In this document: positions 1 through 64,000 of the stretch, piece by piece | Layout of the letters: each line of letters starts with the position of its first letter | How positions within the stretch are numbered: position 1 is the first letter of the stretch | Source: a bacterium | GTDB lineage: Bacteria > Electryoneota > RPQS01 | Length of the DNA stretch: 64,000 nt | Assembly: GCA_013360195.1 (NCBI GenBank) | Contig: JABWCQ010000006.1 | Span: 1 to 64,000, forward strand | Reading direction: 5' to 3' | Made by a program: the position numbers and the translations under genes | Notes under the pieces: model-generated | Seen by the model: only the letters and a program-made list of their open reading frames with translations | Told to the model about the DNA's origin: nothing | The model's database searches: none

Positions 1-29
1 AAGTCACTCCAAAGGGTATTGAAAACTTA

Positions 30-145
30 GAGTTTTGAGGCCGTTGGAAGGCGTGCATACGGGAAACCGTATCGGGGGTTCGAATCCCCCTCTCTCCGCA
101 GATGACTTAGCCCTTGACATTATGATGTCAGGGGCTTTGTTTTTT
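30..145 (+). repeat. Left attachment repeat: 3' fragment of tRNA-Ser
   Basis: The stretch 44-100 is the 3' part of a tRNA-Ser (GGA-type) gene: anticodon loop TTGGAA, long variable arm (ATACGG-GAAA-CCGTAT), T arm (GGGGG-TTCGAAT-CCCCC) and the acceptor strand TCTCTCC. No 5' half precedes it, so it is not a working tRNA. The same block recurs at 44966-45081; 41-122 is identical over 82 bases. Duplication of a tRNA 3' half starting at the anticodon loop, next to a tyrosine recombinase gene, is the usual mark of an integrated element. Confidence 0.9.
109..145 (+). terminator. Terminator after the tRNA-Ser fragment
   Basis: AGCCC-T-TGACAT pairs with ATGTCA-G-GGGCT and is followed by TTTGTTTTTT. 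It is duplicated as part of the attachment repeat. Confidence 0.75.
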
Positions 146-158
146 GATGTTTGAGCAA

Positions 159-177
159 TGTAACGTGAGATGTTACA
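159..177. promoter_or_regulatory. Inverted repeat, candidate recombinase or excisionase arm site
   Basis: TGTAAC-N7-GTTACA, a perfect 6-bp inverted repeat. A related 19-mer with the same GAGATGTT core (TGTCAC-GCGAGAT-GTTGTG) lies at 1464-1482, just upstream of the integrase gene, so one copy flanks each side of int. Function is inferred from position only. Confidence 0.35.
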
Positions 178-250
178 AGCGTTAGAGATGGCAGTTAGAC
201 GCTGCCAAACAACAATGATTCTCTGAATCTTCCACGTAAGTATAAAAGAA

Positions 251-274
251 AAGAGCCCCAATGTTGGGGCTCTT
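251..274 (-). terminator. Terminator of the integrase gene
   Basis: AAGAGCCCCAA and TTGGGGCTCTT form an 11-bp stem. Read on the minus strand it is followed by a T-rich tract (TTTTCTTTTATA). It lies 69 bases beyond the integrase stop codon. Confidence 0.7.
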
Positions 275-293
275 GTGACTTTGTGAAAACACC

Positions 294-328
294 ATGTCGT
301 AACGCGTTACGACATTTCGTTACGACAG
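294..328. promoter_or_regulatory. Perfect 22-bp palindrome plus a third half-site
   Basis: 294-315 is a perfect palindrome built from TGTCGTAACG and CGTTACGACA; a third CGTTACGACA follows at 319-328. It lies between the attachment repeat and the integrase stop codon, where arm-type or excisionase sites are expected. The protein that binds is not known. Confidence 0.4.
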
Positions 329-342
329 CGCAACATTTGGGG

Positions 343-1428
343 TCAAAATGGGAGCTTATCCATGGCTTCCCGTTTACGTCCGGTGGGTATGTGGGCATAC
401 ACTGTTTCGGTGGTTCGGACAGATGTGTGCCCCAAAATCCTCGATACAGTGAACATGTCAATCCCAGCCTTCAGGAAGTATACAGTGGCCGTGTGACGAA
501 GGGAGTGAACGGTAATCTTCCGGCCAAAGTCGCACAGGTTCACGTACTTCTTGAAGATCACGGTAATCGAGTTTGCCGTCCACTTGGGAAACAGCCGACC
601 GGACTTCTTGGGTCCCTGCTCCTGAAGAAGTTCAAACAACTTTTCACCGATCTCCAGAACACGGTTGCGCTTGGTCTTCGTGTTACTCGCCCGCAAGATG
701 ATTGTCCGCATCTCGAGGTCGATGTCACGCCAATCGATAAGGGCAACTTCGGTTCTGCGGCATCCGGTCAATAGAAAGAAGCGAATCAGCCGTCGAAACT
801 CTTCATTCGTTATCACAGACAACAACTGCGCAACTTCCTCTTCGTTCAGGTAAACTGCATAGTCCGGTTCCGGAATTCTGACCGGTTTCACACCACGGAA
901 AGGATTCTTCACCAGCCACTCGAGCTTAACTGCATACTCGAATCCGGCCTTTACGGCTCTGTGGTACATGTTTGTGGTCGTTCCGTTCAACCGTTGCAAC
1001 AGCCATGTCTTGTACCCTTCTGCAATCTGGTAGTTGACGTTCTCAAGCGGAATGTCGTCGGCATACTCGCGGAACTTCCAGAACCCTTGTTGGATGATCT
1101 CGCACGTGTTCTCAGTCTTATTCGCTCGGCTGAAGGCCATGTACTCGCGTTCAAGGTCGGGAATCCGAAGTTTGGAAAACTCATGCAATTTCGCCTTGTG
1201 CTCGCGGGCTTCACGACGACGCTTCTCGCCCTTAACATCAATTGGTTTATCCGGCGTTTGACCGGGCTCAACATCAAGCAGCTTTGCGCAGAACTCATGG
1301 TAGAGCCGTTGGGCAGTGTGCCGATCCGTGCTGCCAAGCGAGTACGTTTTCGACTTGCCGTCAAGCCTGTACTCGATGACCCAGATGTAGTTGCCCGATT
1401 TGAGCTTCTTTTGTCGTAAGCTTGCCAT
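343..1428 (-). CDS. Tyrosine recombinase (site-specific integrase)
   Basis: A 361-aa phage-type integrase that would catalyse insertion and excision of the island at the tRNA-Ser site. The N-terminal ~60 residues resemble an arm-binding domain, residues ~85-175 a core-binding SAM-like helical domain, and ~195-350 the catalytic domain. Visible catalytic residues are Arg224 (TGCRRTE), Lys251 or Lys253, His308-x-x-Arg311 (HSLRHTA), His334 (LGHTS) and Tyr344 (ETVYAHI), so the active site appears complete. The gene reads towards the left repeat and ends 200 bases from it, the standard arrangement for tRNA-integrating elements. A strong terminator follows. The length is normal for the family. What is inferred is that it recognises the tRNA-Ser repeat. 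Confidence 0.95.
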   Translation of the reverse strand: MASLRQKKLKSGNYIWVIEYRLDGKSKTYSLGSTDRHTAQRLYHEFCAKLLDVEPGQTPDKPIDVKGEKRRREAREHKAKLHEFSKLRIPDLEREYMAFSRANKTENTCEIIQQGFWKFREYADDIPLENVNYQIAEGYKTWLLQRLNGTTTNMYHRAVKAGFEYAVKLEWLVKNPFRGVKPVRIPEPDYAVYLNEEEVAQLLSVITNEEFRRLIRFFLLTGCRRTEVALIDWRDIDLEMRTIILRASNTKTKRNRVLEIGEKLFELLQEQGPKKSGRLFPKWTANSITVIFKKYVNLCDFGRKITVHSLRHTATVYFLKAGIDMFTVSRILGHTSVRTTETVYAHIPTGRKREAMDKLPF

Positions 1429-1612
1429 GGTTGTTATGCGCCTCGTCGGTTATGTCTGCGTGATGTCACGCGAGATGTTGTGAGGAGCTGGTTTCGTTGC
1501 TTTGTGTGTCCTCGGACGGTGTGATCTACTACTGTCTCTTATGCCCTAAAGTAATTTGCGGATGCCCAACAGGGCGGTGTCGACTTGCCGCCCCGCTGGA
1601 TGTACTAGGAGA

Positions 1613-2296
1613 TTATGGGCAAAGCAGCGGGTATTCTAGAAAATATGAGCCGCCCGCTTTGATGAAACGTTCATACTCAACATCGGGGTCGCGACCGGCA
1701 AGAATAGCGCGTGCTTTGATCATCACCATGCTGCGGAAGTCGAGCAGGCCGTCTGTCCAAATACATGCGCCATCGGCATAGGCGCGATCGACGAGCTGCT
1801 CGATGTTTGATGCCACTTTTGGTGCCGCAGGGAACGGCTCGTGCATCGAGGGATCAAATTCGTTCGTTTCGACCACGTACCAGTCATAAATTGTCATGCA
1901 TAGATAAGCGCGGCATTCCGGATCAAGTAGGTTACCAACGAGCATCGGGTTCAGAAAACTGACCTGGACGTAGGCTCCGTTGATAAGCCACTGCTGCTGT
2001 AGATCTGACATTGACCACAAGTCCGCTGTGGGCTCTTCACGGTAGTCGAGCGTATCAAACATGGCAGAGTCGATATCGAATTTCCCAGCATTCAGTGTCG
2101 AATCGTGCGCGACGCGAACGAGGTCATAGTGCACGCCTTTGTAGGCGCACCGCTCAGATCCATCACACTCATCGGATGGAATCAGGATGGTCAAGTTCAT
2201 GACCAACTGCTTTGGAAGTTCTGAATCGTACATTGCGCTGCAATCAGATGGATCAAGATTAAAGGGTCTGATCAGCCCATAGTTAGTTGCCGTCAC
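1613..2296 (-). CDS. Hypothetical protein, 227 aa
   Basis: Not recognised. The start is GTG at 2296, preceded on the minus strand by a strong AGGAGG ribosome site, which fixes the start. The product is soluble and acidic, with many Asp, Glu, Tyr and Trp residues, no signal peptide and no membrane segment. Six cysteines are scattered without a pattern. It is transcribed in the same direction as the integrase and lies 184 bases upstream of it. The region between (1429-1612) holds no gene. Island cargo of unknown function. Confidence 0.65.
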   Translation of the reverse strand: MTATNYGLIRPFNLDPSDCSAMYDSELPKQLVMNLTILIPSDECDGSERCAYKGVHYDLVRVAHDSTLNAGKFDIDSAMFDTLDYREEPTADLWSMSDLQQQWLINGAYVQVSFLNPMLVGNLLDPECRAYLCMTIYDWYVVETNEFDPSMHEPFPAAPKVASNIEQLVDRAYADGACIWTDGLLDFRSMVMIKARAILAGRDPDVEYERFIKAGGSYFLEYPLLCP

Positions 2297-2757
2297 GGCA
2301 ACCTCCTTCCCATTTTGTTAGTGTTCCGGGCAATACCCGGAGTCGAAAGTAGATCGATGGTCGGAAATCAGACTCCGACCATTACAAGAATCGTTAACCA
2401 GTTCAGCAGGACGGGGACGTCTCCCGCCCTGCCGATTCTGGCGACCCTGCTGTCTGGTGCCTACGATCGATAGCGCCAAACGCAGGGATTTTTCATCAGG
2501 CAATTGCCTGGTTGTCGGGCACAAAGTGCCAGTGGTAGTTAAGCGGAAGGGCCGGGTATCATACGCCCGTGTGAAATACATCGTGTCAAGCCCTTGCCGC
2601 AGATTGTCGAATCCTTATCGCAATTCAGGATTCTCCTGGTGCGAATTAGGCGTGCGGGCCACAAGCAACCGCACCCTATCTCCTCATATAGAAGTGTCCT
2701 TTGACTCTTCTACGACCGGCTCTTCGGCGCCGGAATTTGATCACGATTAGGATTGGT
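2297..2757. other. Gene-free stretch between two hypothetical genes
   Basis: Open frames exist on both strands, but their products are Arg- and Ser-rich and lack ribosome sites, so they look like chance frames. A small hairpin (CCGGG-CAATA-CCCGG, ~2329) is present. No clear promoter or RNA was seen. Confidence 0.4.
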
Positions 2758-3324
2758 CTAGTCCTCGGGCACTTCGCTCAAGAACTTCTCCAATTCCGCT
2801 TCGTCGCTGACCATGTTTTGCATCAGGCGCTCGAGCTGCTCCTCGAGCTCCGTAAGCTTGCGCTTCGCCTGATACTTGTCCCAGTTGTTCTCCGCCTTGG
2901 AGAGCACGGTCTTGGCAATCTTGACCGCCTTTTCCTTGGCTTCAATCAACTTCGGACCACGCTTAATCCGCGCGCGAAGAAGGCCGATCGAGCGACCCGT
3001 TTCGCCCTTGGTCGCGTTACGGTTGTCGGGCTGGCTCGACTTGCGGTCAATCTCAGCTTCGACAGCGCGTTGGAACTTGTCGAGATCGACGTACTCCAAC
3101 CCATGGACAGTGAAAAGAGCCGATGTCTTCTTGTAAGCAGCGCGACCCTTATCGAGGTCGGTGATTCCATGAATTTCACAGGCTTTGGCCAAAGGGACTT
3201 TGGTTGGGTTTTCCACTTTTGTTTCGTTAAGTGCTTGTTTGTGACCGAATTCCGCGGCCACACCGGACCTACCAAGTCCACGCGGTGATAAGCTCCGCCT
3301 GCCCAATTGATTCAAGTTGACCAC
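2758..3324 (-). CDS. Hypothetical coiled-coil protein, 188 aa
   Basis: Not recognised. Residues ~45-90 contain a compact segment (ACEIHGITDLDKGRAAYKK) that could form a small helical DNA-binding or adaptor fold. Residues ~110-185 are almost wholly Lys/Glu-rich helix with heptad-like leucines (KLTELEEQLERLM), probably a coiled coil. There is no signal peptide. The start is an uncertain GTG at 3324 with a weak ribosome site; an internal start is possible. It lies downstream of the 730-aa gene, separated by that gene's terminator. Function unknown. Confidence 0.55.
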   Translation of the reverse strand: MVNLNQLGRRSLSPRGLGRSGVAAEFGHKQALNETKVENPTKVPLAKACEIHGITDLDKGRAAYKKTSALFTVHGLEYVDLDKFQRAVEAEIDRKSSQPDNRNATKGETGRSIGLLRARIKRGPKLIEAKEKAVKIAKTVLSKAENNWDKYQAKRKLTELEEQLERLMQNMVSDEAELEKFLSEVPED

Positions 3325-3450
3325 TCCGCAGTCCCATGGTGCTCTAACGTGGTCCGCATGAACAAATTGAATGTGCTCGAAGATAGGTCTGTCATTTATT
3401 CACGGCAGTTAATTCGGTGAGATTAAGTGATTAAGTTCGACGAGACCACA

Positions 3451-3480
3451 AAAGAAAAGCCCCCAGAAGTTCTGGGGGCT
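3451..3480 (-). terminator. Terminator of the 730-aa gene
   Basis: AGCCCCCAGAA (3458-3468) pairs with TTCTGGGGGCT (3470-3480). On the minus strand it is followed by TTTTCTTTTGT. It lies 25 bases beyond the stop codon at 3505. Confidence 0.85.
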
Positions 3481-3504
3481 GTCGCCTTACCTATTAATAT
3501 GGAA

Positions 3505-5697
3505 CTATTTAGATGCGAGTCTTGCCTTGAGGAATACGGCCTCCCGTTTGTTTATCCTCGAAGATTCGAGTGGAGAGGAGAGGTCTTGAAAAACGAGGCC
3601 GTACGTATGCAAATAACGCGATAGGGTTGATCGATTCGATTCCGATGGCAAAACACTCTCGTCGAAAGGCTTATCCTTCGTCCTGAATCCGCAAAGCCAC
3701 GCGACATGGTCGATGTTGCGAAGTTCAATACTGAGGCCTAGAACAACAAGTCGGCCAAGCATATGTCGCTCGTGGCCATTAATCTCCTTGTTAGGGATGA
3801 CTAACTTGAGATCCCGGATAACTGACGCAAGAGTCTTTTTGTCAGGAATGACCTTCTTGCGGTCAATAAAATCCTGAGATGTCGGATTGGCGGGCACAAG
3901 GAGATCGGCGATAAGCGAATTGGCGACATTCCGGTTGTTTATTACAATTTCATCCCATAAGTTCTGCCACTTAAGAATGAACGGCACATGCTCTGCAAAG
4001 AACTTCAGTTCAGACTCTTGCCTATTTCTCGATAGTATTGCCTCATACGCCTCCATCTTCAAAATCTCAGGAACATCAACTGCAGGTTTGACCAATGTTT
4101 CCGCAACAACAGGTTCTTCGGTCTCCTCCCTCAGGAGTTTAGTTTCGATTGACTGAGGCTTGATTGACTCCGTCGTACGAATGAACCCATATCTTTCATA
4201 GTGCTCTTGGGCGAATTCGTTACGTGCCACAGCCTTCAGCTTCTTAGCAGAATCATGATACAATTGGTGCAATCTACTTCGTCCCAAGTAGTCTAGCATC
4301 TTCTCCCGCTGATTGCCACAATGTGTAGTCAGCAATCTTACGGCATCGTGCGTTGAACCAAGAAGAAGTTCCTTCCCAGTATTGTCAAGAAGGCAATACG
4401 CAATGCCAATCGGCGAGTCCCAATCTTGCCATGTCGTTTCACAGCGTACAACCAGCGACTGCAATTGCTCCATATTGAAATCGGGTAATGCTGCCAAACA
4501 ACCTCTTAGCACGTTCGCTGCTTTCACGAATTCAGTTCGCACAAGATCATGACGATCCGATTGAAGGTTGGCAACATAAAAAGGCAAAAACAAATGCACC
4601 AAAGCGATTTGATGACTTACGCTGTCGCGAAACGGTAATTCGCTCACGAACTTGCGAAGCTCTGGCAATAATGCATTAGGCTCCCAACCCGTCATGTTGA
4701 GTGGGAATAGAAACCTCGATTCACTTCTGTTTGTTGCGTTTGCTTCGGCCATTGATTTGAGTGCAACTACATCTCGCGCCAAAGTCGCGTTAAAAGCAGC
4801 GTCGAAATACTTGTCCGATGACACCCGCAAATTACCGCTCTGCTTGTCAAGAATCAGATTGTCGAGTGTTTGGAACGCCTGACCTACTCTTACGTATTCC
4901 GTGACCATTTCAGAATGTACAGTCTCAATTCTTGAAACGTCTATCCAATCATACGTTGATGGAATTTCATGTGATTCGACATTTGGGAAGTCCTCTATCG
5001 CCTTAACCAACGTTGCGATCGCTGACGGAAGTTCGTTCGCAATACGATTATCTATCTCGCTCTCGATCCTCGCGCTCTCCTTCAGCACTTTTACAATACC
5101 CTCCCTTTTTGACTCGTCAATTACTGCTATAGGGATTGCTACCATCTTTTGAAACAATTCAATGCACTCGAACACCTGTGACTCATCTTGAGCGGCAGCA
5201 GCAACTACTAACTTCTTATCAAGGTACTTCAACACATTCTCATATTGATTCAAGACTGAGTCAAAATGAATTCGAAAGTCATCTACGACCATTGCATATG
5301 AAAAGTGCTCGCCGCTCGATTTAATCGCTACAAAAAGCCAGTATGCATAGTAACGAATGAAGTTTGTCAAAGGTATACGTCCGAGTCGCAGGTCATCAAG
5401 CACACTAGCGCGAGTGTCTTTGAAATACGTGCTTTCAAACAGCTTGATTTGTTGCCGACACGTTCCCAGGTCGTCATCAAGAATGTCCGAAGTTTGTAAC
5501 GCTTGCCGGTATCGTTTCCCAACTATACCTGAAACATGATGCCACTCACCTGAAGGACAGTAAAAGAGCATTGGCTTCTTCAGCTCTGGATCATCTACAA
5601 TCGGAAACTCGGTCAGGAAATCAATGTCGATGATTTGGTCAGCTGATAAGCCTTTATCCGCAGTCAGGAGTTGGCGCAGTGCTTCTGAAATACGCAT
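3505..5697 (-). CDS. Large hypothetical protein, 730 aa, divergent from the Ubl operon
   Basis: Not recognised. The product is cytoplasmic (no signal peptide, no obvious membrane helix) and mostly helical, with long charged stretches. There is no Walker motif, nuclease motif or Cys cluster that I can see. It is a monocistronic unit with its own sigma70-like promoter (5734-5762) and terminator (3451-3480). Codon use and AT content match neighbouring island genes. It stands back to back with the ubiquitin-like conjugation operon across a 143-bp gap, so it may be a target, adaptor or sensor for that system. That link is inference from position alone. Confidence 0.75.
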   Translation of the reverse strand: MRISEALRQLLTADKGLSADQIIDIDFLTEFPIVDDPELKKPMLFYCPSGEWHHVSGIVGKRYRQALQTSDILDDDLGTCRQQIKLFESTYFKDTRASVLDDLRLGRIPLTNFIRYYAYWLFVAIKSSGEHFSYAMVVDDFRIHFDSVLNQYENVLKYLDKKLVVAAAAQDESQVFECIELFQKMVAIPIAVIDESKREGIVKVLKESARIESEIDNRIANELPSAIATLVKAIEDFPNVESHEIPSTYDWIDVSRIETVHSEMVTEYVRVGQAFQTLDNLILDKQSGNLRVSSDKYFDAAFNATLARDVVALKSMAEANATNRSESRFLFPLNMTGWEPNALLPELRKFVSELPFRDSVSHQIALVHLFLPFYVANLQSDRHDLVRTEFVKAANVLRGCLAALPDFNMEQLQSLVVRCETTWQDWDSPIGIAYCLLDNTGKELLLGSTHDAVRLLTTHCGNQREKMLDYLGRSRLHQLYHDSAKKLKAVARNEFAQEHYERYGFIRTTESIKPQSIETKLLREETEEPVVAETLVKPAVDVPEILKMEAYEAILSRNRQESELKFFAEHVPFILKWQNLWDEIVINNRNVANSLIADLLVPANPTSQDFIDRKKVIPDKKTLASVIRDLKLVIPNKEINGHERHMLGRLVVLGLSIELRNIDHVAWLCGFRTKDKPFDESVLPSESNRSTLSRYLHTYGLVFQDLSSPLESSRINKREAVFLKARLASK

Positions 5698-5733
5698 TGG
5701 AAGTATGCTGGAATTGATCTATGATAGTTGCCT

Positions 5734-5762
5734 AATATACTGGGACGCAGACACTAAGTCAA
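5734..5762 (-). promoter_or_regulatory. Sigma70-like promoter of the 730-aa gene
   Basis: Read on the minus strand: TTGACT (5762-5757), 17-base spacer, TATATT (5739-5734). A perfect AGAGA-T-TCTCT palindrome (5762-5772) touches the -35 box and lies between the divergent genes, so it is a candidate operator. Confidence 0.7.
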
Positions 5763-5840
5763 GAGATTCTCTGGCATAAGATTCTGTTGGTATCAACAAC
5801 GGGTATTGTGCCCGATCCAGTTCAAATCAAGGAGAATCTC

Positions 5841-6050
5841 ATGCGCGTGAAAGTATTGTGCTTAGGTCGTTCGGCCAAGGAAATCAATGTCAGTGAAGGT
5901 ACGACCGTCGAACAAGCCATCGCGGAAGCCGGGTTCCCGAAAGATTCAAGTTACACCCGGCACCTGAACGGCAGCCCGTGCTTCGATACGGACATCGTGG
6001 TGGACGGTGCCGTTCTGACGCTGGTCCCACAGGTCAAAGGGGGCATCTAG
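5841..6050 (+). CDS. Ubiquitin-like / ThiS-MoaD-type beta-grasp protein, 69 aa
   Basis: A small beta-grasp modifier. I chose ATG 5841 over the upstream in-frame ATG 5787 because AAGGAG (5829-5834) lies seven bases before it and the resulting start (MRVKVLCLG) is the first beta strand of a MoaD/ThiS/ubiquitin fold. The sequence follows the family: strand, 'VSEGTTVEQAIAEAGF' helix region, an 'LNG' turn, and the last strand VLTLVPQ. It ends Lys-Gly-Gly-Ile: the diglycine is followed by one residue, so it probably needs trimming by the JAB peptidase encoded downstream before activation by the E1. It is the first gene of an operon with E2-like, JAB and E1-like genes. That neighbourhood argues for protein conjugation rather than sulfur carriage, though sulfur transfer is not excluded. 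Confidence 0.85.
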   Translation: MRVKVLCLGRSAKEINVSEGTTVEQAIAEAGFPKDSSYTRHLNGSPCFDTDIVVDGAVLTLVPQVKGGI

Positions 6051-6093
6051 GAGGGTGCTTCAGACTACCTGTCCTACGTAGTCTCAGGCATAC

Positions 6094-6128
6094 GAGAGGG
6101 CTGTGATCCAGGTGGTCATGGCCCTCTC
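6094..6128 (+). promoter_or_regulatory. Intercistronic hairpin between ubl and E2
   Basis: GAGAGGGC (6094-6101) pairs with GCCCTCTC (6121-6128), an 8-bp stem with a 19-base loop followed by TTTCC. The weak T tract suggests a partial terminator or mRNA stabiliser that would give more modifier than enzyme. The E2 ribosome site (GGAGG, 6137) lies just after it. Confidence 0.45.
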
Positions 6129-6148
6129 TTTCCTCCGGAGGAACGCTT

Positions 6149-7249
6149 ATGATTGAACAACAGATTCGAACACTGTGTGACTTCTACGCCCAGAAGTGGC
6201 ACACCCCGATTACGCTGATAGTGAAAGAAGCCGATATAACGGTTTGGCATGAAGTCGGGATTGCTGTCTACGTGAACGCAGACAAGGATACGCATTTCTG
6301 CAGGGATATGTTCGGCGATCCGCTTGTGATGGAGTCCGTGCTGGTTGGCAAGGTGTCACCTACGTGGTTAGTTCTGTACGGTGCTCCACTTTTGGATGTC
6401 ACTTCGAACATCCTCGACGCACGTCTACCACGAATGTGCCGTGCATTTCGAAACGGTCAACGGCAAGCATTGATCGAAACAACGGTGTCAGTTGCTGCCG
6501 AACGGAAGCAAGAGCTTGCACGATCATTACGCGATGACAAATATGAACTCGAACGACTGTGTATGCAGGTGATGACATTGTCTCGCAAGATCGAAGGCGA
6601 CAACGAGATTCTGAAGCTGTTCAGCAGAGCACCAGAGTTGATCAAAGCCAAAGCAACACGGACGTTCGTTGAGATGATGAAACTGGTGCCGAGTTATTAC
6701 GAGTCTATCAAGGTCGAAGATTCTTCGGTCATCGCGACGACGTATCCAGTTGTGTTGGAACATGACGGTGGGAGATATGATTTCGAACCATATGTCGTAG
6801 AAGTGAAACTTGACACCGGCAAAGTGTTGATCAGCGGTGGTACTGAAATGAACGGTTACATTCATCCACACGTTACGGATGATCCGAATAACATCTGTTG
6901 GGGAAACATAGGCCACCTTGTGCCACGCCTTGCAGGTGAACTTGATCTTCATGGATTACTTCAACTGGTTCACAACTTCCTGCATAGCTACAACAGCAGC
7001 GATCCTTTTCAGAAAATCGAGAAGTGGGACCCGAATTGGGTGGATGAATCCGACGACGACGAACCCTATTGCAGCTGGTGTGACGACTACGGGCATGACA
7101 TCAGTGACTGTGAGTCATGTTGGTGGTGTGAGCATTGCCAGCAATATGATGACCATGACGAGGACGATTGTCCAAACCGCCCAAAAGAAGGCGAAGAAGA
7201 GGAGGAAGCCAATGCAGAACTTGCAGAGGACGCCGCGACAGCCGGTTGA
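6149..7249 (+). CDS. E2-like ubiquitin-conjugating protein with C-terminal zinc knuckles
   Basis: A 366-aa protein. Residues ~190-290 match the E2 (UBC/RWD) pattern: strands ending in a His-Pro (IHPHV, His239), then 'NNICWG' with the candidate catalytic Cys250, and a C-terminal helix (GLLQLVHNFLHSY). Residues ~100-175 form a long helical segment. Residues 300-345 are acidic and Cys-rich: Cys308-x2-Cys311-x4-His316-x4-Cys321 is an exact CCHC zinc knuckle, and Cys327-x2-Cys330-x5-His336-x4-Cys341 is a near copy with an extra Cys324. The tail is Glu-rich. The start ATG 6149 follows GGAGG. Its 3' end overlaps the JAB gene by 38 bases. In bacterial Ubl operons the E2 accepts the modifier from the E1; here the knuckles may do the work of an E3 or bind substrate or nucleic acid (inference). 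Confidence 0.85.
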   Translation: MIEQQIRTLCDFYAQKWHTPITLIVKEADITVWHEVGIAVYVNADKDTHFCRDMFGDPLVMESVLVGKVSPTWLVLYGAPLLDVTSNILDARLPRMCRAFRNGQRQALIETTVSVAAERKQELARSLRDDKYELERLCMQVMTLSRKIEGDNEILKLFSRAPELIKAKATRTFVEMMKLVPSYYESIKVEDSSVIATTYPVVLEHDGGRYDFEPYVVEVKLDTGKVLISGGTEMNGYIHPHVTDDPNNICWGNIGHLVPRLAGELDLHGLLQLVHNFLHSYNSSDPFQKIEKWDPNWVDESDDDEPYCSWCDDYGHDISDCESCWWCEHCQQYDDHDEDDCPNRPKEGEEEEEANAELAEDAATAG

Positions 7250-7928
7250 TGCTGGAATCAAAGTGCAGGTCGATGCCAATGCTCTGCAGAAGCTCTGGCT
7301 ATGGACGGATTTTGCCAAGGGAGAGGTCAGCTGCCTTGGGATTGTCGATGAAGTCGCCGATGCAAACACAGGTCGCACAACGGCATTGATCGTCACCGAC
7401 TTTCACCTTGTCAAGCAGGAGTGTACGTCAGATGAAACTGACATGGATATCGCGGATGTCGCCCGGCTCATCACGGAACTTGAAGCGAAGGGAATCAACT
7501 CGTGCAAGCTCCGTTGCTGGGCACACTCGCATGGCAGCATGTCAGTGTTCTGGTCGGGGCAGGATGAGACGTGCATTGCAGGACTTGCCAACGGGGAATG
7601 GATGCTATCGTTGGTCGTGAACAAGCGGAGGGATTCGATCATGCGACTGGACCAATACCACCCCGCGCACCTGTACCTTGCTGATGTTCACTGGGATGTC
7701 GTCTATCCACTTGTAGACGGTCTGGCCGAGACCTGTCTGTCCGAGTTCAAAGCCAAGGTCAAGGAGTCCCAGTATCGAAGTGTTCTGAAGAACTCACGAG
7801 AGAAGTCGGTCCTCGGTGACTTGAAGTCTGCCAACGAGAGAGGAACTCTCACGGATGAAGACCTGATGGAAGAGATGGACTGGCTTGGATTGCACAGGGA
7901 TGATCTTGATGAACTTGAACCATTCTAG
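7212..7928 (+). CDS. JAB/JAMM-family metalloprotease (Ubl deconjugase)
   Basis: A 238-aa protein with a complete JAMM zinc site: Glu38 (GEVSC), then His105-x-His107-x7-Ser115-x2-Asp118 (WAHSHGSMSVFWSGQD), exactly the ExnHxHx7SxxD signature of JAB1/MPN+ isopeptidases. I chose ATG 7212 because GAGGAGG lies seven bases upstream; the frame stays open further 5' only because it overlaps the E2 gene out of frame. The C-terminal ~90 residues are a helical extension. The predicted jobs are removing the residue after the Ubl diglycine and cleaving Ubl from targets. It overlaps the E2 gene by 38 bases and is followed after eight bases by the E1 gene, so the genes are translationally linked. Confidence 0.92.
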   Translation: MQNLQRTPRQPVDAGIKVQVDANALQKLWLWTDFAKGEVSCLGIVDEVADANTGRTTALIVTDFHLVKQECTSDETDMDIADVARLITELEAKGINSCKLRCWAHSHGSMSVFWSGQDETCIAGLANGEWMLSLVVNKRRDSIMRLDQYHPAHLYLADVHWDVVYPLVDGLAETCLSEFKAKVKESQYRSVLKNSREKSVLGDLKSANERGTLTDEDLMEEMDWLGLHRDDLDELEPF

Positions 7929-7936
7929 GAGACAAC

Positions 7937-8596
7937 ATGAACGACATGCGATTTCTACGACAACAAGATGTTGTCGATGCCGAGAAGTTAGCGAACTTGC
8001 AAGTTGCACTGATCGGTCTCGGCAGCATTGGGAGCGTCTCCGGTTTGTATCTCGCCAAGATGGGAGTGGTCAGTTTGACCACTTTCGATGCCGATGTTGT
8101 GGATATTCACAATGTCAGCAATCAGGCCTATGGGATGTCTGATGTTGGATTGTTGAAGGCTGATGCTTTCTCTATTCTCGTTGAGAATCAGACCGGAGTG
8201 CTGCCGAACACCATTGGTTTGCAATACGATGGACGGATGCTGTCTGGAATCGTAATCTCGGCTGTTGATTCAATGAAGTCACGCGAAGTGATTTGGAAGT
8301 CAGTTCGTGATCAATCGAGTGTGCGCCTTTATCTCGACGCGCGTATGGGTTTGGAGACGCTGGTTGTCTATGCCGTTCGGCCAACGGTTCGCGAGGACAG
8401 AATCGCCTACTCACAAACACTTTGTAACGATTCCGATGCTCTTCAAGAACCATGCACGGAACGGACGATCTGTTATACGCCTTTGCTGGCTGGGAGTGTA
8501 CTCTGCTCGTTGGTGAAGCGGTTTGTGTGCGATGAGATGATACCTGCGAGGATCGTGCTTGATCTTGCGACGATGACACTACTGGCAGCACAGTAG
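7937..8596 (+). CDS. ThiF/E1-like Ubl-activating enzyme
   Basis: A 219-aa adenylation-domain protein of the ThiF/MoeB/E1 superfamily. Visible are the nucleotide-binding GLGSIG loop (27-32), the acidic strand end FDAD (50-53) followed by Asn59, Asn62 and Gln63 (the 'D..N.NRQ' region), Lys74 and SAVD (Asp111). Cys173 in 'EPCTER' is the best candidate thioester cysteine; Cys179 is an alternative. It is shorter than canonical E1 and ThiF proteins and has no separate catalytic-cysteine or ubiquitin-fold domain. The start ATG 7937 follows AGGAGA. It would adenylate the Ubl C-terminus and pass it to the E2-like protein. It is the last gene of the operon, with a terminator after the stop. Confidence 0.9.
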   Translation: MNDMRFLRQQDVVDAEKLANLQVALIGLGSIGSVSGLYLAKMGVVSLTTFDADVVDIHNVSNQAYGMSDVGLLKADAFSILVENQTGVLPNTIGLQYDGRMLSGIVISAVDSMKSREVIWKSVRDQSSVRLYLDARMGLETLVVYAVRPTVREDRIAYSQTLCNDSDALQEPCTERTICYTPLLAGSVLCSLVKRFVCDEMIPARIVLDLATMTLLAAQ

Positions 8597-8600
8597 CCTA

Positions 8601-8626
8601 AGATAGGGGGTAACCCTATCTTTTTA
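8601..8626 (+). terminator. Terminator of the Ubl operon
   Basis: AGATAGGG-GGTAA-CCCTATCT followed by TTTTTAG, directly after the E1 stop codon. Confidence 0.85.
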
Positions 8627-8900
8627 GCTTGGTGTGGACAAGATCATCCAATGATGCCTCCTCTAATCAAAAGTAGTCCTTTTTTGTCCAATTAGGTAAT
8701 AGAGTCACATTCGCTGTCATAGGCGCTAGTAATACAAGATTTTAACCAGGCTGGGGGTGTAGAAGTTCTTGCGCGGTTGTCATGCAATGAAAACTGTCAG
8801 GGGGGGGGGCAAGAGCTCTTGACAAAGAGAAAACAGTTCCCGTAATTGTAGGCAAGTTCTCGGGATACTGGCTGGACAACTAAGCTCGGAGGCCGGACTC
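8627..8900. other. Leader region of the split protease gene, with a G10 tract
   Basis: No gene is seen. A run of ten G lies at 8800-8809, 91 bases before the start codon of the secreted protease. Such a tract in a promoter or leader could alter expression by slippage. The last ~35 bases (AACTAAG...GGAGGCC) resemble the sequence before 27707. Confidence 0.4.
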
Positions 8901-9485
8901 ATGACGCGAATTCCATCTGCATTCAATCTTCTGAAGCGGGTGGGGTTCGCGATTTTGTTGTTGTTTGCGGTTCTGACAATTCTACTCTCCTCTTTCGCCT
9001 ATAACTCAACGGCACTGGCAAGAAGCTGCCGTGAACGAAGCACTTGTGTGATTACTCAAGTAATGGGTGGAGGGACATACGAGAGCAATGGATATTGTTG
9101 GACCATGAAAGCAAGCGGTGTCTGTGAAAACGATTGTTCTTTTAAAGGTGGGGTTTGCCTTAGTCACGGTTGCTCCAATGACAATCAAAGTTGTGGAGCC
9201 ACGTGGGATGAACCCGGAAACGGATGTACGCAACAAGACTCAAACTTCTTTTATCCTCATTACCATAGAGAGTACTGCCGAGGCGAATGGTATTCTTGTC
9301 GATGTGACAGAGCTGCTCGGTACTGTATTACACACTGCAATTGCCAGACCTCAGTTGTATGCACGCCCTACATAGTTCCCGATAATTGCCGACGTTACGA
9401 ATGCATCAATTTCCGGTTTCTGCCCGTGATTCCATGTTCGGATTGCAAGAATTCTATATCCTTTTGCGGAACACCATTGATCTAG
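8901..9485 (+). pseudogene. 5' part of a secreted metzincin-type protease, split by an IS
   Basis: A 194-aa fragment. It has a signal peptide (Lys-Arg, then a hydrophobic core VGFAILLLFAVLTILL, residues ~12-40) and a Cys-rich extracellular segment with about 25 cysteines. The last two codons and the stop are IS-derived. If the IS (9480-10734) and one copy of the flanking CACCATTG are removed, the frame continues without a break ('CGTPL' into 'PDEDYLPSYGD') into the 3' fragment, giving a ~622-aa protein whose C-terminus carries HEFGHMSGINH. The leader peptide (MTRIPSAFNLLKRVGFA) is nearly repeated at 27707. The native gene was therefore a secreted zinc protease. A short Cys-rich product might still be made. 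Confidence 0.85.
9472..9479 (+). repeat. Target-site duplication of the IS, left copy
   Basis: CACCATTG, repeated exactly at 10735-10742 on the other side of the IS. Eight bases is longer than the 3-5 usual for IS3-family elements, so part of the match may be chance. Confidence 0.6.
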
Positions 9486-9551
9486 CCCCCGAAAACTGTA
9501 CCACTTTGAAAGTTAGAGAAGAGTGGTATATTTAGGGTGAAGGAGGCGGTT

Positions 9552-9830
9552 ATGGCTAGAGCTAAGTATCGTCCGGAGCAGATCATACCGATGCTTCGGG
9601 AAGCGGAGGTTGAGATTGGGAAGGGTATGACGGTTCGGGAAGTTTGCCGGAAGCTGGGGGTTCAGGAGAACACGTACTATCATTGGCGGCGGGAGTACGG
9701 GGGGCTGAAGATGGATCAAGCGAAGCGGCTGAAGGAGTTGGAAGTTGAGAACAGCCGGTTGAAGCGTGTGATCGCGGACTTGACGTTGGACAAGCAGATT
9801 TTGAGTGAGGCGGTGCGGGGAAAATCTTAA
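9552..9830 (+). CDS. IS3-family transposase OrfA
   Basis: A 92-aa protein with an HTH_Tnp_1-type helix-turn-helix (residues ~10-45; MTVREVCRKLGVQENTYYHW) and a C-terminal leucine-rich coiled coil (LKELEVENSRLKRVI) as in IS3-family OrfA. I chose ATG 9552 because AAGGAGG lies ahead of it. The end is GGGGAAAATC then TAA; a -1 slip on the A run enters the orfB frame, which is open from there, so an OrfAB fusion transposase is likely. It should bind the IS ends. Confidence 0.92.
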   Translation: MARAKYRPEQIIPMLREAEVEIGKGMTVREVCRKLGVQENTYYHWRREYGGLKMDQAKRLKELEVENSRLKRVIADLTLDKQILSEAVRGKS

Positions 9831-9889
9831 GCCCAGCGGATCGTCGTAGAACGGTCCTGGCGGTTCGCTGTTCGCTGGGCGAAGCGAGA

Positions 9890-10702
9890 GTGTCGGAGCG
9901 TCGAGTGTGTCAGGTGTTGGATCAGTGCCGCAGCAGTCAACGTTATGTTCCGGCGCGGCGCTCTGACGAGAACGAGTTGACATCGTTGGTGATTGCGCTG
10001 GCGTGTCAATACGGCACGTACGGCTATCGCATCATCACAGGGTTGATCCGCTTGACCGGTTGGCGTGTTAATCACAAACGGATCGAGCGCATTTGGCGCC
10101 AGGCGGGGCTGAAAGTCCCGCGCAAGCAGCCAAAGCGCAGACGCTTGTGGCTGAATGACGGCTCGTGCATCCGCTTGCGGCCGGAGTATCCAAACCATGT
10201 GTGGAGTTACGACTTCGTGACGTGGCAGACGGCGAACGGCAGAGCGTTTAGAGTGTTGGCTGTGCTGGATGAGTACACGCGGGAGTGTTTGGCGTTACTC
10301 GTGAGTCGCAAGATCACAGCGGACGATGTGCTGGCGCAGTTGGAAGAGCTGTTTTTGTTCCGGGGCACACCGGATCACATCCGCAGTGACAACGGGCCCG
10401 AGTTTACGGCGCAGATGGTACGGGGCTGGCTGGCGAGGTTGGAAGTGGAGACGCTGTTCATCACACCGGGCAGTCCGTGGGAGAACGGCTATGTGGAGAG
10501 CTTCAACTGCCGACTGAAGGACTTCTTGAAAGGCGAGATCTTCGACACGCTCAAGCAGGCGCAGGTCCTGATCGAACAGTGGCGGGTGCATTACAACACG
10601 GTTAGACCGCACAGCTCCCTGGGCTACAAGCCGCCTGCCCCGGAAACGAAAAAACAATTACTTCCGTCTCCGCTACGCTACGACGGAAGTAACCGAGTGT
10701 AA
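9890..10702 (+). CDS. IS3-family transposase OrfB (DDE integrase domain)
   Basis: A 270-aa protein, GTG start at 9890, although the frame is open back to ~9821 and would be read as the second half of OrfAB after -1 frameshifting. It holds an HTH_21-like segment (residues ~25-80) and the rve integrase core with the DDE triad: Asp in 'WSYDFV' (~104), Asp in 'RSDNGPEF' (~165) and Glu in 'ENGYVESF' (~201). No key residue is missing, so the IS may be active. Confidence 0.92.
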   Translation: MSERRVCQVLDQCRSSQRYVPARRSDENELTSLVIALACQYGTYGYRIITGLIRLTGWRVNHKRIERIWRQAGLKVPRKQPKRRRLWLNDGSCIRLRPEYPNHVWSYDFVTWQTANGRAFRVLAVLDEYTRECLALLVSRKITADDVLAQLEELFLFRGTPDHIRSDNGPEFTAQMVRGWLARLEVETLFITPGSPWENGYVESFNCRLKDFLKGEIFDTLKQAQVLIEQWRVHYNTVRPHSSLGYKPPAPETKKQLLPSPLRYDGSNRV

Positions 10703-10734
10703 TCCTACAACTGGTACAGAAAATGGGGGCAGAC

Positions 10735-10742
10735 CACCATTG
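10735..10742 (+). repeat. Target-site duplication of the IS, right copy
   Basis: CACCATTG, the partner of 9472-9479. Confidence 0.6.
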
Positions 10743-12032
10743 CCTGACGAAGATTACTTACCCAGCTACGGAGACACCCTCTGTTTCAAGTTCAAAACCG
10801 GAAATCCCAGAGATACCATGAATGTGGTACTTCGTGTCTCGACATTTGAAGGCATAGCAATGAATGCCCCTGTGCCGGAAGGAGTTGAGCAGACTGCGGA
10901 CGCAGTGCCCATCGGCTGGGCGATAAAACAACAATGGTTCCAAGATGACCGAAAGTGTTACTGGCTTCAGAAGATCCTGCGAGGGCCGGCAACTCCCGGT
11001 GAGGCCAGTGCATACTTGAAGATCGCCGTTTTGGATTATGCGGCTGAAATCAATTTCACACTGATTTGCGGTTCTGATACGACGAGCGGCGAAATGATCA
11101 TGAACGTTGAGATTCCAGATAGCTTGACTTACAGACGGAGTACCGCCGACCTAGACAATGATGGCTATACCAAATGGGAAGAATATCGAGGATTTGTAAA
11201 TGGTATATATTCTTCACCACTTCATGAAAGACTTGATAATACTAAAGCTGAACTTTATTTTCACACAGATAATGGCTATTTAGATGCTGACTTAGAAGCA
11301 ATATTGGAAAGCGATTCATTTCTTGCAGCAGATCTTATCGAATTTGGCCCCGTAAATGAAAATTATACATATCTTATCCACAATAATTATGGCTACGACA
11401 TCGATCGTTGGTTTATAGACTTTAAGAGTAGGAAATGGGACGATACAATCTTGGTAGAGAATCCACTATGTACACCACCCGGTTTAGAGGATTTTCCATT
11501 AACATGGGAATCGACCCCAGACGTTGTTCCAATTGCTGATCAAGCATTGGTCATAATAGACCTTAGTCCTTATGGCGGCACCACAGATCTAGGTGCAACG
11601 GCACAATTTCAATTTATAGACGACGGTCCAATTGATTATTGCACGAATCCCTATCATTTTGCTTTATATCAAGGACCCGGCGGTTGCGGAGGAATTGATA
11701 TTTGGGTAAATGAGTGTGAGACTTTTGCAACTCAGATTTTTAGTGATACAGGAATGTACCACGCACCACCGAGTTTACTTAATGAATTCAAAGTATGGCA
11801 AGTGTGGCGTACAATTGCACATGAATTTGGGCATATGTCAGGAATAAATCATCATTGCTTGGAAACAGATGGTCCCTTTAGATGCGTAATGATGTATGAG
11901 GAACCTGAACGAGATTATCCAAAAGTAGAAACTCTTTGGGATGACTCTATCGGTGCCAATGGTCATTATATCGGAAAAGGGTATATGGATGACGAATTTG
12001 GTTGCTTAAATCGGCGAAATCTAAGGCCATAA
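10740..12032 (+). pseudogene. 3' part of the IS-split metzincin-type protease (catalytic part)
   Basis: About 430 codons that continue the reading frame of 8901-9479 once the IS is removed. The apparent TTG start at 10740 is part of the target duplication, so this part has lost its signal peptide. Near the C-terminus is HEFGHMSGINH, a full HExxHxxGxxH metzincin zinc motif, followed by 'CVMMYE', a plausible Met-turn. Upstream is a ~250-residue beta-rich region. Base composition changes inside the gene: before ~11150 it is GC-richer, afterwards clearly AT-richer, as in the next two kilobases. The stop is one base from the start of the next gene. It is not expected to be secreted as it stands. 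Confidence 0.8.
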
Positions 12033-12033
12033 T

Positions 12034-12882
12034 ATGAAAACTAAATATATTTTCTTCATTCTTGCATTTGTGATAACAATTCCTTCGGCCTACTGCCAAA
12101 ACACGCGCTTTGACATTTCTGCTCAAGTTATACCGCGCGAGCTATGTCCAACTTGTCCAAGCTCAACTATTTTGGCTGGATCACTTGTGGAAATTGCTGT
12201 AACCGTCAAACCTGATCCTCTTTCTGAATCATGGAATTATCTGCCAGCAACCACTTTCAAGCCTGATTGGCTGGACATCAGTTTCTATGAATCTGCGAAT
12301 TCAAGTCAAAAGGCAGTTTCTATAAACCATGCCTATTTTGTCTCGGCATATACTCGCACCATAGATCAAATGGTGGCAGATGGCAAAGATAATCCACCGA
12401 AACCAGATCCATATAGAGTTTACAAATTTGCGTTTACCGTGCCTGAATTAGTCGATAGCATTCTTTGCGTACGAGTTACATTGCATAATCCCCCCTACGG
12501 GCCAATTGTTTTGAATGATATTTTTGACGAGCATTTTAAGTGTCTGCATGTTTTGCAACCACGGAATAGAGCAGATTCTACATATGTTTTCGAAACACAT
12601 GTAGACCATTATTGGAATTCCGGCGATCTAGATAGATGCGTGACATTAGCGGATTCGCTTATTCAACATGGCTGGGTAGCTGGAGTCTTGTCTGCCAGAC
12701 TTTCTGCCACTCACTTGAATCGTTTGGATGAGTTATTGCGAATCATGGATGCCGCCTATGAAACCTATGGTACAATCTATAACTACCCTAGAAGGATGAC
12801 TCGTATGGACGCTACAGAGTATCAAAGCATGCGAAACGACCTTTTGCGCAAGATTGAAGAGCAGCAGAAATCTGATCATTAA
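12034..12882 (+). CDS. Secreted protein, companion of the metzincin, 282 aa
   Basis: Function not recognised. It has a clear signal peptide (MKTKYIFFILAFVITIPSAYC, cut near residue 21-22). The N-terminal ~150 residues look like a beta-sandwich with a 'LCPTCPSS' Cys pair. The C-terminal ~100 residues look like one or two TPR-type helical hairpins. A paralogue of the same layout lies at 13309-14151; both directly follow a metzincin-type gene, so the pair protease plus companion was duplicated in tandem. It may be an inhibitor, chaperone or partner of the protease (inference). It starts one base after the protease stop. Confidence 0.8.
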   Translation: MKTKYIFFILAFVITIPSAYCQNTRFDISAQVIPRELCPTCPSSTILAGSLVEIAVTVKPDPLSESWNYLPATTFKPDWLDISFYESANSSQKAVSINHAYFVSAYTRTIDQMVADGKDNPPKPDPYRVYKFAFTVPELVDSILCVRVTLHNPPYGPIVLNDIFDEHFKCLHVLQPRNRADSTYVFETHVDHYWNSGDLDRCVTLADSLIQHGWVAGVLSARLSATHLNRLDELLRIMDAAYETYGTIYNYPRRMTRMDATEYQSMRNDLLRKIEEQQKSDH

Positions 12883-12892
12883 GGGAGTGTTT

Positions 12893-13288
12893 ATGAGACA
12901 GATTGCTCTAATTTCAATATGCCTTTTTTATCAAGGTAGTATCGACGAAATCATGACCTATATAGGCGGTTTTGGTACGCTCCCTTCAAGTCTTACAGAT
13001 ACAGTTATGTTCATTCGTTCTTCGAGGGTAGTTGCCCACGAATTTGGACATGCACTCGGAATAGACCATCATGGCGATAATGGCGATGGCGAGGCAGGGC
13101 ACTATTTAGGTCGATACGAATGCGTTTTGAAGTATGAACCCATTACGATATGGCAAGATTCACTTAGCTGGGTTCAATGGATACAAACGGCCGGAATAGG
13201 AATGGGATACGGGGTAACACAAGTTGGGGATTGCCCGTACGGGTGCAAGGATAAACGAGGTCTTAGACCCCCGAGATGGAGTTTATAG
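12893..13288 (+). CDS. Internally deleted metzincin-type protease, 131 aa
   Basis: The start is ATG 12893, preceded by AAGGGAG. The protein has a short hydrophobic leader (MRQIALISICLFYQG) joined directly to the catalytic end: 'VVAHEFGHALGIDHH' keeps HExxHxxGxxH, and the tail KDKRGLRP matches NRRNLRP of the upstream protease. About 480 residues of the upstream relative are absent. The Met of the Met-turn seems replaced ('CVLKYE' against 'CVMMYE'). It is probably a remnant of a duplicated gene, although the frame is intact and a tiny secreted protease cannot be excluded. Confidence 0.75.
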   Translation: MRQIALISICLFYQGSIDEIMTYIGGFGTLPSSLTDTVMFIRSSRVVAHEFGHALGIDHHGDNGDGEAGHYLGRYECVLKYEPITIWQDSLSWVQWIQTAGIGMGYGVTQVGDCPYGCKDKRGLRPPRWSL

Positions 13289-13308
13289 AAATGAAAGGGA
13301 GAACAAGT

Positions 13309-14151
13309 ATGACAAATATCAACTTGATTTACATCTTTGCTGCCGTGGTTCTATTTGTGGGTGATCACGTCGTGAATGCAAAGCCACGTCTCAAGGTCGA
13401 GATTGCAGGATACCTTGGAAGCGACTGCCCTGATACAGGTCAAGATATTCTACTCGCAGGATCACAAGCAGAAGTCGTCGTTCAGGTTATTGACCCAGCT
13501 CAAACGAGGTACACATTGCCTACAGATTCGGCGCCAGACAATCTGCAGCTATTTGCTGGTGCGGCATCGCATTACGACGAAAACATTGCGTATAATAGCA
13601 TCGTTCTTCGACAGATAAACCCCATAAACTATTCTAACCGGGCGCAAAAAAAAGCTGATTCACTGTCCGGCTATGAACGACAAACAACATGGAACAGTGA
13701 GAAGCCTACTTTAAGGTACTTAATATCAATCCCTGAAAGTTTTGGAGAACAGTGGCTTTGTGTACGTGCTGAGTACGAATATTTGAACGCAGGTCTGCTA
13801 TCAGCAACGGATTGTGTTCAAATAGTCTCCCCATGCACACTCAATGACAGCAACAATGTTATAGGAACTTACGTTTGTTTTGCTTTCAAGAGCGGTAATT
13901 TAGGCAGGGCTGTCACGCTTACGGACTCCCTTCTCAAAACCGGATGGCGTTCTTGGAATGCACTTACTTGGTCATGGATTGCAGCCAAGGATATCGGGCA
14001 ATATGACAAATCACTGGAATTCTTAGACGTCCTTTATACGACATACGGGCGTGTGTCACCAATTGGTCCCATAGACTCAGAGAAAGCACAAATCGATTAC
14101 AATACTGCGCGAGATGTTATCCTTGCCAAAAAGAGCGAATCACAGCACTAA
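13309..14151 (+). CDS. Secreted protein, paralogue of the companion, 280 aa
   Basis: I chose ATG 13309 because AGGGAG precedes it by about eight bases; the frame is open back to 13276. It has a signal peptide (NLIYIFAAVVLFVGDHVVNA), an N-terminal beta-rich domain with a 'DCPDTGQ' segment in the position of LCPTCP in its paralogue, and a C-terminal TPR-like part (SGNLGRAVTLTDSLLKTGW against SGDLDRCVTLADSLIQHGW). It completes the second protease-companion pair. Function unknown. Confidence 0.8.
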   Translation: MTNINLIYIFAAVVLFVGDHVVNAKPRLKVEIAGYLGSDCPDTGQDILLAGSQAEVVVQVIDPAQTRYTLPTDSAPDNLQLFAGAASHYDENIAYNSIVLRQINPINYSNRAQKKADSLSGYERQTTWNSEKPTLRYLISIPESFGEQWLCVRAEYEYLNAGLLSATDCVQIVSPCTLNDSNNVIGTYVCFAFKSGNLGRAVTLTDSLLKTGWRSWNALTWSWIAAKDIGQYDKSLEFLDVLYTTYGRVSPIGPIDSEKAQIDYNTARDVILAKKSESQH

Positions 14152-14162
14152 GGTAGTTGAAA

Positions 14163-17147
14163 ATGATTAGGACGTGTTGCGTAAGCATTTTTTTGTTCGC
14201 AATCTCAGCATTTGGACAGTTGACATTAACGGCTGAGCCTTATTTTTTAAGCATCCCAAACGCTGACAGCCTCTCCACAGATTGGTTTCTGGAGATATCT
14301 GATTCACTGGACTTCGGATTTGCTCATCCGGTTGACGTGGATGTCATCAAGCTTTCTCCTGCGGATTACCGGGTTGTTTTCTTGGATGCTCATGAGGAGC
14401 TGTTTCGCGTGTTCAAGATTGATCAGGTGAATGGCCTCACAGGAAGCGACATTGTAGCATCTGGTATGCTTGAAGATACAACGTTTCATGATGCCACAGC
14501 GATGTGTCAAATCAGAGCAAGTGAGTATTTCAACCCCGAGACGGACAGAATTGCTGTTACGTTTTGGGCGGGCGACATCATGGGAATCTTCAAATTCAAC
14601 CAATGGACGAACAGCCTTGCCCTTGAGGATACAATCGGTATCCATGACGTGAAGCGCCCGATTGGGATTGTCCGGGCTTTTGACCAGTTTTTTGTCGTAA
14701 GTGAGGACTCGCAGGCCGTATACAGACTGGATGATGATGGGTTTATTCTGGGACGCTACGGGAGACAGGGTCTGTCCGCCAGCGGCTACAATTGGATCAG
14801 TGGAATCGAAGGATATTTGCAGAGTAGCAACGATCTGCATTTATATCTGTGCGACGGCATTTACAGGCGTGTTGACCATCTGCATGCACTTTCATCAGGA
14901 AATACCATCGCCAGAGTGTCACAGGATTGGGCAAGGTCAACCGACAGCTCCGACTACTTATTACATGAAGTCGCATTATTCCCCAGCGAAGGTCTTGTGG
15001 GAATGAATCGCTTTGAAAGTACGTTCTACTTCTGGGATGACACTGATGAACTATCGGCAGCCACACGCAGCGAGTTTACATGGCCAGATACTGCATCTCA
15101 GCCTGTTCATATCTGGCAACTTCTGGGAAGATTGGTCGTCGCTTATCTGCCTAACTCAACTGATTGGGTGCTTCGATCTTATGAGGTGAATAGTATCCCC
15201 TTTGACGATCCCATTTCCTACAACGACACGTTGTGGACTTCAGCTATGTCGCCGATTTATGTGACGGATTCAATTCGAATTGGCGCAGGGGAGAAACTGA
15301 CGATCAATGCTGGCGTAACCGTAAAGTTCGATTATCGAACTGCTATAGTTGTCGACAGCGGAGGAACCCTTGAGGTTAATGGTTCTTCATCGAATGAAGT
15401 GAGCCTTGAGAACATGAATGTTGGGGAAACGTGGCGTGGGATTACGGTCAAGAAGGGTTCCCTGTCGATGGACTGGGTGACCGTTACCGACTGTGACACT
15501 GTCTGTATTTATACAGACTCACCGGCAAATGTGCAAATCTCGAATTGTACACTTTCGGGTGCGAACATGGCGCTAAACACTCCAGTGCTGCGACTGTGGG
15601 GATCGCCGGGCGTGACCCAAACGGTAGAGAATACGGTCGTTGATGATGTACCAACAGGTGTCGGTCTGTATTTGTTGAACTCAAGTGTGAAGTTTCAGAA
15701 TGTTGACATTACAAACTGCAGCAGAATCAATTCCTATATTAACCACTCCAATGGCCAATTTCGGGAATGCACTTTTTCTGGTAGGTCATCAGTATACGGG
15801 GTGCTCTTCTCCACGTCCGGAACCGCGCCAACATTCGAGTGCTGCACTTTTGAAAACCTCGCACCGTTGTCAGGCAGCTATACATCAACGGTTGTGGCGC
15901 TGTCAGGAACAGCTCCTGTTTTTGGCTACGAGGGCAGCAGCTTAGCGTGCAATGAATTCAAGGATAGTAGTGTCACGCTCTTAAAGATGTATGGGGCAAG
16001 TGTGTTGCCGATCATCGACAATCCTGGTGGAAGCGGAGCTGGTGGTCATAATGACTGGTATCAATACAATTCTTCCGGCATATACATTTACTGGAACAGC
16101 CCGTACCCGAATCCCTTGGTGCCGTATCCAGCTAAAGAGCAGTATTGGAACTGGACGCCAGTAAGCATCAATGATTTTTATCCTAGTAACTTAAATAACT
16201 TTACTCTAGGGACGGGCGAGTCTTCACCTTGGGGTCCATGCGAAGGTTCGAGTGCAAGTCACGCGCCGCGAGGCAATGAGATTGCTCAACGCTTGGACGA
16301 CGAACCTAGCTTTTTCGACAGCCTGTTTCAGGTTGCCGTTGCATATGAAGCCAGCGAAGAGTATGAAAGCGCACAGAGTATTTATAGAACGATTGCAACA
16401 TCTTCCGACGACTACATGCTTGCATGGCAGGCTATGACACATTGTGTTTCAACTCAGGCGTTCTTAGATCCAGTAATTGGAGAAGCATGGATACCTGCGT
16501 TAATGGACAGCTTGATTGCCGTTGACAGTTCAGCCTATCCGACAAGAGTGTACGGGGAACGACTCTTAGCTTCATACCGAAGCGCGAGAGGTGAATACGA
16601 AATCGCGCTTGAAGCGCTGGCAGACCTTCTGGATTCTGACCTGACGGATGAGGACTCGCTTTTGGTCCTCATGGATGTGCTGGGCATACAAATGTCTGCA
16701 GGTCTGATCGACTACCAGGGTGTACTTGATGACAGAATGCTTAGCAGATTCCCACAATCCATAATTATAAACACGTCACTGGAAGCAATACGTGTCAATT
16801 TCGACCTTGTTGAGCAACTTGGCCGAATAAGTAGTGATGATGAACCTGAAATGTCATCTGCGGTTCCAAGGGAACTCAAGTTGTATCAAAACTATCCGAA
16901 CCCGTTTAACCCAAATACGTCGATAGAGTTTGATTTACCGGAACGAACGCAAGTCAATGTGGCAGTGTATAATACCTTAGGGCAAGTTGCAGCAGAGCTC
17001 CTTAATACAACAATGCGGCCGGGACACCATTCTGTGATTTGGAGCGGCAAGTCTAGTGGAGGAAAGGACGTTGCCACAGGGCTGTACATATACAGAATTC
17101 GTGCTGGATCTTTTGCCGACGCAAAGAAAATGATTCTGCTCCGGTAA
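14163..17147 (+). CDS. Large secreted beta-helix protein with type IX sorting domain, 994 aa
   Basis: Signal peptide (MIRTCCVSIFLFAISAFG). Residues ~20-370 form a beta-rich, propeller-like region; ~370-650 a right-handed beta-helix with short repeats ending in Cys/Asn turns (for example 'VKFQNVDITNCSRINSY'); ~700-860 is helical and TPR-like; the last ~90 residues are a Por-type sorting domain (LYQNYPNPFNP ... LGQVAAELL ... GLYIYRI ... KKMILLR). It should cross the outer membrane through a type IX secretion system encoded elsewhere and stay on the surface. I chose ATG 14163 over TTG 14157. It is closely related to the proteins at 35472-39365 and 41023-44661. A terminator follows. Confidence 0.9.
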   Translation: MIRTCCVSIFLFAISAFGQLTLTAEPYFLSIPNADSLSTDWFLEISDSLDFGFAHPVDVDVIKLSPADYRVVFLDAHEELFRVFKIDQVNGLTGSDIVASGMLEDTTFHDATAMCQIRASEYFNPETDRIAVTFWAGDIMGIFKFNQWTNSLALEDTIGIHDVKRPIGIVRAFDQFFVVSEDSQAVYRLDDDGFILGRYGRQGLSASGYNWISGIEGYLQSSNDLHLYLCDGIYRRVDHLHALSSGNTIARVSQDWARSTDSSDYLLHEVALFPSEGLVGMNRFESTFYFWDDTDELSAATRSEFTWPDTASQPVHIWQLLGRLVVAYLPNSTDWVLRSYEVNSIPFDDPISYNDTLWTSAMSPIYVTDSIRIGAGEKLTINAGVTVKFDYRTAIVVDSGGTLEVNGSSSNEVSLENMNVGETWRGITVKKGSLSMDWVTVTDCDTVCIYTDSPANVQISNCTLSGANMALNTPVLRLWGSPGVTQTVENTVVDDVPTGVGLYLLNSSVKFQNVDITNCSRINSYINHSNGQFRECTFSGRSSVYGVLFSTSGTAPTFECCTFENLAPLSGSYTSTVVALSGTAPVFGYEGSSLACNEFKDSSVTLLKMYGASVLPIIDNPGGSGAGGHNDWYQYNSSGIYIYWNSPYPNPLVPYPAKEQYWNWTPVSINDFYPSNLNNFTLGTGESSPWGPCEGSSASHAPRGNEIAQRLDDEPSFFDSLFQVAVAYEASEEYESAQSIYRTIATSSDDYMLAWQAMTHCVSTQAFLDPVIGEAWIPALMDSLIAVDSSAYPTRVYGERLLASYRSARGEYEIALEALADLLDSDLTDEDSLLVLMDVLGIQMSAGLIDYQGVLDDRMLSRFPQSIIINTSLEAIRVNFDLVEQLGRISSDDEPEMSSAVPRELKLYQNYPNPFNPNTSIEFDLPERTQVNVAVYNTLGQVAAELLNTTMRPGHHSVIWSGKSSGGKDVATGLYIYRIRAGSFADAKKMILLR

Positions 17148-17175
17148 CACACCAGCACAGTATTGAAATATCAGA

Positions 17176-17204
17176 AGAGCTTCACAATCGTGGGGCTCTT
17201 TTTT
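17176..17204 (+). terminator. Terminator after the 994-aa protein gene
   Basis: AGAGC-TTCAC, loop AATC, GTGGG-GCTCT, then TTTTTT; 28 bases after the stop. Confidence 0.8.
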
Positions 17205-17248
17205 ATGGCATAAGAACTTGTCCAAGGACAAACACCGAAAGGAATTGT

Positions 17249-17326
17249 ATGACAAATATACTATGTGAGTTGATTCGGAGCATTGCCACGGGTGTCAACG
17301 CCGTGTGTAAGGTGATTCGAAAATAA
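17249..17326 (+). CDS. Possible 25-aa cationic peptide
   Basis: An ATG preceded by AAAGGAATTGT encodes MTNILCELIRSIATGVNA followed by VCKVIRK. It sits alone between two terminators (17176-17204 and 17364-17396), so it would be an independent small transcript. The helix would be amphipathic with a positive end. There is no homology evidence; it may be chance. Confidence 0.25.
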   Translation: MTNILCELIRSIATGVNAVCKVIRK

Positions 17327-17363
17327 ATAGCTTCAACATGACAAACTGGAGCTTTCAAGAGTG

Positions 17364-17396
17364 AAAGAGGTCCATATTGTGGGCCTCTTTTCTTTT
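17364..17396 (+). terminator. Second plus-strand terminator
   Basis: AAAGAGGTCC pairs with GGGCCTCTTT and is followed by TCTTTT. It would end a short transcript covering 17207-17363. Confidence 0.7.
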
Positions 17397-17534
17397 ACTT
17401 GAAAATCGAGATCTTTGGACTAACAATGGTGCTTCAGACCAGCATCTTTGCGGTGATCCAGCATCACTGGGGCTTATTTTAGTATAACAATTGATGCTCG
17501 ATTGAATTACTAAGGGGAGTACCAAGGTACCGTC

Positions 17535-17586
17535 AAAAAATCAACAAAAAAAATTCCAAACTCGGTTTCGAGACCAGGTTTGGAAT
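17535..17586 (-). terminator. Orphan minus-strand terminator
   Basis: ATTCCAAAC (17553-17561) pairs with GTTTGGAAT (17578-17586), with an inner CTCG-GTTT-CGAG hairpin. Read on the minus strand it runs into a long T tract. No minus-strand gene lies upstream of it. Confidence 0.5.
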
Positions 17587-17672
17587 GATTCTTAGGGTAT
17601 TAGCCGGGAAGAAGATAACGACGGGGTTTATGTAGAAGCCCTGGCTTTCGGGAAAGCATGCTTTGAGAACCC

Positions 17673-17701
17673 TTGACTCATGCGAAATTGCTCCGTATAT
17701 T
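17673..17701 (+). promoter_or_regulatory. Sigma70-like promoter of the imuB cassette
   Basis: TTGACT (17673-17678), 17-base spacer, TATATT (17696-17701), 33 bases before the imuB ATG. Same hexamers and spacing as the promoter at 5734-5762. Confidence 0.75.
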
Positions 17702-17716
17702 CATTGAACAAATGAA
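17700..17716. promoter_or_regulatory. Candidate SOS-type operator
   Basis: TTCATT-GAACA-AATGAA, a perfect 6-bp inverted repeat that overlaps the -10 box of the cassette promoter. imuB-dnaE2 cassettes are normally LexA-repressed, so a LexA-like repressor site is expected here. The repressor itself is not in the window. Confidence 0.45.
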
Positions 17717-17733
17717 TAAATGATAAGATTTCT

Positions 17734-18882
17734 ATGATTGTTTTTATTGTGCTTCCGAGGTTCTTCCTCCATGGTATGCCTCAAGACCATACGCAGGTTA
17801 TTGCTAGGAACCGGCTTGTCCTTGAAGCATCAGATGAAGCGATCCGGCACGGAGTTTGAGTCGGTGACGCGATCAGACTGGCACGAAGACGATGTCCGGG
17901 TCTCGAAGTTCGGGAGTTTCGACCCGAAGACTATTCAGATCGATTTGAGCAAGTCTGGTCCTCGGTCGCCGGATTCACGCCTATGGTTCAGACCACGGAT
18001 CTTCATAAAGGCTACTTGGACATTACGAAAGACTACAAGCGGTTTGGCAATGCTGATTCGATGGTTCGAAGTCTAAATGAAGAGCTGACGAAGACAACGG
18101 GCCTGAATATCAAATGGGGCGGTGGTGCGGACAAGTGGATGGCTTGGCTTGCTCGCGGGCACAATCAATTTATCACTCCTGCGATGGAATCTCTTGTCCT
18201 GTCTAAGCTATCTATCGAAGCCATGGCACTGCCGGAACGCGTTACGGATCGTCTCCACCATTTCGACATTCATTCTGTCGCGCAAGTCATGGAATTACCA
18301 TCAAGGTTTCTAGAATCGCATCTCGGATTCGACCGAAACTTTGTGCTGAAGTGCCTAACAAGGCACAAGGAACCCGTTCGTCCCAACTTTCCGCCCCGCA
18401 AGATTGAAGCTTGCGTGGATATCACAGAATCTGATGAACAAGCCTATCAACGGGCTATAACGGAAGTTGCAAACGATATTGCTGTGCAACTGATGAAATC
18501 CAACATGCAGACTTCATGCTTGCGAATAATCTACAAAACAAAGCTGCTGAAACACGAAGTTGACCATAAGCTTTCGCAAGGGGTATTTACTGAAGGACGG
18601 CTTACGAAGATTCTGATTGATTTGCTGCCAGATGAAATGCAGCATAGCCTAAAGAGCATTGGCGTTGAAGCGCGAGGTTTACTTCCCCGTCAAGTAACAC
18701 AAGACTTGCTTTGGGAAAAGTCCCTTACCAACAACGCTGCCGAACAACTTGAACGCGCACAGAACAAACTCCGCTCTCGATATGGAAGTGAATTATTGGT
18801 TTCCGGAAGCACGGCGTATGCACGTCAGCAGCCGCGCTTTGCACAGTTAGTCTATCAGTCACGCGGTCTAACCCTTCCTTAA
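17734..18882 (+). pseudogene. imuB: ImuB-like Y-family polymerase homologue with an in-frame TGA
   Basis: Read from ATG 17734 the frame gives MIVFIVLPRFFLHG, typical of ImuB/Y-family N-termini, then 'LEASDEAIRHGV', TGA (17857-17859, codon 42), then 'VGDAIRLARRRCPG', 'FRPEDY' and 'GFTPMVQTTDLHKGYLD', and continues to 18882. Relatives normally have Arg in 'GVRVG', so CGA to TGA is the simplest cause. ImuB is a catalytically defective polymerase that bridges DnaE2 to the sliding clamp. An internal start (for example ATG 17983) would lack the N-terminus. The downstream genes overlap or nearly overlap, as in intact cassettes. Suppression of the stop is possible but unproven. Confidence 0.8.
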
Positions 18883-18883
18883 C

Positions 18884-19105
18884 ATGGAGCCCGTTAATGT
18901 CACATGCACTTCAGGTGCACCCAATTCTCTGCTGTGGCGTGGACAGTCGCAGCTAATTGTCTGCGTTTTGGATCATTGGTGGGAAGCCGGACGCTGGTGG
19001 GAAACAGAAGCCGCAAGGGAGTTCTTTCTTGTATTGACGAATCAACGGCGAATGTTATTGTGCCGCAATCCAAACTCTGGTGATTGGCTTGCCAAATCTG
19101 CATGA
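18884..19105 (+). CDS. DUF6504-like small protein of the mutasome cassette, 73 aa
   Basis: A short protein with the pattern seen between imuB and dnaE2 in other bacteria: 'MEPVNVTC', 'FxWRGQ'-type strand (LLWRGQSQLIVCVLDHW), paired Trp (WEAGRWWETEAAREFF). It starts one base after the imuB stop and ends in an ATGA overlap with dnaE2, so all three genes are translationally coupled. Its role is unknown; it is presumed to act with ImuB. Confidence 0.75.
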   Translation: MEPVNVTCTSGAPNSLLWRGQSQLIVCVLDHWWEAGRWWETEAAREFFLVLTNQRRMLLCRNPNSGDWLAKSA

Positions 19106-22100
19106 GACCACCTGTTCCACTTATGGTTCGCAGCGAGTACAGTTTTCTGAACGGCGCGTCGCGATTAGAAGAGCTTGTCAAGGTCGCGGCACAGCTCGGG
19201 TATGACACACTTGCGCTGACCGATGTAGATCACTTGTGTGGAGTCCCGGAGTTTCTAGGCCTATGCAAACGACATGGAGTTCGACCAATACTCGGGGTGG
19301 AACTTACACTTAGTACCGGCAGAATAATCGCCCTTGCCAAATCGTGCAAGGGTTTTGCTTCTCTCTGTAGGCTACTTACGGAATCGCATACAGAGAATGA
19401 GCGACGTCAGCCCATGCTTCGTGAAGAACAACTTCTTGATCATGCAGAAGACCTGATTCTGATTGCAGGTGGCAATGATGCACCCTTTGCCTCATGGGTG
19501 TTTCAGCGGCGCATGGATAAGGCGGAAGCCTGGCTTCGTCGTATGCAAAAAAGACAGGGCGCAGATTTCTTTGTACGTGTGGAGCGAACATTCCAGCCGA
19601 TGCAGCAGGAATTCAACGCAAGGCTGGTTAGTATTTGTTCAGACTTGCAGATACCCATCGTAGCCTGCAATCCTGTTCACTTTGCCCATCCTGATCAATA
19701 TCGCATCTTTGATCTGCTGTCCTGCATTCGCAATTTAATCAAACTGGACGACCCACATCCGGAGCGACCTATCAACGGATTTGGCTATTTACACAGCCCA
19801 GCTGCATTCACTAAGCTCTTTGAAGATATGCCGCAGGCCTTGGAAATGACACATAACGTCGCAGATCGTTGCGAAGACTATTCACTGAACGACGAGATGT
19901 ATCGTCCCAGGTTTGGCTGTGAATCTGACGATTCTTCAATCCGTGAATTTTACAAGTTGACAGAAGCTGGTGCCCGAAGAAAGTACGGGGGAATAGGAAG
20001 CGAACTCGACAAGCGCATCAAATACGAACTTAGGGTCATCACGGACTTGGGGTTCGCAGGGTATTTTCTGATTGTCCATGACCTCTTGAACTTCGCGAGG
20101 TCAAAGGGCATCAGATACGCCGGGCGAGGAAGCTCGGCAGACTCTGTCGTCGCATATTGTCTCGACATCACAAAAGTGGATGCCTTCAAGCGCAATCTAC
20201 GTTTCGAGCGGTTTATCAACCCTGAACGAAAAGAATCGCTGCCGGACATTGATATTGATTTCGACCGTCGGTATCGCGAGGAAATCGTTCAATACGTAAT
20301 TGGCAAGTACGGGCAAGACCACGTCGCTGGTGTAGCATCCTTCAATCGATACAGGGCACGGGGTGCAATCCGGGATGTTGCAAAGGCGCTTGGATTTGAA
20401 ACTGAAGACATAGACAAGTTAGCAAGGTATTCCCATTGGGCACTTTCTGCTAAACGAATTGCGTCAACGCTCGACAGTAGACCCGAAATTCGATCTTTGC
20501 AGGTAGACAAGAAGAAGTTCGAGCTTCTATTCGAACTCTGCGCCGGTTTGGATGATATGCCCAGACACATCTCGGCGCATCCCTGCGGCGTAATGATCAC
20601 AGGCGCGTCGGTTCAGGGAATAACACCACTACTGCGAGCCGCAAACGGTATGTTGATATCACATTATGACAAGGACGGTGTGGAAGACTTGGGGCTGGTT
20701 AAATTCGACTTACTTTCACTTCCTACGCTGGGCGTAGTAGAAGACACGGCAGTAATGGTTCGAGAGCACTCCCCGAAGTTTGAGTACGACAAGATTCCGT
20801 TGGACGACGAAAAAACCTTCGAGCTACTTCGTTCTGGTGAAACGACAGGAGGATTTCAAAATGAAAGTCCTGCACAACAATCTCTCGCACCAAGGCTTCA
20901 GGCCCGAACAATCGAAGATGTCATTGCAGCTGTCGCACTGATTCGCCCTGGACCACTGAAGGGCGAAATGGTTGAACCGTTTGTCAGACGGCGAAATGGG
21001 ACGGAAGCGGTCGTATCAATCCATCCGGTCATTGACAAGATTCTTGAACATACTTACGGAGTTGTACTATACCAAGAGCAGGTTATTAGCATTGCAGTAG
21101 AATTAGCTGGATTTACACCCGGACAGGCAGACGTATTACGCAGGACTATTTCACACAACCGATCGTATGAGAAGATGGCCGAGCTAGGCGAACAGTTCGT
21201 AAAGCAGGCCATCGAGCGTGGCGTTGAACCAGAGCTTGCCGAAAAGGTTTTTACGTGGATTCAGGGGTACGCGGGATATGGATTCTGTGAAGCACACGCT
21301 GCTTCCTTTGGAGACACCAGCTACAAAACAGCCTATCTACTTCAACATCATCCAGAAGAATTCTATGCTTCGCTACTGAATCATCAACCAATGGGATTTT
21401 TCCCTGCCGCCACACTGATAAATGAAGCCAGAAGACGTGGAATTGCTGTTTTGGGACCGGACTGTAACAGTAGTCGTGCTACGACTTCAGTCCAGAATGA
21501 AGCAATTCGAATCGGATTGCTGCAGGTTTCAGGGATGAATGAGGCGGAAGCGAACAAGATTATTGGTGCAGCTCCGTATGCATCGTGGGGCGACTTTGTC
21601 CGTCGCGTTCGACTGAGTCGTGACCTACTGGAGAATCTTGTTTTGGCAGGTGCGTTTGACTCGCTACACAAGAATCGCAAAGAACTTCTATTCAGTTTAG
21701 GATCAATCTTGCCTCCGGTTGAAACGGACAAGCTTGCATTAGCACTGGATCTTGAACCCGTGATTTCTCGAAGAACAGATTTCGATGCGTTCACACGGTC
21801 AATGCAGGAACATCGTGTTTTAGGGTTTTCTCCGGATCGACATTTTATCTCCTTCTGGCGGGACACTTTGACCGCAAAGGGAATTCAGACGTGCCGTGAG
21901 GTTAAAACTAATCAAGACTCGAAAGCCGTGCTTTCCGCAGCAGGAGTTGTGATCCGACCGCACACACCACCTACCAAGTCCGGCAAGCGAGTTATCTTCT
22001 TCTCCCTTGAAGATGAATCTGGTCTATTGAACGTCACCGTCTTCCCTGACGTACAGGAAAAGTTTGGGCATTTGATTCCAGGACAGTCCATGCTTGTAAT

Positions 22101-22191
22101 TACAGGCCGCAAGGACAAACGAGGAAGCGACGGGCTTACGGCATTTCATTTGGCGAAGTTACCGGAGACAACTTTCAAACACAAAAAATAA
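19102..22191 (+). CDS. dnaE2: Error-prone DNA polymerase III alpha subunit DnaE2 (ImuC)
   Basis: A 1029-aa C-family polymerase for translesion synthesis. I chose ATG 19102 because it overlaps the previous stop in ATGA; an upstream TTG is less likely. It has a PHP domain (residues ~5-200; RSEYSFLNGAS, LTDVDHLCGV), a polymerase palm with the catalytic Asp pair in 'PDIDIDFD' (~residue 381) and 'KFDLL', fingers, helix-hairpin-helix 'FTPGQADVLRR', and a C-terminal OB fold (VIFFSLEDESGLLNVTVFPD). The length is that of DnaE2. No residue loss was noticed. It is unusual as cargo of a mobile island; it would raise mutagenesis after damage if ImuB were functional. Confidence 0.93.
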   Translation: MRPPVPLMVRSEYSFLNGASRLEELVKVAAQLGYDTLALTDVDHLCGVPEFLGLCKRHGVRPILGVELTLSTGRIIALAKSCKGFASLCRLLTESHTENERRQPMLREEQLLDHAEDLILIAGGNDAPFASWVFQRRMDKAEAWLRRMQKRQGADFFVRVERTFQPMQQEFNARLVSICSDLQIPIVACNPVHFAHPDQYRIFDLLSCIRNLIKLDDPHPERPINGFGYLHSPAAFTKLFEDMPQALEMTHNVADRCEDYSLNDEMYRPRFGCESDDSSIREFYKLTEAGARRKYGGIGSELDKRIKYELRVITDLGFAGYFLIVHDLLNFARSKGIRYAGRGSSADSVVAYCLDITKVDAFKRNLRFERFINPERKESLPDIDIDFDRRYREEIVQYVIGKYGQDHVAGVASFNRYRARGAIRDVAKALGFETEDIDKLARYSHWALSAKRIASTLDSRPEIRSLQVDKKKFELLFELCAGLDDMPRHISAHPCGVMITGASVQGITPLLRAANGMLISHYDKDGVEDLGLVKFDLLSLPTLGVVEDTAVMVREHSPKFEYDKIPLDDEKTFELLRSGETTGGFQNESPAQQSLAPRLQARTIEDVIAAVALIRPGPLKGEMVEPFVRRRNGTEAVVSIHPVIDKILEHTYGVVLYQEQVISIAVELAGFTPGQADVLRRTISHNRSYEKMAELGEQFVKQAIERGVEPELAEKVFTWIQGYAGYGFCEAHAASFGDTSYKTAYLLQHHPEEFYASLLNHQPMGFFPAATLINEARRRGIAVLGPDCNSSRATTSVQNEAIRIGLLQVSGMNEAEANKIIGAAPYASWGDFVRRVRLSRDLLENLVLAGAFDSLHKNRKELLFSLGSILPPVETDKLALALDLEPVISRRTDFDAFTRSMQEHRVLGFSPDRHFISFWRDTLTAKGIQTCREVKTNQDSKAVLSAAGVVIRPHTPPTKSGKRVIFFSLEDESGLLNVTVFPDVQEKFGHLIPGQSMLVITGRKDKRGSDGLTAFHLAKLPETTFKHKK

Positions 22192-22193
22192 AA

Positions 22194-22219
22194 GCCCCGA
22201 CATCCAAGTCGAGGCGTTT
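22194..22219 (+). terminator. Weak terminator after dnaE2
   Basis: GCC-C-CGAC, loop, GTCG-A-GGC with one mismatch, then GTTT, directly after the dnaE2 stop. Confidence 0.4.
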
Positions 22220-22321
22220 GCGTGGGAAGAAACCCGTTTAGGTCGGCATTCTTCTTGTAGTAAAACCATCGTGACATTTTCACTAACAATGACGCTGTGA
22301 AACAAGACATCGGAGGGGATC

Positions 22322-22528
22322 CTACTCCATCGGTGATCCTACGGGATTCTTAACATCACCCCAATGCGACCAATGATCCAACCACATTTGGGTGTACGCT
22401 GGTGCCTGCGGTGTTCGTTCATCGTGCCGTGGGTAGTCGACATCGGGTTTGATGGGTTCTGGTTTTCGTCTTCGAAATCCGAGGGCTTTCAGGCTTGTTG
22501 TTTGGGGGTTTTGGTTGGGTGTTTTCAT
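22322..22528 (-). CDS. Small hypothetical protein, 68 aa
   Basis: Starts with ATG at 22528. The product is Pro-, Arg- and His-rich with a Trp cluster (MWLDHWSHWGD), hydrophilic and without a signal peptide. Upstream is a modest ribosome site (AAGAAG). It lies downstream of the primase-helicase gene on the same strand, beyond the TGCAGG repeat cluster. Composition is protein-like, but there is no family recognition. Confidence 0.4.
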   Translation of the reverse strand: MKTPNQNPQTTSLKALGFRRRKPEPIKPDVDYPRHDERTPQAPAYTQMWLDHWSHWGDVKNPVGSPME

Positions 22529-22576
22529 TTTTTGGGGATCTTCTTCGAAAATAGAATTGTTTTGTTGTGATTTAAA

Positions 22577-22794
22577 CTGCAGGTGTGCAGGTGCGGGCAG
22601 GTGCTAATAAATGCACCCCCTTCATAGGAGGGGGGGGGTAGCCTCCCCCGTTCCTATATACATTACATTTTTCTTTTTCCCTTCCTGCATACCTGCAATC
22701 TACGCTTAAGATACAACATTTTATATACTTACGGTTGCAGGTTGCCCTGCAGGTGGGGTGCAGGAAGCACTATTCGTCACCTGCATCCGAATCA
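22577..22794. repeat. Cluster of TGCAGG/CCTGCA repeats, candidate replication origin
   Basis: About nine copies of an ACCTGCA/TGCAGGT motif in ~220 bases: near 22578, 22586 and 22597 (the last GGCAGG), inverted at 22684 and 22692, then 22736, 22747 (palindromic CCTGCAGG), 22758 and, in the end of the primase gene, 22789. Between the two groups is an AT-rich stretch and a hairpin with a G9 run (22630-22638). Repeats beside an AT-rich tract next to a primase-helicase gene are typical of plasmid origins. Function is inferred. Confidence 0.5.
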
Positions 22795-25688
22795 TCAGGT
22801 CTCCCGCCGTCAAAATCGAAGGTGTAGATTGTTGTTTTGGTGCGGTCTTTTTCGGTCTTCAGCGAGAAGTTTCTTGTCACTACAACACCATCCGTGGCTT
22901 CGCCAACAGCAAGCGTCTTTGCGGTATCTGCGATACGCATCGCCAGCTGTCGCGCATCTTTATATTCGTACTTCAACCCCTTGCGACGCGCTACGGCACC
23001 AAAAGTATGATGTAGTTGTGATGCTGTTCCGATAACCTTGCGCCCGATTACCTTCACTTCATATCCCCAGTTGCGGAATGTTTCATCTACAACCAATGGG
23101 CTTGCCGAAGCATCTTCGAGAATTGCTTCCAAATAACCAACAATCTGATTTGATTCAATTGCCACTTCTTTGCCCTGCTGGTTTTGAACTTTCACCCAGT
23201 CTGATACGATGACTTCAACTTGACACGCCGGTTCCAAAGCCGGCAGAAGTTCTTCCAGAATCAAGGCCATCAAGGAAATGAAGCTATTTGAACGGTCTTT
23301 AGCGTGCCCGGGGTGGTTCACTTCCAGATAATCCTGCCACCATTCTAAACGGCCACTGGCGATCTTTGCCAGAACCCGACTAACGAGTGACATATGCGCG
23401 GAAACCATCTGCGGTCTGGCAGCAGCGATACGCGTATAAACACGTTCAGACCAGTACGGCGACGGATGCTGCCAACGGTCAAATTTGATAGCCAGCGTGC
23501 GGTTAATATGTTCGGTCTTTCCCAGGTTTTCAATACCGTTGGTCGCAACCAAGCAATGCACTTTTTCCAATACGGTGTCATGATCCGTTCCAATCACACG
23601 CTTTTCTTTGGTGATCCCCGTAGCAGCGGTCAGCACAAAGTCACCTAGGCCTTGGTTGAAGTTGGCGACTTCAACGTTGTCCAGTAATACTAACGGATTT
23701 CTAGCTCCGTCTGTGTAGTTCGCCGCTTCAGTCGCCTTTTTCAAATGATTGTCACCGTAGATGAACTGTGATATTAATTCCATACCACGGGTTTTGCCCG
23801 ATGATGAAACACCGTCAAAGCGCAAGTGCGGCAGTGTCTTGACATAGTCCATTAACGGGTAAGTCATGGCCCAACATCCGACCAAAAGTTGGTTGTTTCT
23901 TGTCGTCGCGAGATTGCGAAGGACCAAGTTGTCATATTCAAGCAATGCATTTTGGTATCCTGTGCTGTTCAATTGCACTAATGCCACAGGCGACATCTTT
24001 GGTGCAGGTGCCAACAGAATCGAGTCCGCATTCGACCCATTTTCAACAAAAGTTGCCCCTAATGGGTCAATCCGCAGAATTCGGTCGACTTCGGAATTCA
24101 GATGAACATGAATAGTATTCCTGTTGCCGTCCGTATGAATCCAACTGAACGAATTCAGATAGGTGCCCTGGGTATCAGTTTCAGCTTTTAGTGCTGCCCA
24201 GATTTTGCGACTTTCGATACCTTCATGCGTTAGGCCTGTGATGCGCCAGACAAATGTGTGAAAAGGTTGATTGTTACCAAGTTCGTACACTGTTCCCTCC
24301 CAAATCCAGTAACCCCGGTGGTCTCGGTCACGATACACCAAACCACCATTGCTGATAAACCAGCGATAGATGATTCGGCCACGATCTTCTGGTGATGCCC
24401 CAAGGCCTGCCGCGCCTTTTAGTACATCTTTTAAGTCACGGCCTTCCAGATCTGCATCACTGATCGCATCACAAGCCATGCGTTCCAGCAGTTCTTTCCC
24501 AAGCTGTAAATCCTGCGATAACTTCGTTAACCAGTCCGCTGCCCGTTGGTATGCAAGCAAGTGAAAGTCTTCAATGAAGTGAACGCGCAACGCGTCCATT
24601 CTTTCCTTGCCTTTCACTGACTTCAGTTTACCTAGGACCCCATCAAGGTCGACGTAGCAAGCCCAACCAGCGGGTGATGCTGGCCAGTCAGGAACTTCAC
24701 CCTCCCAACCCAAATCACGAATCGTAGCGTAGCGTTGTGGTCCACCATTCTGCAAAGCGTTTGTTATCTTTGAATCCACGACGCCTTCGTTGTACTTATT
24801 CTTGCGCCAATCGCGTTTCAGGATGTCATGTATGGCTTCTCGGCCACCTTGAAACCTTGCGAGGTTTGTTATCAAGGCGTATTTAAGTGGTTCCCGAATT
24901 CGGACGTTTGGATCGCTGATATGGTCAGACATCCACTTCACAAAAGGACAGTGAGCCAAAACTTTCAATAAGCCTGATTTTGGGCGCAGTTTGCCATCCC
25001 ACTTGTAGGGTTTCGTGGCCGAACTTCTTGCGTCATCATCATCCGGCACATTACTGATGTCAACGGAATAGTACTTCCCTGTGACGTGAACATCCAACAG
25101 GAATGGTGTGTTTAGTTCACGTGTGCTGGGAAAGAACTTACGACCGGGATTGCTGCAAGCCTTATCGGCCTGCGGGTAAAGCTCCATCAACTTCTTATAG
25201 ACCTTACGCGCCTCATCACCTGAAGTGAAGGCTAATGAACCTTGTGCAAATGGAAGTATCAGGCGAAAGCGGTCTTCTGCAATGCCGTCTTCAGCAAACT
25301 GATGTGTTCTGCTGGTGTGAAGGATATAGTTGAAATCTTGAAATGCATCCTGTGCTTCGCCGATGGTGAACCCGTGGTCGAAATCCAAGGTGACTCCGGT
25401 CATGCCAGCATAGGCATCATTAGTACATCCACTAGCCCAAGTGTTTGTAGAATACAAGCGGGTCTGAAACAAACCTGCCAGTTCGTCAGAATCAGGGCTT
25501 GCAACAAAGGTATGCTGCGTAAAGTCTATGACCTTTTTCGCTTCTTCCTTTGTAGTTACTTCTTGTGTTGAAACAGATAACGTAATTTCAAACGTAATAT
25601 TATTAATATGTGCGCCATTCATCGACGCGCTTTCAGTCTGATTAAATACTAAGTGGTCTTCTGTGTAATTCATATTCTTGGTCACCAT
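22770..25688 (-). CDS. Primase-helicase of the mobile element, 972 aa
   Basis: The N-terminal ~240 residues resemble an archaeo-eukaryotic-type primase: DFDHG (Asp102, Asp104), 'ILHTSRTH' (~122-129) and 'EDRFRLILPF' (~138-147). The middle is helical. The C-terminal half holds an SF3/RepA-like ATPase with a Walker A loop, 'FDGVSSSGKTRG' (~640), and a Walker B-like 'PLVLLDNVE'. I chose ATG 25688 because AAGGAG precedes it. It should start replication of the element after excision or during copying. It overlaps the end of the small gene upstream by 47 bases, and the repeat cluster lies right after its stop. Family assignment is by motif only. Confidence 0.75.
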   Translation of the reverse strand: MVTKNMNYTEDHLVFNQTESASMNGAHINNITFEITLSVSTQEVTTKEEAKKVIDFTQHTFVASPDSDELAGLFQTRLYSTNTWASGCTNDAYAGMTGVTLDFDHGFTIGEAQDAFQDFNYILHTSRTHQFAEDGIAEDRFRLILPFAQGSLAFTSGDEARKVYKKLMELYPQADKACSNPGRKFFPSTRELNTPFLLDVHVTGKYYSVDISNVPDDDDARSSATKPYKWDGKLRPKSGLLKVLAHCPFVKWMSDHISDPNVRIREPLKYALITNLARFQGGREAIHDILKRDWRKNKYNEGVVDSKITNALQNGGPQRYATIRDLGWEGEVPDWPASPAGWACYVDLDGVLGKLKSVKGKERMDALRVHFIEDFHLLAYQRAADWLTKLSQDLQLGKELLERMACDAISDADLEGRDLKDVLKGAAGLGASPEDRGRIIYRWFISNGGLVYRDRDHRGYWIWEGTVYELGNNQPFHTFVWRITGLTHEGIESRKIWAALKAETDTQGTYLNSFSWIHTDGNRNTIHVHLNSEVDRILRIDPLGATFVENGSNADSILLAPAPKMSPVALVQLNSTGYQNALLEYDNLVLRNLATTRNNQLLVGCWAMTYPLMDYVKTLPHLRFDGVSSSGKTRGMELISQFIYGDNHLKKATEAANYTDGARNPLVLLDNVEVANFNQGLGDFVLTAATGITKEKRVIGTDHDTVLEKVHCLVATNGIENLGKTEHINRTLAIKFDRWQHPSPYWSERVYTRIAAARPQMVSAHMSLVSRVLAKIASGRLEWWQDYLEVNHPGHAKDRSNSFISLMALILEELLPALEPACQVEVIVSDWVKVQNQQGKEVAIESNQIVGYLEAILEDASASPLVVDETFRNWGYEVKVIGRKVIGTASQLHHTFGAVARRKGLKYEYKDARQLAMRIADTAKTLAVGEATDGVVVTRNFSLKTEKDRTKTTIYTFDFDGGRPDDSDAGDE

Positions 25689-25920
25689 ATGCTTGTCTCC
25701 TTAGGTTAAAGATTAATGTTTTGATTTGTTTTTGGCTGCTTAAGTAGTCAGCTAAGTTAACACTGGCGGTTCCGCTGAAGAAGTCGCGTTCGAGCTTACG
25801 TGTTAGCTCCGTATCGCGCCATTCAATCCATACTTGGCCGCGTGCATCCAGTTCGTGCCCGATCATTTCGCATCTGTGCGATGCCAGCAGGCAGCTAATT
25901 CCAAAGTCTTTGGTTTTCAT
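25642..25920 (-). CDS. DUF5659-like protein, 92 aa
   Basis: Starts MKTKDFGISCLLASH with the familiar 'KDF..SC.L...G' opening, then 'VWIEWRDTE', 'RDFFSGTASVNLADYL' and 'QKQIKTLIFNL', the pattern I associate with DUF5659, found beside replication genes of phages and plasmids. It starts two bases after the stop of the upstream gene and overlaps the primase start by 47 bases, so it is operonic with the primase. Role unknown. Confidence 0.65.
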   Translation of the reverse strand: MKTKDFGISCLLASHRCEMIGHELDARGQVWIEWRDTELTRKLERDFFSGTASVNLADYLSSQKQIKTLIFNLRRQAYGDQEYELHRRPLSI

Positions 25921-25922
25921 TG

Positions 25923-26339
25923 TTACTCTCCTTGTGTTTGTGAAAGCATGCTGTTTTCAATGGCTTGTTGTAGCCAGATAATTTCCGCAGATCCAAGATA
26001 GCGTGTCATCTTCGGACGCGGCTGCTTGATTCCGTTAACTGTTCCGATCCCGCTAAGCGGAATCACAGTGTATAACGGATTGATTCTTGTTCGAAATAGT
26101 TCGACCACATCCCGCGCATAAGCTACGGGAAGTAAATTCACCTGCTTCAGGTAGTCAAGCACGTCGTTCTTTCGGAATAGGTCGATGACTTGGCCATCCA
26201 CATACATGATTTCCATGTTTCGATAAAGGTAGAACTGTGCATTGCGGTCTAGAAGTGATGCTACCAGGATGTCAATCTACTGGTTGATGTAGTTTTCTTT
26301 TGCCTGGGGTTCATACCAGGGGAATTGTGTTTTTTTCAT
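25923..26339 (-). CDS. Hypothetical protein with an in-frame amber codon
   Basis: An ATG at 26339 with GGAGA nine bases upstream gives MKKTQFPWYEPQAKENYINQ, then TAG (26277-26279), and the same frame continues (IDILVASLLDRNAQFYLYRN) into MEIMYVDGQ at 26216 and on to 25923, 138 codons in all. ATG 26216 has no ribosome site, so the upstream start looks like the true one. The stop is best explained as a CAG or similar Gln codon mutated to TAG; a 20-aa leader peptide is the alternative. The remainder ('VLDYLKQVNLLPVAYARDVVELF') is helical, with no family recognised. It heads the primase operon. Confidence 0.55.
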
Positions 26340-26374
26340 ATTTGCATTCTCCATATAGGGGTTAATTCACCGGC

Positions 26375-26407
26375 ATAAAAAAAGCCGGAGTCTGTGCGAC
26401 TTCGGCT
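26375..26407 (-). terminator. Terminator upstream of the primase operon
   Basis: On the minus strand: AGCCG-A-AGTC, loop GCACA, GACT-C-CGGCT, then TTTTTTT. It ends a minus-strand transcript that comes from ~26660 or further right. Confidence 0.8.
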
Positions 26408-26437
26408 GATAGGTTTCTGATTGCATTTACATTCGAA

Positions 26438-26659
26438 TCATTCCATACAGACGAAGTCACTTACTGAAAGGCACCCTTTGGTGCTGCTTTCAATCGTTAG
26501 TCGTTCGTCTATAGTATTGGCGCTATTCTGATTTTTCAGTTTAACGCCGGGATTCGATCGTATTTCTTTAGGAATTTCGATTCGGTAGAACTGCCAATTC
26601 CATACTAAGAATATACAAAATTCATGGACGGATTGCAAGTCCCGCAAGGCGAATTTCAA
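26438..26659 (-). CDS. Possible small protein, 73 aa
   Basis: A TTG start at 26659 preceded by AAGGGT. The product is MKFALRDLQSVHEF-type, mixed and soluble. Its main support is the good terminator 31 bases beyond its stop and the lack of any other gene that this terminator could serve. No family recognised. Confidence 0.3.
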   Translation of the reverse strand: MKFALRDLQSVHEFCIFLVWNWQFYRIEIPKEIRSNPGVKLKNQNSANTIDERLTIESSTKGCLSVSDFVCME

Positions 26660-27706
26660 GTGATTAACCCTTCAAAACCCCCTATATCGACAAGAAATCA
26701 AAATTTTTTGCGATCGTGATCTAATTGGTTTTCGCGGTTATTCGGCGGAATGCCAAAAAGTGAATCGACGATTTTATTTGCACGGATAAAATGGCACCGC
26801 CGATTTTTCGACACGCACCGTTCCTTAAGTTTTCATTGGCGAACATGAAAGCGATCAAACACTTCGATTTGTAAAGTACCGCGACCGGTCAAACTAGATT
26901 CGATGTTCCTGCCAGTCTTCCCCGCATTGTCCTGCCCAAAGACCTTGGTTGATGCCCTGATCTGCGCGTGGGGCTTGCCCGACTTGTCTGTGAGAAGCAG
27001 TCAAGATGTCAGTCAGTCGTCTTTCTTCTCCTCTCCAGTTAGTCTCTCATTCTACAGAGCTGATTGTAAATTTGATGTTCAATTTCGGCCGATCGTCCGG
27101 CAGCGTACGGCGGTCGGCGGCCAACGCCCCACAGGCCGAATCCCGGGGGTTGATTTTTATGGGTTTACCGGGACTGACTGGTCAGATCCGGGATTGCCCG
27201 GCCGTAAGTCACGGTTTAACAAGGGAATCCGGCACAAGCCTGGGCCCGAATTTCAGCCAGCATCTTGCGTTCGCCAGCCAACGTCCCCGATGCAGACCGC
27301 CGCTCCAGCGATTATTTTATCCAGATTCCAACAACAACCTTTGAAGTATCGTTTACGAATAGATCTGTCTATCTTCACAGAGAATTACGGGCAGGCAAGA
27401 GCAAGCTATTGTTTGTGCGATTTCCTTAGCGATTCGTGCAACAAAGTCACATATTTAACAGATTCTGTGGCAATCTTGTGTCGCACCCTTGAAACACTTA
27501 CATTGATTGCTGACTGTGGTGCGTCGTGCAATTGCGTGAGTACTTTGGAGTCACACTGCAGAAAGCGCGCAAGATTTTTCACAGCTTCTGGCGGCGAATC
27601 TAACATCGAGTTAAATATGCACAACTTGACTTCTTTCCGGCCGTTTGCTATCTTCCGTTCAGGTCTTGGGGATCTGACGGAGAAACTAACCTTGGAGACC
27701 ACAACT
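26660..27706. other. Gene-free kilobase ahead of the FG-GAP array
   Basis: Frames here are Arg/Ser-rich and lack ribosome sites. Its first ~250 bases are AT-rich, probably the promoter region for the minus-strand unit, and the middle (27060-27260) is GC-rich. No RNA or repeat was identified. Confidence 0.4.
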
Positions 27707-29312
27707 ATGACGCGAATTCTATCTGCATTCAAATTCTTGAAGCGGGTGGGGTTCGCGGTTTTGTTTAGGAGGAAACTCGATATGATAGGATTATTGTTCG
27801 GAGTGCTGGTCTGGGCAAGTCTCGCCCAAGCCCAAGAAGTCATTTGGGTGCGGAACGGGGATTGGAACGAAGCACATTTCGGGGGGCTGATCTTGCCCTT
27901 AGGCGACCAGAATGATGATGGTTTTGCCGACTGGGCTGTGTTCTCAGGTGGATCAAACGATCAGCCATCAGGACTTGATGACCGACTGAATTTCTTTTAT
28001 GGCGGCAACCCGCCATCACAAACGCCGTATTTGACTTTTCGTCCACGAGAAGGGGCTGAAGCGCCATATATGTACAATTTGACTACAATCGGAGATTTCA
28101 ATGGTGATGGATATATAGATTGGGTCATTGGTTATTTCATACCTGGATTGGACAGTGCAACCTTTGAGCTTTATGGGGGGGGGGGCGAGTGCTGATACCA
28201 TTCCGGAAGCGATACTAAGAATGCCTTTTGAGGTAACACTTGATCGGCTCGGTCGTGTGGGGGATCACAATGGTGACGACTGTGCAGATGTTTATTACTA
28301 CAGTCGCGAGACGGACCTGACGTTTTTTTACTTTGGTAATGGTGACTGGAACATGAGTGTTGATCTTGTCAACCAAGGCGAGCCGCTTGGCTCAGGGAAC
28401 AGTAGACCTAGCTTTGACGTCTTTGGTGATTTTAACGGCGACGGATTTGATGATTATTTGACACGACGAGTGGTAGGGCAAAATGATTCCACATATATCT
28501 ACTTGGGAAGCGCAATACCCGACACGATTCCCGACATGATATGGTTTGGGAATTTTGCTTTTCCCGCGACGCTTTCGGTGGACATAAATAGTGACGGTTC
28601 TGCAGATTTAGCTGTGGGTCAATATCAAACGATTGATGTACATTTGGGTAGCCAAACACCCTCTTTTATTCCTACTTTTGTTCTTGATTTCCCCGGATGT
28701 TCTGAAGGAACTGTAAGTTCTCTAATAAGCGCCGGTGACTACAACAATGATGGCTACGATGACCTTGTGGCGACTTCAGATGCCTGTGCCAATGGATTTG
28801 GCGCGTTACAGCTATACTTGGGCGGCCCTTGGTTAAATCCGTACCCCGTGCTCCGGATTGAAGGAATGAGTTCGCCGCCTTTTAACAATGTTCCGATTTG
28901 GCGTGCGATTGGGCTTGGAGATGTAAACGGTGATGGCATAGACGATCTTGCAATTGGATGCCAAAGAGATATCAATGATGGCCGACGTGGACGGGTAGTG
29001 ATTCTTTCCGGGGATACGACGCTGCATATTGACGCAAGCGAACATCCGCCGCTTGCGCAGGATTTTTCCATGTCCATCTACCCCAATCCGGTTAATGGCG
29101 TTGCGACAATCAGAATCGAACAGCCGCTCGGTTCAAAACCTTCAGAGCTTGCGATCTTCAACCTCCTTGGGCAAACGGTAAACAGGTTCACGCTCGCTCC
29201 GGGAACTCAAAGTCTTGCTTATGACGCGAGCGCACTCGCGTCAGGAATTTATATCATTCAAGCGCAATCGCTTTCAAATATTGTTTCGCAGAAATTGGTT
29301 GTCTTAAAGTAA
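27707..29312 (+). pseudogene. FG-GAP repeat surface protein, copy 1, out of frame at a G11 tract
   Basis: The best start is ATG 27782 after AGGAGG (MIGLLFGVLVWASLAQAQ signal peptide); an in-frame ATG 27707 adds a leader that copies the one at 8901. Calcium-binding FG-GAP/VCBS-type repeats follow (GDQNDDGFADWAV, GDFNGDGFDDY, GDVNGDGIDDLAIG), then a Por sorting domain (SIYPNPVNG ... LGQTV ... KLVVLK). Translation from 27782 stops at 28195 just after an 11-G run (28175-28185). With ten G the frame is open to 29312 and gives 509 aa. It is therefore an 'off' or broken copy of the intact gene at 31701. The product would be a type IX-secreted beta-propeller surface protein. Confidence 0.85.
28175..28185 (+). 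repeat. G11 homopolymer, candidate phase-variation switch
   Basis: Eleven G inside copy 1 at the codons for Tyr-Gly-Gly-Gly-Ala. Ten would restore the frame. Confidence 0.75.
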
Positions 29313-29332
29313 CTTATTAAAGGGAATATCTC

Positions 29333-29758
29333 ATGAAACGGCAAATTTACGCTAAGATTTGTTTAAGCGTCGGATTTTTGCTCCTTGTCATTCATAGCTT
29401 TGATTCCGCGCAAGCCTTCGACGTCAGCGCATATTATGATCCGTATTCGGTGGTTCGCGTTCACACGCGGAAGGGTGGTTTCAATTTAGGCGATTGCAAC
29501 TCGGATGCCGTTATCGACGAAAACGAACGCAATCAGTGGCTTGGAAATATTGCCAATAACTCGGAGGTGCTGCGGTGGTACGAAGAGCTTGGCCTGACCA
29601 ACCTGTGCGTGTATTACGACGATACGCTTGACTACGACCGAGTTCTTTCCGGGAGATCCTTCCAAGTCATGAACGATTGGATGCACACAGGCATCTATCG
29701 CTATGTGGAAGCACGCAATAATTCATTTGATCTTGATAATAGCTATTATTGGTTTTAA
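29333..29758 (+). CDS. Truncated copy A of the GH-like surface protein, 141 aa
   Basis: Signal peptide (ICLSVGFLLLVIHSFDSAQA) followed by 'FDVSAYYDPYS', 'GGFNLGDCNSD' and 'EELGLTNLCVYYDD', matching the first ~125 residues of the full-length protein at 33220. After 'IYRYVEAR' it diverges and stops with YYWF, like the DYWF end of the full-length open frame. The catalytic TIM-barrel-like part is missing. It has a good start (AAGGGAATATCTC before ATG). Its first ~100 bases and the preceding ~40 are almost identical to the copy at 31312, which points to recent duplication or conversion. Confidence 0.8.
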   Translation: MKRQIYAKICLSVGFLLLVIHSFDSAQAFDVSAYYDPYSVVRVHTRKGGFNLGDCNSDAVIDENERNQWLGNIANNSEVLRWYEELGLTNLCVYYDDTLDYDRVLSGRSFQVMNDWMHTGIYRYVEARNNSFDLDNSYYWF

Positions 29759-29780
29759 GTTCACTCTGGAGAAAGCTGCC

Positions 29781-31291
29781 ATGCGATACAGCATTATAGT
29801 TATACTTTTCATTGCGACTATTACGAATGCCCAACCGGATGTCCTTTGGGACCGTTCGGGTGATGGGAACCATGCTCAGTTTGGCATTCAGATTTATCCA
29901 CTCGGTGACCAGAACAACGACGGGTTTGCTGATTGGGCAGTCAACGCAAATGGGGAATACGGCCAGCTTCCTCAAAATGAAGCTCGCTTTCTACTCTTCC
30001 ACGGAGGTAATCCGCCTGAGATCGAACCGTATATGTCTTTCATTCGGGATCCAGCAATCAATATCCGTTACGGTGGACAGGCACTCGGAGACATTAATGG
30101 GGACGGTTATATTGATTGGGGAATTCGTGTCACTTTTGTTAGCGCATCTGATAGTCAATTTACGAGAATTTACCTCGGTGGCCCAGATGCAGATATGATT
30201 CCTGATTATGTTTTAGACACACGGCCGCTGGATTCATGGGTGCAGCCGTTAGGTGATTTCAATGGTGACGGGTTTGACGATATTTATCACTATTTAGGTC
30301 TGACAATAGATCGAACGGAGGTATTTTTTGGTTCGGCAAATTGGGACACGATTCCGGATTGGGTTAAGCACAGTGAAAGTCATCAAAGCAGTTTGCCTAT
30401 CACAACTGGGGGTGATATTAACGGTGACGGCTTCGATGATTTTATTAGCCTTAGACCCAATGGTCCGGGGGGGGGATATATTTCGGTTCTGCCAATCCGG
30501 ACACAATTGCGCGCCAGCAGTGGAATAATTCGGCGCAAGGCGGTACAATATCGGCTGACTTGAACGGTGACGGGAAGGATGATATTGTAACGCGTTTAAC
30601 AGCCGGTGCACGAGTTTTCTTTGGCCAGGATATTGTACCAGATACTCCCGATGCGGTGCTTAATTTTCCGGGCTGTCCGGATGGCGCGGTGCAGGAAATC
30701 CAAAGTGTTGGCGACTTTAACCATGATAGGTATGATGACATTATCTTGATTAGCCAAACTTGCAATAATAGCTGGGGCAAGATGGCTCTGTACTTAGGCA
30801 GTCCGTGGGTGAATCCGAATCCGGTGTTTCAAATCGAGGGCCGTGACCCGCCGTTAAACTTAGTCGGGATATTTACGTCGGAGCCGTTAGGTGACGTCAA
30901 CGGCGACGGTGTTGATGATTTTGCTGTGGGTTGTGTAAACACTAATAACGATGGTCGAAGAGGCCGCGTCGTGATTTTTGCGGGAGACACAACTTACATC
31001 GTTCCTATTGGTAAAGTCGGACCGGCAGTTCCTGATCAGTTGTCGCTGTCCATTTACCCGAACCCCGTCAACGGCGTTGCGACTTTTGACATCTCATCAC
31101 AAATAAATTCCGGTCCGTTGGGCGTGATTGTGTACAATCTCTTGGGCCAAACGGTGGACAGAATCATATTAAACGCAAATCTGCAAACACGATATTTATA
31201 CAACACCTCACGTCTCGCCAGCGGACATTACATTGTCCAAGCTTATACGAACACGAATTTCACAACACAAAAATTGGTTGTCTTAAAGTAA
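29781..31291 (+). pseudogene. FG-GAP repeat surface protein, copy 2, out of frame at a G9 tract
   Basis: Start ATG 29781 after TGGAGAAAG; signal peptide MRYSIIVILFIATITNA. FG-GAP repeats (GDQNNDGFADWAV, GDINGDGYIDWG, GDFNGDGFDDIY, DLNGDGKDDIV, GDVNGDGVDDFAVG) and a Por sorting domain ending KLVVLK. The nine-G run (30467-30475) puts the rest out of frame, so translation stops at 30563; ten G would restore a 503-aa protein that matches the intact copy through 'GGG-I-Y/F-FGS'. Same unit structure as copies 1 and 3. The downstream half is preserved without other stops, which suggests a reversible switch rather than decay. Confidence 0.85.
30467..30475 (+). repeat. G9 homopolymer, candidate phase-variation switch
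   Basis: Nine G in copy 2; ten are needed for the full frame. Confidence 0.75.
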
Positions 31292-31311
31292 CTTATTAAA
31301 GGGAATATCTC

Positions 31312-31704
31312 ATGAAACGGCAAAGTTACGCTAAGATTTGTTTAAGCGTCGGATTTTTGCTCCTTGTCATTCATAGCTTTGATTCCGCGCTTGCCTTTGA
31401 CGTCAGTGCATATTATGACCCCTACTCCGTTGTTCGCGTTCACACCCGGAAAGGTGGTTTCAATTTAGGCGATTGTAACTCGAACAACGTTGTTGATGAA
31501 AACGATCACCTTCAGTGGCTTGGAAATATTGCCAATAACTCAGAGGTGCTGCGGTGGTATGAGGAGCTCGGCCTGACCAACCTGTGTGTTTACTATGACT
31601 ATGGGTTGAACTATGACAGCATGTTGGCAGGGACGTCGTTAAAGGTGTTCAACGACTATCGAATTGGTTTCGGCAAAGTTAACCAAGAATGGACTCAGCA
31701 ATGA
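31312..31704 (+). CDS. Truncated copy B of the GH-like surface protein, 130 aa
   Basis: Nearly identical to copy A over the signal peptide and 'FDVSAYYDPYSVVRVHTRKGG'. From 'YDYGLNYDSMLAGTSLKVFNDYR' it is identical to the full-length protein at 33220, so it is a hybrid of the two. After 'NDYR' it jumps into sequence that resembles the end of the full-length frame (ATTGGTTT...GTTAACC) and ends at 31704, overlapping the start of copy 3 of the FG-GAP gene. A truncated, possibly secreted fragment. Confidence 0.8.
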   Translation: MKRQSYAKICLSVGFLLLVIHSFDSALAFDVSAYYDPYSVVRVHTRKGGFNLGDCNSNNVVDENDHLQWLGNIANNSEVLRWYEELGLTNLCVYYDYGLNYDSMLAGTSLKVFNDYRIGFGKVNQEWTQQ

Positions 31705-33197
31705 AGCTTCTGCTCTTCTTATTGATCTTTACAAGCGCATTGCCCGCTCAAGAAGTTATCTGGGACCGTTCAGGCGACGGGAACCATGCACAATTTGGGT
31801 ATCTCATTTGGGCGATGGGCGATCAGAACAACGATGGGTTTGATGATTGGGCTGTCAGCGCAAACGGGGAGTACAATGAGCTCCCTGAAAATGAAGCTCG
31901 TTTTCTGTTGTTTCATGGAGGCAATCCGCCTGAGACAGTCCCCTATATGTCGTTTATTCGTAATCCAGATGTATTTCTACGCTACGGTGGAGCCGCAATC
32001 GGGGACGTCAATGGGGATGGATACATTGATTGGCAATTGACCTTAAGTTTTGTGTCTGCGCCAGACAGTCAAATTATTCACATTTTTCTGGGAGGCCCAG
32101 ATGCAGACATGAATAATGATTACGTTCTTGACGCTCGTCCGCTTGATGTTTGGGTTCAGCCTCTTGGCGATTTCAATGGGGATGGACATTCCGACATTTA
32201 CCGTTATACCCCCACCATAGACCGCACGGATATTTTTTTCGGTTCGGCGAATTGGGATACGATTCCGGATTGGGTGAAGCATGCACAAAGCCCGCAGAAC
32301 TGTTTGCCGATTTTAACGAATGGCGACCTCAACGGGGATGGGTTTGACGATTTCATCACTCATGGACCGGACACACCGGGGGGGGGGATATTTTTCGGCT
32401 CCTCAGTTCCGGACACAATTGCGCGTCAGTGGAACGTTTCAGTGCCAGGCGGGACCATGTCCGCAGATTTGAACGGTGATGGCAGGAAAGACATTGTTAC
32501 TCTTGGCACAACACAGTGTCATGTGTTTTTCGGTGGCGACTTCATCCCCGAAGAAGAAGATGCTACCGTAAATTTCCTTTGTACTGGTGGAGGCACAAGT
32601 GCGGCGGAGAGCGCTGGAGACTTCAACGGCGATGGCTATGACGATGTTGTCGTTTTAAGCACTTCTTGCAACAACGGTTGGGGGCATTTTGCGTTATATC
32701 TTGGCAGTACTTGGGTGAATCCTAATCCAATTCTTCAGATAGCTGGCCGGGCCCCGCCGTTGAATTTGGTGGGAATATTTTCAGCAGAATCGCTTGGGGA
32801 TGTGAATGGAGACGGGCTGGATGACTTCGCTGTGGGTTGTGTAAACACTGATAACGACGGGCGAAGAGGCCGCGTCGTGATCTTTGCAGGTGATACAACG
32901 TACGTCGTTTCTATTGGGAGAATTGGGTCCCCCATACCGGTCGCGATCTCGCTAACCCTATATCCAAATCCAGCAAACAGTATGGTGACATTGTCCATTA
33001 GCAATCCATCACCAACAGGTCCATTGGGCGTCGTGGTGTACAACATCTTGGGCCAACGAGTGGACGCTTTCCCGATACAAGCAAGTCAGCAGACACGTTA
33101 TTCATATAACGTTTCAAACCTTTCCAGCGGACAATATGTTGTTCAGGTTTACACGGCGAACAACATGTTGTCGCAGAAGCTCGTTGTGCTTAAATAG
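31701..33197 (+). CDS. FG-GAP repeat surface protein with type IX sorting domain, copy 3 (in frame)
   Basis: The intact member: 498 aa from ATG 31701 (an in-frame ATG lies at 31689). Signal peptide MKLLLFLLIFTSALPA. It has at least seven FG-GAP-type repeats with D-x-D/N-G-D-G-x-x-D calcium loops (GDQNNDGFDDWAV, GDVNGDGYIDW, GDFNGDGHSDIY, GDLNGDGFDDF, DLNGDGRKDIV, GDFNGDGYDDVVV, GDVNGDGLDDFAVG), probably a beta-propeller, then a Por sorting domain (LYPNPANS ... LGQRVDAF ... KLVVLK). Its poly-G tract (32378-32387) has exactly ten G and is in frame (PGGGIFFGS). It is predicted to be displayed on the surface, perhaps as an adhesin. Confidence 0.9.
   Translation: MKLLLFLLIFTSALPAQEVIWDRSGDGNHAQFGYLIWAMGDQNNDGFDDWAVSANGEYNELPENEARFLLFHGGNPPETVPYMSFIRNPDVFLRYGGAAIGDVNGDGYIDWQLTLSFVSAPDSQIIHIFLGGPDADMNNDYVLDARPLDVWVQPLGDFNGDGHSDIYRYTPTIDRTDIFFGSANWDTIPDWVKHAQSPQNCLPILTNGDLNGDGFDDFITHGPDTPGGGIFFGSSVPDTIARQWNVSVPGGTMSADLNGDGRKDIVTLGTTQCHVFFGGDFIPEEEDATVNFLCTGGGTSAAESAGDFNGDGYDDVVVLSTSCNNGWGHFALYLGSTWVNPNPILQIAGRAPPLNLVGIFSAESLGDVNGDGLDDFAVGCVNTDNDGRRGRVVIFAGDTTYVVSIGRIGSPIPVAISLTLYPNPANSMVTLSISNPSPTGPLGVVVYNILGQRVDAFPIQASQQTRYSYNVSNLSSGQYVVQVYTANNMLSQKLVVLK
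32378..32387 (+). repeat. G10 homopolymer, in-frame state
   Basis: Ten G in copy 3, encoding the Pro-Gly-Gly-Gly-Ile segment; the only one of the three tracts that keeps the frame open. Confidence 0.8.
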
Positions 33198-33219
33198 AAG
33201 CAAAAAAGGAGAGTTTGTT

Positions 33220-35481
33220 ATGCAAGCGCCTGGACTAATTCAAATCACGCAAATCACGTTTCTTTGTATTAGTTGTCTTCTAACGATGGAACACGCATAC
33301 GCGTTTGACGTCAGCGCGTACTATGATCCTTACTCCACGCTCAAAGTCAACCTGACTAGAACCGGATTTACCTACGGTGATTGTGAAGGCAATGACGACC
33401 GAGCGACTTGGATTTCAAACGTAGCGAACAATGCTGAAGCGCTGCGATGGTTTGATGAATTGGGAATAACCAACCTATGTGTATTCTACGACTATGGGTT
33501 GAACTATGACAGCATGTTGGCCGGTACATCCCTCAAGGTGTTTAATGACTATCGAAACAACCAAACCTATCGCTATTTTGAAGCTCAGCATCGCGATGCA
33601 GCCATTGCAAGCACATCGGACACAACATATTTCTCTCCGGTCTTTGGGGTAGGTAGTTGGGGTAGCGAAACGGATACCGCAGCGGCTCAAATTGCCGCTG
33701 GTGTATTTGGAACAATTCTTAGTATTCCCGCCCTTGACACAACGGACACGCTTTTCCGTCCGGCAAAGAAGTTTGGGGATCCGTATAACGATTGGTGGGG
33801 TTGGTGCAGGGAAGGGGATTGTGAACCCCTGACTTTTGTCACGACCATTCGAGCCAAAGTGGACAGCACTGTCGAAGAAAACATTCACATCGGTGATCTC
33901 CGTTTTTTTGGAAGCATGCGCGGATTTGAAGACAAATTTCCTTCTATGTGGTCTCAAGGTGCACGCTGGGTCCGCTTCGGGCCGGAACCCCTTTTCTCCG
34001 ATGATTTCGGTCATCCTTTGGATTTCTTTGGCACGAAAAAGTACTGGTTAACAGCCGAGGACTTGACTTTCTATACAGATGTATCTGATGACACGCCGGT
34101 TACGACCGATTCATGGGCTGGCCCCGGCCATTCAGTTGGTTACTACCCAAATGAGTCATGGGTACACTGGGGGACACGGTGGGACGGCGGATTCGAATAC
34201 CGCATTATGATCACGACGACTGGTGAACTCCCGTTTAGTGTGTATGACATCGGCGTATCAGATGAAGCTTATCATCAAATGTTTGAGTCTGATTCAAGCG
34301 AATACTATGAACAACTGATTGCACAGAAGTTCATAGATGTTAAGGAGTCAGCAGGTGACCGTTTCACAGGCTGGTACTTCGACGAGTGGAATCCAAACAT
34401 GGACGGCCCGATGGCACGCGTAGCACGAATTGTAAAAGAGCGAGCGGGCGAAGCTTGCTTTTTTAATGGGTGGGAAACTAATCTGATTGGTACGGGACCA
34501 CGCGATCATTTCTATGAAGCACTTGCATACGAGAACACGAATGTGGAAGTGGTCATGACAGAATTGTACCCCTATCAGGCAGACAGTACTTGCGTGCCGC
34601 GAGCAACAGAAGAAGGATTTACTTTCGAACAAATGCTCCCGAAAGGTCTGTCCACGGATCCCAATTCGGATTCTCCATATTTGACGTTTCAACAGACAAC
34701 AAATTGCTCGACCTCACAGAAGTACGACGGGAAGAAGTCCATTCAGTGTGCGTTTGACTACGATATTTGGGGACGTGCGCCGCTTGAAGCTCTCTATGGC
34801 ATAGACCAACCGAGCGATAGCGCATATCGCGCTCCACTTGCCTTTGAAATCGAGCACGCGCATGAGCGAGGCGTAAAGTTCTGGGTACTTCTTGAGTCAC
34901 GAGGTGATGGGCCAAGGAATATGAACTGTGATTCAATAGATTGCGTCGATAGAATTCCAAGCCCTAACGAAATAAAGCTTGTTGTGTGGATGTCTGCAGC
35001 GCTCGATGCGGACGGATTCATGTGGTATTGGGGTACGATCGTGAATGATACAACATCGCAACCACAAACTGCAATTGGTGGACTGCTAGAATATGGGACT
35101 TCCGATGACTTTTGTTCACCAAAGCACGTTATCAGAACGCCGCAATACAGCGCGGCCAAGGAAGCCATACAAGATGTGCACGAAATCGCTCCGACACTGG
35201 AGGCATTGGATTTTGTTAGAACGTATGCGAGTCGTGCGTTTGAGACCAATTACCCAACCTCAACCGGTGCTCCAACGCAGGCCGACTATTTCTATACTGA
35301 AGCCGGAGAGAACCCACCTCGCTTTTGTTATTTGAAAAGAATATTCTCTTCTCCAGGAGAATGGGGACAATTTAATAGTGGTGAATTCACATCCGACTAC
35401 GGAGCCGATTCAAATTATGTTCAGGTTTCACGCTTCATGTCTCCGGGAATGCAAGGAGTGGACGAGGACTATTGGTTTTAG
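33220..35481 (+). CDS. Glycoside-hydrolase-like secreted protein, full-length copy C, 753 aa
   Basis: ATG 33220 follows AAGGAGAG. Signal peptide (ITFLCISCLLTMEHAYA), then 'FDVSAYYDPYS'. The middle looks like a TIM-barrel hydrolase: 'GWYFDEWNPNMDG' with possible acid residues, 'FFNGWETN', 'VVMTELYPYQ', 'GFMWYWGT'. No exact GH family is recognised. Translation ends at TAG 35479-35481 in 'DEDYWF'. One more T in the TTTT run at 35476-35479 would continue the frame directly into the 35472-39365 product (DYWF-LVVNRR), which begins with what looks like the beta-sandwich end of the same hydrolase. The gene is therefore probably the 5' part of a ~2050-aa protein. Confidence 0.8.
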   Translation: MQAPGLIQITQITFLCISCLLTMEHAYAFDVSAYYDPYSTLKVNLTRTGFTYGDCEGNDDRATWISNVANNAEALRWFDELGITNLCVFYDYGLNYDSMLAGTSLKVFNDYRNNQTYRYFEAQHRDAAIASTSDTTYFSPVFGVGSWGSETDTAAAQIAAGVFGTILSIPALDTTDTLFRPAKKFGDPYNDWWGWCREGDCEPLTFVTTIRAKVDSTVEENIHIGDLRFFGSMRGFEDKFPSMWSQGARWVRFGPEPLFSDDFGHPLDFFGTKKYWLTAEDLTFYTDVSDDTPVTTDSWAGPGHSVGYYPNESWVHWGTRWDGGFEYRIMITTTGELPFSVYDIGVSDEAYHQMFESDSSEYYEQLIAQKFIDVKESAGDRFTGWYFDEWNPNMDGPMARVARIVKERAGEACFFNGWETNLIGTGPRDHFYEALAYENTNVEVVMTELYPYQADSTCVPRATEEGFTFEQMLPKGLSTDPNSDSPYLTFQQTTNCSTSQKYDGKKSIQCAFDYDIWGRAPLEALYGIDQPSDSAYRAPLAFEIEHAHERGVKFWVLLESRGDGPRNMNCDSIDCVDRIPSPNEIKLVVWMSAALDADGFMWYWGTIVNDTTSQPQTAIGGLLEYGTSDDFCSPKHVIRTPQYSAAKEAIQDVHEIAPTLEALDFVRTYASRAFETNYPTSTGAPTQADYFYTEAGENPPRFCYLKRIFSSPGEWGQFNSGEFTSDYGADSNYVQVSRFMSPGMQGVDEDYWF

Positions 35482-38400
35482 TTGTTAACCGGCGAGCGTT
35501 GGAATCTGAGACAACCAATGTATGTCTTTGGATTGACGGCCTTTCGTCGCCATGTAGCGCCTATGACTACGAGAAACTCCTTCAACAAGAGAAAGGCTCG
35601 GCCAGCTTTGGTGACCCAAATGATGATAACGATGCGATGATTTTTGTAACACTTGCCCCCGGGGAAGCCGAGCTAATTCACTTCTTCCGACCTGACACAA
35701 CCGATCTTGTCCTAAGCGACACTGTTACACTAAAAGCTCCGGCTTACTACAACCGCAACATCATCTTGGATGGTGCAACCTTAACAATTATGCCGGATAC
35801 GGCGTTACAGCGGTACCAGATTATCAAAGGGAATCAAATCATTGACAAGTGGAAGGATTCATTAGAGATTTTGTTTGCGCCGGGGAAAGGGATCAAACTG
35901 GTTGAGCCGGACAGCGGGAGCAACAAACTTGCGATTCTGGGCAACGACACCACGCAAATCATCATAAAATGCGCGAAAGGCGGCGATTACAGATGGGCCG
36001 GGATAACTGTACCGGCGAACGGCTCCGGCGGTGCGGTCACATTGAAGTACACCACCATTACTCGCGCCGATTACGGCTTGAAGTCAACATCTCCCAGCCA
36101 AGTAGATTCACTGGTGGGTTGCAAATTCATTGACAACAATGTAGGCGTCTATTCGACCGGTCGTCGTGAAGTGCGCTTTAGCGATTGCAGTTTTGAGAAG
36201 AACTACTATGGGATTGTCGGATTCAACGGGTCGGTGATTCGTGGTTGGGACTCAAATGTCCAGTCTTCAACTAGACATGGAGTTATGGTGTCAAACGGTT
36301 GCACTGTCGATCTTGAAGAAGTCAATGTCGAAGGTGGAAACTATGAACGAAAGCACAGCGGCCTTCGAACATTTCTTTCGGATACGTGGCTGAAGTGCTG
36401 CAAGATAGTAGGGAACGGAGGATTTGGTTTTGAGGCGATAGGTGGCTCCGCTATCCTTGCCGATGTGGATACCACCAATACCGAAGCTCGCTTTGGCGGG
36501 AACTGGTTTGCCGACAATCGATTCACGGAGTTGCAACTTGACGGCCCGATGTTCGTTTGGGCGGACGAAGGCCAAAACGTATTCTACGACGAAAAACACA
36601 TCCAAGTAGATTCAGTAGGCATCTGGTTAGGTTTTGATGAGATTAACTTTGCACCATGGCAGAATAACTATTGGCGCGGCGATACAACGCAAGCTCTCAT
36701 CCAGAACCATGTTGCCTCCTTGTCGAGTGACCCAATGGTTTATCCGGTATTTACGCCTGCGCTTGCAGACACGCCGGATTTTTGTCCATATGTTGGCAGC
36801 CAGCCGGAGGACAATCCTTGCATCAATTCTGGTTTGATTGAAGAATTGTCGGAGGACTATCTCAGCGCAGAGTCTTCCTATCAGAATGCATTGGCCTCGA
36901 CAGCTTCATCGTGTCCGAAAGTACCGGCAATCACTCGTTTGCTGACTGTGAACTATCTTGGCGGTACGAGTGCCACGACGACATTGAACTATCTTGATGC
37001 CGTGCTGGACACGGCAATGGATACCGAGACGCGCCACGCACTTAAGCTGGGTATCGCGCTCACGCTTGCGGAAGGATTGTCCAATACCGACAGTGCGAAG
37101 ATCATCTATCAACAAGTGATTGACAGCGCAGGGAGCGATATTTACAGGAGAATTGACGGGCAAGCAGGGCACTTGCTGGTGGATATGCGAGAGGAAGAGG
37201 AAGACACGGTTGATGGTCTGACGGTCGAAGAGTTAGGCGAATTCCTCGATTCACTGGATCAGATTCTTGGGCAGCGGTTTGTCTGGACTCAGTACGAGAT
37301 CACGGACAGCGTTGTGATGTATGCGCCGACGCGAGTGGACAGCGTGATTAACGTGCGTGGGGATGGCGTGCTCACTATACTGCCGCATCCAGGGTACAGC
37401 AATCCTGTCATTGAGTTTGCCAATCTGGGTGCAGTTAAAGTCTATGGTACCGACACAACAAAGGCTAAAGGCAAGCTGTACGTGCTAGGTGAAGCGGAGA
37501 ACCGTGTCATGTTGCATTGGGAAGATTCTACGGGTACAAAGAATATCTTCTCCGAACGTGGCTTTGTGAAACTTCTGAACGCAGACTTCTACGGTAATGG
37601 TTTTGTGAACCAAACGCAGGATATCACGGGATACCTAAACGGTTTACGCCGTGCGACGTTCCAAGCCGACTCATGCACGTTCTCCTGGTTTGATGAAGGT
37701 GTCATGGTGAAAGCCACGGATACGACAAGCTACATGCGCGGCTGCACCCTTTCATACATGGGTGGCAACGCGGGTCTTTACTCGGGTTTTGGCGCGGGTC
37801 TGGTCATTCTCAAAGCGGACGGATTTCTGGTCGAAGACTGCGTGTTCGACGAAAATGACGGTGTAGGTATTTATCACGGGTTTGCTAACGACGTTGTGAT
37901 CAGGAATTGCACAATCAAGAATGGCGCAAAAGCAGGGATCTATGGAGCATCTTCGGCGGGCGGAAGTGCGCGCTTGGAGTGCTGTACGATCGAGAGCAAC
38001 GGTGATACATTACCAGAACTTTGGACGCTTGGTGTTGTCTATGACCTTGTGGGTGGACACAATAGCTTCTCAGACAGCACGGGATCGCTTGTGAAGTCGT
38101 CGGATCCATCCTATGTGGACTTGGAGAACGGCGAAAACTTCTTAGAAATACTGGATGAGGGTTACTACGTTCAGTCAGGAGACACAAACGACACGTGGGA
38201 TATCACGTGGAACACTTGGAATCCTTCAATGCCGGATGATCCGGACTTTCATGACTACCTGTGGCCGCATACGCCCTCCAAATGGACAGTGGACTCATCG
38301 CTTGCCGACTTCGTGTCTTGCGGCGAGGCGGGAACATCTTCGATCGGAGGTGGAACGTGGTTAGTGGTTGGAGAGGATGACGAGATTTCGGGAACGATGT

Positions 38401-39365
38401 CGACAGACGATGAAGACGCTGAGGCCACGTCGCTTGCGGCGCCACATAACTTCACTTCGAAGACAGTACAAGAGAAAGATGCAAGCAAATCGGCTATAAA
38501 GAGATCGTCCGGTTCATTTGAAAGCAAGCATTCCCCAACGCACAAGCAGGCCAGCGTCGAACGGTCCGTAACTCACCATCGAGAGTTATCGCAATGGCGA
38601 GTGCTTCGCGAAGACAAATCAAGGAACGCAAAACAGGCCGCGATACAGTTTGTGACCGAGAATCGTGGTTCAGAGTTCATTCCTGCTGTATTAGGTATAA
38701 TCGCAGGTGCGGCCAGTCTAAATGATGCCGGTTACACATCGAGCAAGTTCTTACGTGACTTTGCCACGGAAACAAAGAATAGATCTTTACGAAACCTTGC
38801 GCAACGGTTGTCTTATCAGGCATTGGCACTCGAAGGCAAGCCGGGTGAAGCCTTGTCCGGTCTTGAAGAGATGATGGATGATGCAAAATCACCACTTGAT
38901 TCTGTGTTGGCTATGCTCGATGCCATGCAGATTTATTGTGACTATCACCAATCTGGTAGCTTGAAACCGAAGCACGAGCAATTACAAGTCACTGACCCCT
39001 ACGATCTCGTGCGACGTTCGCTTTTCTTGGCAGAACGGCTGGATGATCCTACCCTTGGTGTCGAGGATTATGGGTCTGCAATTCCGACATCATACGCCTT
39101 GTACCAAAACTATCCGAATCCTTTCAACCCAAGTACTGAGATACGGTTTGACTTACCTGAAGCGATCCGAGTTGAACTGAAGATATTCAACATCCTCGGT
39201 CAAGAAGTTGTTACTTTGGTTGACGATGTTCGTACAGCTGGTGCGTTCAGAGTGCTTTGGGACGGCAAGAATGCTGGCGGATTGAGTGTTGCTTCTGGCG
39301 TGTATGTTTATCAGATTAAGACACCCAACTTTACAGATGCGAAGAAGATGGTACTGATTAGATAG
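35472..39365 (+). CDS. Giant beta-helix protein with type IX sorting domain, probably the 3' part of the preceding gene
   Basis: About 1297 aa with no ribosome site or signal peptide at its TTG start, as expected if it is the continuation of copy C after a one-base frameshift. Residues ~1-75: C-terminal beta-sandwich (LVVNRRALESETTNVCLWIDG). ~85-440: first right-handed beta-helix (CKFIDNNVGVYS, CSFEKNYYGIVG). ~450-600: helical, TPR-like. ~610-950: second beta-helix (CVFDENDGVGIYHG, CTIKNGAKAGIYG). ~1060-1180: helical repeats. The last ~90: Por sorting domain (LYQNYPNPFNP ... LGQEVVTL ... GVYVYQIK ... KKMVLIR). Surface-displayed if made as one chain with copy C. Confidence 0.85.
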   Translation: MVLVVNRRALESETTNVCLWIDGLSSPCSAYDYEKLLQQEKGSASFGDPNDDNDAMIFVTLAPGEAELIHFFRPDTTDLVLSDTVTLKAPAYYNRNIILDGATLTIMPDTALQRYQIIKGNQIIDKWKDSLEILFAPGKGIKLVEPDSGSNKLAILGNDTTQIIIKCAKGGDYRWAGITVPANGSGGAVTLKYTTITRADYGLKSTSPSQVDSLVGCKFIDNNVGVYSTGRREVRFSDCSFEKNYYGIVGFNGSVIRGWDSNVQSSTRHGVMVSNGCTVDLEEVNVEGGNYERKHSGLRTFLSDTWLKCCKIVGNGGFGFEAIGGSAILADVDTTNTEARFGGNWFADNRFTELQLDGPMFVWADEGQNVFYDEKHIQVDSVGIWLGFDEINFAPWQNNYWRGDTTQALIQNHVASLSSDPMVYPVFTPALADTPDFCPYVGSQPEDNPCINSGLIEELSEDYLSAESSYQNALASTASSCPKVPAITRLLTVNYLGGTSATTTLNYLDAVLDTAMDTETRHALKLGIALTLAEGLSNTDSAKIIYQQVIDSAGSDIYRRIDGQAGHLLVDMREEEEDTVDGLTVEELGEFLDSLDQILGQRFVWTQYEITDSVVMYAPTRVDSVINVRGDGVLTILPHPGYSNPVIEFANLGAVKVYGTDTTKAKGKLYVLGEAENRVMLHWEDSTGTKNIFSERGFVKLLNADFYGNGFVNQTQDITGYLNGLRRATFQADSCTFSWFDEGVMVKATDTTSYMRGCTLSYMGGNAGLYSGFGAGLVILKADGFLVEDCVFDENDGVGIYHGFANDVVIRNCTIKNGAKAGIYGASSAGGSARLECCTIESNGDTLPELWTLGVVYDLVGGHNSFSDSTGSLVKSSDPSYVDLENGENFLEILDEGYYVQSGDTNDTWDITWNTWNPSMPDDPDFHDYLWPHTPSKWTVDSSLADFVSCGEAGTSSIGGGTWLVVGEDDEISGTMSTDDEDAEATSLAAPHNFTSKTVQEKDASKSAIKRSSGSFESKHSPTHKQASVERSVTHHRELSQWRVLREDKSRNAKQAAIQFVTENRGSEFIPAVLGIIAGAASLNDAGYTSSKFLRDFATETKNRSLRNLAQRLSYQALALEGKPGEALSGLEEMMDDAKSPLDSVLAMLDAMQIYCDYHQSGSLKPKHEQLQVTDPYDLVRRSLFLAERLDDPTLGVEDYGSAIPTSYALYQNYPNPFNPSTEIRFDLPEAIRVELKIFNILGQEVVTLVDDVRTAGAFRVLWDGKNAGGLSVASGVYVYQIKTPNFTDAKKMVLIR

Positions 39366-39482
39366 GAGTTAGGGACAAGTTGGTGCGGGCCCCATGCAAC
39401 TAGGCGAAAGGCTCGTGCCGACCGGTTTGCTATTCATGGAGTCGTTGATCAATTACATTCTCATGTTGAAGGAAGAATTATT

Positions 39483-41009
39483 GTGCCAAGAAACAAATCA
39501 AACGACCATTTTCAAGTGATATCAAAGTCCAGTAGGATATTGGTGGGTACGATGACTCGGCGAATCAAATCAGTTACAGCGAACCTGATCGGGCTTGCTG
39601 TTTTGTTTTTGGTGGGTGCGATGCAAACTGCGCACGGACAAGATTGGCAGACACCAATCCAGTTAACAGACGGGCTACTTCGAACTGGAGGAATTCAGTT
39701 CTTGGTGGACAGCCTCAATCGAATTCACATTTTCACCTCGCTTTCGCGAGAACCGTGGCCCGCGCCTTGGGACCCGAACACTCTTACACACTATGTATTT
39801 GATAACTGGGGACGGCCGTTAGCGGAGCCACGCGAGTTGCTTCCGGATACGCATTTGACAGATTTCACGAACTGCGGTGGTCTTATTGACAGCCAAGGCA
39901 GAATGCATGTCGTTTGGCGCAGGCGATTCGACGACTCGGACAGGACACAACAGGTAATTTATGTTCGTATGTCGCTTGAGGGTACGTTTTTGCAAGAACC
40001 CCTGATCTTCACTCAGAACAGATTCACAATCAATCGGGTGGACGCAGGGAACTATCATATAGTCGAGAATACGGCAGGTGAAATCTGGGTGGGACTCGGG
40101 GATCATTTCTTTGCCGTAGATGTGGATGGGAACTTGGTAGAACCCCTCCAGTCCGTCTACGGCGCTACTTTGGCTGCTGCGCCGGATGGTTCCGTATGGA
40201 CGACTTGCCGGAAGTATGATGCTAATAGTGATAGTATGTTCACGATTCGTCTCTGGCCGCCGCCTCGCATCGAAGAACTCACACTGCTCAGCTACTCCCC
40301 GGGCTTCGGTCCACAGGCCTTTGCAATTGACTCATATGGCTCGTTTCACTATGTGATTTACAACGACGGGCCGGGCTTGTACTACCAATTCGATCCACGG
40401 AATGGGCTGCCAATTCAGACGGCGGTCATTGACTCGTTCCCTTATGGGGTTGGTCAGACACGGCTTATCCCTATCGGCACAGACAGCCTTTTGTACATGT
40501 GGGGGCAAACGTTGCCCGAGGTCGGTTTGAAGCGAGTCTGCTTCACGACGGGCGGTGAAATCGGGTCGGGTCCGACACTTATTACGCCTCCGAATTTCGC
40601 CTTATCGGGTAATCGCTATGGCCAATGGCGGGACGGAGGATACTGGATACCTGGGTTCATTATGATCGATCAGATCGGGCAGATTGCCATGTTACACATA
40701 CCGGGCCCGAACGAACCTCTCGCCGTGGGGTCTCCACCTTCTAATTCATTCCAGCATTCAATTGAGGTTTATCCCCAACCCAATCACGGCTCCTTTTTCT
40801 TCGACATTCCATTTCAACTACAAGGAGAGAAAAGTCTGACCATTTACAATCTTCTCGGCCAAAGAGTTTTCGATTCGACACTCCCTCCAGTGTCCAATTC
40901 GGGACCTTACGGCGTGCAACTGCCTTTGGCTCTGCCCACAGGCATGTATTTGCTTTCGCTTTCAACTCAAACCCAAGAATTTAAGTCGCGCATTATTTTG
41001 GTAAAATGA
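39483..41009 (+). CDS. Secreted propeller-like protein with type IX sorting domain, 508 aa
   Basis: GTG 39483 follows GAAGGAAG; ATG 39552 is the alternative and gives a more normal signal peptide (NLIGLAVLFLVGAMQTAHG). The body (residues ~50-420) is beta-rich, with repeated 'IDSQGRMHVVW' and 'IDSYGSFHYV'-type blades, resembling a sialidase/BNR-like propeller, but Asp-box motifs are not clear. The end is a Por-type domain (EVYPQPNHGSFFFD ... LGQRVFD ... GMYLLSL ... IILVK). Probably co-transcribed with the next gene, 13 bases away. Confidence 0.85.
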   Translation: MPRNKSNDHFQVISKSSRILVGTMTRRIKSVTANLIGLAVLFLVGAMQTAHGQDWQTPIQLTDGLLRTGGIQFLVDSLNRIHIFTSLSREPWPAPWDPNTLTHYVFDNWGRPLAEPRELLPDTHLTDFTNCGGLIDSQGRMHVVWRRRFDDSDRTQQVIYVRMSLEGTFLQEPLIFTQNRFTINRVDAGNYHIVENTAGEIWVGLGDHFFAVDVDGNLVEPLQSVYGATLAAAPDGSVWTTCRKYDANSDSMFTIRLWPPPRIEELTLLSYSPGFGPQAFAIDSYGSFHYVIYNDGPGLYYQFDPRNGLPIQTAVIDSFPYGVGQTRLIPIGTDSLLYMWGQTLPEVGLKRVCFTTGGEIGSGPTLITPPNFALSGNRYGQWRDGGYWIPGFIMIDQIGQIAMLHIPGPNEPLAVGSPPSNSFQHSIEVYPQPNHGSFFFDIPFQLQGEKSLTIYNLLGQRVFDSTLPPVSNSGPYGVQLPLALPTGMYLLSLSTQTQEFKSRIILVK

Positions 41010-41022
41010 TTAAGGGAGTATT

Positions 41023-44000
41023 ATGAAATCGCTTAAAGTATGGTTAATTCTCTGCATAATGACGAGTGCTTTTGCGCAGGAAGAGTTTCTGAATTTTCCA
41101 ATTAGTTATGATCGGACGGACGTCTCCGTGGGAATTCTCAGAGAACGCGGACCGGTTATTGCCAATGTGGACAGCGATCCGCAGCTCGAGATCATAGTGT
41201 TATCCGACATTTCACCTGCGGATGGGCGGAGCAATCAAATCTTGGTCTATGACCCTCTAAATCCAGCAACACCGGAATATACATTTGATATGCCAACCGA
41301 CCTTGACAACGATACCCTGAGATTCAGTCATTCGCCGGCCGTGCTTGACGGTGACGGCGATGGGATTATGGAAATTGCCGTTGGCGCGTGGAAAGTGACG
41401 CAGTATACTTCGGGTAATCCGGTGGAACAGTTGAGATGCCCTTATAGAAATTTTACATGCGGGCATCCGGGTCTGGTAAACCCTCCCACGATTTGTTCGC
41501 ATGTGATATCAAAAGTGTTACTATACGAGATCGGAAATCCCACACCAACCAGACTGGATTTCACAAGTGAGGCAAAATTCGCCCAACCTGCGGTTGCCGA
41601 TGTTACAGGTGATGGATTGGATGATATTGTGTTTATAGGCCGCCAGCAGGAAGGTTGGATAGACTATTTTGTTACAGGCGGTACATCGTGGAGCAATGCA
41701 ATCGTTGTGTTTACCTACAACGTCCAGAGCCAAGCTTGGACCAATACATTCTTCAGTTTTGGCTTCTGCCATCGGAGTACCGATTGGGGTCTGCCTACAA
41801 TAAATGAATCGACCGTTGCATTAGGCGACATTCGTGAGCACGACGGAGTTTCGGACATTGTTGCGTTACTCCCTGATGCATCGCCTAATGGTTTTGCGAA
41901 ACTGGTTATTGTTGAGTATTACAACGGGCAAAGAATCCACAATGTGGTTTTGACGGACAAATATATCATGGAGTCTACCATTCCGGGCGGAATTCTGGGT
42001 TACCCCGGGCCAATTCTCGGAGATATCATTGGCGACGGCTCGCTGGACGCGGCTTTCATAATTCTGGACGATCCGGCTGACATGAGTTCGCAGCAAGTGG
42101 CTATTTTTGACGGATCCACAAACGATGTTCAATATATTGATCTACCCGAGGGCTTCATCTTCAGCCAGCGTGACATAATGGCCATAGCCGACGGCCCCAC
42201 GGAATCGGATCACCTTGACATCTATATTCCCACACGGAATGATACGATTCTGCGCATGCAGTGGTTGCGATGGGATCAGAATCAGTTTGTGTTTGTACAG
42301 GCCAATGATCCTTTTCGCGGTTGGCCAAAGACTTTTAATGCGACAGAGGCTGTGCTGGGCGTTGGCTACGCTCCGGCAATTTTCTCAACAAGTACGAACG
42401 GCGCTCTTGACTTTGTGACTCGGGTCGGGGCTGGTGCGAATAGCAATATTCAGGTTTTGAAACTAAACGATGCGGAAGGAAATGACCTTAGCATTCAGAT
42501 ACCGAGCGGAGCAGGCAGTATTTATCTTGGGGCTGCTACATGGACAGATTTAAATCAAGACGGTCATCCGGAGTTGATTGCAACTGCCGACGCAGATTAC
42601 ACTTCGGGCATAATTCACGCATTCACGTATGAAGACGCAACATATGATTCGCGGCGGGACCAATGGAATGGACTTCTTAACGGAAGCAAGCACTCCGGAC
42701 TGTACGCCAATTCAGCCAGCGGGGAGCAGATTGCCGACACCGCGCGCTGGAGCGGACGAGTGATCGTGCGTGATGACTTTAGTGTGCCTTATCGTTCAAC
42801 CTTGACGCTCGATCCAGGAACGTTGGTGTTGGTTGAGTCTGATGCATCATTTACAGTATATGGAACCATTATCGCCAACGGGACCACTGCTCAGCCGGTG
42901 ACGTTTGCGGCGAAAACGCCGGGTGAAACTTGGCCCGGACTCAAGATTGAAACGGCTAACGCGAACTTGAAGCATGTGAATATCCGCGACACTTGGGAAT
43001 ACGGACTCTTCGTTGACGGCTCAGATTCACTGTGTTCGCTTGATCACGTGGATATTGACTGCTCGACGCTTGATCTCGGCGCGGCGGGCCTTCTGATTTG
43101 GAATCAGAATAGCTTCAGCCAGTATGTCAAAAATACGCGCGTTCACTCGGCCAATCCTGATATGCAGAATGCCGGCATGTATCTCTACAACTGCAAAGTT
43201 GACTTCGACAGCGTGACGATCGAAGATTGTGACTGGGTGAACTCCTATATCAAGAAGGTGACTGGCAGTTTCAGAGCGTGCACGTTCCGCGACCGTACGG
43301 AGAATTACGCCGTCTTCTTCAATACCATTCCGAACACACCGAACTTCCGCTGCTGCGAATTCACAAACCTCGCGCCATTGAACGGCAACTATCCGACCAC
43401 AATATACTGCGTGACGGGAACGATGCCGACGTTCGGGGCGGAAGGGTTTACCGGAGGAAACGGAGTTAGCAACGTGATTACGGACAGCAGCGCGTATCTC
43501 TTGACCATGACGGGCTCGATTAACTTGCCTGTCGTGGATTCCTACAGCCCGTATCAAATCGAAACCAATGGCGGGAAGAACGACTGGATTCAGAACATGC
43601 AGGCGGGAAGATTCTTCTTGCGGAATAACCCCGGCGCGACGACGTATCCCTGCACCGAGCAGTATTGGAGTCCTCCGGTCTCCAACAACTTGTTCACGCC
43701 AACAACAGCAACGCTATGGGATTTCGATCCGTGGCAGAATACGGCATGGGAAGTGTGCGGTGGCGCCGGCGGAGGAGTAGGCGGAGACTCTTATCATGAC
43801 GGCCCGTTGGCGCGGGGAGAAGACGACAGGCTGGATGACAATGAGTTCGACTCCGTATTGCTGGACGCCTTGGCCTTTGAAGAAGCCGAGGACTACGCGG
43901 CCGCGCAGGAGCTGTTCCGCTACGTCGCCGGGAACACGAGTGAATCTTCGCAACGCTGGTTTGCTCTGACACATGTGGTGGTGTGCGAGTCGTTTACTCT

Positions 44001-44661
44001 TGGCGGCGCGGCGTGGTTCGGCGAATTGCTGGATGACATGATCGAACTGGAAGACTCATATGAAAGCCGTGTGCTGGGTGAACGCTTGCGCACGAGCTTG
44101 TATCAAAACCGCAACGAATACGACGACGCGATTATGACATGTGCCGCGCTTCTGTCAAGCGGCTTGACGTACGAAGACTCAATCTATGTGGCGATGGATT
44201 TGGTCGGGCTGCAGCTTGGCGCGGGAGAAGGCGGCGGTTCGCTCGACGGGATGTCCGCAACAGAGTTAATTCCGACGGCACTGCGAGCAAGCGATGACAG
44301 TGAAGCATTGCGGATTGAACGCGATCTCTTTGCGCAACTGAATCCGGCGGTTGATGAATCGCGTGAGACCTCGAGTGTGCCTACCGAGTTTTCGCTTGCG
44401 CAGAATTATCCGAATCCCTTCAATCCGACAACACAGATCGAGTATGACTTGCCGGAGGCTGTTCGCGTGACGCTGAAGGTGTTTAACACGCTGGGTCAGG
44501 AAGTCGCCGTCGTACACGACGCGTTGATGCCTGCTGGACATCATGTAACCACATGGGACGGCAAGTCAAGCGCCGGAGCAGACGTCGCAACCGGGCTGTA
44601 CATCTACCAACTGAAGGCAGGTTCGTTCCAGGATGCGAAGAAAATGATGTTGTTGAGATAG
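41023..44661 (+). CDS. Large FG-GAP/beta-helix protein with type IX sorting domain, 1212 aa
   Basis: Signal peptide MKSLKVWLILCIMTSAFA. Residues ~30-530 have FG-GAP-like blades (LDGDGDGIMEIAVGAW, VTGDGLDDIVFIG, GDIIGDGSLDAAFI, NQDGHPELIA). ~560-880 is a right-handed beta-helix closely related to that of the 994-aa protein (VDFDSVTIEDCDWVNSYI). ~900-1100 is helical. The last ~90 residues are a Por sorting domain (LAQNYPNPFNP ... LGQEVAVV ... GLYIYQLK ... KKMMLLR). It is the last gene of the island before the right repeat. Codon use turns GC-richer in its second half, unlike the array before it. Confidence 0.9.
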   Translation: MKSLKVWLILCIMTSAFAQEEFLNFPISYDRTDVSVGILRERGPVIANVDSDPQLEIIVLSDISPADGRSNQILVYDPLNPATPEYTFDMPTDLDNDTLRFSHSPAVLDGDGDGIMEIAVGAWKVTQYTSGNPVEQLRCPYRNFTCGHPGLVNPPTICSHVISKVLLYEIGNPTPTRLDFTSEAKFAQPAVADVTGDGLDDIVFIGRQQEGWIDYFVTGGTSWSNAIVVFTYNVQSQAWTNTFFSFGFCHRSTDWGLPTINESTVALGDIREHDGVSDIVALLPDASPNGFAKLVIVEYYNGQRIHNVVLTDKYIMESTIPGGILGYPGPILGDIIGDGSLDAAFIILDDPADMSSQQVAIFDGSTNDVQYIDLPEGFIFSQRDIMAIADGPTESDHLDIYIPTRNDTILRMQWLRWDQNQFVFVQANDPFRGWPKTFNATEAVLGVGYAPAIFSTSTNGALDFVTRVGAGANSNIQVLKLNDAEGNDLSIQIPSGAGSIYLGAATWTDLNQDGHPELIATADADYTSGIIHAFTYEDATYDSRRDQWNGLLNGSKHSGLYANSASGEQIADTARWSGRVIVRDDFSVPYRSTLTLDPGTLVLVESDASFTVYGTIIANGTTAQPVTFAAKTPGETWPGLKIETANANLKHVNIRDTWEYGLFVDGSDSLCSLDHVDIDCSTLDLGAAGLLIWNQNSFSQYVKNTRVHSANPDMQNAGMYLYNCKVDFDSVTIEDCDWVNSYIKKVTGSFRACTFRDRTENYAVFFNTIPNTPNFRCCEFTNLAPLNGNYPTTIYCVTGTMPTFGAEGFTGGNGVSNVITDSSAYLLTMTGSINLPVVDSYSPYQIETNGGKNDWIQNMQAGRFFLRNNPGATTYPCTEQYWSPPVSNNLFTPTTATLWDFDPWQNTAWEVCGGAGGGVGGDSYHDGPLARGEDDRLDDNEFDSVLLDALAFEEAEDYAAAQELFRYVAGNTSESSQRWFALTHVVVCESFTLGGAAWFGELLDDMIELEDSYESRVLGERLRTSLYQNRNEYDDAIMTCAALLSSGLTYEDSIYVAMDLVGLQLGAGEGGGSLDGMSATELIPTALRASDDSEALRIERDLFAQLNPAVDESRETSSVPTEFSLAQNYPNPFNPTTQIEYDLPEAVRVTLKVFNTLGQEVAVVHDALMPAGHHVTTWDGKSSAGADVATGLYIYQLKAGSFQDAKKMMLLR

Positions 44662-44965
44662 TTTATGCTTAAAGCTCTTGTTGGTACGCGTCGGCATACG
44701 CACCTTTCAGGTTACGAGGAACTACTGCCGGATAGTGCAAGCTACATAAATGCATCAGCAGAGTTAGCGTCTGTGGCGTGGCGCAATTAATGTTTGGTTG
44801 TCCGAAGTTACTCCTTGACGCTGTTCGGTGTCGTCCCGTTCAATCGTGAAATTCCGAATCAAATCGCTTGATTCACTCCGAATTTCTACTACTTCTCCGC
44901 ACGCTCTCGCTCCGACAAAACGCCTAAAGTCGTCTCGTCAACGTTTTGAAGCGCTTGTAAATAAG
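44662..44965. other. Right end of the island
   Basis: No gene seen. The last bases (GTAAATAAGGAGTTTTGAG) precede the tRNA fragment; the same GAGTTTTGAG precedes the left copy, so this is arm sequence of the element. Confidence 0.5.
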
Positions 44966-45081
44966 GAGTTTTGAGACCGTTGGAAGGCGTGCATACGGGA
45001 AACCGTATCGGGGGTTCGAATCCCCCTCTCTCCGCAGATGACTTAGCCCTTGACATTAAGATGTCAGGGGCTTTGTCTTTT
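44966..45081 (+). repeat. Right attachment repeat: 3' fragment of tRNA-Ser
   Basis: Matches 30-145, identical over 44977-45058. Again only the tRNA-Ser 3' half from the anticodon loop on, with its terminator (45045-45081). It marks the border between the island and the chromosomal genes to the right. Confidence 0.9.
45045..45081 (+). terminator. Terminator after the right tRNA-Ser fragment
   Basis: AGCCC-T-TGACAT / ATGTCA-G-GGGCT followed by TTTGTCTTTT. Confidence 0.75.
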
Positions 45082-45428
45082 GGATGTTCACACGGCCTGA
45101 GATAACCCATTCGAGCAGGTTGATTCTGAACTGCGATATCTCTCTTGGGATATCTCGTGTTCTCTTGTCCAGAACAGGGCGGTTACTTTGGGCTGCAACC
45201 GGACGAGATCCGGCTGACTTTGTCTGAGGGGATTTGGTCGCTCACGGGCAATCTGATTCCCTGGCGCTCGGACTGCCGATACGCCCAAAGAAGCTTGACA
45301 GAGAATCGTAATATTGTTATTTTCAAAGGTATTAGCGCTCGCCCAGCTGCACAGCCGGGCGAGTAGCGAGCAACTTTGAACCTTCGGGTTCAACTCAGTC
45401 CAAACTACCCTCCTCAAGAGACACCCTC
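45082..45428. other. Leader region of the peptide transporter gene
   Basis: No gene. Two hairpins lie close to the start: GCTCGCCC...GGGCGAGT (~45336-45363) and TTGAACC-TTC-GGGTTCAA (~45375-45391). They may be mRNA structure; no known riboswitch was recognised. Confidence 0.4.
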
Positions 45429-47204
45429 ATGAATCCTTCTTCTCCTGCCATCGGCGCACGTAAACCGCGCTCCAAGCTCCCACAAAGTTTCTGGGTAGCA
45501 AACACGATGGAAATCTTTGAGCGGCTGGCCTGGTATGGCTTCTTTGCCGTTTCAACGCTTTATATCACCGGGTCAAAAGCGGAGGGCGCGCTTGGCTTTA
45601 GCTCCGAGCAGCGCGGTATGCTGCAAGGTATTGTCCCGTTTATTTTGTATCTCTTGCCGGTTGTATTCGGAGCTCTGGGCGATAGGTTCGGATACAAGAA
45701 GACCTTTATTGCCGCCTACACACTGCTGGTTCCGGCTTATTACCTCCTTGGGCAGTTTCACTCGTTCGGAACGTTCTTTATGGCGTTTCTGTTTGTTGCG
45801 GTTGGAGCGGCGATTTTCAAGCCTGTTGTTGTCGGTACGGTAGCGAGAACGACGGACGAGACGAACTCCTCTATGGGGTTCGGCATCTTTTATATGATGG
45901 TCAACATCGGCGGGTTCATCGGGCCGATTGTTGCCGGAATTGTCCGGGTACGCTATGGTTGGGATTGGGTGTTCATTGCATCCTCATTCTGGATTGCCTG
46001 CAACTTCATTTGGCTGCTCCTGTTCTATAAGGAACCGACGACCGAAGCGACAAGCGGTCAGAAGCGTAGTATAAAACAAGTATTGGCAGGTATTGTTGAG
46101 GTCCTTGGCAACGGTAGATTCTTCCTGCTGATATTTGTGCTTCTGACTTTGCTTGCAGTTTCGGGACGATATATTAGCTGGAATCAGATGCTGCTCATCA
46201 GCGCAATTTGGGTCGGGTTGAACATATTGCTTGACATTCCCCTGCGCGCGCGCGCAAAGACAGCTACAGTCGGTTCGTGGTTGTTGCAGCCACTTAAACT
46301 TGGCAATTGGAAGTTTGCGCTTTACTTGCTGATTCTGTCAGGTTTCTGGACATCGTTCAATCAGATCTTTCTGACGATGCCGGAATACATTCGTGACTTC
46401 GTTGACACGAGTGATATGGTGAAAACGGCGAGAAATTGGGTCGGAGAGGATTTCGCACGGGAGTTTGCCGCAGTGAACGAAGACTTGCTTGCAAGTGAAA
46501 TAGGAATATTTGCGGCAGATCACGCCGGTTCCGCCGGAACTATTGTACTTTCCGACAGTCTCGTCAAGAAGTTTCGGAGAACCCTGTTTGACTTCAAGGT
46601 GAGAGTGCCGGAGAGCGACATTCGGAGTTCACTTGCCTCACTGGCGATGACGAAAACGCCTGACGGCAAAGTGAGCGCTGACAGTACCGCAATGAAGACA
46701 TTGGCGCACACGTGGGCGGAAAGGTACCGCCAGGTGAATCCTGAGTACATCATAAATATTGACGCCGGCGCCATTGTCGTATTCCAAGTGCTTGTATCAT
46801 TCCTGATAGGATTCTTCCCGCCGCTTTCTGTCATGGTAGTGGGCATCATCGTGTCGGCGGTTGGAATTGGCATGAGTGCGTGGCTATCCACCGGATGGCT
46901 GGTCACCTTGGCGATTACGATCTTTGCATTTGGCGAAATGATTGCTTCACCCAAAAGTCAGGAGTATGTCGGCCGCATTGCTCCTCAGCAAAAGGTCGCG
47001 ATGTACATGGGTTTCTACTTCTGGACAATCGCATTAGGAAACATCTTTGGCGGAAGATTGTCAGGAGAATTGTACGGTTCGCTTGCACGCGATCAAGGAA
47101 GGCCTGACCTTATGTGGATGATATTCGGCGGACTTGCCCTGCTGACTGCGCTGATACTTGTGCTTTATGACAAGCTGATTCTCAAGAAGGGGAATCCAGA
47201 ATAA
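45429..47204 (+). CDS. POT/PTR2-family proton-dependent peptide transporter
   Basis: A 591-aa inner-membrane MFS protein. The first helix carries the POT signature ExxERxxxY (MEIFERLAWYGFFA, residues ~27-40), needed for proton coupling. At least twelve hydrophobic helices are visible. The MFS loop motif 'GDRFGYKK' (~83) follows helix 2. A ~105-residue hydrophilic insertion (about 315-425) sits between helices in the second half; 'NPEYIINIDAGAIVVFQ' then starts the next helix. It would import di- or tripeptides. It is the first gene to the right of the island and ends at a strong shared terminator. Confidence 0.9.
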   Translation: MNPSSPAIGARKPRSKLPQSFWVANTMEIFERLAWYGFFAVSTLYITGSKAEGALGFSSEQRGMLQGIVPFILYLLPVVFGALGDRFGYKKTFIAAYTLLVPAYYLLGQFHSFGTFFMAFLFVAVGAAIFKPVVVGTVARTTDETNSSMGFGIFYMMVNIGGFIGPIVAGIVRVRYGWDWVFIASSFWIACNFIWLLLFYKEPTTEATSGQKRSIKQVLAGIVEVLGNGRFFLLIFVLLTLLAVSGRYISWNQMLLISAIWVGLNILLDIPLRARAKTATVGSWLLQPLKLGNWKFALYLLILSGFWTSFNQIFLTMPEYIRDFVDTSDMVKTARNWVGEDFAREFAAVNEDLLASEIGIFAADHAGSAGTIVLSDSLVKKFRRTLFDFKVRVPESDIRSSLASLAMTKTPDGKVSADSTAMKTLAHTWAERYRQVNPEYIINIDAGAIVVFQVLVSFLIGFFPPLSVMVVGIIVSAVGIGMSAWLSTGWLVTLAITIFAFGEMIASPKSQEYVGRIAPQQKVAMYMGFYFWTIALGNIFGGRLSGELYGSLARDQGRPDLMWMIFGGLALLTALILVLYDKLILKKGNPE

Positions 47205-47222
47205 GCGGTAAGAATTCCAAAG

Positions 47223-47250
47223 AAAAGCCCGGGCAAAAACCCGGGCTTTT
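47223..47250. terminator. Bidirectional terminator between convergent genes
   Basis: AAAAGCCCGGG-CAAAAA-CCCGGGCTTTT, a perfect 11-bp stem usable from both strands; it serves the transporter gene and the cytochrome operon. Confidence 0.9.
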
Positions 47251-47271
47251 GTCGTTTACGCTGGTACAATT

Positions 47272-48495
47272 CTATTTGTCACGATGACAGCGAATGCAAA
47301 GGTCGCGGTCGCCGGATGCGATCATCAGAGGCGCGGCAGTCCAAGCATGCAAGTCGTGGCAGCTCGTGCAGCCAAGTTGTCCGCCTCGTACGGGATCAAC
47401 CAGTTCACCGCCAATCGGGTGTGCGCTGCGGTGCTCGTGCTGGTGGCACTCGACGCATAAATCCATATTCGGTTTGGTTAAGTAACCTTCATTGGCATTA
47501 CCGTGCGCATCATGACACTTTGAACAGGCGTAGCGGTCGTGAGGATTGTTGCCCACGGTTTCAATCCCTTTGGAAGGATCGTGGCACTTGGTGCACAGGT
47601 TCTTGGGCTCCGAACTTAACAAGTTCTTCTGGTCGGCGGCATGAGGGTTGTGGCACATTTCGCACGAGTTGCTCTCAGTTGCTCCGTGCGGCATGTACTG
47701 AGCGAAGTGCTTCGCTTCCTCGTCATGACAATCACTGCAAACAGACTGAACAGTTCCCTTCAACGGATAAGTTCCTTCAGCCAACGGCTTCGCATGGCAT
47801 GCGGCGCAGTCATTGTCAGCAAAAGGCTGGTGTTTGTTGCTCATCACCAGAGATGGCGAGTCGCTTGCATGCGGATCATGACAAGCTGTACAGCGTTTGC
47901 CAACAGGGTCAAACCCGACATGGCGCTCGCGCAGCTTAACTTGATTTCCATGGCAAGTTTGACAGAGTGCAGTAACATCCTTTGTGAGAAGGCCTGCCAT
48001 GTCACTTCCATGTACGTCATGACACTTATAACACTGCCCGACTTTCATTGGCGCGTGAACTGTCGGCTTTGCCATCCAATCACGAACCTCCGCGTGGCAC
48101 GTAGCGCAGAGGTCCTTTACGCTTGAATTCAGCAAATGTGCCTTGTCGGAGGCATGGGGCTCGTGACATTTCGTACACTGTCCGGCAGCAACAGGCTCAT
48201 GGGGATGCGACCTTAACCGCCAGTCCTCGGTTTCCGAGTGACAGCTTGCACACATGCCCGCTTCATCGTCAATGAGTAATTTGGCGTGCCGTGACGCGTG
48301 CGGAGCGTGACAGCCGCTGCATTCGCCGGATTCAAGCGGCGCGTGCACAAACTCTTTACCTAATTCGACGGAAAGGTCATCGTGACATTCAAGGCAGACC
48401 TTGCGTTGGTCAACCTTTGGAAGGTCTTGAGCGGTCGCCAATGCCGAAGTCAGCAGTAATGCGGCAAGACTCCATATGAAGGTGATGTGTTTCAT
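47272..48495 (-). CDS. 16-haem c-type cytochrome (doubled CXXCH type)
   Basis: A 407-aa exported protein with signal peptide (FIWSLAALLLTSALATA) and 16 CXXCH motifs, spaced in pairs about 10-30 residues apart with intervening His residues ('CTKCHEPHASDKAHLL', 'CHDVHGSD') that can be second axial ligands. This is the doubled-CXXCH family. Its start overlaps the stop of the 26-haem gene by four bases. Last gene of the six-gene operon. It probably moves electrons across the periplasm or outer membrane. Confidence 0.93.
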   Translation of the reverse strand: MKHITFIWSLAALLLTSALATAQDLPKVDQRKVCLECHDDLSVELGKEFVHAPLESGECSGCHAPHASRHAKLLIDDEAGMCASCHSETEDWRLRSHPHEPVAAGQCTKCHEPHASDKAHLLNSSVKDLCATCHAEVRDWMAKPTVHAPMKVGQCYKCHDVHGSDMAGLLTKDVTALCQTCHGNQVKLRERHVGFDPVGKRCTACHDPHASDSPSLVMSNKHQPFADNDCAACHAKPLAEGTYPLKGTVQSVCSDCHDEEAKHFAQYMPHGATESNSCEMCHNPHAADQKNLLSSEPKNLCTKCHDPSKGIETVGNNPHDRYACSKCHDAHGNANEGYLTKPNMDLCVECHQHEHRSAHPIGGELVDPVRGGQLGCTSCHDLHAWTAAPLMIASGDRDLCIRCHRDK

Positions 48496-50474
48496 CTGTT
48501 ACCTCCTTCGGGGTTGGCAACATGACATGATGCGCAGTCACCTGATTCAAACGGAGCGTGTTGAGTATTCATCAGCATGTGGTTCATATCAGAGCCGTGC
48601 GCGTCATGGCACATGGAGCAATTAATAGCCTCGCCATCCTGCCCTAAGTGTGTCGCGCTGAATTCAGGAGTCGACGTATCGTGACAGTCGATGCAAAGTC
48701 CGGGGAGAGCCGTCGTCAATAAGGATTTGTTCATACTGGTGTGAGCATTGTGACAGTTCAAACACTCGCCGGCGGTTACCGGAGGATGCGCATGCGTGGA
48801 CTTGGCCGCGGTTTCAATTTCAGCATGGCATGAGATGCATAGCTGCGCAGCCCTCGCAAGCAGCAAGTGTTTGTTTCCGCTCTGATGGGGGTCGTGACAC
48901 GCAGTGCAACGTCCATCTGCGACAGGTTGGTGCACAGAGACTGCAGACCTGATTTCGTCGGTTATGTCGGAGTGACACTCTCCGCATGTGGAAGCAACGG
49001 AAACTGACAGCAAACCTTGATGATCCGCGGCATGTGACGCATGGCAATCAAGACAGACTCCGTCAATGAACGGTGTATGCGCAGTGTTTGAAGGAAGTAT
49101 CTGCATGATTGCCGAATGACAAGTTGCACATAGCGAATTATCGGTTGCTGTCAAAAGATGCTCATTTGAACCGCCATGCACGGCGTGACAGGAGCCGCAT
49201 TCCCCACGCAGAAACGGAGTATGAACATCCAGTTTGGCAAACTGCGATTTCAGGTCACTGTGGCAGTCAAGGCAAAGAGTTCCCTGTGTCTGCTTAAGCA
49301 ATGCCTCCGAATTTGTGCCGTGCGGCTCGTGGCAGCTCCAGCAATCGTTTGTCTTGATGACGCCATGGGACACCGGCTCCTGCATTGCTTGAGCGATTTG
49401 GTCATGACATTGCAGACACTGATCCTTTGAATCCGCTTTCAAGAGTTTGTGGTCCTGATCGCCGTGACCTTCATGACAGGTGGTGCAAGCTTCCTTCGCA
49501 GGATTGTGACCATGTGCGAGCTTCGTCTTTTCAAGTTCAGTGGAGTGACAGTTCCCGCATGTTGTCGCATCATCCGCCTTCAGTAGAGCAGGACGAGCAG
49601 TGGCGTGAGGGTTGTGGCACTCAGTGCAGTTCTCACTTTGTACAGGTGCATGAGTTTTGTCACCGTGCTTTTCGACCGGATCGTGGCAACCGGTGCATAC
49701 ACTTCTCTCGTCGTCCACCAACGCGAATGGAGCTTCTGAATCAGGCTCTGCATGGCAATCACTGCAGGACGGTCCATCGAGTGCGGCATGCACTGTCGCC
49801 GGCAAAAGTGACTCGTTCTCCGAGGAATGAGGCTCGTGGCAAGCGGAGCAATCCTTTTGCCCAACAGGATAACCAGCGTGCTGGCTTGCGAATGATGGAT
49901 CGTCTTTGCCGTGGCAGCTTACGCAAAGCGCGGGTAGTTCCTGTTTGAGCAGACCGGAGTGATCGCTGCCGTGCATGTCATGACATGATGTGCATCCCTG
50001 CTCAAGAGGTTTGTGCTTATGTGCTGCCTCAAATTCCTTGCTTTCGTGGCAACTGAAACACATGGCAGGCAGTTCGGCCTTCAACAGATGTTTTGACACT
50101 CCACGATGTGGATCGTGACAGTCCGTGCATTTCCCTGCACGTGCCGGCTCATGCACAAACTTCGATTGGAGATGCAGGGAGTCCGCGGCGTGGCACATCA
50201 GGCACAGATCAGTTCCAGTCTCCTTGAGTCGCAATGCGCCAACTTTACCGTGAGGCAGATGGCAGGAGTTGCACTCTCCTTTTTCAGCCGGCTCGTGCGC
50301 GAACTTGCCGCGATAATCCTTTGCATCGTGGCACTCAAGGCAGTTCTGCTGTTTGCTGAAGCGTGAACCGCGCTTCACTTGAGCAAGAGCTCCGGAGTGG
50401 TTCTCCAGCAACGCAAACACGACGGCCGTCATGAACGCATATAATAACAAGTGTCGTATCAGACGGGAGTTCAT
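48492..50474 (-). CDS. 26-haem c-type cytochrome
   Basis: A 660-aa protein from ATG 50474 (GGGGAGA upstream; the frame is open further 5' without a signal sequence). Signal peptide HLLLYAFMTAVVFALL. I count 26 CXXCH motifs from 'NCLECH' to 'CASCH', in the repeated form C-x2-CH-x3-H-G/A with 'LL' and 'LCxxCH', so a long multihaem wire is likely. It precedes and overlaps the 16-haem gene, and follows a PPIase and an outer-membrane barrel in the same operon. It is probably periplasmic or at the outer surface through the barrel. Confidence 0.93.
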   Translation of the reverse strand: MNSRLIRHLLLYAFMTAVVFALLENHSGALAQVKRGSRFSKQQNCLECHDAKDYRGKFAHEPAEKGECNSCHLPHGKVGALRLKETGTDLCLMCHAADSLHLQSKFVHEPARAGKCTDCHDPHRGVSKHLLKAELPAMCFSCHESKEFEAAHKHKPLEQGCTSCHDMHGSDHSGLLKQELPALCVSCHGKDDPSFASQHAGYPVGQKDCSACHEPHSSENESLLPATVHAALDGPSCSDCHAEPDSEAPFALVDDERSVCTGCHDPVEKHGDKTHAPVQSENCTECHNPHATARPALLKADDATTCGNCHSTELEKTKLAHGHNPAKEACTTCHEGHGDQDHKLLKADSKDQCLQCHDQIAQAMQEPVSHGVIKTNDCWSCHEPHGTNSEALLKQTQGTLCLDCHSDLKSQFAKLDVHTPFLRGECGSCHAVHGGSNEHLLTATDNSLCATCHSAIMQILPSNTAHTPFIDGVCLDCHASHAADHQGLLSVSVASTCGECHSDITDEIRSAVSVHQPVADGRCTACHDPHQSGNKHLLLARAAQLCISCHAEIETAAKSTHAHPPVTAGECLNCHNAHTSMNKSLLTTALPGLCIDCHDTSTPEFSATHLGQDGEAINCSMCHDAHGSDMNHMLMNTQHAPFESGDCASCHVANPEGGNR

Positions 50475-50511
50475 AGACTCATTCTCCCCAATTCTTCGGA
50501 TACAGTTCATA

Positions 50512-52143
50512 TCAGTTCTCTGCGGGTCCGCTGACCTGAAGCTCACGCAACGCCGTTTCATTGATTTGTATGTCGGCGTCAGCCCGCAGATCATTTATCA
50601 TGTTCTCTATCGTCACAATTTGTTTTTGCTGCTCAAGCATGGATTTGATCGATGGTGTTGCATCGGCCAACGTTCGCCTGGTACCGGGTTCTCTCTCGAC
50701 CAAACGCATCACAGCGAATCCGTCAGAACCTGCAAGAGGCGGGAAGCACGTGCCGAGTTCTGCTGTCTCAAGCTGTACTGCAAGCTCACGGGGAAACTGA
50801 CTTAAGTTTGCCCAATCCCGTAAACCGCCGCGAACCTTGTACTCATCGATTGAAAACTGCTCTGCTATCCACGTGAAATCGGCTCCTGCGAGAATCTTTT
50901 CGTAGTCAGCCTGTGCTTCCTCGAGAGTGTTCCGCGTTATAATCGCGACGCGAATTCGACCGGGAGCTACAAAGCGATCTGGATTCGCGTCATAGAACGT
51001 CTTGACTTCGTCATCAGTGACCTTGACAGTTGGACCAATAACAGACTGCAGGTATTGAACAACCATCATTGAGTCACGAAACACGCTTGCTTCTGCGTCA
51101 AGCCGCGGATCCTCGACGTAATCCCTGCGACCGGCAATCTCTTTCAACATCATTACCTGATATTGCTCGTCCAGGGTCTCCCACAAAACTCTCTGATTAT
51201 CCCGGTCTGAGCGACCTACGATTCTGTGAACATACTTGTTCTTCAAGTCGTATGCCGTAAGTTCGCGGGACTTGCCGATGCGCATGACCGGGCGTTTCGA
51301 CTCATCAATGGCCTGCGCCATGCGGATCGGGATGGAATCCACTGCAGCTGTGTCAATCCATACGGGAATGCCGGCAGCGTTAGCTGCAATAAAACCCCTG
51401 CGAAAGTCAGCACCCTTGTCAATGAGCAGTTGTTTACGTATGACGACCGTGACACTGTCATATATTGCTTCATCCGGAGGTAAAAAGGCTTCGGCACGGA
51501 CGACCGTCCAGGTATTCCAGAGAAACATCGGTCCAAATAGGTCGCCAGGTGAAGCTGATTCGAGCTGACGTGACAAATCTTCAGGAATGTCATAAAGCGG
51601 GTAGATGCCCGCATCGCCGCCGAGGGTCTTGAACTTGTCTATTGAGTGGTGTGTTGCGAGAGAGGCCATCGAGACACCGGCTCGGATACTGTCGGCAATT
51701 GAAGCAGACAGGCTTGAATCGATGACACAAATAAGTCGAAGCATAACGCGGCGATAGTAACGATTGAAACCGGCGCGAAGCTCATCCTCAGGAATATTCC
51801 AATCCTTTGGCTGTATATCTTCAAGCAGCATCTGGTAGGCGGAAGTCTCACGAAACCAGCGCACCGCATCCACCACTGTCTTCTCCTGATCGAGACCCAA
51901 CGCATATGCGTCATGAAGGATCAGCTTGTCGTTTATGAGTCTGTTTAGCAGCTTCTCGAGGCTGAAGTCAGAGCGATCAACAGCACCGGATTGAGCAGAG
52001 TGAATGCGTTCCAATTCGGTTGCCATCATATCAACGGTAATGTCCTCTCCGTTGACCGTGGCAATTACGACATTGTCTTCTGCAAAACAATGGGCGGTGA
52101 TCATGCAGACAGTGAGGAAAAGAGTAATGAGTCGAAGCGACAT
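50512..52143 (-). CDS. SurA/PpiD-like peptidyl-prolyl isomerase (parvulin type)
   Basis: A 543-aa periplasmic protein with signal peptide (LITLFLTVCMITAHCFA), an N-terminal SurA-like chaperone domain (VATVNGEDITVDMM, 'LINDKLILHDAYALG'), a degenerate parvulin domain (residues ~130-225) and a second parvulin domain (~395-500; 'RIRVAIITRNTLEEAQADYEKI', 'GGLRDWANLSQFP', 'GSDGFAVMRL'). It lies eight bases after the CsgG-like gene and 37 before the 26-haem gene. It probably helps to fold the barrel or the cytochromes encoded with it. Confidence 0.88.
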   Translation of the reverse strand: MSLRLITLFLTVCMITAHCFAEDNVVIATVNGEDITVDMMATELERIHSAQSGAVDRSDFSLEKLLNRLINDKLILHDAYALGLDQEKTVVDAVRWFRETSAYQMLLEDIQPKDWNIPEDELRAGFNRYYRRVMLRLICVIDSSLSASIADSIRAGVSMASLATHHSIDKFKTLGGDAGIYPLYDIPEDLSRQLESASPGDLFGPMFLWNTWTVVRAEAFLPPDEAIYDSVTVVIRKQLLIDKGADFRRGFIAANAAGIPVWIDTAAVDSIPIRMAQAIDESKRPVMRIGKSRELTAYDLKNKYVHRIVGRSDRDNQRVLWETLDEQYQVMMLKEIAGRRDYVEDPRLDAEASVFRDSMMVVQYLQSVIGPTVKVTDDEVKTFYDANPDRFVAPGRIRVAIITRNTLEEAQADYEKILAGADFTWIAEQFSIDEYKVRGGLRDWANLSQFPRELAVQLETAELGTCFPPLAGSDGFAVMRLVEREPGTRRTLADATPSIKSMLEQQKQIVTIENMINDLRADADIQINETALRELQVSGPAEN

Positions 52144-52151
52144 AATGCAAG

Positions 52152-53231
52152 TTAGTTTAATGGTTCAGCCACTTTGCGGCGAATGACTTTGAGATCGGAT
52201 ATAGCATCATCAATAACCTCGCTCGCTAATGCGGCGGGGCTATAAATGATGCCCAGGTCAAACAATCCTTTGCGCGACCTGCCTGTTCGTTCCAGGTGGT
52301 CCGCCCAAACCACCGAGTTACTTTTTGGATCAATCATTCTAAGCTCCACGGCAACTTCAGGGCTGTTTCCAAGAGTTACCAGGCGAATAGGTGTCAATTT
52401 GCTAATAGTTCCCGTAACTACGAGTGCCGCATCCAAACTATCAGAAAGCATTTTACTTACCGCACCTACGGATTGGCCGTACCGCAAGTCCTCACATGCC
52501 AGCATGACGTTGCGGACCCGGCCAGGATCAATAACAATGAAATCATGGCGCGCAAGAGACGAAACCAGGAAGTTTCCAATCATATCGCCTGAATAGGGTA
52601 CCTCTGATTCATCCACGGGAGGGATAACAGCGATAGGGAGGCACGGGTAGTAACTGCGGCTGCTATTCCCGGAACCTGCAAGTTCAGTGCTTGCCAGTTT
52701 TCGTGAGGAACGGCTCAAATTCAGTGTCGAGAACAGTTGATTCGCTGCAGCGCGGGCAAGCTTGCGCTCACTCTTGTGAGCGGGTTTTGAGAACAAGGAA
52801 TGAGTGCCACCGCCGGTAATCGTGGCACAGTCTTGCCATACAAGTGCGGAGTTGTCAGAGAGCAACATTCGTGTGCAGACTGAAATCTCTGAGAAGACAG
52901 AGTCGACAACAAAGCTGTGTACCGTTCCTACTATAACGAATTGTGCGTCCAGTGAATCGCAGAGAGCCTTAATCTCATTCTCGAGCGGCGCAGCGGTATT
53001 TCGAATACGCAATGAGCGAAGCACGTTTGAAGTAGAGTCGGCATCGACAATGTCAAGCTTCTTTGATTCCAGCCGTGCACGCGCCGCGTAATCAAACATC
53101 CCTCGTGCTGATTCGGTTGCTGTGGGACCACTGAAGGGCAACAAAACTACTCGCTCTGCGGAGATTGCAGCAGATGCGACCGACATTATTACGGCAAGCC
53201 GGAGGGTGTTAAGTAGTCCATGCAACTTCAT
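52152..53231 (-). CDS. CsgG/FlgO-like exported protein, 359 aa
   Basis: I chose ATG 53231 because it overlaps the previous stop and is followed by a signal peptide (LNTLRLAVIMSVASAAISA). The protein has two similar halves: 'RVVLLPFSGPTATES...FVIVGTVHSF' and 'IAVIPPVDESEVPYSGDMIGNFLVSSLARHDF...LVVTGTISKL'. This is the pattern of CsgG-, FlgO- or TolB-N-like nucleator folds. There is no lipobox. It is the partner of the lipoprotein upstream. Role in the conduit operon unknown; outer-membrane assembly is a guess. Confidence 0.7.
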   Translation of the reverse strand: MKLHGLLNTLRLAVIMSVASAAISAERVVLLPFSGPTATESARGMFDYAARARLESKKLDIVDADSTSNVLRSLRIRNTAAPLENEIKALCDSLDAQFVIVGTVHSFVVDSVFSEISVCTRMLLSDNSALVWQDCATITGGGTHSLFSKPAHKSERKLARAAANQLFSTLNLSRSSRKLASTELAGSGNSSRSYYPCLPIAVIPPVDESEVPYSGDMIGNFLVSSLARHDFIVIDPGRVRNVMLACEDLRYGQSVGAVSKMLSDSLDAALVVTGTISKLTPIRLVTLGNSPEVAVELRMIDPKSNSVVWADHLERTGRSRKGLFDLGIIYSPAALASEVIDDAISDLKVIRRKVAEPLN

Positions 53232-53797
53232 GAAACCAATGACTTGACGAGCTTCCGAATTGCCCGTAACGTCGCATCTCCGCGCGAGGATTCGCCAACA
53301 CCCATCATTCTTGAGAGTGAACCCGGTCCGCCCAAAGATACGGCAGATGACCATACAGTATTGCCCGTTTCGCAATCCACCATGCGCGCGTCAATGCTGA
53401 CAACATGTGATGAACTGGAGCGGCCAGTCATTTGCGCGGCCTCGCCCACCGAACCAAAGATGACCGCTTGAACGCCCAGTGAGTCGGACATACGTTTAAG
53501 ACCTTTGAGATCAAGTTCACCGGATTTCTGCTGATTGATGTCTTTTAGGACCCGTGCAGTTTCCCCCGGTTCTACGACATCAAATGCTTGGGCGGCCAAT
53601 AGCTCCGTAATGAAGAGCCTTGTCGCATACCCAGCCACTCCTTGTTCCGTGGACAGGTTTTCAAAGTTTACTACAGCTACGCGTTCCACCATACTGAAGT
53701 CATATTCCGGATGCAGGAAGACCGTGACACGTTTTGCGGTACAACCGAAAACAAATGCCGCCATTGCGGTAAGGAGCATGAATCTGAAAGCGGTCAT
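53228..53797 (-). CDS. CsgG-like lipoprotein, 189 aa
   Basis: Lipoprotein signal peptide with lipobox VFGC (Cys19). The body 'ERVAVVNFENLSTEQGVAGYATRLFITELLAAQAFDVVEP' followed by 'VQAVIFGSVGEA' is the CsgG/GNA1162-like fold. It sits 25 bases after the barrel gene and overlaps the next gene by four bases. Likely on the periplasmic face of the outer membrane, perhaps aiding barrel placement (inference). Confidence 0.78.
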   Translation of the reverse strand: MTAFRFMLLTAMAAFVFGCTAKRVTVFLHPEYDFSMVERVAVVNFENLSTEQGVAGYATRLFITELLAAQAFDVVEPGETARVLKDINQQKSGELDLKGLKRMSDSLGVQAVIFGSVGEAAQMTGRSSSSHVVSIDARMVDCETGNTVWSSAVSLGGPGSLSRMMGVGESSRGDATLRAIRKLVKSLVS

Positions 53798-53821
53798 GGT
53801 TTATCTTCTCTCGTTGCTTCA

Positions 53822-55897
53822 CTAAAATCGTGTAAAGAGTGATACACGTCCGGACGACGAGGTGTCCTCACCTTCGCGTTCGTTAATCGCATAGGATGCA
53901 GTCAGTTCTGTCCTGATCGACCAGTTGTATACAGCTTGTATGGAGTACTGACTCGAGTTTACGTCCTGATTGCCTTCGATGCGGTTGAAGGATCCGCCAA
54001 GTGAAATCTTGTACGTCGGAGTCCATGAGACGATACCGTCGTATGATCTGTCCTGACGAAGCGGATCCGTCATGCTTGTTGCGTTTCCGGTCAAGTTGAT
54101 CGTTTCTGTCAAACGATAATTCAATCGGCCGCCAAGGGTTGTTTGGTACTTGCGAACTGCGCTGACACGAGCCGAGCGCGATTCATACCGATATGAGAAA
54201 GTCACCTGAGAGCGATCAGTCGGTTCGCCTTCAAACTCACTCATGTACGAACGGGAGAATATTTTGTCCTGATCGTCAAACCGCTGGTCTTCACCGTAAA
54301 TGAAGTGTGTGGTCACGCGCAACGCGGGCAGCAGTATTGTCCGGGCTTCAATCCTCCCCCAGTCATTTCGTCTCTGCAGAAACTCGCCATCCCTTTCTTC
54401 CGTGCGGCTTGCCGAAGCCATGGTAGTCAGCGCGCGGCTCCACGTTGATCGCAACATGGCACTCCCGGAGGTCGAGTACGTGAAATCGTCTCCGGTCTCG
54501 GTGTAATTTGAGCGCGACCATGAGTATCTGCTCACAAATTCCGTCAAGTTTGACGGATCAAGCCTTAGCGAGGTCTGAAGTCCATCTTCCTCGCGAGCAA
54601 GTGAAGTCAGGGTTGCGCTTTGCCGAAGTGCGTCACCGGAAAAGTCCCAGCTTAGCCACTCGGAAGGTGTGAGCAGAATTCGCGATGAGACGCGTTGATC
54701 GGTAGTGCGGTCATCCTCTTCGAATTCTGATCTTGTAATAAGTCCCCGAAGTTCCGTAACGTGCAAGGGAGTGTTCAGCAGCTGAGGAGATACCGTGACC
54801 TTAATATATCGAGTTTGAACCTCGGTGAATGCGAATTCGTAGCGCAGAAACAAGGTGCTGAATGGGGCAGTAGTTCCTGAAAGAATCGGTGTCCAATTCA
54901 AATTGTCCGAACTTTGCCAGATTGACCAGGTCAGCGGCAACGCAGCCAAACTGTCAACGTACAAATGCAAGTGGTCAATTGCAACCTGTTGTCCAAAGTC
55001 CAAACCGAAATTGTGCGTCTCGCCGTTTACGAGGTCGTAGTTTTCTCCAGCCGGAAGTTCAATCAGACCGTCTACCAGGGCCGGAGCAGTATCCAGAGGG
55101 TCAAAATCGGGTGACGGGTCCGAGGTGTAAAGTCCGGCGTTCGCTCGAATGACCACCAAGGCCTCGCCAGTAAAAGTCGAATTGTCTGTTTCCTTCCGCG
55201 TCGATGCCTGGTAGCTGGCGGAAAGATTAAGCACACGGTCAAAGGCGGATCTGGTCAAGTCTAAACGACCATTATGGCTAAGTGAAACGCGATCCAAGTC
55301 AGTCTCGGCATTTCGTACCAGCAGGTCCGTGTACTCATAGTTTGCGTAAATACTGTGAGCGCTGTAGTTCGCACCGGCGCTAAGCGAGCGCGTGCGCGTG
55401 TCGTAACCAAGCAAGTCAAGATCATTTACATTCTTGGCCCAGCTCCAAGACGCAAAAAGACGAGGCAAGCCCGTCCAAATCGTTTGACCTCGCAAAGAGG
55501 CCGCTCCGGCCGTCATCTTCATCGTACCGGTCTTGTCCCGGTCTGACCGATAGGATCCATCACCTCGCATATCCAGCAACGGCATCGTCCAGTTTATGGA
55601 TCCTGTTGGTCTGTATTCTGTTGTCCAAAGATGAACTCCGGTACCGGAATTGCTTTGGAGGTGCCGAAACAGACCGCTCAATGAGTATCTGATATTGTGC
55701 GTTGGCTGTCCGGAGGTGAACAACGTGTACTGTTGCTCGTATGACGTGGATCGCGTTGTGTCAATTGTTGAAGACGCGGCGCTGCCGGAAAGTGTGCCGC
55801 CCCAGTCGGCATAGAGACCTTCAGTCGCTAACAAACCGATTGTCAGCAATAAAGCCTTAATGGCCACAAACACAATATTTATGAATTGTGCTCTCAT
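53822..55897 (-). CDS. Outer-membrane beta-barrel protein, candidate porin of an electron conduit, 691 aa
   Basis: It has an N-terminal hydrophobic signal (IVFVAIKALLLTIGLLATEG), many alternating aromatic strands and a C-terminal Phe (SLFTRF) for Bam recognition. About 20-26 strands are plausible. Residues ~285-390 form an inserted F5/8-type (discoidin-like) beta-sandwich: 'GLDFGQQVAIDHLHLYVDS', 'WSIWQSSDNLNW', 'RYIKVTV'. It is the first gene of the operon with the two multihaem cytochromes. By analogy with MtrB and PioB it may sheath a cytochrome across the outer membrane; no sequence link to MtrB is claimed. Confidence 0.8.
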   Translation of the reverse strand: MRAQFINIVFVAIKALLLTIGLLATEGLYADWGGTLSGSAASSTIDTTRSTSYEQQYTLFTSGQPTHNIRYSLSGLFRHLQSNSGTGVHLWTTEYRPTGSINWTMPLLDMRGDGSYRSDRDKTGTMKMTAGAASLRGQTIWTGLPRLFASWSWAKNVNDLDLLGYDTRTRSLSAGANYSAHSIYANYEYTDLLVRNAETDLDRVSLSHNGRLDLTRSAFDRVLNLSASYQASTRKETDNSTFTGEALVVIRANAGLYTSDPSPDFDPLDTAPALVDGLIELPAGENYDLVNGETHNFGLDFGQQVAIDHLHLYVDSLAALPLTWSIWQSSDNLNWTPILSGTTAPFSTLFLRYEFAFTEVQTRYIKVTVSPQLLNTPLHVTELRGLITRSEFEEDDRTTDQRVSSRILLTPSEWLSWDFSGDALRQSATLTSLAREEDGLQTSLRLDPSNLTEFVSRYSWSRSNYTETGDDFTYSTSGSAMLRSTWSRALTTMASASRTEERDGEFLQRRNDWGRIEARTILLPALRVTTHFIYGEDQRFDDQDKIFSRSYMSEFEGEPTDRSQVTFSYRYESRSARVSAVRKYQTTLGGRLNYRLTETINLTGNATSMTDPLRQDRSYDGIVSWTPTYKISLGGSFNRIEGNQDVNSSQYSIQAVYNWSIRTELTASYAINEREGEDTSSSGRVSLFTRF

Positions 55898-56216
55898 CGG
55901 AGCTTTTGAATAGAATCAACAATAGTTGTCATTCGTCATCACTTATCTGTCACATCGCAGGGCAAAAAGAAGGACCGAGCGCAACGAAGAGATTCTTCGT
56001 ATTCGGTCCTGGCCAAATTTGCGTTATTCTGCCCGGAGGGCAGGTAGTATTATGACGAACTAACAAAGAACTGATCAACCAGAATGAAAGTATTCCCGCG
56101 ACCCCCCGGACAGAACTGGGGAGAAGCAAAACCGAGGGGCCGCGGTATTTTCGAACAGACTACAAGGAACCATTCAAACAGAACGACAAATCCTGTCGCT
56201 CAATCGGAAAAGCTGT
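55898..56216. other. Intergenic region upstream of the barrel operon
   Basis: It holds the terminator of the six-haem gene (55964-56010) and, between that and 55897, the presumed promoter of the operon; I see no clear -35/-10 pair. 56011-56216 is gene-free. Confidence 0.5.
55964..56010 (-). terminator. Terminator of the six-haem cytochrome gene
   Basis: AGGACCGA (55971-55978) pairs with TCGGTCCT (56003-56010), with an inner ACGAAGA/TCTTCGT stem. On the minus strand it is followed by TCTTTTTG. Confidence 0.75.
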
Positions 56217-57284
56217 TTAGAACGGATTGTGGTCGTTCTTATCCTTGTTGTGGCACTTGTTGCACAGCGAACGCTGATTCGGGCTGTTGTAAGTTTGCGG
56301 CATTACATACGAACCAGATTCAACACCGTCATCTCCATAGACAGTGATGTTGAAATCCCAACGACCGGCATTCTGACCGCTTGTGGCGTGTGCGCGGTGG
56401 CAGGTGATGCAACTGACCTTCGAATTGTTGTCTGGACCGGCTGTCCAGGCAATTGTCATTTCAGGATCTTCAAACGGAACATCGGCAATGTAAGCCGTCG
56501 CAGCGTTTCCGCCGTTCTGGTTCAACGTGCCGGCGTACGTATTGTAGATGTTCTGAATCGTGCTGCTCATGCCAACTCCACTCGGGTGACGATACTGTGT
56601 CTCGTTGTTGTGGAAGTTGCCGTGGCAGTTTGAGCACCAGCCACTCATGCCGCTCTGATACGCAATGTGATTTGCGTCCGTTTCCGAACTGCCGGCGCCG
56701 CTAAACGGCAGACCTTCGGCGATCGGAGCCGCTTGAGTGTAATTGAAGTTGCCGGCTTCAGCATGGTCACCAGCGCCGTATAGGAGACGATAGTTGGCAT
56801 TTCCATGCGGGTCGTGGCAGCTCGTGCAGCTCAGTGACGAAGCCGGATAGTTGCCGCCGGGCGACACCGGATTCAGACCGTCAACAACCGTACCGCGGCT
56901 CGGCGATATGACCGTGTGGCCAGCGCGCCAACCCGGTATCGGATTCAAACCGCCGTTGTGACCGTCGTTGATGTTGTCTTCAAGCAGGAAGGCAAAGTTA
57001 CCCGGGCCACGCTCGGCGCCTGGGGATGTCGGACTGGCAGCCCACACGGCGCCACGGCTGGTGGCATGGCAGGACAAGCACAGATCCGTGGCATTCGCAA
57101 ATTTCAATAAATACGGATAGCCCGTGCCGGTCGGATCAATCAGCGCACCGTTGCCATTTGTATTGTGCATCGTATGGCAGCCGGCGCAGTACGCGACGCC
57201 CTCATCATGGAACGCGAGCGCACTGTTCACTTGCAGGCAAATCATTGCTGCAAATGCAAGTACTAGCAATACAGACCGTCTCAT
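56217..57284 (-). CDS. Six-haem c-type cytochrome, 355 aa
   Basis: I chose ATG 57284 because AAGGAGGT lies just before it and a signal peptide follows (SVLLVLAFAAMICLQVNSALA). Six CXXCH motifs: CAGCH, CLSCH, CTSCH, CSNCH, CITCH and CNKCH. These are widely spaced with 'CHTMHNT', 'CHDPHGN' and 'CHRAHAT' contexts, so it belongs to the doubled-CXXCH/NapC-like exported cytochromes. It may be a periplasmic carrier or an extracellular terminal cytochrome for the conduit operon, which lies downstream on the same strand beyond a terminator. Confidence 0.9.
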   Translation of the reverse strand: MRRSVLLVLAFAAMICLQVNSALAFHDEGVAYCAGCHTMHNTNGNGALIDPTGTGYPYLLKFANATDLCLSCHATSRGAVWAASPTSPGAERGPGNFAFLLEDNINDGHNGGLNPIPGWRAGHTVISPSRGTVVDGLNPVSPGGNYPASSLSCTSCHDPHGNANYRLLYGAGDHAEAGNFNYTQAAPIAEGLPFSGAGSSETDANHIAYQSGMSGWCSNCHGNFHNNETQYRHPSGVGMSSTIQNIYNTYAGTLNQNGGNAATAYIADVPFEDPEMTIAWTAGPDNNSKVSCITCHRAHATSGQNAGRWDFNITVYGDDGVESGSYVMPQTYNSPNQRSLCNKCHNKDKNDHNPF

Positions 57285-57390
57285 TAGAGACCTCCTTAGT
57301 GTACAGATAGTCATCTCGTCAGAGAGATGTGTTACGAATTGAGTCTTGGTATAAAGGGGCATATGTTAAAAGTGGCGTATCCATCCGCGG

Positions 57391-58386
57391 TCATGATCCA
57401 CTCACGACTGGCGCATTCCGGAAAACTACCGACTGTATTCGATTCTGGTATGTCTGTCCGACCAGCAAAGTCCCATCACCGCAGCACACAAGGCTTGTGG
57501 GGTGGAAAAACCAACCCTCAATCAGACCTGCGCCGCCGACTTCGCGAACATACTGTCCATCCGCGTTGAAGTACTGAAGCAGATGACGATGCTTGTCCAA
57601 GACTATATACTCGCCGGCCGCATTAACGCAGCAGGCAATTGGAAAACTCAGTTCTGTTACCCCGCCGCCGGCGACACCGAAGATACGAATCAGCTTACCG
57701 TCAAATCCAACGCGAGCTGCTTGACCGATTATCGGGAGAGTGACAAGCATCTCGTTCGCGTGAATTGAAAAGTTGCCAATGAAAGGGGTATTGCGGGTCT
57801 CTTCGCCGGCTTCGGTTAATATCGGAAAATTCCGCAGCGGCGCTCCGTTCATGTCATAAACATAAACCCTTAGCGGCTCTACGCAAAGTGCGTATAAGCT
57901 GCCGGTGCGGTCAATGGCGATTCCTGTGGGTGCAATCCGCTCACCGTTAGCTTCAAGATCGAGATACTTCAGAAAGTCGCCGTTGTAGTCAAATGCCGCC
58001 AAAGTATGCTCACGAGTGTCACCCAGTACGTAAACTCTGCCGGTGGAATCAACGGCCACTTGCTGCGGGTTGCTTACGCGATCGCGGGTGGAAAATTCGA
58101 AGCTATACCTGCGCTGTGAATCGTAAATCGCAATACGGGAAGTGGACGCGTCCGTGATGTATATGTCGCCCGTGTGCGAATCCACATATAAAGAGGTAGG
58201 GAGTAGGCTTGTCTTGTCACCGGCCGGGTAGCGAAGCGACAAGGATATATCATATTCCTGTGCCACGCTTGTTCCGACGCAAAGAAAAACAAAAAGCACA
58301 ACAGCAGCTTGAGTCGCCCGTATCGCGAACCTCAAGTGCAGCGTGCTATATTCTTTGCAAGGCCTCATTGCCTTATCTAAGACCAT
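57391..58386 (-). CDS. NHL-repeat beta-propeller protein, exported, 331 aa
   Basis: The N-terminus has a hydrophobic export signal after a long basic region (AAVVLFVFLCVGTSVA). The rest has NHL-type blades: 'PTSLYVDSHTGDIYITDAS', 'PQQVAVDSTGRVYVLGD', 'PTGIAIDRTGSLYALC', 'PIACCVNAAGEYIVLDK', 'PTSLVCCGDGTLLVGQ'. Such propellers often accompany multihaem cytochromes in FCB bacteria, perhaps as scaffolds. It lies 106 bases upstream of the six-haem gene on the same strand and may share its transcript. Start uncertain; ATG at ~58368 (MRPCK) is an alternative. Confidence 0.85.
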   Translation of the reverse strand: MVLDKAMRPCKEYSTLHLRFAIRATQAAVVLFVFLCVGTSVAQEYDISLSLRYPAGDKTSLLPTSLYVDSHTGDIYITDASTSRIAIYDSQRRYSFEFSTRDRVSNPQQVAVDSTGRVYVLGDTREHTLAAFDYNGDFLKYLDLEANGERIAPTGIAIDRTGSLYALCVEPLRVYVYDMNGAPLRNFPILTEAGEETRNTPFIGNFSIHANEMLVTLPIIGQAARVGFDGKLIRIFGVAGGGVTELSFPIACCVNAAGEYIVLDKHRHLLQYFNADGQYVREVGGAGLIEGWFFHPTSLVCCGDGTLLVGQTYQNRIQSVVFRNAPVVSGS

Positions 58387-58928
58387 ATCGCGATCGACGA
58401 TGTCGTTCGCCAGCCCAGTTCCGTTTTTTTAGTCAGTCGAGCGCGAAATCCTACTTCATTTATCAGATTTAACACGGACTTTCGCGTGCTCAAGCTTGGT
58501 GCAAAGATACCACATAGGACGAGAAAACGCAACGTGACTGGTTGACATCAACCTGTGAACTTTTTTGCCCACTTCTTCCGGCTAACCGATTGTTATATCT
58601 TGCGAAACCGACCTGCAAAATTAGAAAAGGGTCAGTGACAATGGTGCATTTATGAAATTATACGGAGGCACAGGATAACTTGCACCTCCTTGTCATATTT
58701 AGACTTGTGCATCGCCCGCGGCAGTCTATTGTGAAAAATTTCACACTAAGTCTATGAGTTTATTTAAGCCGTTCCGCTACTCTCAAATCAGACCAATTTT
58801 GTCAACTTCTCTTCAGACTCTTCTGTGACTTTGCTACATGACGTTTCCGTGACAATTGCGTGACACTCATTTGTGCTCCGTTCGTTACTTTAAGAACCAA
58901 AAGAAAGCGAAAAAAACGGAACGGACAC
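58387..58928. other. Divergent promoter region ahead of the haem operon
   Basis: No gene. It contains the CRP/FNR-family palindrome at 58730-58745 and a GGAGGCAC...GCACCTCC inverted repeat (~58663-58688). AT-rich around 58735-58770. Confidence 0.6.
58730..58745. promoter_or_regulatory. CRP/FNR-family binding site
   Basis: TGTGA-AAAATT-TCACA, a perfect match to the CRP-type consensus TGTGA-N6-TCACA, 183 bases before the hemC ATG. A redox- or nutrient-responsive family member probably controls the haem operon, the divergent NHL/cytochrome genes, or both. Confidence 0.6.
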
Positions 58929-59834
58929 ATGAGAATCGGCACAAGAGGCAGCGCGTTAGCCCGAACGCAAACAGATTGGGTTAGGAAGTATCTTGAACAG
59001 GCTCTCGGCACGTCAATCGAGGTTCAAACCATTTCTACTCAGGGTGACAGAGTCACAGACCGGCCCCTTAGAGAGCTTGAAGGCAGCGGATACTTCACCA
59101 AGGAGCTTGAGGAAGCCCTCTTGGATGGCAGAGTCGATGTGGCCGTTCACTCATATAAGGATATGCCGTCAAAATGTCCCGACGGGCTTGTGCTTGCCGC
59201 GGTCTCTGCTCGCGAAGAGGCCAACGACCTGCTTATCATGCGCAGCGAGGTCGCTACCATGCCAGCAGAAGACTTTTGGCTGTCGGAAGAAGCCCTGGTC
59301 GGAACAAGTGCAGTACGTCGTGAGGCACAAATTAAAGCTCTGCGGCCAGATCTTCGGACAAAGGACCTGCGTGGCAATGTGCCAACAAGACTTACAAAAC
59401 TGCACAATGGTGAGTTTGATGCGATTCTGCTCGCAAGCGCTGGTGTACGCAGGTTGGGATTCGATCTCACAGAGTTCAATGTCCAAAAGCTGCCACCTTC
59501 CCTATTTGTTCCCGCGCCTGGTCAGGGCGCGCTGGCCATTCAAATGCGCGCTGATGACGAACGTATTCCGCTTGTGAGGAATGCTATTCACAATGAGGAG
59601 AGCTGGATTGCAACGCGAATTGAGCGGGAAGTTCAAGCCCGGTTCGGAGGTGGTTGCGGCCTTCCACTCGGGGCTCACGCCTGTCGCAAGGATGGCAAGT
59701 GGGTTCTTGAGGGATTCTGGTTCAGTGCCTGTACCGGACCTGTACGCGCGACCGTGCGCGGAGAGTCACATGAAGATCTTGCAAATCAACTCTACAACGA
59801 ACTGGCGGGCTGCTCATGCGAATGCGCGTGTTGA
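58929..59834 (+). CDS. hemC: Hydroxymethylbilane synthase (porphobilinogen deaminase)
   Basis: A 301-aa enzyme that joins four porphobilinogens into hydroxymethylbilane. I chose ATG 58929 (MRIGTRGSALARTQT), the normal HemC N-terminus; the frame is open upstream but is not HemC-like. Family marks: 'GDRVTDRPL', 'VDVAVHSYKDMP', 'GTSAVRREAQI', 'DLRGNVPTRL', 'ASAGVRRLG', 'APGQGALAIQ', and the cofactor Cys in 'GGGCGLPLGAHA'. All appear intact. First gene of the haem operon; overlaps hemD by 19 bases. Confidence 0.97.
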   Translation: MRIGTRGSALARTQTDWVRKYLEQALGTSIEVQTISTQGDRVTDRPLRELEGSGYFTKELEEALLDGRVDVAVHSYKDMPSKCPDGLVLAAVSAREEANDLLIMRSEVATMPAEDFWLSEEALVGTSAVRREAQIKALRPDLRTKDLRGNVPTRLTKLHNGEFDAILLASAGVRRLGFDLTEFNVQKLPPSLFVPAPGQGALAIQMRADDERIPLVRNAIHNEESWIATRIEREVQARFGGGCGLPLGAHACRKDGKWVLEGFWFSACTGPVRATVRGESHEDLANQLYNELAGCSCECAC

Positions 59835-60559
59835 TTCTCCGTAGTCCCGAATTGAGTGACCGGCTTATTAATCTGCTCGAGTCGGACGGTGTTGACTTCG
59901 CGTGCCTTCCTGTAACGCGCACAGAGTTCATTCACCCAGGTTATATCCCTATCAATAAATTCTCTACGATTGCGTTTACAAGCTCCAATGGCGTGAGAGG
60001 ACTCTTTCGCGCACTTGAATCTTCGGCACATATCCTTCCACTTAACACTCGCCTTGCCGCGGTCGGCAAAGCAACTGCCGACACGATTCATGAACTCTTC
60101 AGCCGCAATGCTGACATTGTGGCAGAGAATGCGTCTGGTGCTTCGCTCGCACACTTACTTTGTCAAGAGCTGCCCGCCGGCACGGAGATCCTCTATCCGT
60201 GCCCCGGCGGGCACAATCCCGAGTTTGCAGACCGGTGCCGCGCATTCGGACTAAATGTTCATCCCCTGCCGGTCTATCGCACGGTAGAAGTGGATCCGGA
60301 TACAATCAGGTTGGCATTGTCCGCAAGTGTTGAACCCGACGCAGTGATCTTTTACGCACCTTCGGCTGTCAATGCATTTCAGAAAGCACTGCCGGCACCT
60401 TGGCCTTTCAGAGCTATTGCAATCGGTCAAACGACTGAACGGGCACTGCACGACGCCGGCCAGGCTGTAGTAGTTCGTTCAGAATCAACTGAACCGCACT
60501 CTATTGTGCTGGCGATTCACGGAATTCATAGTATGGAATGGGAGACGCAGAATGCTTGA
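59816..60559 (+). CDS. hemD: Uroporphyrinogen-III synthase
   Basis: A 247-aa protein that inverts ring D and closes hydroxymethylbilane to uroporphyrinogen III. The family is weakly conserved; visible marks are 'FTSSNGVRGLF' (~60), 'AAVGKATADTI' (~88), 'YPCPGGHNPEF', 'LPVYRTVEVDP', 'VIFYAPSAVNAF' and 'IAIGQTTERAL'. It overlaps hemC at its start and hemE at its end, which supports the call. Confidence 0.92.
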   Translation: MRMRVLILRSPELSDRLINLLESDGVDFACLPVTRTEFIHPGYIPINKFSTIAFTSSNGVRGLFRALESSAHILPLNTRLAAVGKATADTIHELFSRNADIVAENASGASLAHLLCQELPAGTEILYPCPGGHNPEFADRCRAFGLNVHPLPVYRTVEVDPDTIRLALSASVEPDAVIFYAPSAVNAFQKALPAPWPFRAIAIGQTTERALHDAGQAVVVRSESTEPHSIVLAIHGIHSMEWETQNA

Positions 60560-61616
60560 CATCACGCTGGCTCGGCAAAGAAAAAGCGGCGAGGTTGAAA
60601 CACATCGGTTCCTTCGCGCCGCACGCGGAGAGACGCTCGAAATACCACCGGTGTGGTTAATGCGTCAGGCAGGACGTTACCTGCCTGAATACCTTGCCGT
60701 TCGTGCCAACAATGACTTCATCAAAGTATGCAGGACACCTGACTTGGCCTGCGAAGTGACCCTGCAGCCGATTCGCAGGTTTGATTTTGACGCGGCTATT
60801 CTATTCAGCGACATTCTTATTCCTGCGATTCCCCTTGGAGCAGGGTTGCATTTTGATGCCGGACATGGGCCAGTCATCGACCGGCCAGTGAGATGCCGCA
60901 GGGATGTAGAGGCACTAAAGGAGTTTGAGCCCCGGGAAGAGCTTGCAGATGTCCTCGATGCGGTGGCAATGATTCGCAGCGAACTAAGTGCTGATAAAGC
61001 ACTAATCGGCTTCGCCGGCGCACCGTTTACATTGGCGACGTACTTGATCGAAGGCGGGAAACCGGATCCTTTCCGGCATACCAAGAAGATGATGTACAGC
61101 GATCCGCAGAGCTTTTCAATCCTGCTCGAAAAACTCGCGGACATGACAATCGAGTACATGAAGGCCATGGTCGAATCGGGTGCAGACGCAATTCAGCTGT
61201 TTGACACATGGGGCGGAATTCTTACAGACAATGAATACAGAGCGGTCAATCTTCCGGTGCTGCAGCGAGTATTCTCTGAATTGAATTCTCTTGACGTTCC
61301 TTTGATTTACTTTGTCCTCAACGGAATGCACTTACAGTCAACCACTGAAACCGGTGCAAGTGTCTATGGCTTGGACTGGAGAATGAGCATTTCTCAAGCC
61401 CGGCAGCGGTTCGGACATGACACCGCACTGCAAGGTAATCTTGACCCTGTGCTGCTGCTTACGGACGAACACACCATTCGCACAAGCGCCCGATCGATCC
61501 TCAATGAGGCAGGACATCGCGGATTCATTTTTAATCTCGGTCACGGGATTCTTCCCGATACGCCGATTCACCACGTTGAGGTGCTCCTCGATGAAATCAG
61601 GGGAGCATCGAGATGA
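60552..61616 (+). CDS. hemE: Uroporphyrinogen decarboxylase
   Basis: A 354-aa enzyme that removes four carboxyl groups to give coproporphyrinogen III. I chose ATG 60552, overlapping hemD by eight bases with GGGAGA ahead. Signatures: 'PPVWLMRQAGRYLPEY' (~35-50, catalytic Arg), 'AAILFSDILIP' (catalytic Asp), 'GFAGAPFTLATYLIEGG', 'QLFDTWGG' and 'FNLGHGILPDTP'. Complete. ATGA overlap with hemN. Confidence 0.97.
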   Translation: MLDITLARQRKSGEVETHRFLRAARGETLEIPPVWLMRQAGRYLPEYLAVRANNDFIKVCRTPDLACEVTLQPIRRFDFDAAILFSDILIPAIPLGAGLHFDAGHGPVIDRPVRCRRDVEALKEFEPREELADVLDAVAMIRSELSADKALIGFAGAPFTLATYLIEGGKPDPFRHTKKMMYSDPQSFSILLEKLADMTIEYMKAMVESGADAIQLFDTWGGILTDNEYRAVNLPVLQRVFSELNSLDVPLIYFVLNGMHLQSTTETGASVYGLDWRMSISQARQRFGHDTALQGNLDPVLLLTDEHTIRTSARSILNEAGHRGFIFNLGHGILPDTPIHHVEVLLDEIRGASR

Positions 61617-63007
61617 TAAAGACAAACTGGATAGACATTCCTGAAGATCAGCTCTTTGCGATGGTTGAGGAGCTTGACACACGAGGTCCGCGCTACACGT
61701 CATATCCAACAGTGCCGGTATGGAAGGCTCCGCTCAATCGCGAGGCTTACACCAATTCGCTGCGCAGACTTGGAAAGGAAGGCAAGGCGATAGCCGTGTA
61801 TGTGCATTTGCCGTTCTGCCGCCAGCGCTGCCTGTACTGCGGCTGCAATGCACACATTACGCATGATGAAGCGCGCATCCATAGATACATGGATGCATTG
61901 GAAACCGAGGTCAGGAAGGTAACCGACGAATTCAAGCATCCGTTGACGCACAGTCAACTGCACCTTGGCGGCGGTACACCGACTTACGTGCCGGTATCGC
62001 GGCTGGCAAAGCTGCTTGACTTGGTAATTGAGAGAATTCCAGGGGCAGAGAGTTCAGATCGCTCGATTGAGGTTGACCCGCGAGTTACAACGGATGAGCA
62101 TCTCGACTTGCTGGCTGAACGGGGTTTCACTCGAATATCTGCCGGCCTGCAGGATTTGAATGCCGATGTCCAGCACGCAGTACGGCGTGAGTACACGTTC
62201 CTCGAGATCAGTGAATTTATAGAGCGAGCGCGCTCGCGCGGTTTCCTGAGTGTCAATATTGATCTCATATACGGCCTGCCGATGCAGACGCGCCGGACTT
62301 GGAAAGACACGGTGCAAGCCGTGGCTTCACTTAGACCCGACCGGCTTGCCTGCTTTGGGTATGCGCACCTTCCGGCCAGAATGAAGCATCAGCAGGCAAT
62401 TCATGAAGAAGATCTGCCAACGTCCCGTGATCGGCTGGGGATGCTGTTCGATGCACACCGCATCTTCGGCGCAGAAGGGTACGTCGGAATAGGTATGGAC
62501 CATTTTGCGCTGCCGGAAGATGACCTTGCGGTTGCGCAGGATGAAGGCAGATTATGGCGCAACTTCATGGGATACACTACAACACGCGGCTTGGAATTGC
62601 TCGGATTGGGATGTTCAGGCATCAGCGAGTTTACAGATCTATTCGCACAAAACATATCGTCACCGGAAGTTTATGCAGCGGCGATTGAGCAAGGACATCT
62701 GCCCTTGGAACGCGGTCACGAGCTAAGCGCGGACGACCGTGTCACAAAGCAGATTATCAATCACCTCATGTGCAATCTTGAAGTGCATGTGCCGGACGCG
62801 GCGGAAGTCAACGATGAAGACTTCTTCGCTCGCATGAAGAACGCCATGGGCTGTGTTGGTTCGTTTGAACCACTTGGTTTGGTTACGAAGAACGGCTCCG
62901 GTTATCACGTTACACAGCTAGGCCAACTGTTCGTAAGGAACCTTGCAATGCCGTTTGACAGATACCTCAGAGAGCAGTCCAATGTTCTGTTTTCAAGAAC
63001 GGTGTAG
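61613..63007 (+). CDS. hemN: Oxygen-independent coproporphyrinogen III oxidase (radical SAM)
   Basis: A 464-aa radical SAM enzyme that converts coproporphyrinogen III to protoporphyrinogen IX without oxygen, in keeping with an anaerobic or facultative life. Iron-sulfur Cys motif C-x3-C-x2-C in 'FCRQRCLYCGCN' (~69-76), with the extra HemN Cys; SAM motif 'LGGGTP'; 'SVNIDLIYGLP' and 'GIGMDHFALPEDDLA'. The Tyr-rich N-terminus 'GPRYTSYPTVPVW' is specific to HemN rather than HemW. Coupled to hemE by ATGA; hemH follows after nine bases. Confidence 0.97.
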   Translation: MIKTNWIDIPEDQLFAMVEELDTRGPRYTSYPTVPVWKAPLNREAYTNSLRRLGKEGKAIAVYVHLPFCRQRCLYCGCNAHITHDEARIHRYMDALETEVRKVTDEFKHPLTHSQLHLGGGTPTYVPVSRLAKLLDLVIERIPGAESSDRSIEVDPRVTTDEHLDLLAERGFTRISAGLQDLNADVQHAVRREYTFLEISEFIERARSRGFLSVNIDLIYGLPMQTRRTWKDTVQAVASLRPDRLACFGYAHLPARMKHQQAIHEEDLPTSRDRLGMLFDAHRIFGAEGYVGIGMDHFALPEDDLAVAQDEGRLWRNFMGYTTTRGLELLGLGCSGISEFTDLFAQNISSPEVYAAAIEQGHLPLERGHELSADDRVTKQIINHLMCNLEVHVPDAAEVNDEDFFARMKNAMGCVGSFEPLGLVTKNGSGYHVTQLGQLFVRNLAMPFDRYLREQSNVLFSRTV

Positions 63008-63016
63008 GGCATCGAT

Positions 63017-63970
63017 ATGAAAGAAGCCATACTACTTGTAAACATGGGTGGACCTTCCAGACGGAATGATGTCGAGCCCTATCTGCGGGAGATTTTCAGC
63101 GATCCGGCAATTATTGATTTGCCCGCATTCATCCGCAAACCGCTTGCAAGTCTGATTGCGATGAAGCGAAAAGAGGAAGTCGCAGACCGCTATGAGGCAT
63201 TAGGTGGATACAGCCCGCTTTTTCATTGGTCCGAAGCGCTCAGGCAGAACATTCTGCGCGAACTGAATACACGTGGAATAGATATGGATGTTGCTTGGGC
63301 GTTTCGATACATGTCCCCGTCTATACACGACACGATGAGTGTCCTGTCCTCCAAAGGTGTGGAAAAGGTTCATGTGCTGCCGCTGTTTCCGCATTACACT
63401 CATACGATGACGGGATCAGTCATGAAAGAAGTCAAGCGGTCGGCTCAACGAACGAAACTGCTGTACGAGTATATTGAAGATTGGGGACAGGAAACACAAA
63501 TACTGGAGCTGTGGGGAACATACCTCAGTAACGCAGTCTTAGAAGCCGGGAACGGTGCGCGCGTAATGTTTGTTGCACACGGAATCCCTCAAATCTACGT
63601 GAACCGGGGTGACGACTACCCTGAGCGTGTTCGAATGTCGGCACAAAAACTATGCTCACTCTTGCCGGCAAGCACAGAGTGGACGGTTGCGTTCCAGAGC
63701 AAAGTCGGTCCGCTCGAGTGGACGAAGCCTTACATGGAAGACGTGCTCGAAGAATGGTCAAAGAGTTCCGCCCCGATAGTGATGATGCCACTCAGTTTTG
63801 TTGCAGATTGCCTTGAAACCCTGTACGATCTTGATGATGTTGCCAAACACCTCGCGGGAAAGCACGGGGCAAAGAAGTATGTGCGCGCACGTGTATTCAA
63901 TGATGACCCTGAATTTGCCAAGGCGCTGATAGACGTCTGGCAGGAGAAGTGTTATGCGGAATGCTGCTGA
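63017..63970 (+). CDS. hemH: Ferrochelatase
   Basis: A 317-aa enzyme that inserts Fe2+ into the porphyrin. Marks: 'LLVNMGGPSRRNDVEPYL', 'YSPLFHWSE' (substrate loop), the metal-binding His in 'FVAHGIPQIYV' (~188) and Glu in 'VADCLETLYDLD' (~266). The N-terminus is directly LLVNMGG, so the start ATG 63017 is secure. It ends 'CYAECC', overlapping the next gene. No transmembrane tail. Confidence 0.96.
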   Translation: MKEAILLVNMGGPSRRNDVEPYLREIFSDPAIIDLPAFIRKPLASLIAMKRKEEVADRYEALGGYSPLFHWSEALRQNILRELNTRGIDMDVAWAFRYMSPSIHDTMSVLSSKGVEKVHVLPLFPHYTHTMTGSVMKEVKRSAQRTKLLYEYIEDWGQETQILELWGTYLSNAVLEAGNGARVMFVAHGIPQIYVNRGDDYPERVRMSAQKLCSLLPASTEWTVAFQSKVGPLEWTKPYMEDVLEEWSKSSAPIVMMPLSFVADCLETLYDLDDVAKHLAGKHGAKKYVRARVFNDDPEFAKALIDVWQEKCYAECC

Positions 63971-64000
63971 AACCTTGCGTCCGAGCGTAATCGTAATCGG
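63954..64000 (+). CDS. Start of a probable protoporphyrinogen oxidase (partial)
   Basis: ATG 63954, overlapping the hemH stop by 17 bases with GGAGAAG ahead, encodes MRNAAETLRPSVIVIG and runs off the window. The beta strand 'PSVIVIG' is the opening of an FAD-binding Rossmann fold (GxGxxG expected next). Position after hemH suggests HemG/HemY. Confidence 0.6.
   Translation, partial: MRNAAETLRPSVIVI

Follow-up and report, generated by a model that had tools for sequence, protein, structure and literature searches.

A predicted ubiquitin-like conjugation cassette on a tRNA/tmRNA-integrating element, with relatives mainly in large tailed phages

Positions 5841–8596 of the window (the whole 64 000-nucleotide stretch of DNA analyzed here) lie on a mobile element of an uncultured bacterium and encode, in this order, a ubiquitin-like protein (Ubl), an E2-like conjugating enzyme, a JAB/JAMM metalloprotease and a minimal E1. 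From these genes we predict a self-contained ubiquitin-like protein-conjugation cascade, a reading to which we assign roughly three chances in four. The identical gene order is found at 15 island loci, as far as the contigs permit, in ten of the 39 genomes of the phylum, and the source genome of the window has three copies. Ka/Ks for the cassette genes is 0.04–0.16 wherever computable, which indicates purifying selection, with two JAB comparisons left without a value owing to saturated silent sites. The catalytic residues are invariant across islands and phages. The order at 15 loci and the Ka/Ks values, together with a Pfam ThiF match for the E1 and a SAMP2 profile match for the Ubl, argue that the cassette is not a chance assembly. 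It forms a core module of a family of tRNA/tmRNA-integrating elements, and its relatives are found mainly in large tailed phages.

The Ubl gene (5841–6050, + strand) encodes a single β-grasp domain of 69 residues with the C-terminus VPQVKGGI. Its profile matches SAMP2/PF1061 at 7e-8 and 1e-7, the closest being SAMP2, a protein modifier. Identity between islands is 64–91% and VKGG is invariant in 14 island copies. In viruses, 60 distinct Ubl ends were compared, and 39 have GG within the last six residues. The C-terminal Gly-Gly is either exposed or processable, and some Ubl copies already end in it. The E1 (7937–8596, + strand) has 219 residues that form a single adenylation domain and matches Pfam ThiF at 9.8e-13; its profile also matches UBA5, ubiquitin E1 and Cap2. 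Residues Arg8, Asp51, Asn59, Lys74, Asp111, Arg116 and Cys173 are invariant in islands and phages. These include ATP-binding motifs and a putative catalytic cysteine, Cys173 (in EPCT), whose conservation suggests that it is the E1 thioester cysteine. The JAB protein (7212–7928, + strand; 238 residues) contains the motif HSH-x7-S-x2-D at residues 105–118 plus Glu38, with Glu38, His105, His107, Ser115 and Asp118 invariant in islands and phages. All 160 viral JAB matches above 30 bits, duplicates included, retain HxHx7SxxD; comparison with PDB sequences gave no significant match.

The E2-like enzyme (6149–7249, + strand; 366 residues) has the active-site motif HPHVTDDPNNICWGN, with Cys250 located in NICWGN. 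The active site takes the form HPH...CWG, in which His241 and Cys250 are conserved in islands and phages, and an HPH..C.G-type motif is present in 63 of 70 viral E2 matches above 40 bits. The protein was not recognized by Pfam (Prok-E2 models included), NCBIfam, PADLOC or PHROGs. An E2/RWD fold had been set beforehand as a check on the conjugation reading. The core domain (residues 128–299; 6530–7045, + strand), which is the part modeled, reached a pLDDT of 93 with 47 homologues and 58 with six sequences, and the top PDB match in Foldseek was the ubiquitin E2 UbcH7 with a probability of 0.99, at an E value of 0.02; the other top matches were also E2s, and no match fell below 0.001. The predicted structure and the motif together point to a UBC/RWD fold with an active-site cysteine after an H-P-N/H loop. 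A zinc-knuckle tail follows (7064–7177, + strand), consisting of C-x2-C-x4-H-x4-C and a second Cys/His cluster. Cys308, Cys321, Cys324, Cys327, Cys330, Cys341 and His316 are invariant in 13 island copies and Cys311 is present in 12 of the 13; the E2 tails of phage loci L077, L086 and L088 are likewise cysteine-rich. The first-pass annotation of this DNA had described a Ubl ending in KGGI, a zinc-knuckle E2 with Cys250, a full JAB site and a minimal ThiF/E1, all of which agree with the coordinates and residues given above, the E2 tail being present and conserved among island copies.

Both the Ubl and the E1 fall within the ThiS/ThiF superfamilies, and the ThiS–E1–JAB operons include sulfur-transfer systems (Iyer 2006, PMC1779556). 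The cassette might accordingly serve sulfur transfer or cofactor chemistry, with the Ubl as a ThiS/MoaD-like sulfur carrier, the E1 as its adenylase and the JAB protein as a processing protease. However, every readable island copy contains a conserved E2 with an active-site cysteine and the genome has a separate ThiS–ThiF locus; we therefore rejected the sulfur-carrier reading, which we regard as very improbable. Furthermore, rhodanese, cysteine-synthase and siderophore genes were not recognized nearby, and no thiamine, Moco or sulfur gene, as expected of a ThiS/MoaD setting, was matched among the neighboring proteins searched. The location of homologues away from thiamine and molybdopterin genes likewise favors conjugation, as first proposed.

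BilABCD resembles the window set in having Ubl, E2, JAB and E1 as four genes, with processing of the Ubl by JAB presumed. BilA, however, contains two Ubl domains, BilD combines a Cys domain with two adenylation domains, and BilB has a CEHH motif with a downstream histidine (PMC11354881). In contrast, the window Ubl is a single 69-residue domain, the E1 is one 219-residue domain rather than an inactive and an active adenylation domain with a Cys domain, and the E2 has HPH upstream of its cysteine in place of CEHH. Types 6a–6e of Iyer 2006 (PMC1779556), with which the Bub operons are grouped here, are predicted operons on mobile elements that bring together E1-like, E2-like and JAB proteins and, in some cases, a Ubl; Cap2/Cap3 of type II CBASS corresponds to type 6b. 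In contrast to these types, and probably to Bub, the window-type E1 has a gene of its own in all copies read, unfused to E2 or JAB; compared with types 6a–6e, the operon also lacks CD-NTase and metallo-β-lactamase genes. The E2–E1 fusion and in-operon CD-NTase of type II CBASS are thus both absent, a CD-NTase being present beside locus L026 only, outside the operon, and matches to the PADLOC E1–E2 models are confined to the E1 part. The PRTRC plasmid cassette is also mobile and contains a JAB-like protein A and a ThiF family member. The NCBIfam scores are 33.6 bits for PRTRC_ThiF (cut-off 144.75) and 12.9 for PRTRC_A (cut-off 101.8), and neither PRTRC B nor PRTRC C was matched. The operon therefore differs from Bil, type II CBASS and PRTRC, in line with the earlier impression that it matches no known set. 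Among archaeal systems, SAMP2/Urm1-type modifiers resemble the window Ubl, which has SAMP2 as its nearest profile match. The Caldiarchaeum ubiquitin operon encodes Ub, E1, E2 and a deubiquitinase as individual genes (PMC11354881). The window set differs from both in being carried by bacteria and phages, with a minimal E1, no RING gene and a zinc-knuckle tail on the E2.

Residence on an integrative element, also proposed at first pass, is supported by a 123-bp repeat with 97% identity. Its left copy, a probable attachment repeat (30–151, + strand), is a fragment made up of the 3′ portion of a tRNA-Ser-like gene with adjoining sequence, near the start of a contig that begins at window base 1; the second copy (44966–45088, + strand) is the probable right end of an island of ∼45 kb. 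Contig C26 of the same genome starts with the same tRNA 3′ end, and ARAGORN found no complete tRNA in the window, where only 3′ fragments are present. A tyrosine integrase (343–1428, − strand; 361 residues; Pfam Phage_integrase 1.4e-22) lies beside the left repeat, and its homologues adjoin tRNA or tmRNA genes elsewhere, with an integrase near such a gene in ten other loci. At locus L018 an att repeat of 57 bp is exact, whereas for most of the other loci the stretches examined contained no second copy. Two element-core proteins follow: one of 227 residues without an assigned function (1613–2296, − strand), whose homologues separate the integrase from the operon in L018, L021, L023, L024 and L025, and a helical protein of 188 residues (2758–3324, − strand), with homologues in L016, L019, L021, L022 and L024. 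In the islands the operon follows these integrase-side genes, and a phage-type neighborhood of replication genes is not seen there.

A promoter-like box, CTGGCATAAGA (5771–5781, + strand), precedes the Ubl gene and is conserved at each of the 14 loci that could be read, though some copies differ at one or two bases; its 10-mer is expected 0.12 times in the window. It is followed by a small leader hairpin (5800–5814, + strand) with weak covariation in 12 loci. The JAB ATG lies inside the E2 gene (overlap of 38 nt). The cassette as a whole, earlier described as four coupled genes, is not simply coupled, because Ubl and E2 are parted by a 98-nt spacer with a strongly covarying hairpin (6094–6128, + strand). 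This hairpin, of 15 bp with a U-rich tail, is present in 14 loci, with 97.8% paired cells and two-sided changes at nine of 14 pairs. It is probably a partial terminator or stabilizer that raises the Ubl above the enzymes, its structure being shown by covariation and its effect inferred. The cassette's own terminator, as claimed earlier, is present as a hairpin after the E1 (8600–8622, + strand), but is of ordinary strength (z = −1.9). A search of Rfam gave no credible family. Upstream, a divergent gene (3505–5697, − strand) encodes a 730-residue protein with a conserved position and a C-terminal similarity judged by eye. It is probably a regulator, since the corresponding genes in L018 and L021 encode σ54-type AAA regulators (Sigma54_activat 9e-41 and 2e-20). 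These two copies lead one to expect σ54 sites upstream, where neither strict nor medium sites were found.

In the proposed scheme, JAB would trim the Ubl tail to expose the Gly-Gly, the E1 would adenylate this end and then hold the Ubl as a thioester on Cys173, and Cys250 of the E2 would accept the Ubl and pass it to a target, probably selected, as a target or ligand, by the zinc-knuckle tail. JAB may also remove the tag, and the RNA hairpin after the Ubl gene would keep the Ubl in excess over the enzymes. The cascade could instead serve one dedicated partner, a protein of the element or phage whose activity it would switch. Type II CBASS, in which one enzyme is tagged (PMC10097602), offers a parallel, the cassette has no E3 gene, and E2 and Ubl remain together. 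No constant fifth gene was found alongside the cassette across both islands and phages, however, and an intercistronic device for Ubl excess suggests a high demand for Ubl; we consider a dedicated partner distinctly unlikely.

At least 60 distinct cassettes are present on viral contigs, 35 in the exact order Ubl–E2–JAB–E1, and a terminase match was found on 11 of 23 tested viral contigs. Searches that started from the E2 gave no match in plasmids, phages or viral contigs, and this viral branch was reached only through the E1 and JAB profiles. The tree is arbitrarily rooted and therefore gives no proof of a phage origin. In the open-access literature outside bioRxiv, no account of such a cassette in phages was found; the four-gene set is apparently undescribed, rather than proven novel, and widespread in large bacterial viruses. 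Phage copies often adjoin genes for primase, helicase, ssDNA-annealing proteins or uracil-DNA glycosylase (UDG), with Sak4 and Erf among the neighbors. The likeliest role, at about even odds, is that the cascade modifies proteins of replication, of recombination or of the host and so aids establishment and replication of the element or virus, the link to replication being drawn from these phage neighborhoods.

Until now, discussion of ubiquitin-like conjugation in bacteria has centered on defense. The cascade might likewise tag incoming phage proteins as Bil does and so protect the host of the element against phages or other elements, its expression being set by the variable divergent regulator. 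Bil is a defensive set of similar make-up, the islands are mobile and multi-copy, the regulators differ between copies and the L026 copy lies near a CBASS locus (CD-NTase, patatin, E2). Yet the PADLOC defense models recognize none of Ubl, E2 and JAB, and large phages hold most of the wider family, many members lying in replication regions; host defense is improbable in that setting and phage-versus-phage exclusion possible. Because the relatives are mostly viral and often beside replication and recombination genes, antiphage defense becomes one option among several, and we hold it to be unlikely. The suggestion of a defense or host-takeover module thereby shifts in favor of viral or mobile-element use, nearer to host takeover.

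It is an evenly balanced proposition that large tailed phages, crAss-like phages included, encode complete Ubl E1–E2–deconjugase cascades with which they modify replication proteins or those of the host in the course of infection, and that islands of this phylum captured one such cassette. If true, bacteria would harbor a full virus-encoded ubiquitin-like pathway that is not host defense. A compact, complete cascade whose E2 active site is near-canonical, and which is common in large phages and mobile elements, would place this chemistry on the attacker's side and offer minimal enzymes with which to model how ubiquitination arose. Cultured carriers exist and the cascade is therefore directly testable: isolated Flavobacterium phages (Fpv3 among them) and crAss001 have divergent versions, for which the annotation goes no further than 'thiamine biosynthesis', 'metalloprotease' or hypothetical, and the 'thiamine biosynthesis protein' genes of such phages would be re-annotated. 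In crAss001 gp76–gp79 and the Fpv3 ThiF locus, a Ubl-like N-terminus, an HSH...C protein, JAB and ThiF occur in the same order as in the window, at low identity (about 25% for the E1), with primase and UDG genes close by in crAss001 and a UDG gene close by in Fpv3.

Ubl, E2, JAB and E1, which the first-pass annotation had read as four genes of a ubiquitin-like conjugation operon at window 5841–8596, were all found at these positions. The Ubl (5841–6050) is ThiS-like according to a Pfam match of 7e-4, which is below the cut-off, and profile searches matched it to SAMP2 (7e-8) and PF1061 (1e-7). The JAB metalloprotease (7212–7928) has a complete catalytic motif (E38/H105/H107/S115/D118) and only weak library matches. 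E1 (7937–8596) matches ThiF at 1e-12, and its profile matches include UBA5, ubiquitin E1, Cap2 and ThiF. The E2 (6149–7249) had zero matches in the family libraries and its assignment therefore needed a structural test.

The E2 core (residues 128–299) was modeled using 47 sequences, with a pLDDT of 93.2 and a pTM of 0.75. The best matches of this model in the PDB are UbcH7 complexes (probabilities of 0.99 and 0.96, E values of 0.02–0.03 and TM scores of 0.39–0.49), and other E2s and an RWD domain are also present among the top eight. The motif HPH-x(n)-C-x-G occupies the place of HPN...C in UBC enzymes and is kept in 63 of the 70 viral E2 matches above 40 bits. Here the HPH precedes the cysteine, whereas the E2s of Bil and type 6d systems have a downstream histidine (PMC11354881, PMC1779556). 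The presence of an E2 in the set argues against plain sulfur transfer as the function of these genes, and the genome has a separate ThiS–ThiF pair elsewhere. The predicted conjugation cascade is the firm part of our reading, to which we add, by inference, a role for Cys173 of E1 and the choice of targets.

The four-gene set was identified by tblastn and profile searches in ten of the 39 genomes of the phylum, at 15 loci, with three copies in the genome of the window and four in one relative. The gene order is identical at every locus where the contig permits it to be read. Identity between copies is 64–91% for Ubl and 41–84% for E2; the Ubl is the best conserved of the four proteins in most comparisons, as expected of a modifier that is obliged to fit several partners. 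Ka/Ks between copies is 0.04–0.16 where it could be computed, with two JAB comparisons saturated at silent sites. When the genome searches were extended beyond the phylum, close relatives turned up in only three genomes from two small phyla: one locus has the order Ubl–E2–JAB–E1 (L069), another has E2–JAB–E1–Ubl (L070), and in the third genome (G292) the JAB match alone was read. A further locus (L071, 5045–7429) is a decayed element with a tRNA-Ser and an apparently broken integrase, in which the Ubl (KGGGW) is intact but the E2 is cut short after some 45 residues.

At loci other than the window, integrases are located near tRNA-Asp, -Lys, -Glu or -Ser genes or near tmRNA genes, and in one of these (L018) an exact 57-bp repeat delimits a 16-kb element. 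The window itself has a 123-bp repeat that includes a tRNA-Ser-like 3' end, and its two copies, at 30–151 and 44966–45088, suggest a 45-kb island. As neither copy of the repeat is a complete tRNA, a tandem arrangement is likely. Inside the putative island, an ImuB-like gene (IMS domain) is followed by a gene for a DnaE2-like error-prone polymerase (17983–22191), and a probable IS3-type transposase pair, read by eye, lies directly after the operon (9537–10702). The leader and start region of secreted proteins encoded downstream of the operon is repeated, occurring at window 8855–8964 and 27659–27766 and in two other loci (L016 and L018). Another locus (L026, 12745–15700) carries a CBASS-type set consisting of a patatin, an SMODS/DncV CD-NTase and an E2-like/UEV protein a few kilobases from its operon copy.

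Viral contigs were matched in numbers by the E1 and JAB profiles, and not by the E2 profile. When scored with profiles for all four proteins, 90 viral loci contained E2, JAB and E1. Removal of duplicates and a requirement for tight clustering left 60 distinct cassettes, 35 of them ordered Ubl–E2–JAB–E1, on viral contigs that may be fragments. These contigs are up to 208 kb long. Eleven of 23 tested viral contigs match phrog_2, which we take to be the large subunit of terminase. In two of the 11 this match coincides with a terminase domain from Pfam, and in a third the domain is just beside it. Among isolated phages, Fpv3 of Flavobacterium and crAss001 of Bacteroides carry divergent versions, in which ThiF (E1; 2.6e-40 and 7e-37, respectively) and JAB (1e-11 and 3e-10) were recognized; upstream of these are an HSH...C-loop protein and a protein with a Ubl-like N-terminus, both assigned by eye. 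In crAss001 (gp76–gp79) and at a second crAss-like phage locus (L253), genes annotated 'thiamine biosynthesis' or 'E1 enzyme family' probably represent a divergent Ubl cassette. The E1 tree, whose root is arbitrary, groups the island copies in a single clade (100/100) and places the three bacterial lineages among the phage entries with moderate support; capture of the cassette from phages is plausible.

Frequent neighbours of the phage copies are primase/helicase, Sak4 or Erf annealing proteins, HNH nucleases and UDG. These neighbourhoods lead us to favour a role in which the cascade modifies proteins of replication, of recombination or of the host to help the virus or element. We assign about even odds to this specific role, with antiphage defence as its main rival.

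Two features recur in each of the 14 island copies that could be read: a box similar to CTGGCATAAGA upstream of Ubl, and a covarying hairpin (14–17 bp with a U-rich tail; window 6094–6128) between Ubl and E2. In an alignment of 13 hairpin sequences, 97.8% of cells pair and two-sided changes occur in nine of 14 pairs compared with 5.2 in shuffles; in slid controls the pairing falls to ∼44–59%. The hairpin is likely to leave Ubl in excess over the enzymes. The divergently placed gene differs between copies and encodes a sigma-54-type regulator in L018 and L021; a search for strict or medium sigma-54 sites before Ubl found none. A second exact copy of TGGCATAAGA is located at window 17206–17215, near an unrelated gene.
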